This document shows, in pieces, positions 1 to 20,960 of a stretch of DNA of 20,960 nucleotides (position 1 is the stretch's first letter; every line of letters begins with the position of its first letter). A program made the translations under genes and the position numbers. This DNA is from a virus. The notes below the pieces were generated by a model. That model saw only the letters and a program-made list of their open reading frames with translations. It ran no database searches and had not been told where the DNA came from. The stretch spans positions 1-20,960 of the IMG/VR virus record IMGVR_UViG_3300042505_000675. The stretch is one strand, 5' to 3'.

Positions 1-277
1 CCGTCGTGGAGTCGTCCGGGATCGGGTACGTCTCCGGGATCACGCTGATTGCCGGGAAAGGTTTCGCGGGCTCTAGGATCCGGTGGTGGACAAGCGTGCC
101 TAGGATCATCTCCCACGTCGGCGGCTTTGGGTTCTGGAGCCGGTGGTATAGGTGCGCCGGGGTCTTGCCGTGCAGCTCGCGAAGCTGCGAGGCGGAGGCG
201 GCCCATTTGATCCCGTGGTAGCGGCCGGGAAGGATGTCGCGGTGTACGCCTTCCTCGATGGTGGGGAGTTGGATCAT
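1..277 (-). CDS. RecE/YqaJ-like exonuclease, N-terminal part
   Basis: Partial gene; the window edge removes the rest. The 92 visible residues begin MIQLPTIEEG. They carry the N-terminal pattern of phage PD-(D/E)XK exonucleases of the RecE/YqaJ type: WAASASQL (about residues 25-32), TPAHLYHRL (39-47), then GTLVHHRILEP (60-70), matching the family's 'SPAHY...GxxxHxxxLEP' signature. Family role: 5'-3' resection of double-stranded DNA to give a 3' tail for an annealase. The ATG overlaps the stop of the preceding gene (ATGA). Its position three genes after recT supports an exonuclease-annealase pair. The catalytic D/E-x-K residues lie beyond the edge, so activity cannot be judged. Confidence 0.78.
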   Translation of the reverse strand, partial: MIQLPTIEEGVHRDILPGRYHGIKWAASASQLRELHGKTPAHLYHRLQNPKPPTWEMILGTLVHHRILEPAKPFPAISVIPETYPIPDDSTT

Positions 278-600
278 GCGGCCCCATTGTGTTTGGCGAG
301 GACTGCGCGGGCGGCATTCATCGCCTCTTGCATTGCCTCCTTGTTGCCGGCGAGTGGTGTTAATCCAACTACCAGTGTCAGCGAATCCAACACCTCCGCC
401 AACTCCCTGTTCTCCGCCTCCAGTTGCGGCGCCCTCAGGATCAGCGGCATTGCCTCTGGCGGGACTGATTCGGCGACCAGATAGCCGCCGTAGCTCTCCA
501 CGTTTTGCGGGTCGGACCATCTTTCGCTGAACTTCGTCTCGCAGACGATGGCTCCGCCTCCAGTTGGGCATGGCTTCCAGATCATTGGTTGCTTGCTCAT
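274..600 (-). CDS. small hypothetical phage protein (108 aa)
   Basis: Function not recognised. The 108-residue protein starts MSKQPMIWKP at an ATG that overlaps the stop of the MazG-like gene (ATGA), and its own stop overlaps the ATG of the exonuclease. The N-terminal half contains GGGAIVCETKFSERWSD. The C-terminal half (about residues 55-105) looks helical and coiled-coil-like, with APQLEAENRELAEVLDSL followed by an Ala-rich end, NAARAVLAKHNGAA. Similar helical tails are common in small accessory proteins of phage early operons. Being locked between recombination genes suggests co-expression with them, but not what it does. Confidence 0.75.
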   Translation of the reverse strand: MSKQPMIWKPCPTGGGAIVCETKFSERWSDPQNVESYGGYLVAESVPPEAMPLILRAPQLEAENRELAEVLDSLTLVVGLTPLAGNKEAMQEAMNAARAVLAKHNGAA

Positions 601-1013
601 GCCGCCTTCCCTCCATGACGGAACCCGCGCTCCGCGTTTGCCTTGATCTCCTCCACGATTGCCTCGGCTAGAGGCAGGTCGAACCGCTCGGCAAGGTCCA
701 TGCAGCGGACGACGGTTCCGGCCAATTCGCGGACGAGCGTGTCCTTGGTAGCGGCGTCACCCCAAGCCTCCTGCGGCTGCTTTCGGACGGCCTCAATGGC
801 TTCGGACACCTCGGTTCCGACGAGCCCAAGGCATCCGGTGACGACGATTGGAACAGCGTTCGGCATTCCGCTGGTCATCACCATGTCGCGGTCGCCCCAC
901 CATCCGTTTTCGACGTTGATGCCGTGGGCACCGCGGGAGGCATTGCCGAAGGCTGCAATGAAGTCCTCCTGATGCCACGCAGAGGTTACGATTGCCGGAA
1001 GATCGCTTCTCAC
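597..1013 (-). CDS. MazG-like nucleotide pyrophosphohydrolase
   Basis: 138 residues from a GTG start. I chose this start because GTGA overlaps the recT stop and AAGGAGG sits 6 bases upstream; the longer open frame would run back inside recT. The all-alpha NTP pyrophosphohydrolase (MazG-like) pattern is clear: NGWWG (36-40), GLVGTEVSEAIEAVRK (63-78) giving E68 and E71 of the ExxE metal site, RELAGTVVRCMDLAE (95-109), and the diagnostic ending NAERGFRHGGK (126-136), close to the usual NxxRPYRHGGK. Family role: hydrolysis of (d)NTPs to monophosphates, as house-cleaning or control of pools during phage growth. The second metal motif is normally ExxD; here it is E96-L-A-G99, so one acidic ligand is missing and activity may be altered. 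Confidence 0.8.
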   Translation of the reverse strand: MRSDLPAIVTSAWHQEDFIAAFGNASRGAHGINVENGWWGDRDMVMTSGMPNAVPIVVTGCLGLVGTEVSEAIEAVRKQPQEAWGDAATKDTLVRELAGTVVRCMDLAERFDLPLAEAIVEEIKANAERGFRHGGKAA

Positions 1014-1987
1014 GACGCGCCTCCTTCCTTCAGCGCCTTCGCCTGCTTCACGAACGAGTCGAGAGCGCGGATCAGGCGGTTGCACACGGCCTCCGGAAGC
1101 TCCCCGAACGAGGTCTCGGCCACGTCCTGCCCACGGCTTGCGAGGAAAGCGACGAGGTTGTCGAAGTTCAGGCCGGCGGCGATGAATGCCCTCTCGATCT
1201 TCTGGCGCTTTACGTCCAGTTCGGTTGTAAGCGTGGGTTCAGTCGCGGGTTGCGGATCCTGCGCGTTGTCCGCTGCGCCCTGCTGCTCCTCCTGCGGCTC
1301 ATCCTGCGGTGCGTCCTGGACCTGCGGAGCGGGCGCGGCAGGCGCGGCAAACAGCGGCTGCTTTGGGGTCACGTCGCGAACCTTCCGCACGGGCGTCTCT
1401 GCGATGTCGACGGCCTCGTCCTCATCGTGGATGCCGGCGAAACCGAACGCCACCCTGACGGCCTGAATCAGAGCCTTGTGACGCAGCATGCGGCGGGGCA
1501 TCTGACGCCACGGCTCCGTGCCGCGCTGACACTCGGAGTAGTACTCAGTCACCGACACAGGGCGAGACCGCCCCTTGATGTAGATGTGAGCCGTGACGCT
1601 GTGCGGCTTTCCATTCTCGTCGTTCGCCTCAAATTGGATGCCGTCGAACTCCGGCCTGCGGTTCATCAGCTTCGCCCAGCCGTCCACGCCAACCATCGGC
1701 GTGATGCCGCCAGACTTATTCGGGAATGCGTGGATTTCCTTCAGAAACGGGTTCAGCCCGTACTCGTGAGCAACCATGCAGAAGGCCATGAGGTCCTCGT
1801 CTGATACCGGCACCGCCTCGCCACCTTGGCGCTTCGGCATCACGGTCGCCTTCATCGTTTGAAGGAACTTGGTGGGCTCCACTCCATACTGCGCGGCCAT
1901 CTGGCTCGTAAGCGATGGCCGAACCGCGATTGCGGTTGTTGCGGACGCTTCCGCGCCCTGGGTTTTTCTCGTTGTCTCTGGTGTCAT
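1010..1987 (-). CDS. recT: RecT/Bet-family single-strand annealing protein
   Basis: 325 residues with an ATG start, preceded by a modest AGGA-type ribosome site. Residues about 24-190 match the RecT/Bet recombinase core: MAFCMVAHEYGLNPFLKEIHA-type motif (67-87), ITPMVGVDGWAKLMNR (95-110), FDGIQFE (114-120), VTEYYSEC (146-153) and MPRRMLRHKALIQAVRVAFGF (163-183). Family role: coats exonuclease-made single strands and anneals homologous DNA during phage replication and recombination. Residues about 205-255 form a Pro/Gln/Ala/Asp-rich linker. A further helical segment follows (about 258-320, VKRQKIERAFIAAGLNF...), which is not part of the minimal annealase and might be a partner-binding tail. 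The partner exonuclease gene lies downstream at the window edge. Confidence 0.92.
   Translation of the reverse strand: MTPETTRKTQGAEASATTAIAVRPSLTSQMAAQYGVEPTKFLQTMKATVMPKRQGGEAVPVSDEDLMAFCMVAHEYGLNPFLKEIHAFPNKSGGITPMVGVDGWAKLMNRRPEFDGIQFEANDENGKPHSVTAHIYIKGRSRPVSVTEYYSECQRGTEPWRQMPRRMLRHKALIQAVRVAFGFAGIHDEDEAVDIAETPVRKVRDVTPKQPLFAAPAAPAPQVQDAPQDEPQEEQQGAADNAQDPQPATEPTLTTELDVKRQKIERAFIAAGLNFDNLVAFLASRGQDVAETSFGELPEAVCNRLIRALDSFVKQAKALKEGGAS
1020..1026 (-). promoter_or_regulatory. strong ribosome binding site for the MazG-like gene
   Basis: The minus strand reads AAGGAGG, 6 bases before the GTG at 1013. It lies inside the 3' end of recT. Together with the GTGA overlap it fixes the start of the MazG-like gene and argues against the upstream starts in the longer open frame. 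Confidence 0.75.
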
Positions 1988-2007
1988 GCGTGTCCTGTCG
2001 TTGTTGT

Positions 2008-2262
2008 CTATCGGATGCGCCTGACGGCGCGTGAAAGGTTGAGCGTTGCCGCAAGGCCCATGCCCCTGCGGCGGTTCAGGTCGAGCAAAACGGAGTCCTC
2101 CGTCGGGATGCTGGCCCTGCTGATTCGGATGCCTGCGATCATGCAGGCGGCGGCGGTGATGATGAGAATCGTGAACATGGATATTGCTTGGTTGGTTGCT
2201 CTGGAAAATGTGACCCGCGCCCAGCCTGTCCCCTCAGAAGACCGGACGCGGGTCGGTTTCAC
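2008..2262 (-). CDS. small membrane protein, unknown function
   Basis: The 84-residue reading starts at a GTG overlapping the previous stop (GTGA), a habit repeated across this window. Neither candidate start has a good ribosome site. The alternative is the internal ATG at 2178, giving 56 residues that begin MFTILIITAAACMIAG. Either way one hydrophobic segment (FTILIITAAACMIAGI) is followed by a basic tail rich in Arg (LNRRRGMG, LSRAVRRIR), suggesting a single membrane anchor with a cytoplasmic positive end. It lies just upstream of recT. It could be a holin-like or regulatory peptide, but nothing identifies it. Confidence 0.5.
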   Translation of the reverse strand: MKPTRVRSSEGTGWARVTFSRATNQAISMFTILIITAAACMIAGIRISRASIPTEDSVLLDLNRRRGMGLAATLNLSRAVRRIR

Positions 2263-2576
2263 GGTCGATGGGGTAAACAGTCCCCGGCGACCGAGAGTGG
2301 ATCAGTCCGCCCTGTTCGCGCCCCTCCACGGTGCGCCCCTGTCGAGCCGCTGAAATTGGCGGGAGCACCATGGAGATCCGCGCTACCATGCCGCCCAATT
2401 GAGGGGTGGGCCGAGCCGCGCAGCTTCGGGGCTGTGATGTTACTCCTCGGACCCGCGTGTTGCTCCGCCGAGGACTCCCATTGATCGGAGCCGGCACCAC
2501 CCAGCGCATCGCGGGCAGACGATCCCGCGGACCCATGACGTACCGCCGTATCTTTGGTGGTGCCGGCAAAATTCAC
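2259..2576 (-). CDS. hypothetical Gly/Ser/Ala/His-rich protein (105 aa)
   Basis: The protein starts at GTG 2576 and reads MNFAGTTKDTAVRHGSAGSS. The start is set by a textbook AAGGAGG five bases upstream and by GTGA overlap with the previous stop; the same frame is open further upstream but that part overlaps two other small genes. The sequence is low in hydrophobic residues and rich in Gly, Ser, Ala, His and Arg, so it is probably disordered. It shows no cysteines until near the end and no recognisable domain. A second minus-strand frame (stop at 2234) is also open through this stretch but lacks a ribosome site. Function unknown. Confidence 0.5.
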   Translation of the reverse strand: MNFAGTTKDTAVRHGSAGSSARDALGGAGSDQWESSAEQHAGPRSNITAPKLRGSAHPSIGRHGSADLHGAPANFSGSTGAHRGGARTGRTDPLSVAGDCLPHRP

Positions 2577-2764
2577 TTGGTCCTCCTTGCGAGTTCTTCG
2601 CGGAGGCTCAGGACCTCTATGTGAAGGATTGCCGCGCGGCGGCGTTCTTCCTCGGCTTGGTTTCGCCATAACTCGCGACTGCGCCAGAGTTCGGCGGCCA
2701 TTGCGCCGACGGACAGCGTAGCGATTGCGCCGACGCCCCATGCGGTAAGGATGTAATCGTTCAT
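2573..2764 (-). CDS. small protein with one membrane segment and a coiled coil
   Basis: 63 residues from the ATG at 2764, with GGAGGG six bases upstream. The N-terminus MNDYILTAWGVGAIATLSVGAMAAELW is a likely transmembrane helix (about residues 5-26). The remainder, LWRSRELWRNQAEEERRRAA...LREELARRTK, is a charged helix with coiled-coil character. This layout (inner-membrane anchor plus coiled coil) resembles an i-spanin or CcmD-like small membrane protein, but the resemblance is only in layout and no lysis gene is nearby. Its start overlaps the stop of the preceding gene (ATGA) and its stop overlaps the next start (GTGA). Confidence 0.68.
   Translation of the reverse strand: MNDYILTAWGVGAIATLSVGAMAAELWRSRELWRNQAEEERRRAAILHIEVLSLREELARRTK
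2582..2588 (-). promoter_or_regulatory. strong ribosome binding site setting the start at 2576
   Basis: The minus strand reads AAGGAGG, then ACCAA, then GTG. This is the main reason to call the 105-residue protein in this frame rather than the competing open frame that ends at 2234. Confidence 0.65.
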
Positions 2765-2910
2765 CGTCCACCCTCCGTGTGCTTGCCGCGGCGAATAGCG
2801 CGGCGAGACTTGTATGCCGCGGAACGCCAGCGGCGTTGGTGCGTGGCCCAAATGTTCTGCTCGCCATCTGTCCAGTAATGGCGGGCGCGGTTGCGCTTCC
2901 TTTTGTTCAT
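2761..2910 (-). CDS. very basic 49-residue protein
   Basis: Starts MNKRKRNRARHYW at the ATG at 2910, with GGAGG about ten bases upstream, and ends in the ATGA shared with the next gene. About one residue in three is Arg or Lys, and Trp recurs (HYWTDGEQNIW, QRRWR). The charge suggests a nucleic-acid- or phosphate-binding peptide, but no fold can be assigned. It is short enough to be missed by common length cut-offs. Support rests on the ribosome site and on overlaps at both ends. Confidence 0.6.
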   Translation of the reverse strand: MNKRKRNRARHYWTDGEQNIWATHQRRWRSAAYKSRRAIRRGKHTEGGR

Positions 2911-3074
2911 CGCCCGCCCTCCGCCAGCGACCGGGCCAGCCGAAATTGATTAGCCGACTCGAATAAGTCAGCGGAGACGGTGGACGGGTTAACGGCTCGC
3001 AGGGCAATGCGACGCCAGCCAAGGGCGCGCCGTGCGGCCTGTGCCGCGGGTCCAGTGTAGAGGGGGATGTGCAT
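2907..3074 (-). CDS. small hypothetical protein (55 aa)
   Basis: Starts MHIPLYTGPAAQAARRALGW at the ATG at 3074 and ends in LARSLAEGGR, with the stop overlapping the next ATG (ATGA). No strong ribosome site is visible upstream. The sequence is basic, with an amphipathic look (AAQAARRALGWRRIALRAV). It is the first gene after the 26-base repeat at 3095-3120. Function unknown; the case for coding is the clean fit to the overlapping gene chain. Confidence 0.5.
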   Translation of the reverse strand: MHIPLYTGPAAQAARRALGWRRIALRAVNPSTVSADLFESANQFRLARSLAEGGR

Positions 3075-3094
3075 GGGTGGATATTGTCGAAGCG

Positions 3095-3120
3095 TTGACG
3101 ATTGGCAACAGGGAAATCAG
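3095..3120. repeat. 26-base direct repeat, copy 1
   Basis: Identical to bases 3926-3951. On the minus strand it begins CTGATTTCCCTGTTGCC and contains the TGA stop of the 265-residue gene. It then leads to the next ATG through a segment ending CCACCCATG. Both copies occupy the same place: across the stop of one gene and just before the start of the next. Confidence 0.9.
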
Positions 3121-3914
3121 GCATTTACGCCAGCTGCGCGCAATACCTCAACTGCGTTTTCGTCTGCCACGTGGTACTCGCCGGTGGGTCTAGCTTCGTC
3201 AGACACGCCCCATGCGGCGTAGTCCTTGCCGTCCACTTGTCCGGATCCTCCGGAGTACGTCACCCCTCTGACCGCAATCAGCACGTTTCCCAGGTAGACA
3301 CCCGTGCCCGTGCTGGACAGCAGCGGATGTCCTGCGCGGGCCACCTCTGCCAGCCGCTGGCCAAGCTCATGCCGCGCTGCCAGAGCTGCGGCGCGGGCGT
3401 CGGACTCAGCGGAGAGCGCAGCCTCTGCGCGCTTGCGCTCCTCGATTGTTGCCGACTGCGCCAAGCTTTCCGCCAAGGCGGCAGCAGCGGACTTGTGCCC
3501 TCCGCCGTGCGCCATCCACTGCGGACCCCACTCATCCGACCATCGGACGCGGCACTCGTCGTGCCCCAGGTTGCTGGTGACTGCCACGTTTCCGCGACGG
3601 CTAACAACCACCGTTGCCACTCCACCCAAGGCCTCGATCTCCGCTGCGGCTGCGGCGACCAGTGCGGCCTTTTCGGGCGGCACGGCTGGACCTGCCAGCT
3701 TAACGACCGGCTTCGGCGTGGGGCGGGAGACCTTCCCGCTCCGCAGATATGCCACCACCACCGAGCGGGCGGCAGCCTCGTTTCCGCGGGACACAGTGCC
3801 GTCCCGCACGGACTGACGCACTACAGCATCAGCCGCGGTCTCCACGGTCGCCTGGCCATCGTCCTTTGCCCACGCCTCGGCGGCGCGGGATTTAAGGGTT
3901 TTCAGTGTGTTCAT
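3117..3914 (-). CDS. hypothetical Ala-rich protein (265 aa)
   Basis: Not recognised. The ATG at 3914 follows the second copy of the 26-base repeat and has no clear ribosome site. Residues about 1-75 are a basic, Ala-rich helix region (LKTLKSRAAEAWAKDDGQ). The middle (about 95-150) has alternating hydrophobic strands, VATVVVSRRGNVAVTSN, then WSDEWGPQWMAHGGGHKSA. A long Ala/Glu/Arg helix follows (about 140-200), and the end GEYHVADENAVEVLRAAGVNA looks like a compact C-terminal element. No membrane segment or catalytic motif is evident. It sits in the early region between the repressor-like gene and the small-gene cluster. Confidence 0.75.
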   Translation of the reverse strand: MNTLKTLKSRAAEAWAKDDGQATVETAADAVVRQSVRDGTVSRGNEAAARSVVVAYLRSGKVSRPTPKPVVKLAGPAVPPEKAALVAAAAAEIEALGGVATVVVSRRGNVAVTSNLGHDECRVRWSDEWGPQWMAHGGGHKSAAAALAESLAQSATIEERKRAEAALSAESDARAAALAARHELGQRLAEVARAGHPLLSSTGTGVYLGNVLIAVRGVTYSGGSGQVDGKDYAAWGVSDEARPTGEYHVADENAVEVLRAAGVNA

Positions 3915-3925
3915 GGGTTGGTGAT

Positions 3926-3951
3926 TTGACGATTGGCAACAGGGAAATCAG
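3926..3951. repeat. 26-base direct repeat, copy 2
   Basis: Exact copy of 3095-3120. Here it covers the TGA stop of the 76-residue gene and precedes the ATG at 3914, after a segment ending CCAACCCATG. The shared GTTGCC element also occurs in the dyads flanking the XRE gene. Confidence 0.9.
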
Positions 3952-4178
3952 AGCTTTGAAATGACAGCAAAAGCGCGGGTGCCGTCTGCGTCAGCCTTTG
4001 CAGCGGCGGCGGACGTGTAGATGTAGATTCCGTCGCAACCATCAACGCATCGAAGCCGAGGAGACGCTCCAAACCGCTTCTGGACCCGCGCCTCAATGCG
4101 GACGATCCGCTTCGCTTCATCCAGACTGGATGCCGGCTTGGAAGAGGTGTGGTTAAAACCGATCGTGTACTTGCTCAT
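3948..4178 (-). CDS. small hypothetical protein (76 aa)
   Basis: I place the start at the ATG at 4178 (MSKYTIGFNHTSSKP), preceded by AAAGAGAA. The open frame runs further upstream, but that part covers the intergenic dyad and reads as non-coding. The protein has a short strand, a helix (LDEAKRIVRIEARVQKRFG), a pair of cysteines (C44 and C48, in RCVDGCDGIYIYT) and an Ala-rich end. The layout resembles small alpha/beta phage early proteins of unknown role. It is the first gene after the XRE-like regulator, so its expression probably depends on the dyad at 4228-4247. Confidence 0.68.
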   Translation of the reverse strand: MSKYTIGFNHTSSKPASSLDEAKRIVRIEARVQKRFGASPRLRCVDGCDGIYIYTSAAAAKADADGTRAFAVISKL

Positions 4179-4227
4179 GGTGTTCTCTTTCGTTCTGCGT
4201 TTCGTTGACGTGCTCACCTTGCCGCAA

Positions 4228-4247
4228 GCGTTCCCATCTGGCAACGC
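4228..4247. promoter_or_regulatory. dyad A, candidate operator after the XRE gene
   Basis: The plus strand reads GCGTTCCCATCTGGCAACGC, an inverted repeat with one mismatch per arm around a four-base centre. It lies directly after the XRE stop codon and upstream of the next gene. Its minus-strand form, CGTTGCC-N4-GGGAACG, matches dyad B at 4461-4480. Size and placement suit a dimeric XRE repressor. Binding is inferred. Confidence 0.55.
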
Positions 4248-4454
4248 CTATTTTTCACACACCACCGCAACCGCGCGCAGCGCAACGGCTTCCAGTGCGA
4301 ACAAAATCTTCGCGGACGGCGAACGCTCGCCGTTCAGAATGCGTGAAACCGTGCTTTTTGCGACGCCTGCGCGCCTAGCTAGCTCGTTACTGCCCAGCTT
4401 CGCCTTCTTCATCGCCTTCCGCATTGTTGCAATCCGCTTTTCCGTTTCAGCCAT
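4248..4454 (-). CDS. XRE-family helix-turn-helix regulator
   Basis: A 68-residue protein that is almost only a DNA-binding domain. After MAETEKRIATMRKAMKKAKL comes the helix-turn-helix core (about residues 22-46): SNELARRAGVAKSTVSRILNGERSPS, with the usual A-x3-G-V-x-K-S-T-V-S-R-I-L-N-G pattern of Cro/CI-type repressors. There is no C-terminal peptidase or dimerisation domain, so it is closer in size to Cro than to a full CI. The start has no clear ribosome site. Two matching dyads lie on either side of the gene, one 6 bases before its ATG, which suggests autoregulation and control of the early genes downstream. Confidence 0.85.
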   Translation of the reverse strand: MAETEKRIATMRKAMKKAKLGSNELARRAGVAKSTVSRILNGERSPSAKILFALEAVALRAVAVVCEK

Positions 4455-4460
4455 GGGCGG

Positions 4461-4480
4461 ACGTTGCCATGGGGAAACGC
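4461..4480. promoter_or_regulatory. dyad B, candidate operator before the XRE gene
   Basis: The plus strand reads ACGTTGCCATGGGGAAACGC. The core CGTTGCC-N4-GGAAACG is an inverted repeat with one mismatch, and it matches dyad A at 4228-4247 in both arms. It ends 6 bases before the XRE start codon, where binding would block transcription or ribosome entry. A further GGGAACG half-site lies at 4492-4498. Confidence 0.55.
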
Positions 4481-4710
4481 TGTTGACAAGAGGGAACGGG
4501 GTGGGCAGATTGCGCGGCGTTCTTTTGCTGCCGGCGCGCCGGGGTTACTGATCCAACTCAGGCCCGAGTTGACCATCAGCCGGGACGGCAGCATTCAATT
4601 TCCCACCGCGCAGAAAGCCGAGCCGTGCCATCGTCAAAGACTGCCGTAGTGAATCGGCACGTGGTTGGCTCCAGAAGAACGGTAATCGGCCTCACGGCGC
4701 GGCGGGATCC
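4481..4710. other. intergenic stretch upstream of the XRE gene
   Basis: Together with dyad B this is the longest gap between called genes, about 250 bases. It holds a 12-base perfect palindrome at 4531-4542 (CCGGCGCGCCGG) and a 28-codon minus-strand frame at 4545-4631 starting MARLGFLRGG, too weak to call. A promoter for the early genes is expected here, but I cannot point to convincing -35 and -10 boxes. I see no U-tract terminator. Confidence 0.4.
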
Positions 4711-4938
4711 CTACGACACCGGGCAAGCCATCCCCCACACCCACGGCTCAACCCTCGCTGGATTGCACGGACGCCCATTCTTCGGGTGAACGCATTTAGA
4801 CCGCGCACCGTGGAACCACTCGCACCCCTCGCATTGCGAGCGCGTAGGGGCGTTTCTGCGCGGTGGTGGGGCCACCTTTGCGCCGGTGACCTTGCCTCGG
4901 AAGGTGACAGGGCGTTTCAAGCCGGGATTGGATTCCAT
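4711..4938 (-). CDS. small Cys/His-rich protein, possible zinc binder
   Basis: 75 residues. The N-terminal third is basic and Pro-rich (LKRPVTFRGKVTG, APPPRRNAP). The second half carries C36-x2-C39, H43, C49, H51, C58 and C72 (CEGCEWFHGARSKCVHP). This spacing would allow a small zinc site and suggests nucleic acid binding or a structural knuckle. It is the last gene of the group after the Mom-like enzyme. Phage Mu's Com, the activator of mom, is also a small zinc-binding protein, but I see no real sequence match and Com lies upstream of mom, so I do not call this Com. Confidence 0.65.
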   Translation of the reverse strand: MESNPGLKRPVTFRGKVTGAKVAPPPRRNAPTRSQCEGCEWFHGARSKCVHPKNGRPCNPARVEPWVWGMACPVS

Positions 4939-4971
4939 TCAGCATTACGGCCAAGGTCGGAGCGATTGGCT

Positions 4972-5175
4972 TCAAAGGGCGCGGCCGGCTTTCAACGCGT
5001 CCTCGATCTCCTCGTCCAGCAGTTGGGGGAGGAACTGAGGCTGTCCCTTGTACAGGTGGAGGATTCCCTCAACCGCGTACTGAGCCGCAACTTCCGGGTG
5101 CGGATTACCCATGCGCTCGTAGTTGTCGGTTTTGATCTTCAACAGCGCCTTGATTTTGTTCGTCTCGTTCGTCAT
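4972..5175 (-). CDS. small hypothetical protein (67 aa)
   Basis: Starts MTNETNKIKALLKIKTDNY and looks wholly helical and acidic toward the end (LLDEEIEDALKAGRAL). No family recognised. The upstream region is informative: the near-palindrome at 5200-5218 lies about 25 bases before the ATG, and the first 11 bases, ATGACGAACGA, are identical to those of the gene starting at 6473, which has the same palindrome at the same distance. The two genes therefore appear to share a copied control region, although the proteins diverge after the first three residues. Confidence 0.72.
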   Translation of the reverse strand: MTNETNKIKALLKIKTDNYERMGNPHPEVAAQYAVEGILHLYKGQPQFLPQLLDEEIEDALKAGRAL

Positions 5176-5199
5176 GTGCTGACAATGCTCCCGTGCATT

Positions 5200-5218
5200 T
5201 CATTTGTCTACACAATTC
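5200..5218. promoter_or_regulatory. near-palindromic operator-like site, copy 1
   Basis: Nineteen bases identical to 6497-6515. The minus strand reads GAATTGTGTAGACAAATGA. The core TTGTNTANACAA (5204-5215) is a symmetrical 12-base motif with a single mismatched pair. It sits just after the stop of the ribbon-helix-helix-like gene and upstream of the 67-residue gene. It is probably a repressor-binding site or a promoter element; which protein binds is not known. Confidence 0.6.
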
Positions 5219-5220
5219 CG

Positions 5221-5427
5221 TCACGAGTTGAGCTTATGCACAACCCACGCCGAAAGCGGCATCTTGCGCGCCTTCGCCTTGCGTTTCCACTCCGCAAGAA
5301 ACTCTCCAGGCACGCGCATGTTGAGCGCGGAGTTTGCCTTGCGCCCTTGGTTGTGCGCGGCTTTGCGGCCTCGGGTTTCAGAAGAGCGTTTCTTGGTAGG
5401 CAATGGCAATCCTTTCTCCGTTTTCAT
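5221..5427 (-). CDS. ribbon-helix-helix-like DNA-binding protein
   Basis: A 68-residue protein. The first 30 residues are very basic (TKKRSSETRGRKAAHNQGRK). Residues about 33-66, SALNMRVPGEFLAEWKRKAK then MPLSAWVVHKLNS, fit the ribbon-helix-helix plan: a short strand with alternating side chains, helix, turn, helix ending in 'S-x-W-V-x-x-x-L'. Family role: dimeric repressors such as Arc, CopG and MetJ binding short palindromes. The ATG at 5427 lies 50 bases inside the Mom-like gene without a ribosome site; TTG at 5409 has GGAG upstream and is a reasonable alternative. The operator-like site at 5200-5218 follows directly, making autoregulation of this region plausible. Confidence 0.68.
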   Translation of the reverse strand: MKTEKGLPLPTKKRSSETRGRKAAHNQGRKANSALNMRVPGEFLAEWKRKAKARKMPLSAWVVHKLNS

Positions 5428-6034
5428 ACGTTGACTTCGGTAGCTTTGGGTATGGCTTAACCCCTGCGTAAGCAAGCGCGGAAGCCATGCGCCTGACCTG
5501 TGCGCGGTTTCCACAGAGCTTGAAATATCGGTGCTTCTCTTTTGGCCTGACGGTTTCAATCCCGTTCTCCTTCGCCCACTTCATTGGCGCTGTAATGCCG
5601 TTGTCACGCAACGTCATCGGATGCGTTGGCTTTCCGTTCACAATGTACAGCACGTCATGGGAAACGGTGCTGCCCGTGTAAATCCAGTTGGTTGCCTGAT
5701 ACACGATGCCAGCATGCCCATGCGCTGTGTCGGCGTAGCTCACAACCGCGCAGGGCGTTTCCAGCATGCGAAGACTTCCACCCACAAGGAAGGATGCCGC
5801 GTTCCTTTCGCTGGTCTGAATCACCAAGCGGGAAAGCTCAAAGAACTTCCAATCCCGATCCTTGAATGCGTGCTTCTGGATTGCGGGGCTTGGCTGGCCG
5901 TAGACAACGCAGCCTTCAATCCACCCACCAATCACAAGGCCGAACCCACGCCAGAAAATCGACGGTGTTTTCGAGTAGTGACGGGCTGAAACCAGCCTGT
6001 CGCACTCAGCTTTTCCAAGCTCCACGACTTTCAT
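5378..6034 (-). CDS. Mom-like DNA base-modification protein (GNAT fold)
   Basis: 218 residues, close in size to phage Mu Mom. Features shared with Mom-like proteins: ARHYSKTPS near the N-terminus (17-25), FGLVIGGWIEGCVVYGQP (31-48), FFELSRLVI (64-72), VVSYADTAHGHAGIVYQAT (97-115) followed by NWIYTG, and PKEKHRYFKLCG (164-175). Mu Mom converts adenine in phage DNA to N6-(methylcarbamoyl)adenine and thereby blocks many restriction enzymes. A similar protective role is inferred here, but the exact base product is not predictable. The ATG overlaps the stop of the 58-residue gene (ATGA). No Com-like translational activator is visible upstream. Confidence 0.8.
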   Translation of the reverse strand: MKVVELGKAECDRLVSARHYSKTPSIFWRGFGLVIGGWIEGCVVYGQPSPAIQKHAFKDRDWKFFELSRLVIQTSERNAASFLVGGSLRMLETPCAVVSYADTAHGHAGIVYQATNWIYTGSTVSHDVLYIVNGKPTHPMTLRDNGITAPMKWAKENGIETVRPKEKHRYFKLCGNRAQVRRMASALAYAGVKPYPKLPKSTYENGERIAIAYQETLF

Positions 6035-6207
6035 GACTGCAAGTATGCGGTGACCTTGTGGCCTTTGCTGGTGACGGATTCAGCCCAGATTCTGGCGTCA
6101 AAATCACTGTCACCAAACATCTTGATGCGACGCCTGCCGAAGTACGCGTACAGGTTTCCCCAGATGTTGCGCTTGATGGTGACCTTGATCTGCTTGCGCT
6201 TGCTCAT
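6031..6207 (-). CDS. small basic protein upstream of the Mom-like gene (58 aa)
   Basis: Starts MSKRKQIKVTIKRNIWGNLY at the ATG at 6207 and ends VTAYLQS, with its stop overlapping the Mom-like ATG (ATGA). The pattern of strands (IKVTIKRNIWGNLYAYFG), a central RRRIKMFG and a helix with DARIWAESV suggests a small alpha/beta DNA- or RNA-binding protein. It has no cysteines, so it is not a zinc-finger Com. It is tightly coupled to the Mom-like enzyme and could act as its partner or translational coupler; this is inference from position only. Confidence 0.7.
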   Translation of the reverse strand: MSKRKQIKVTIKRNIWGNLYAYFGRRRIKMFGDSDFDARIWAESVTSKGHKVTAYLQS

Positions 6208-6218
6208 GTGCAGCCCTG

Positions 6219-6473
6219 TTATTTCCCGGTGACAGCGTAGCGGTTTACACGCATATCACGCGCTGTTGCGCGGGCGATTCCGCGCTTGGCAATTACAGCA
6301 TTGAACCTCTCGCTGGCTCGCTTGCGCGCTTTGTTGCCGCAGCCTCGCGGGATCCAGCTTCCAGACAGCCGAGCGCTGATAACTTCGTAGGCCTCGTGGT
6401 TTGGATTGCAGAGAAGATCCAACTTCAGGCTAGCTTGAGAAGAAACATTCGGAGCGCGATCGTCGTTCGTCAT
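6219..6473 (-). CDS. hypothetical basic protein (84 aa)
   Basis: First gene after the structural block. It starts MTNDDRAPNVSSQASLKLDL at an ATG whose upstream 19-base palindrome and first 11 coding bases match those of the gene at 5175. The C-terminal half is rich in Arg and Lys (GNKARKRASERFNAVIAKRG) and ends with ARATARDMRVNRYAVTGK, which could form a helix-turn-helix-like end, though I cannot confirm this. It is likely a nucleic-acid-binding accessory protein. It lies 11 bases upstream of the next gene. Confidence 0.68.
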   Translation of the reverse strand: MTNDDRAPNVSSQASLKLDLLCNPNHEAYEVISARLSGSWIPRGCGNKARKRASERFNAVIAKRGIARATARDMRVNRYAVTGK

Positions 6474-6496
6474 GCCGACAACCTACCGCATGCCGC

Positions 6497-6515
6497 TCAT
6501 TTGTCTACACAATTC
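6497..6515. promoter_or_regulatory. near-palindromic operator-like site, copy 2
   Basis: Identical over 19 bases to 5200-5218, core at 6501-6512. It touches the stop codon of the 1116-residue gene and lies 27 bases before the ATG at 6473; in copy 1 the equivalent distance is 28. It is well placed to start or control transcription of the Mom-like group separately from the late genes. Confidence 0.6.
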
Positions 6516-9500
6516 TACTCCACCTCATCCTCAAACGGAACGCGCAGGATAATCGCGTCAGACACGACGGGTTCGTACGTGTCCGTGATGATGATCGGGG
6601 TGGAGCAATTCGACGCTCCATTTCGAGAGCCGTACAAGACCGCGGTCCCAATCTCCGGGATCTTTGTGCGCCCCGTGTTCGGCAGGAGTTCGCACGTAAC
6701 GTTGTTCGGCCCGTACGCGTCCAGCCTCCAAGCTGACCCGCCAGAGACCTCCCAACCTTGCAACCCTGCGCAGAGTGTACCGTCCGCATACGGAACCACA
6801 GTGTGCTCCTCGCGCTGCTCCTGATACTGCCGACGCCAGACCATTTCCCCGTTGGTGTTGAGCATGTCGCGCCACGTCTCGGGGATCGCCTCGATGGCGT
6901 CGGGGTCCACCAGCTCGAAACGGTACTCGTCTTCGTGGACGGTGTTCTCGACTAGATAGAGCGGGCCAGCGCCGGACGCAGAGCACGCGAATCCGGACGC
7001 GAAATTGACCTGGTTGCTCCCCTGCATCGTGCTCGCAGCCCCCCAAGTGCTTGTCATCGTCGTAGGTGAAACGCCACCGCCCGCGAACTGTGCGCGCCAC
7101 CCGCCGAGTCCCGACGTGGAACAATCGGACGCGCTCCCATCGAATGCCGCAACGGCTCCAACATATTTCGGGTCGTTGGTTTCGTCGTATGGCTGCGTCT
7201 CAAACTGGAACGGCAGCGACACGCGCACGCGGGTCAGTTTGTTGACGGCCTTTGCGAATTGGTTCCACGTCTCCGCGGCGAGGCGCACCGTCGGCAATGG
7301 CCCATAACCTATAGGCGAGTCCTCGCGCACGTCGTCAGGTCCAAGCGCGTCGGTTTCCGCGGTCGGCATCGTGGTGATGCTGGTGCCTTGGAACGCGTCG
7401 AAGCAGAGGTTTGCGAAGGTGTAATCAAAGACCGCCGTGACGCCCACGGTGCATCCGTAATCAATGCTCGTTTGGCCGTCCACGTAGCCCTCGCAGATGG
7501 CGCGAATGTACGTCTCCGCTTGAAGCATCACGTCGTGACGGATCGGCGTGTCAGACTTATTGGCCGTGTCGTTGCCGTCGTCGTATGGCTTCGGCAGCAA
7601 CTGGACGAACCAGATGTGAGGGAAGCAAGTGCCGTAGGGGTTATCCGGCAGGCCTTGAACAACGGAACCGCTAGCCGCATTCCCAGGCCCTGTGCGCTCG
7701 CAGTTCAGCGACGTGTCATCCTTCCAAGCGAGGTATTCGCGAATGGCGTTCTCGTCGGTTCGGTAGCTCTGCGCCTCCGCCAGCAACGCGGCAAGGTCCC
7801 ATGTGGAAATGTCGCGGTCTATGCTCGCGGGCGCGGTCTCGTGATGGTGGAAGCGCGTCTTGAACGTGATCTTGACCTGAGTTTCGCCGTCCACGGTGAC
7901 GGTCTCCGCGGAGTCGATTTCAAGGGGCGGCTCGTATAGGCGGCACGATTTGTAGAACTCATCTACGGGCGCGGCGGTGTTCAGGTTTTTGGAGTAGCGG
8001 TAGCCGGTCGCTCCCTCGGGCGCTAGGAAGTCGTCTACAGCGCTTGGGAAGTTGGCGTTGAAATGCCGCTTGAGTTCGCCGCTGGTGAACGAAGAGGCAT
8101 AGAACGCGCAGCGGTCCGAGGTTGACCAATACTCGGCATAACCCTCCTGTGACCAGTCGGAGGTCGGTGAAGGGTGGTAGGCCGCAAAGCGAGCGAAGGC
8201 GCACCATTCGTTCGTATAGCCTTGCCGCGGGGCTTCGTGCTCGATCTCGTCGCGGATGCCTTTCAGCACGTCGCACTCAGGCAAGCCGACGATGGATTGA
8301 TAGAACGGGTCAACCCACAGGACGGACTTGCCGCCCACGACGGCGTAGCCTTTGACCTGTGACGGGTGAAGGCAGCGGACAACGCGGGAGAGCCTGCGAA
8401 ACTTGTCGAAGACCGCGTTCGTGTCGATTTGCCGATCCTCCATCGGCGGCAGTTCATTGTCTCCTCCGAGTTTCGGAATCACCCCCAACGTGCTGTACGC
8501 CTCCCAGATTTCGTTCGCGTTGGCGACGCTTCGGCCGGACCCGTCGATGTCGGAAACACTGTTGGCGCCGGCGAGGCGTAGCAGCGTCCAGAGGTCGTGA
8601 ACGCCTGGGCGATAGGCGAACGTCTCCGCAAGCTCATAGGACACCGTGACGCTCGCGCCTGACACGGACGAAACGGACACCTCGATGTCCTCGGCGCCCT
8701 GCGTGAACAACGCCAGCGCGCTGCCCTCTTGGCTTCCTACGACAGCCTTGCCGACGACGACGTCGCCAGAAGTGAACGTGACGGTTGCGGGAACGATGGT
8801 TCCGGTGACGCGGACGATGGCGCACGAGAACCAGCATCCGCTCTGCGCGAAATGGGAGCCGATGACGCCGGACACCGTCGCGCCAGAGCGTGAGCCCTGC
8901 GTGTACTGCGGGACGACTTCATCGTTGATGGTGTACCCGCGGGCGGGAGCGAGGTAGTACGGTCGCGTGAGGAAGCTGGCGATGTCGAACGCCTTTCCAA
9001 GCCATCGCGGCCCGCCCTTGTTCTCACCCTCAACCCGTGCCGTATCGCCACGGAACTCGCCGGCAAATGCGTTCAAGACTCGCGGCAGGTGTTCGCTGTA
9101 AGTCTTCCGCAACGCCGCGCCTGATTCATATGGACCTTCGACCCACTTGGCGCGGTCGAAGTAATACATGGTGCCGTCGTTCAACGTCACCCAGAACGCC
9201 AGCGGCGTTTGCCATATGCCGGCGATGTGGGTTGGTTCGTCTGGGCAGGTTCCATCAAAGACCTGCGTTGCCTCCGTCTCGACGTTGGTGAAATAGATCT
9301 CGAAGTTCGGCGAAGCGTCCGGGTCCAGACAGTCGCCCAAAAACTCAGGCGTCGGCTGGAATCCACCGTACGCGTTGCCGTAGATCGACGTGCCGGCGTA
9401 GACGATCCGGAACGCGTGGCGGGCAGCGTCGAATGTTGGCGAACTCCACTCCTCCGTGGACGGGTTGAACGCGCCACGCTGTTGCTTCGCCAACTCCCAC

Positions 9501-9865
9501 GCCTGCTCCGCGTCTGTCACCGTCGCCATTGGGACGTCGTATGCGTCCACCTCGGCAGGGAATGAGCCTTGCCCGTAGACGTATAGCCCGAGCGGATTGG
9601 ACGTGGAAACGCCGCTGATGCTGCCGGCGAACGGCAGGTTGAGCGGCTCGTCCAGCATCTGGATTGAGTGGAAGAACTCGGCGTCAGTTTGACCTAGGAC
9701 GCGGAATTGGCGCGCCAATGCCAGGTAGTAGTACGCAACGCGCCAAGCCCCGTCCCCAAGACCGGAGACGAGGCGTGCATTGATGCCGTCAGCGAGTCCG
9801 GCGAGTTGGGTGGACGTTACCGGGTCGCCGGGCTCTACCTCCGGAACTCGCGGGAACGAGATCAC
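6515..9865 (-). CDS. large putative tail-tip or host-contact protein (1116 aa)
   Basis: The longest gene in the window, starting at a GTG that overlaps the preceding stop (GTGA). I recognise no domain. The N-terminus MISFPRVPEVEPGDPVTSTQLAGLADGIN suggests a particle-attached anchor, followed by DGAWRVAYYYLALARQF. Much of the rest is rich in aromatic residues, Gly and Asp, with scattered cysteines, as in beta-rich virion proteins; the region about 360-450 (VTGTIVPATVTFTSGDVVVG..., VSVSSVSGASVTVSYEL) resembles beta-sandwich repeats. No membrane segment or enzyme motif was found. As the last and largest gene after the tape measure, it holds the usual place of the tail-tip or central fibre protein, but it lacks recognisable gpJ-type motifs. 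Confidence 0.85.
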   Translation of the reverse strand: MISFPRVPEVEPGDPVTSTQLAGLADGINARLVSGLGDGAWRVAYYYLALARQFRVLGQTDAEFFHSIQMLDEPLNLPFAGSISGVSTSNPLGLYVYGQGSFPAEVDAYDVPMATVTDAEQAWELAKQQRGAFNPSTEEWSSPTFDAARHAFRIVYAGTSIYGNAYGGFQPTPEFLGDCLDPDASPNFEIYFTNVETEATQVFDGTCPDEPTHIAGIWQTPLAFWVTLNDGTMYYFDRAKWVEGPYESGAALRKTYSEHLPRVLNAFAGEFRGDTARVEGENKGGPRWLGKAFDIASFLTRPYYLAPARGYTINDEVVPQYTQGSRSGATVSGVIGSHFAQSGCWFSCAIVRVTGTIVPATVTFTSGDVVVGKAVVGSQEGSALALFTQGAEDIEVSVSSVSGASVTVSYELAETFAYRPGVHDLWTLLRLAGANSVSDIDGSGRSVANANEIWEAYSTLGVIPKLGGDNELPPMEDRQIDTNAVFDKFRRLSRVVRCLHPSQVKGYAVVGGKSVLWVDPFYQSIVGLPECDVLKGIRDEIEHEAPRQGYTNEWCAFARFAAYHPSPTSDWSQEGYAEYWSTSDRCAFYASSFTSGELKRHFNANFPSAVDDFLAPEGATGYRYSKNLNTAAPVDEFYKSCRLYEPPLEIDSAETVTVDGETQVKITFKTRFHHHETAPASIDRDISTWDLAALLAEAQSYRTDENAIREYLAWKDDTSLNCERTGPGNAASGSVVQGLPDNPYGTCFPHIWFVQLLPKPYDDGNDTANKSDTPIRHDVMLQAETYIRAICEGYVDGQTSIDYGCTVGVTAVFDYTFANLCFDAFQGTSITTMPTAETDALGPDDVREDSPIGYGPLPTVRLAAETWNQFAKAVNKLTRVRVSLPFQFETQPYDETNDPKYVGAVAAFDGSASDCSTSGLGGWRAQFAGGGVSPTTMTSTWGAASTMQGSNQVNFASGFACSASGAGPLYLVENTVHEDEYRFELVDPDAIEAIPETWRDMLNTNGEMVWRRQYQEQREEHTVVPYADGTLCAGLQGWEVSGGSAWRLDAYGPNNVTCELLPNTGRTKIPEIGTAVLYGSRNGASNCSTPIIITDTYEPVVSDAIILRVPFEDEVE

Positions 9866-10248
9866 ACTTCAGCAATCCAGAATTGAATCGGGGTTGCCGC
9901 TGTAGAGGAGGCCACGTAAAGCGTGGCGGATGGAACGCGAGTGAGGAAACAGGACTCGCCAGAAGTGAGCTTGGACAGAACGTGAGAAGCGGGCGGCCCT
10001 CCGTTGTCCTTTGAAATCGTCAATGTTCCGCTTGCGCCGTTGTGCTTGATAACAAGATACACGTCACCCGCAACGTCCGCAGGAACGTCTAGCGCTTCGA
10101 TGTCGTTCGCGGCCGTTGATACCAACTGCGTCACGGTCGCCATGTCCGCGCCTGTCATGTCGATCACGTCGGAAAGAGTTCCGGTCGCGATTGCTGCGCC
10201 GCCTTTGGCGACCTGCAAACTCATGCTAACCCTAATTTCATCTGCCAT
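9862..10248 (-). CDS. putative virion structural protein (128 aa)
   Basis: ATG at 10248 with AAGGAG at good spacing. The sequence alternates short hydrophobic strands and turns: ISLQ-like start MADEIRVSMSLQVAKGG, then DVYLVIKHNGASGTLTISKDNGGP, and SATLYVASSTAATPIQFWIAEV at the end. This is typical of a small beta-sandwich virion protein such as a tail-tip accessory or decoration protein. Its stop overlaps the GTG of the 1116-residue gene, so the two are likely made together and may assemble together. No sequence family is recognised. Confidence 0.75.
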   Translation of the reverse strand: MADEIRVSMSLQVAKGGAAIATGTLSDVIDMTGADMATVTQLVSTAANDIEALDVPADVAGDVYLVIKHNGASGTLTISKDNGGPPASHVLSKLTSGESCFLTRVPSATLYVASSTAATPIQFWIAEV

Positions 10249-10266
10249 ATGTTCTCCTTGTTTCTA

Positions 10267-10464
10267 TCAGCCCCAACGCGGGGTTGCGTCTCCGCCTCGG
10301 GCGGATGGTTTCACTTCCAAATGGGTGCCGCTGGTTGACTTCGACACGGCAATCGACGCCGAATCCCGCGGCTCCGACGCTCGCAGGTAGTCGATTACCG
10401 CGTTGATCGTCCTGCGGGATTCTGGATCGAGCCCGCCAGTCTGAACTTTCTCCGGGATCTTCAT
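10267..10464 (-). CDS. small tail-region protein (65 aa)
   Basis: Starts MKIPEKVQTGGLDPESRRTI at an ATG that overlaps the preceding stop (ATGA). It has one clear helix (ESRRTINAVIDYLRASEP) followed by an extended, Ser/Gly-rich tail (SKSTSGTHLEVKPSARGG). Short proteins of this kind often act as linkers or adaptors in the tail-tip module. The helix-then-linker pattern could trimerise as a neck, but that is a guess. Function unknown. Confidence 0.68.
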   Translation of the reverse strand: MKIPEKVQTGGLDPESRRTINAVIDYLRASEPRDSASIAVSKSTSGTHLEVKPSARGGDATPRWG

Positions 10465-11270
10465 GTTATCAGGACGTTCACGCCCGTCAGGCTCGCGCCA
10501 CTCGGGTATGCGTTATAGCGGCCGTGGCGAAAGCTGATGGTCTCCACAACCTTCATGGCTCCACGCTCCACCGTGTACTCAAAGTTCTGCGCCGTCAGAT
10601 ACCAGCCCCACACGAAGCCGTCAGGCAGCGCAACGGATGGGTCGAGTGGGATCCGTGATGCAAGCGGGTCAACAATGCCGTATTCGCGCAGTAACGCGGC
10701 TCGCGTGTAAACGAAGCCCTGAAGCGAGACCTGCCATTTGCTGCCAGGATACGCGGTCGTATATGTGCGCGTGCGTGAAAGCGTCGGATGTTGAATCGGC
10801 CACGTCTCCACGCCCTGCGTTAGGAGGTTGTAAATGACGCGCCCAACCGGGTAATCCGTTTCGGACAGCGGGAAGGCATCGCCACCCTTTGCCGCTTCTT
10901 CGATGTCGGTGCGGTATTGGGCAACGGTCACGTATGCGTTCGCCTCGGCCACGGCCAGCGGCGAGTTGAACAGGCTCACGCGCTCTTCCTCAACATCCAT
11001 ACGCCAGCGGTCCCATGGCACCTCTGCGCTCGCGGGCTGCGTCGGGTCTTTCGCCCAGTCGACCACGAGGCGGGAGCGTCCATCCCGCTTGTCGATGGCT
11101 ACGCGTCCGCCGGCGGATTGAAGCGATGCGGCGAGAGACGCGATTGCCGAATGCGTCCCTTCGTACTCGACTTGCCACGTCTGCCCGTCGCGCTCATTGA
11201 ACGCCGGACGGCTTGCGGTTTGCGTATAGCCGAGTGAACTAAAGCTAGAACTGCCCTGCGTCGTGCTCAT
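10461..11270 (-). CDS. putative distal tail or tail-hub protein (269 aa)
   Basis: Directly follows the tape measure gene with an ATGA overlap. The N-terminus is Ser/Thr-rich (MSTTQGSSSFSSLGYTQ). It then contains TWQVEYEGTHSAIASLAASLQSAGG and ends in a beta-rich region with several aromatic residues (FVWGWYLTAQNFEYTVE, VETISFRHGRYNAYPSG). In siphoviruses the gene after the tape measure usually encodes the distal tail protein that joins tube to tip. Position and beta content fit that role; I see no motif that proves it. Confidence 0.78.
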   Translation of the reverse strand: MSTTQGSSSFSSLGYTQTASRPAFNERDGQTWQVEYEGTHSAIASLAASLQSAGGRVAIDKRDGRSRLVVDWAKDPTQPASAEVPWDRWRMDVEEERVSLFNSPLAVAEANAYVTVAQYRTDIEEAAKGGDAFPLSETDYPVGRVIYNLLTQGVETWPIQHPTLSRTRTYTTAYPGSKWQVSLQGFVYTRAALLREYGIVDPLASRIPLDPSVALPDGFVWGWYLTAQNFEYTVERGAMKVVETISFRHGRYNAYPSGASLTGVNVLIT

Positions 11271-12241
11271 TGCGTGCGTTCTTGCAGGAGTTTGTGGATA
11301 GCCTCGTTGGCGATAGCGGAGCGCAAAATGGCTGACCCAACGTCAACAGTTGAGGTTCTGGGGCCGCGCCTTGCAAGAGCAGCGTTCAGGTCCAGCGCTT
11401 CGAATCGCTTACCATCGTCGTCGCTGATGCCCATCATTGCCATCGCTTTAAGTTCCGCCTCTTTCATCAGACCAAACTCACCCGCCGATCCGCGCCTTCC
11501 GATTTCCCGGATTTGTTCATTCAGGTTTGGATTGAACATGTTGAACATGGTTGCACCGGTTTCCAGTGTCTTTGCAACCGCTGGCGCGCTGGCAATCTTG
11601 AATAGGTGCAGGGTCTTTTCGAGACGCTTTGAAACCTCGTCGATTCGGGTTAGCTCCTCCTCTGAAATCAGCTTGATGGGCCCCTGTTGCTGAAGCTCAT
11701 CGAACACCATCCGCAGACTCGCCGCCTTCTTCCCGAGCAACTCGAAAGCCGCGGCATTCTCGCCGACTCCGCGAGAACTTGCCGCCAGGGCCTGCTTGAT
11801 GATGTCGGATGCGGAGCCCTTCGACGGGTCAATCCCAAGGATGGCAAACAACCCTGACGCGCCTTTGTCCCCGGCCTGCGCCTGGGCGCGAAGCTGCTGA
11901 ATCCGCTGCATCGCCATGGCCACAACCTCGAACGATTGGCCGGAACCGGCGGCGGCTTTCTGGAGTTGCTGAACTTCGTCTGTGGAGATCTCGAGCAGCT
12001 CCGCCATGTCCTTGATTTCGCCCACCGCATCGGACACGGACTTTACCCAGTTGACGGCGGCGCCCACGGTGAACATTCCCGCGAGGCTCGCACCGATGGA
12101 CGCAAACCCGCCGCCGATGTTGGATTTGAGCATCCCACCGACGCGCTTGGAAAACGCGCCGAACGCGCTCTCAGCCTGTTTGACCCCCACCTTGAAGTCG
12201 GTGGAGTCCAGCCCAAGGCGAGCCATCAGTTGGAAGATCAC
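11267..12241 (-). CDS. short tail tape measure protein
   Basis: 324 residues from a GTG that overlaps the previous stop (GTGA). The start MIFQLMARLGLDSTDFKVGV followed by KQAESAFGAFSKRVGGML is the typical N-terminal signature of tape measure proteins. A hydrophobic, Gly/Ala-rich segment (about 43-70, GGGFASIGASLAGMFTVGAA) is the probable membrane-interacting part. Most of the remainder is helical. Family role: sets tail length and is ejected ahead of DNA. At 324 residues it is among the shorter ones; at the usual 1.5 angstrom per helical residue it implies a tail of at most about 50 nm. Confidence 0.82.
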   Translation of the reverse strand: MIFQLMARLGLDSTDFKVGVKQAESAFGAFSKRVGGMLKSNIGGGFASIGASLAGMFTVGAAVNWVKSVSDAVGEIKDMAELLEISTDEVQQLQKAAAGSGQSFEVVAMAMQRIQQLRAQAQAGDKGASGLFAILGIDPSKGSASDIIKQALAASSRGVGENAAAFELLGKKAASLRMVFDELQQQGPIKLISEEELTRIDEVSKRLEKTLHLFKIASAPAVAKTLETGATMFNMFNPNLNEQIREIGRRGSAGEFGLMKEAELKAMAMMGISDDDGKRFEALDLNAALARRGPRTSTVDVGSAILRSAIANEAIHKLLQERTQ

Positions 12242-12792
12242 GCGGCCTCCTTTGCTTGCGCCATAGCCCAGCGGATAAACTCCCGCTGTTCATCGGTCTC
12301 CAACTCAACCAAGCCTCTCGCCTCCATGATCGCGGTCACGAGTTGGCCAACGAGCTTGCACGGCAGCGTGGTCGCTTCGTGGTATGACATCCCGAGTTCA
12401 GCCATGGCGATAGCCACGCGACTATGCCACCAAGGCGTTCCCATCACGCGCCCGCCTTCGCTACGCCATTTCGGCGGCATGTCGCATTGCGCTTTAAACC
12501 ACTCCGCAAACGCTTCCGCCTCCTCCTTGCCGCGTTCTGCGTCGATCCACCTAGACCACAGACGGAACGCAAGGCCGGCCATCCTGGACGCCAGCCTGCG
12601 CTTGCTGACGTGTGCCGGGTACGCGCAGACGAAAGCGGCTAGCGCGATGTCTCCATGGCTTGGGCTGCCACCTGCGATGAGCGGGGAGTCGGCCTCCGCG
12701 AGGAGCATGACGTGGGCAATGGTCAACGGCTCGCGCAGCGTCAAGCCAAAGACGCGCACGGGAGGAATGTCCGTTGACCATGCCGGGCTCAT
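12238..12792 (-). CDS. putative tail assembly chaperone
   Basis: 184 residues. I start it at the ATG at 12792 (MSPAWSTDIPPVRVFGLTLR), which shares TAATG with the tail-tube stop; the open frame extends further but the extra part overlaps the tail-tube gene and looks like a shadow. The protein is mostly helical: PLTIAHVMLLAEADSPL, ALAAFVCAYPAHVSKRRLA, EAEAFAEWFKAQCDMPP. It lies between tail tube and tape measure, the site of gpG/gpGT-type chaperones. No second frame joined by slippage is evident, so only a single-product version is supported. Its stop overlaps the tape measure GTG. Confidence 0.68.
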   Translation of the reverse strand: MSPAWSTDIPPVRVFGLTLREPLTIAHVMLLAEADSPLIAGGSPSHGDIALAAFVCAYPAHVSKRRLASRMAGLAFRLWSRWIDAERGKEEAEAFAEWFKAQCDMPPKWRSEGGRVMGTPWWHSRVAIAMAELGMSYHEATTLPCKLVGQLVTAIMEARGLVELETDEQREFIRWAMAQAKEAA

Positions 12793-13283
12793 TACGAAGT
12801 GATAGCGGTGCCGCCGACGATTAGCGGGTAACGGCGGAAGGTGAGGTTGAGCGTGGCGTGGCCATCGCTGGATCGCTGGATGCTGCCACCGCCGGCGTAG
12901 ATCCATTTCGCGGTCGCTGGAAGGGATCCGCTGCCAACGTTCAGCGCGTCGGAGAAGGACCCGACAGCCATTACTGGACCACCCGAAACCGTCATGGTTG
13001 CGCCGGGTTGCGGAATGCGTGCGGATGCCAGCGCGTTGGAGCTGCTGGTTCCGGTTGGCAGGAGCGTGAAGGCGCACTCGATGTACTCACCGTGAAACGT
13101 GACGGCATCGATGTCGCCCGATTCATCCTTCGTTTCCGTGGCGCCAACATTATGCGTGATGTTGTACCCGGTGACGGTCGGCATGATGTAGCCGGACACT
13201 GCCGACCCGGCGGCGTCATTGAGCGTGAAGGTTGGAGCGCCAGCACCGAACAGCGGTGCGGCTCCCTGTGTTGCGTAGCCCAT
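12792..13283 (-). CDS. putative major tail tube protein
   Basis: 163 residues from the ATG at 13283 (MGYATQGAAPLFGAGAPTF); longer starts would overlap the upstream gene and give an unnatural N-terminus. The protein is beta-rich: TVTGYNITHNVGATETKDESG, then AVTFHGEYIECAFTLLPTGT, ATMTVSGGPVMAVG and a final SDGHATLNLTFRRYPLIVG. Strands, Gly/Ser/Thr content, size and position (after a terminator-like gene, before a chaperone-like gene and the tape measure) fit a siphovirus tail tube subunit. A lambda gpV-type homology is likely but not proved here. Confidence 0.72.
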   Translation of the reverse strand: MGYATQGAAPLFGAGAPTFTLNDAAGSAVSGYIMPTVTGYNITHNVGATETKDESGDIDAVTFHGEYIECAFTLLPTGTSSSNALASARIPQPGATMTVSGGPVMAVGSFSDALNVGSGSLPATAKWIYAGGGSIQRSSDGHATLNLTFRRYPLIVGGTAITS

Positions 13284-13288
13284 AAAGT

Positions 13289-13747
13289 CTAAGTGATGTC
13301 GGACGGTGCTGCGTGAAGCGTGAAGTTGAAGGTCGTCACCCAACGCCTGCCCTCCCGCGAAAACTGATGGTCAACGATGCCGCGACCGAACGCTGTAAAT
13401 CCCGTGTACGCGTTCAGGTCCGCGACAAATTCGTCGCCGTGGATCCACTCACCAACCTGCGCCGATTGCGTCAGGTGCAACAGCGGCTCCGTATCGTCCG
13501 CCTGATGGCTGACGGTGACGGCGCATTGAATCTCGAAGGTGGCGACCTGCGCGTGAATCTGGCGTGCGCTGTCGGCGTTGCAGACGATGGACGGCAGGCG
13601 GTTGCTGTCAGGCGCGACAGATTCAGGCTCGACGCTCTCGTCGTCCATCGGCCCGCGACTGATGCCGGAGCGCACCGACGCTGGCCACTCGAAGCCCTGC
13701 GCGACGATCGCATCCCGAAGCGCGAACATGGCCTTTGGAAGGATCAC
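13289..13747 (-). CDS. putative tail terminator or minor tail protein
   Basis: 152 residues from a GTG that overlaps the protease stop (GTGA). It begins with a helix (MILPKAMFALRDAIVAQGF), has an acidic loop (PMDDESVEPESVAPDSN) and continues as strands: TFEIQCAVTVSHQADD, FGRGIVDHQFSREGRRWVTTFNFTLHA. A helix followed by a beta sheet ending in 'W-x-T-x-x-x-F-x-x-x' fits gpU-like tail terminator proteins, which cap the tail tube and bind the head connector. The assignment rests on fold pattern and position just before the tube gene. Confidence 0.62.
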   Translation of the reverse strand: MILPKAMFALRDAIVAQGFEWPASVRSGISRGPMDDESVEPESVAPDSNRLPSIVCNADSARQIHAQVATFEIQCAVTVSHQADDTEPLLHLTQSAQVGEWIHGDEFVADLNAYTGFTAFGRGIVDHQFSREGRRWVTTFNFTLHAAPSDIT

Positions 13748-14535
13748 GCGAAAACCTCCATGAATTGCTGGATGGCCTCTTGGCGCGTGTTGTGGATCGC
13801 GTCCACAAGGCCAAGGTCCAAGCCCTGCTTGCCGCTGACTGCGCGACCATCGAAAAGCCCGAGGTCAATGCCGGGTCGGTATTCCAGAACCCACGTCTGG
13901 AAGTCCACGCCAACGCCGTCCACGAGGCTCTGAAAGTGTGCGGCTTCAGCCTCTGATAGGCTGGTGCCGGGATAGCCGGCGGCCTTGAGTTCACCCGTGC
14001 GAAAGACCTGCACCGCGATGCCGGCGTCACCGAGCATCTTGCTGTAGTCGTAGAACGCGAGGACGCAGCCGATGGAGCCCACCATTGCGGACGGGTAGGA
14101 CATGATCGCGTCAGCGCTCGCGGCGAGCCAGTAGCCCGCGCTGCAAAGTTGTTCCTCGGTCCAGACTAGAAGCGGCTTGGTAAGAGCGGCGACGCGTGCG
14201 GCGTGCTCTGGCGTGCCGTTCACGGTTCCGCCTGGAGTGTCTAGATGAAGGACGATTGCCGCCACGTTCGCGTCGCGGTCGGCCTCTTCCAACTCTTCCA
14301 GCAACTCCTCAAAATCAATGGTGCCCCACCATCCCTCAACCCCCATGGCGAGGACGCCGGAAGCCCTGATGACAGCCGCGCCTTTGGTCTCGCCTGTAGA
14401 TTCATCCTCGAACTCCTCCATTGCGTAAGGCGTTTCCTCGCGCTCGCGCTCGCGCTCCGGCTTTGCCTTTGGGCGCAACGCTTCGACAGCCTCGGCGGCG
14501 TGCTCTGGGCGGATGCTGAAAAGCGTGTGCTTCAT
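13744..14535 (-). CDS. S49-family phage head maturation protease
   Basis: 263 residues, of SppA/lambda gpC type. Residues about 52-245 form the ClpP-like fold: AAVIRASGVLAMG, AIVLHLDTPGGTVNG (93-107), SAGYWLAASADAI with the likely nucleophile Ser132, PSAMVGSIGCVLAF, and FRTGELKAAGYPG with the likely general base Lys184. Family role: cleaves scaffold and capsid-associated proteins inside the prohead. The N-terminus has a tandem Glu-Arg stretch (PEREREREE) encoded by a CTCGCG repeat. It lacks the long C-terminal scaffold extension seen in lambda gpC. The gene overlaps the portal (ATGA). Unusually, no capsid gene follows. Confidence 0.9.
   Translation of the reverse strand: MKHTLFSIRPEHAAEAVEALRPKAKPEREREREETPYAMEEFEDESTGETKGAAVIRASGVLAMGVEGWWGTIDFEELLEELEEADRDANVAAIVLHLDTPGGTVNGTPEHAARVAALTKPLLVWTEEQLCSAGYWLAASADAIMSYPSAMVGSIGCVLAFYDYSKMLGDAGIAVQVFRTGELKAAGYPGTSLSEAEAAHFQSLVDGVGVDFQTWVLEYRPGIDLGLFDGRAVSGKQGLDLGLVDAIHNTRQEAIQQFMEVFA
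14437..14457. repeat. CTCGCG tandem repeat inside the protease gene
   Basis: Three and a half copies of the hexamer CTCGCG, giving the Glu-Arg alternation near residues 27-33 of the S49 protease. It is a likely site for replication slippage; being a multiple of three, length changes would keep the frame. Confidence 0.7.
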
Positions 14536-15989
14536 TCTTCGGTAGGAGGCAAAGGTTGCGGTTCGGGTTGCTGGACGGGTGGCGCGCCTCCGGTGACGAC
14601 GGACGGGTCAACGCCTTCGGTTTTGCATCGCTCCTGCCAGCGTTTCCACCAGCCGATGGACTCGTCCTGTACAACCTGCCAGTCACGCCCAGTCGAAGCC
14701 GTGGCCATCTGCGGCGAGAGGAGCCCGCGGGCCATCTGCATTTCGTGAACCTGCGCCAAATACTTCGCGTCTGCCGTCAGGTCGGCGGCTCCATTGTAGC
14801 GCCAGCGGAACCAATCGTCAGAGTAACGCAGCAAGCCCACTTTCATGGCCTTGGCAATTCGCCACGCGTCGATGGCTTTTACCATCGGGAAAAGGCATTG
14901 CTTGCGGTAGGCTCCGACGCTGCGGTTGATGCGCTCCACGAGAACGCGCATGGCCCCGCCGTTCACGCTTCTCGGGTCGAGAAAGAAATCAATGCTCCAC
15001 CCCATGCCGGCGAACGCTTGGCGGATGATGGAGTCGGCAAACTGCTGTTGCGCTGGCGTGGGGCGGTCAGCTTTCAGGGCTTCAATCTTGCCGCCGGTGC
15101 CGGATCTGAAGTAGCGGATGGTGCCACCCTGCATCTCGTGATAGGCGGTGTCCGTATCGGAATTGTACTCGCCACCGTCGCGCAGCATCGTTTCCGCAGT
15201 GTCAGGTGGTAGGCCGGTCTCGTTGGTCTCGACGATGGCCAGCGAGCTTGCCACTTGCTGGGCGATAAGCTCAAAGCGGCGGATCTGGTCAACGTCCTGG
15301 AAGTCCATGACGGCACACGCCAGCGAACTATGCCCGCGCAACTGGTCGGCATAGCGCGGCATGAAACGCAGCAACATGTCCGTGCTGCTGATGTCCTGAT
15401 ATTTGGCCGTGCGGTCGTCGTAGACTCGATAAGCCAGCGGTCGGCCCACCTCGTTGACGATCACCCCGTCGATAAGCTGGCGTCCTGCGTAGGGTGAATC
15501 AGACATCACGAGACCGTCGCCGTGGATGCGATGCGCCGGGATGGTTTGAAGGAACGGATACCCGCCCGCGCCCTCGGTGAGAATGACGCCCACGTCGCCG
15601 TCGCGGATGATGTGCGACATCCAAAGGCTGTGAAGCGTCGCCATCGGATACAGCACCCCGCGCACGTCGCAGAGGTTGTTATGGTCGTCCATCCACAACT
15701 CGGCTTCCTCCCCCCACGCCATGTCCTCGCCAGCGAACTGCGCGGACACGTCGCCGGAAATGATCTGCGCTTGCTCGTTGACTGCGCCAGCCACGAGGGA
15801 GGAGTTAGTGTAGAGCCAACGCCCCAGCGACATGAGCGTTTCACGGCTGATGCCTGGGAACAGCGCGGCGGCGTCGCGATTGAATCCGGTATGGGACGCG
15901 CGCTGCTTCGATCCACGCGCAGCCTCAGAGACTGGCGTGGACATGACGCGCCCTCTCGCGTCGTAGAAAACGAACGGCTTCGCTGCCAT
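14532..15989 (-). CDS. lambda-type portal protein
   Basis: 485 residues with an ATG sharing TAATG with the previous stop. It matches the lambda gpB portal family: an N-terminal ARGSKQRASHTGFNRDAAAL-like segment, LGRWLYTNSSLVAGAVNEQA (about 56-75), HIIRDGDVGVILTEG (about 105-119), IPAHRIHGDG, RGHSSLACAVMDFQDVDQ (about 218-235) and GGAMRVLVERINRSVG (about 347-362). Family role: a dodecameric ring at one capsid vertex through which DNA is packaged and ejected, docking with the terminase. The C-terminus is a Pro/Gln-rich tail (PPVQQPEPQPLPPTEE). Its place between a gpW-like gene and an S49 protease is the classic lambda order. Confidence 0.92.
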   Translation of the reverse strand: MAAKPFVFYDARGRVMSTPVSEAARGSKQRASHTGFNRDAAALFPGISRETLMSLGRWLYTNSSLVAGAVNEQAQIISGDVSAQFAGEDMAWGEEAELWMDDHNNLCDVRGVLYPMATLHSLWMSHIIRDGDVGVILTEGAGGYPFLQTIPAHRIHGDGLVMSDSPYAGRQLIDGVIVNEVGRPLAYRVYDDRTAKYQDISSTDMLLRFMPRYADQLRGHSSLACAVMDFQDVDQIRRFELIAQQVASSLAIVETNETGLPPDTAETMLRDGGEYNSDTDTAYHEMQGGTIRYFRSGTGGKIEALKADRPTPAQQQFADSIIRQAFAGMGWSIDFFLDPRSVNGGAMRVLVERINRSVGAYRKQCLFPMVKAIDAWRIAKAMKVGLLRYSDDWFRWRYNGAADLTADAKYLAQVHEMQMARGLLSPQMATASTGRDWQVVQDESIGWWKRWQERCKTEGVDPSVVTGGAPPVQQPEPQPLPPTEE

Positions 15990-16291
15990 TAGATGCGCCC
16001 TCCCATAATCGCAACGGAGCGGGACGGGGCGATGTCCTCTATGCCGTACTTGTCCGGATCAAGGCAATGCAGGGCGATGAGGATCTTGCGGAGCCGACCG
16101 TCTGCGCCGTGCGTAATGATGCGCGCAGAGGACACGTCACCGGCCGTCGCGGATTGCAACTGGCTACCGGCCACGAGTTCCGCGAGGCACGCGTCCCGAG
16201 CGACCAGAAGCTGGGCCTCGGTCATGCCGGGTAATGGATTCCTCAACGCCACATAGAAAGGCGAAACTAGGACCGGCTCACGCAATGCCAA
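15989..16291 (-). CDS. gpW-like head-tail joining protein
   Basis: Up to 100 residues, set between terminase and portal as lambda W is. The recognisable part is PLPGMTEAQLLVARDACLAE, then LVAGSQLQSATAGDVSS, typical of small helical gpW-like proteins that plug the portal and build the tail-joining site. The start is uncertain: the longest frame uses TTG at 16291, overlapping the terminase end by 14 bases; GTG at 16252 and ATG at 16225 are alternatives, and none has a strong ribosome site. The last part, RKILIALHCLDPDKYGIEDIAPSR, is longer than in lambda W. Confidence 0.75.
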   Translation of the reverse strand: MALREPVLVSPFYVALRNPLPGMTEAQLLVARDACLAELVAGSQLQSATAGDVSSARIITHGADGRLRKILIALHCLDPDKYGIEDIAPSRSVAIMGGRI

Positions 16292-18035
16292 TCATCATCG
16301 CCGCGGCTACCTGCATCCGAGCGCAATCCCACGCGTGCGGCTCCGGGCCCGTCTGGTGCCATTTCTCCGGGTCCTGCGGCTTCTTCTTGAACTTGAGCAT
16401 CGAACCCATCTGCGCGACGTACTCGTTTTCCTCTTTGGTCATCGGCTCCACCTTCGGTTCAACCCATAGCCCACGGTCGCGGATGCCCTGCAATCGGTCG
16501 GCGGTCGCCGGCACGCTGACGCTGATGACGGTCGCACGCCTGCCCGCAATCTTGCAGTGGGCCGGGTCGGGCTCGCCGTGCCATGGTCGGGACCACGCCT
16601 TCTCCACACGCTTCGGTGTCTGCCCGCGGACTTCCTCGACGTGGTACCATCCGCGCTTGTCGTCGCCTCGGAAACAGGTCCACCCGTAGTTGCAGGCGAA
16701 CGTGTAGACCGTGCGGCTCTGCCAAGCGGAGTCGATGATCGTGCGCTTCGTTGGGACGTTGAACTTGACCCGCAACTCCTCAAGAGCTTGGTCCGTCTCC
16801 ACCTTTCCCCAGAACATGCGACGCGATTCCCCGGACTTCGCCCACGCCCGTATCATAACCCAAAAGTGCCCCATCTGCGTGTCGATGGTCATGATGCGGA
16901 ACTCGCCTTCCGTCCACCCGTCCGCGTCCATCGTTATCCGCGTCATCGGGTTGTCCGCCTCGGCGACAGAGTTGGAATCCGCGAACTCCGCGAGGTCTTT
17001 GCGGAAAAAGGCGATCATCGGGTCCCAGTTGCCGGACCGCGCTTGGACTCGCGCCTTTAGCCACGCCTCCACCATCTGCGCCCATTGGCCGGCGACAAGG
17101 TTGTTCCAGTGGTAGCTGTGGACCTCCTCATCCCCGCCCTCGCTCCGTTCGTATCGGCCCAAGGCATTCCAGCGCGCTTGCGTCTGTTGCCGGTTGCGGT
17201 GTTCGTGTCCGCAAAATTTGCACACGTAGCGCGCCGTTGCCTTTGCTTGGTCAATCTTGGGCGCGCCGGTCTCGTCCTTGTCGCAGTCGTAGACCAATCC
17301 GAAGCGCCGGCCGTCCTCATGCTTCCCGCTCCATACCGGCGTCTGGTACTGCCCGCAGGCGTCGCATGGAACCGTCCACTCGTGGATCACGCCCGCCGTG
17401 TACTGAGCCCACCACTCGCCAGACTTCACGCCTCCCTGCGAAATGCAGAGGAATTTGGACGAGTCGGTTTTCCGGTAGTCGCCTACGCGTGTTTTGGCTT
17501 CGACAATTCGCCCCTGTGGCCATTGCCACACCTCGTCGCAGATTACAGCGCGATAGGACCGGGCCTGAAGGTTGCCAACGGCGCAACCCTTGACGTGGAC
17601 GGGAAAGCCGTTTGCGAGCTGGATTTCGGTTGTGCGGTCTTTGTGCCGGTCGGTTGGAAGCAACGCCTTCACGGGGTCGCAGGAGTGCAGGATAGGCCAT
17701 AGGCGGGTCTCGCAATGGAGACGGGCTTGGTCGTCGGAGAAGAAGACCCACAGGACCGGGCCGGGATCCCGCGCCAAGGCGTGCGGTGCGTACACGTCCG
17801 CAATCAGGGACTTCCCCGAGCGCGGCGAGGCTAGGACGTTAACCTCGCGGACGCGGTCGTTTTGCAGGCTCTCGAACGGGGCGAGGAATTGGCGTGAGAT
17901 TCCAGGATCAAACTTGCCCGAGAACGTCAGCGTTGGCGGCAACATCACGTTATCCGCTGCCCAATCTGGGATCGGTCGGCGGTCGGGCATCCATTGGATC
18001 CGCGCCCACTCCTGCTCGAGGTCAACGACGGGCAT
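16278..18035 (-). CDS. terminase large subunit, GpA family
   Basis: 585 residues with an ATG at 18035. ATPase motifs: Walker A-like ASPRSGKS (69-76), Walker B RAVICDEV (162-169) and coupling motif SQGG (199-202). Two CxxC pairs, CDAC (224-227) and CKFC (272-275), form the zinc-binding insertion usual in GpA proteins. The C-terminal nuclease region includes IMTIDTQMGHFWVMIRAW with its leading Asp and RTIIDSAWQSRTVYTF. Family role: packages DNA into the prohead and cuts concatemers; GpA enzymes commonly make cohesive ends. No gpNu1-like small terminase is recognised upstream. It overlaps its neighbours by 14 bases on both sides. Confidence 0.95.
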   Translation of the reverse strand: MPVVDLEQEWARIQWMPDRRPIPDWAADNVMLPPTLTFSGKFDPGISRQFLAPFESLQNDRVREVNVLASPRSGKSLIADVYAPHALARDPGPVLWVFFSDDQARLHCETRLWPILHSCDPVKALLPTDRHKDRTTEIQLANGFPVHVKGCAVGNLQARSYRAVICDEVWQWPQGRIVEAKTRVGDYRKTDSSKFLCISQGGVKSGEWWAQYTAGVIHEWTVPCDACGQYQTPVWSGKHEDGRRFGLVYDCDKDETGAPKIDQAKATARYVCKFCGHEHRNRQQTQARWNALGRYERSEGGDEEVHSYHWNNLVAGQWAQMVEAWLKARVQARSGNWDPMIAFFRKDLAEFADSNSVAEADNPMTRITMDADGWTEGEFRIMTIDTQMGHFWVMIRAWAKSGESRRMFWGKVETDQALEELRVKFNVPTKRTIIDSAWQSRTVYTFACNYGWTCFRGDDKRGWYHVEEVRGQTPKRVEKAWSRPWHGEPDPAHCKIAGRRATVISVSVPATADRLQGIRDRGLWVEPKVEPMTKEENEYVAQMGSMLKFKKKPQDPEKWHQTGPEPHAWDCARMQVAAAMMIGIA

Positions 18036-18816
18036 GCTCGATTGCTTTCTGTGCGGCGGCTTCTAGGCGTTCGGCGATTACACGCTCCATCTCGACGCGT
18101 TCGTCACGGAGGGCAATCATGAAGGCTTGCGAGTAGATCGCGGAAACGCGGGATTGCTCGCCGTCTTTGATCTTCAACGAAAGGACCATCGCGGCGTTAC
18201 TCTTCAAGCCAACGGCAAAGCTCGACATCATCGTCCGCACTTTGACGCCTTTGTGCTTTGCCACGTTGCCCACGCCTTCGCCGGGTGCGTATTGCTGCAT
18301 CAGTTGGGTGAACGCTGAGTTGGCGCTGATTTTCTTACCCTTGAACCTGCCGCTCTTCGCCTCCTGTAGCGCGGTGCCAAACTGCGTGAAATGGCCGTTG
18401 AAGCGTTTGACGGCAACGGCGATTCCGGATTTTAGGTAGCCCACGGATCCAATGGCCATGCGCCTGATGGATGCCGAGGCTTGTCTCATCCTCTCGCCGT
18501 AAAGCCCTTTTCGGCCTGGGTCGTTGTCGCGCTTCCAGCTTGAGTTCACGATCAGGTGAACCAGTTGGAGTTGGTTGGCTTTCTTCGCCGGCTTACCCGC
18601 CTTCACTCGCTTCGGTCCGATTGGCCGGTTGAGGTAACTCTTTATCTTGTCCCGCTTCTCCTGCGCTCGCAGAGGCGGGACGAGGATGAAAGCGCGCATG
18701 AGGAAAAACGACATGCGGCTATTCATCGCCTTGGTGAACTCGCGGGAAGACCCCGCAAGCCAATCACGCATCACGGCGTTGAACCGCTGCGGCTCGAAAT
18801 CAATCGTTGGCTTCAC
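18022..18816 (-). CDS. hypothetical basic protein upstream of terminase (264 aa)
   Basis: Starts at a GTG overlapping the connector-like gene (GTGA). Strongly basic, with long helices: FNAVMRDWLAGSSREFTKAMNSRM, KRVKAGKPAKKANQLQLVHLI and, at the end, LRDERVEMERVIAERLEAAA. The region about 125-175, IAVAVKRFNGHFTQFGTALQ, resembles parts of gp10-like or minor head/tail proteins, but I cannot make a firm match. Size and charge are not those of a small terminase. It might be a tail-completion or minor capsid protein, since its upstream neighbour is connector-like. Function open. Confidence 0.72.
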   Translation of the reverse strand: MKPTIDFEPQRFNAVMRDWLAGSSREFTKAMNSRMSFFLMRAFILVPPLRAQEKRDKIKSYLNRPIGPKRVKAGKPAKKANQLQLVHLIVNSSWKRDNDPGRKGLYGERMRQASASIRRMAIGSVGYLKSGIAVAVKRFNGHFTQFGTALQEAKSGRFKGKKISANSAFTQLMQQYAPGEGVGNVAKHKGVKVRTMMSSFAVGLKSNAAMVLSLKIKDGEQSRVSAIYSQAFMIALRDERVEMERVIAERLEAAAQKAIEHARR

Positions 18817-19184
18817 GCATTACGATCCCCGCAAATCAGGCCAATGGAGGCACCGTCCGCGGTTTTCGTGGTGCGGATGATGCGGTAGGTCGCGCCCTTG
18901 TAAACGAGCGTTTTCCCGCTGACTGGCGTCGGCCTATCGTTGTCCATCGTCATCAGGTCGGAGTCCACGAACTTCAGCGTTGAATCCGCCGAAAAGAACT
19001 CCTGCCGGTCGACGTGCAGCGAGAGCGTCACCGTCATCTCGAACCCGCCAGCCTCCACGATGGAACCGACGCCGAGGGAGTTCGGGACGCACGGGATCTC
19101 TGCGCCCTTCCAGGTGAAGGTTGGGCTCTCTAGGTCTCCGCGCAGCGAGGCAAGCGCGCTGCGTGTCATGTCGGCAATGTTCAC
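18813..19184 (-). CDS. putative head-tail connector (head closure) protein
   Basis: 123 residues from a GTG overlapping the previous stop (GTGA). It has a helix at the start (IADMTRSALASLRGDLE), then strands: FTWKGAEIPCVPNS, FEMTVTLSLHVDRQEF, PTPVSGKTLVYKGATYRIIRTTK, and ends GASIGLICGDRNA. 'GKTLVYKGATYRI' followed by a strand and a final short hydrophobic stretch is typical of gpFII-like head-tail attachment proteins. These normally follow the capsid gene. Here it lies two genes upstream of terminase, which is unusual. Confidence 0.65.
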   Translation of the reverse strand: MNIADMTRSALASLRGDLESPTFTWKGAEIPCVPNSLGVGSIVEAGGFEMTVTLSLHVDRQEFFSADSTLKFVDSDLMTMDNDRPTPVSGKTLVYKGATYRIIRTTKTADGASIGLICGDRNA

Positions 19185-19372
19185 GGCTTACGGTCCAACT
19201 CAGCCTCAGCCTCGCGCCGGTATTCGTCGGCGGATTTGCGCGTGATCGCGAACAGCTTCGCCCAGTCTTCAGGCTTCGGCTGCGCGCCTCCGGTCATCCA
19301 CTTCTGAAAGGTCTCCGCAACGTCCGGGCCGTAGCGAAGCAGCAACTCGGCAACGATAATAACAGTGCTCAT
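19181..19372 (-). CDS. small hypothetical protein (63 aa)
   Basis: Starts MSTVIIVAELLLRYGPDVAE at an ATG overlapping the lipoprotein stop (ATGA); its own stop overlaps the next GTG. The N-terminal helix is hydrophobic on one face but too interrupted for a confident membrane span. A short PKPEDWAKLF segment and a charged helix (RKSADEYRREAEAELDRK) follow. Function unknown. It may act with the adjacent lipoprotein, as the two genes are coupled. Confidence 0.72.
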   Translation of the reverse strand: MSTVIIVAELLLRYGPDVAETFQKWMTGGAQPKPEDWAKLFAITRKSADEYRREAEAELDRKP

Positions 19373-19737
19373 TTCTGGAGTTCCTTGGTGATTTTGAGAA
19401 GCGCGGATGCAGCCTGCTGCGCGTCCACGGGGATTTGGCCTGCGCTCATGGCGGCAACCTCTACGCCAGCCATTGCCGCCTGATAGCGCCCGTAAGCCTC
19501 ACGCACTCGACCGTCTTTGCGGATCAGGTCGGAGCGCTGGCTGCCTTGGTCAATCGGTGGCAGAGCGGCAACGCGTCGCTCCTCTGCAACAAGCCAGCGG
19601 TACCATTCGCGCATGGCGATGTCGACGGACTTGACGACGCCCTCCGTGGAGTTGAATGCGATCTGTTGAGGCGTGGCTTTGCAGCCGGTGAACGCTGGCG
19701 TGAATGCCAGCATGAGAATTAGGAGGATGGTTTTCAT
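19369..19737 (-). CDS. small predicted lipoprotein (122 aa)
   Basis: MKTILLILMLAFTPAFTGCK is a lipoprotein signal peptide: a Lys, a hydrophobic core and a lipobox FTGC with Cys19 as the lipidated residue (Phe at -3 is less usual). The mature part is mostly helical, with IAMREWYRWLVAEERRVAAL and AYGRYQAAMAGVEVAAMSAG. Phage lipoproteins include o-spanins (Rz1) and superinfection-exclusion proteins. This one is longer than most Rz1 proteins, is not Pro-rich, and has no i-spanin overlapping it, so a spanin call is not supported. Overlaps both neighbours by ATGA. Confidence 0.75.
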   Translation of the reverse strand: MKTILLILMLAFTPAFTGCKATPQQIAFNSTEGVVKSVDIAMREWYRWLVAEERRVAALPPIDQGSQRSDLIRKDGRVREAYGRYQAAMAGVEVAAMSAGQIPVDAQQAASALLKITKELQK

Positions 19738-20126
19738 TTCGTGCCCGCTTCTAGAAACAGTTCGTCGACGTAATCAGAGGACCATCCCAAGATCGCCTGC
19801 ATCGCGGATATGAGACTGGACGCTCTCGAAATGGTCGGCTTGTGACTCCATCGGTTGTTGGCAATCGTTCGTTGCGGTTCCGACAGATTCGCCAGCGCGG
19901 CCTCGATTGCGGTGGTGTGACCGCGAATCATGCAGACCTCGCGGAGTGCCCATGTGGGGACCTCGGCAGGGACTTGTTCCGGCTCCGCCTCCGCCATCTT
20001 CGCCTCAACCTCCGCACGCGTTGGAATGGTCGAATCGTCCAGCCATTCGATGGCGTCGTAAGACCCACCGCGAATTGTCCACCGTGCGCCAGGGCGCAGC
20101 GCGGCCAATGCAGATTCAATGGTCAC
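19734..20126 (-). CDS. small protein after the tail fibre, possible fibre chaperone
   Basis: 130 residues. The start is GTG at 20126, fixed by AGGAGG seven bases upstream and the GTGA overlap with the fibre stop; the longer open frame runs back inside the fibre gene. The N-terminal part, LAALRPGARWTIRGGSYDAIEWLDD followed by PTRAEVEAKMAEAEPEQVPA, is like the N-terminus of many short proteins coded right after tail fibres (XkdW-like or fibre-assembly type). The C-terminal half (ALANLSEPQRTIANNRWSHK, then SSLISAMQAILGWSSDYVDELFLEAGTK) is helical. Probably a fibre-associated accessory protein. Confidence 0.72.
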   Translation of the reverse strand: MTIESALAALRPGARWTIRGGSYDAIEWLDDSTIPTRAEVEAKMAEAEPEQVPAEVPTWALREVCMIRGHTTAIEAALANLSEPQRTIANNRWSHKPTISRASSLISAMQAILGWSSDYVDELFLEAGTK

Positions 20127-20960
20127 GGTGTTACCTCCTCGACGATTAGGACCGCTGGGTCGGTCGTGCTGTAATAGACCGTCAATCCGGCTCCAAGGGC
20201 CAAGAATCTGAAAGTGTTTGCGCCGTTCTGCCCGCCGCGAATGGACACGGTTTGGGTTCCGCTGAAGCTGTCCACGTACCAGACAAAACATTGCCGTTGG
20301 TGGGTGTTCGCTGCCGAAACGATATGCTGACCAGCGGCGACAGCGTTGGCTCCGGATCCAACAAAAGCGGCGAACGTGACCGTTGTCGGTATGCTGTTGG
20401 CCGTGAACCAGCCGTCGAACGTGATCTTCAGTTTGTTGGACGCGCTCGTTGGGGTGACAGAAACAGACATCAACTCAGCGCCCTCGGTGTTCTGCGGGAT
20501 CGTGTCGTCGACTGGAATCGACACCGTGGACGCTACGACGGTCGTTGATGTGGCTGCCCAAAAGCCGACGACCTTTCTCGCGGATGCCGTGGCCGGAACC
20601 CACGCCGTCCCGTTCCATTGGGCGATCTGTCCAGTCGTCGCCCCGCTCTGCGTGAGGTTGGAGAGCGTGTGGGTGTGTGACGTTGCGGCGAAGTCTCCGG
20701 TTGCCGAAGTTGCCGCCGTCCCAAGGCCGAGCGTTGTCCGCACCGCTGACGCGTTGGCGTCGTCCAGAATCGTTGCCGCGAATGCCGTGATCCCGTGAAC
20801 GCTAGACGTGGCGGCGGAATGTGTGGAAAGCGCCGTTGCCGCCGTCGCCTCTGCTGCGCTCTGGGCTGCGTTTGCTTTGGTCGTCGCATCGGCTGCGGCA
20901 GCGTTGGCAACCGCAGTGTCCGCCGCGGCTTGGAGCGTGGACACCGGCTTCGACGCGTCC
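20123..20960 (-). CDS. tail fibre or receptor-binding protein, C-terminal part
   Basis: The gene runs off the right edge. The GTG at 20944 is not a real start, since the frame stays open to the edge and reads DASKPVST, an internal fibre repeat motif. Visible order: an Ala-rich helical stretch (QAAADTAVANAAAADATTKANAA), fibre repeats (THSAATSSVHGITAF, then DDANASAVRTTLGLGTAATS and GDFAATSHTHTLSNL), an anchor repeat GQIAQWNGTAWVPA, and a C-terminal beta domain from about residue 125 (AELMSVSVTPTSASNKLKI ... TQTVSIRGGQNGANTFRFLA). The last part resembles jelly-roll tip domains of fibres that bind host surface sugars. Its place upstream of terminase means the tail modules are split. Confidence 0.82.
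   Translation of the reverse strand, partial: DASKPVSTLQAAADTAVANAAAADATTKANAAQSAAEATAATALSTHSAATSSVHGITAFAATILDDANASAVRTTLGLGTAATSATGDFAATSHTHTLSNLTQSGATTGQIAQWNGTAWVPATASARKVVGFWAATSTTVVASTVSIPVDDTIPQNTEGAELMSVSVTPTSASNKLKITFDGWFTANSIPTTVTFAAFVGSGANAVAAGQHIVSAANTHQRQCFVWYVDSFSGTQTVSIRGGQNGANTFRFLALGAGLTVYYSTTDPAVLIVEEVTP
20134..20139 (-). promoter_or_regulatory. ribosome binding site setting the start at 20126
   Basis: The minus strand reads AGGAGG seven bases before the GTG at 20126, within the last codons of the fibre gene. It rules out the longer upstream start of the same open frame. Confidence 0.75.

Follow-up and report, generated by a model that had tools for sequence, protein, structure and literature searches.

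A Mom-family gene in an apparent cargo slot framed by an operator-like repeat and a ribbon-helix-helix-like gene

In the Mom family of DNA modification enzymes, the product is N6-methylcarbamoyl adenine (PMC8281217). Expression of Mom is toxic and hence held down in phage Mu (PMC4461284); several layers of control restrain the enzyme there, as it is toxic in excess. Mom homologues, which serve as a means of countering restriction, are common in phages, and Com, the small zinc protein of the Mu com-mom pair, is absent from those examined. From cluster K mycobacteriophages, the short repeated SAS/ESAS elements are known, which stand just before the starts of varied small genes (PMC3203893). Here we describe a locus in which a known enzyme probably has a control layout different from that of Mu. 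The locus offers a concrete and testable alternative for such control, in which a putative ribbon-helix-helix (RHH) autorepressor would act on a defined site of 42 bp.

The window analyzed comprises 20,960 bases of an IMG/VR virus record, which is probably a fragment, and carries all predicted genes on the minus strand. In order, these encode a gpA-type terminase, a lambda-type portal, an S49 protease, a tape measure protein, and a 1116-aa protein; an XRE-type protein and a RecT/Bet annealase lie beyond the region of interest. All genes named in an earlier note on this DNA are intact minus-strand ORFs, and their order is as described there. Terminases in phage records are remote from that of the window, the nearest ones reaching 22% (Verrucomicrobia phage P8625), and a terminase search for the host among genome contigs returned no match. 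No integrase was found in the window or in four sister contigs (see below). Four further contigs (L084–L087) show 99–100% protein identity to this phage group in the terminase/portal region; since these matches come from other metagenomes, the group is widespread. The features of the locus are listed in Table 1.

Table 1. Features of the mom locus and its surroundings (window coordinates)
Feature	Position	Strand	Basis
Beta/RecT-type annealase	1010-1987		Pfam and PHROG profile matches
75-aa Cys-rich constant gene, other slot border, outside the cassette	4711-4938	-	80-89% in four sisters
67-aa protein (p67), second cargo gene, preceded by an operator copy of its own	4972-5175	-	absent from four sister loci
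19-bp operator repeat, copy 2, preceding the 67-aa gene	5200-5218	-	exact repeat
RHH-like small putative DNA-binding protein, last cassette gene	5221-5427	-	sister identity, weak profiles
Mom-family DNA modification enzyme, GNAT fold, 218 aa	5378-6034	-	profiles, structure, catalytic residues
58-aa basic protein (p58), cargo	6031-6207	-	ORF; relatives only in Burkholderia phages
84-aa protein (p84), cargo, first gene behind the operator	6219-6473	-	ORF; no relatives found
Putative promoter/operator block GAATTGTGTAGACAAATGAGCGGCATGCGGTAGGTTGTCGGC before the 84-aa gene	6474-6515	-	41/42 shared with L089 and L092
1116-aa gene, upstream slot border, taken as tail protein by position	6515-9865	-	85-93% in four sisters

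The enzyme itself is an ordinary Mom of the known family. The 218-aa protein matches PF25680 (E=2.1e-27; 96.6 bits, cut-off 27.1; profile positions 4–202 of 202) as well as PHROG 1384, “Mom-like DNA modification protein” (E=4.6e-38), and a single-sequence phmmer search of the PDB retrieves 8bv8, “Methylcarbamoylase mom” (E=1.2e-6). This entry is the crystal structure of Mu Mom, described as “inactive mutant S124A.” An AlphaFold2 model built from 39 window and locus sequences (pLDDT 91) aligned best in Foldseek with chains B and A of 8bv8 (E=2.7e-10 and 5.8e-10), followed by other GNATs at 1e-4. Structural comparison with Mu Mom had been named beforehand as a test, and because Mu Mom tops the matches, its outcome favors membership in the family. 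In an alignment of 79 relatives and Mu Mom, S81 of the window protein corresponds to the catalytic S124 of Mu Mom, and H19, Y20, R69, D102, Y112, Q113, and N116 are common to both proteins; the S81 position is invariant among 39 aligned Moms. Sequence, structure, and catalytic residues firmly identify the protein as a true Mom, in agreement with the Mom-like GNAT enzyme proposed in the earlier note, and the conserved fold and residues suggest Mom activity. This enzyme has many relatives, with at least 599 stretches in IMG/VR and 266 phage records.

Searching with the 1116-aa gene, which has no Pfam or PHROG match, revealed four contigs of the same genus (L089–L092). In two of them (L090 and L091) the slot between the 1116-aa and the 75-aa gene is empty, and the stop codon of the 1116-aa gene overlaps the next start (GAGGAGTGAAACGCC). 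In the other two (L089 and L092) the slot holds GAATTGTGTAGACAAATGCGCGGCATGCGGTAGGTTGTCGGC, followed by one small gene and an RHH-like gene; the stop codon of the latter and the start of the 75-aa gene overlap. The small cargo proteins of 71 or 81 aa are unrelated to each other and have no family matches. In the window, the slot is filled by the 42-bp block, p84-p58-mom, the RHH-like gene, the second 19-bp copy, and p67, followed by the 75-aa gene; no Mom was found in the four sister contigs. Judging from the aligned loci, the slot has a constant frame, with a block bearing TTGTGTAGACAA at its 5′ end and the RHH-like gene at its 3′ end; three phages of the genus have both of these, and two have neither. 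These three slot states, together with the co-occurrence of operator and RHH-like gene, indicate that mom is most likely interchangeable cargo in an autoregulated cassette. The lower G+C content of mom, p58, and p84 (52–56%, compared with 61% for the window) is in line with a possible acquisition but no proof of it.

Elsewhere in the window, a second exact direct repeat of 26 nt (3095–3120 and 3926–3951) flanks a 265-aa gene (3117–3914). L089, L090, and L091 each contain a single copy of this repeat at the matching place and no 265-aa gene, so that the region looks like a second cargo slot of the same build.

The earlier note had also described two operator-like sites. Indeed, the minus strand carries two exact copies of a 19-bp direct repeat, GAATTGTGTAGACAAATGA, at 6497–6515 and 5200–5218, each 23–24 nt ahead of a start codon, that of the 84-aa and that of the 67-aa gene, respectively; allowing up to three mismatches, these are the only sites in the window, whereas none is expected from 100 shuffles. 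The 42-bp block that contains the first copy is identical between L089 and L092 (42/42) and differs from both at one position in the window (41/42), whereas the adjacent 1116-aa gene is only 81–86% identical between the three phages; recent transfer of the cassette could also account for this high conservation. With up to two mismatches, the window has two occurrences of TTGTGTAGACAAATG, L089 and L092 have one apiece, and the L090 and L091 contigs have none. The exact 19-mer has no match in other viral contigs, because the sisters differ at the last base. The corresponding 18-mer matches both L089 and L092, as well as a fifth contig (L093), where it lies inside coding sequence with no other homology and was judged a chance match. 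The repeat was dismissed as a target for insertion, since the empty sites of L090 and L091 lack it.

Ten of the 12 positions of the TTGTGTAGACAA core are self-complementary. The core includes TAGACA, one position off TTGACA, and is followed after 16–17 nt by weak −10-like hexamers (TAGGTT and CATTGT) that end 6 nt upstream of the ATG. These elements could form a leaderless promoter covered by the operator, which is speculative because a scan for consensus sigma-70 promoters found none at the block.

The repeat might instead be a mere promoter- or start-associated element of the phage, with the RHH-like protein as a piece of cargo acting elsewhere and mom under no specific control. The element runs into the start codons (ATGACGAACG), resembling in this the start-associated sequences (SAS) known from cluster K mycobacteriophages (PMC3203893), and it also precedes p67, which has no RHH gene of its own; moreover, Mom is encoded in many phages in unrelated settings, with neither RHH nor Com nearby. 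We regard this explanation as rather unlikely, given that element and RHH-like gene are jointly present in three of three phages and jointly absent in two of two, that the RHH-like gene stays constant while the cargo varies, and that the self-complementarity of TTGTGTAGACAA is as expected of a dimer site.

The RHH-like protein of the window shares 82–87% identity with its 55-aa counterparts at the corresponding site of L089 and L092; when IMG/VR was queried with an alignment of the RHH-like proteins, only these two sisters were retrieved. The window gene, which ends at 5221, starts either with ATG at 5427 or with TTG at 5406. Homology between window and sisters resumes on the right-hand side at GAAACCCGAGG, immediately past the mom stop codon, indicating that mom replaced the sister cargo together with the RHH start codon. 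As the start codon used in the sisters is lost, the window gene must start inside mom. The protein is termed RHH-like on account of a typical sequence pattern (LNMRVPGEF...LSAWVVHKL) and of profile matches below the curated cut-offs, namely CopG_antitoxin (E=0.0097) and Arc-like (0.05) for the window and CopG_antitoxin (0.0044) and Arc-like (0.0034) for the sisters. Other weak matches include Arc-like (up to 0.063), a PDB antitoxin (0.13), and HicB families. The AF2 model is weak (pLDDT 66) and does not recover the strand.

The CopG antitoxin and HicB matches, and the small gene immediately preceding the RHH-like gene in L089 and L092, would also fit an antitoxin paired with a cargo protein as its toxin. 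Antitoxins match their toxin, however, whereas here a single RHH-like protein accompanies three unrelated cargos; the sister proteins, at 55 aa, have no evident toxin-binding tail, and no toxin match was found with PADLOC or NCBIfam. An antitoxin role is thus highly improbable.

Considering the locus as a whole, we think it probable that Mom shields the phage DNA, that mom is swappable cargo, and that the RHH-like protein binds TTGTGTAGACAA and represses the cassette. Mom would be produced from a single p84-p58-mom-RHH transcript and would transfer a methylcarbamoyl-type group to adenine N6 in phage DNA, a modification that might protect the DNA from host restriction. The mom gene would occupy an exchangeable slot between the 1116-aa and 75-aa genes, and cargo exchange could proceed by recombination at short repeated blocks, perhaps aided by the phage RecT. 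By binding to the operator, where TAGACA overlaps a possible −35 element, the RHH-like protein would repress its own transcript as well as the downstream p67 transcript and may thereby limit the level of Mom with no need for Com, Mu C, or Dam/OxyR. Such control is suggested by synteny, and autorepression would be the simplest mechanism. The RHH-like protein could also act as an activator instead. Alternatively, operator and RHH-like gene could travel together merely as one block that is inherited or exchanged, which would yield the same pattern of co-occurrence, and three versus two genomes, on possibly incomplete contigs, is a small sample.

The 58-residue basic protein that the earlier note considered coupled to mom is a genuine ORF, with its TGA and the mom ATG overlapping by 4 nt. 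It contains 13 K/R and 4 D/E residues and no cysteines. By position, size, and charge p58 resembles Mu Com (62 aa, just before mom and overlapping it), and the overlap suggests translational coupling, so that p58 might replace Com functionally by activating mom translation or by partnering the enzyme. However, 4-nt overlaps with unrelated upstream ORFs occur at 13 of 76 mom loci, which makes the arrangement ordinary packing, and p58 lacks the cysteines of a Com-like protein. None of 80 Mom relatives has a p58 homologue beside it; relatives were detected only in the Burkholderia jumbo phages BcepSauron and BcepSaruman (∼44% over 45 aa), and BcepSaruman, the one searched, contains no Mom. On these grounds of conservation, p58 was rejected as a Com substitute, and we consider such a function very unlikely. 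No relatives of p84 were found in phage records or near mom in 80 loci, and none of the other mom genes examined has a convincing homologue of p58, p84, or the RHH-like protein in its vicinity. The homology search proposed for the small neighbors therefore did not bear out conservation of p58 and p84 beside mom. Of the two routes of control suggested earlier, the one through the RHH-like protein gains from its joint presence with the operator (three phages with both, two with neither), whereas the one through p58 is not supported in view of this lack of conservation.

The profile of Com (PF10122) has no match in the window record or in 47 other Mom-bearing viral contigs, with Mu as positive control, which upholds the earlier statement that no Com-like gene lies upstream. 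The gene preceding mom varies between the contigs examined, and an ORF with a Cys-x2-Cys...Cys-x2-Cys pattern near the mom start was seen only in L029, L032, and L034. Lack of Com is the norm among the Mom relatives examined, and its absence here is therefore unsurprising. A late activator of the C/Mor family (PF08765), which matches twice in Mu, was not found in the window fragment or the sister contigs, and no GATC cluster lies upstream of the operator (6516–6560), the single GATC being located inside p84. The score for a hairpin at the mom start is uninformative, as it does not separate the window (z=−0.03) from Mu itself (z=0.00).

The 75-aa protein at the slot border (CEGCEWFH...CVHP...C, five cysteines) probably starts from TTG at 4920 (GTG in the sisters). 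It was rejected as a displaced Com, because it is constant in the genus, occurring in each of the four sisters whether their slot holds cargo or not, and matches neither Com nor any other Pfam family.

In L032 (mom at 1257–1886) and L034 (mom at 1580–2209), a 55-aa ORF with CSQC...CLEC extends 77 nt into mom, an arrangement like that of Mu com, yet without a PF10122 match. Both contigs carry a second, partial mom-like stretch upstream, and L037, L042, and L044 each contain two closely spaced mom-like genes, or mom with a partial copy nearby.

Beyond the earlier note, the analysis contributes comparative evidence that the operator/RHH frame carries mom as putatively swapped cargo; the hypothesis of RHH control thereby becomes specific and testable. 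The empty, single-cargo, and mom-bearing phages illustrate the gain of a DNA modification gene as exchangeable cargo. More tentatively, operator and RHH-like gene might form a portable, self-repressed “docking frame” for swapped small anti-host genes, in which repeats and annealase would drive exchange and the repressor would buffer cargo toxicity.

In comparison with known systems, the locus shares with Mu com-mom the Mom family, the fold, the catalytic serine, and a small gene overlapping the mom start. In contrast to Mu, the sequence covered shows no Com zinc protein, no Mu C activator, and no GATC cluster before the promoter, and the locus possesses a repeated operator and an RHH gene belonging to the cargo frame. 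Mom-like proteins (PF25680/phrog_1384) of Listeria, Staphylococcus, Vibrio, Bacillus, and other phages belong to the same family in varied gene settings. The IMG/VR relatives examined are without Com, as is the window, whereas the RHH/operator frame was not found beside the Mom relatives examined. PeSL regulatory cassettes of T4-type phages likewise place portable promoter elements around exchangeable small genes, but unlike the window, they are not known to include a linked repressor gene. Similar to SAS/ESAS, the window repeat is short and lies just upstream of small-gene start codons; unlike these elements, it is self-complementary, is tied to an RHH gene, and marks the ends of a slot that is empty in two of the sisters.
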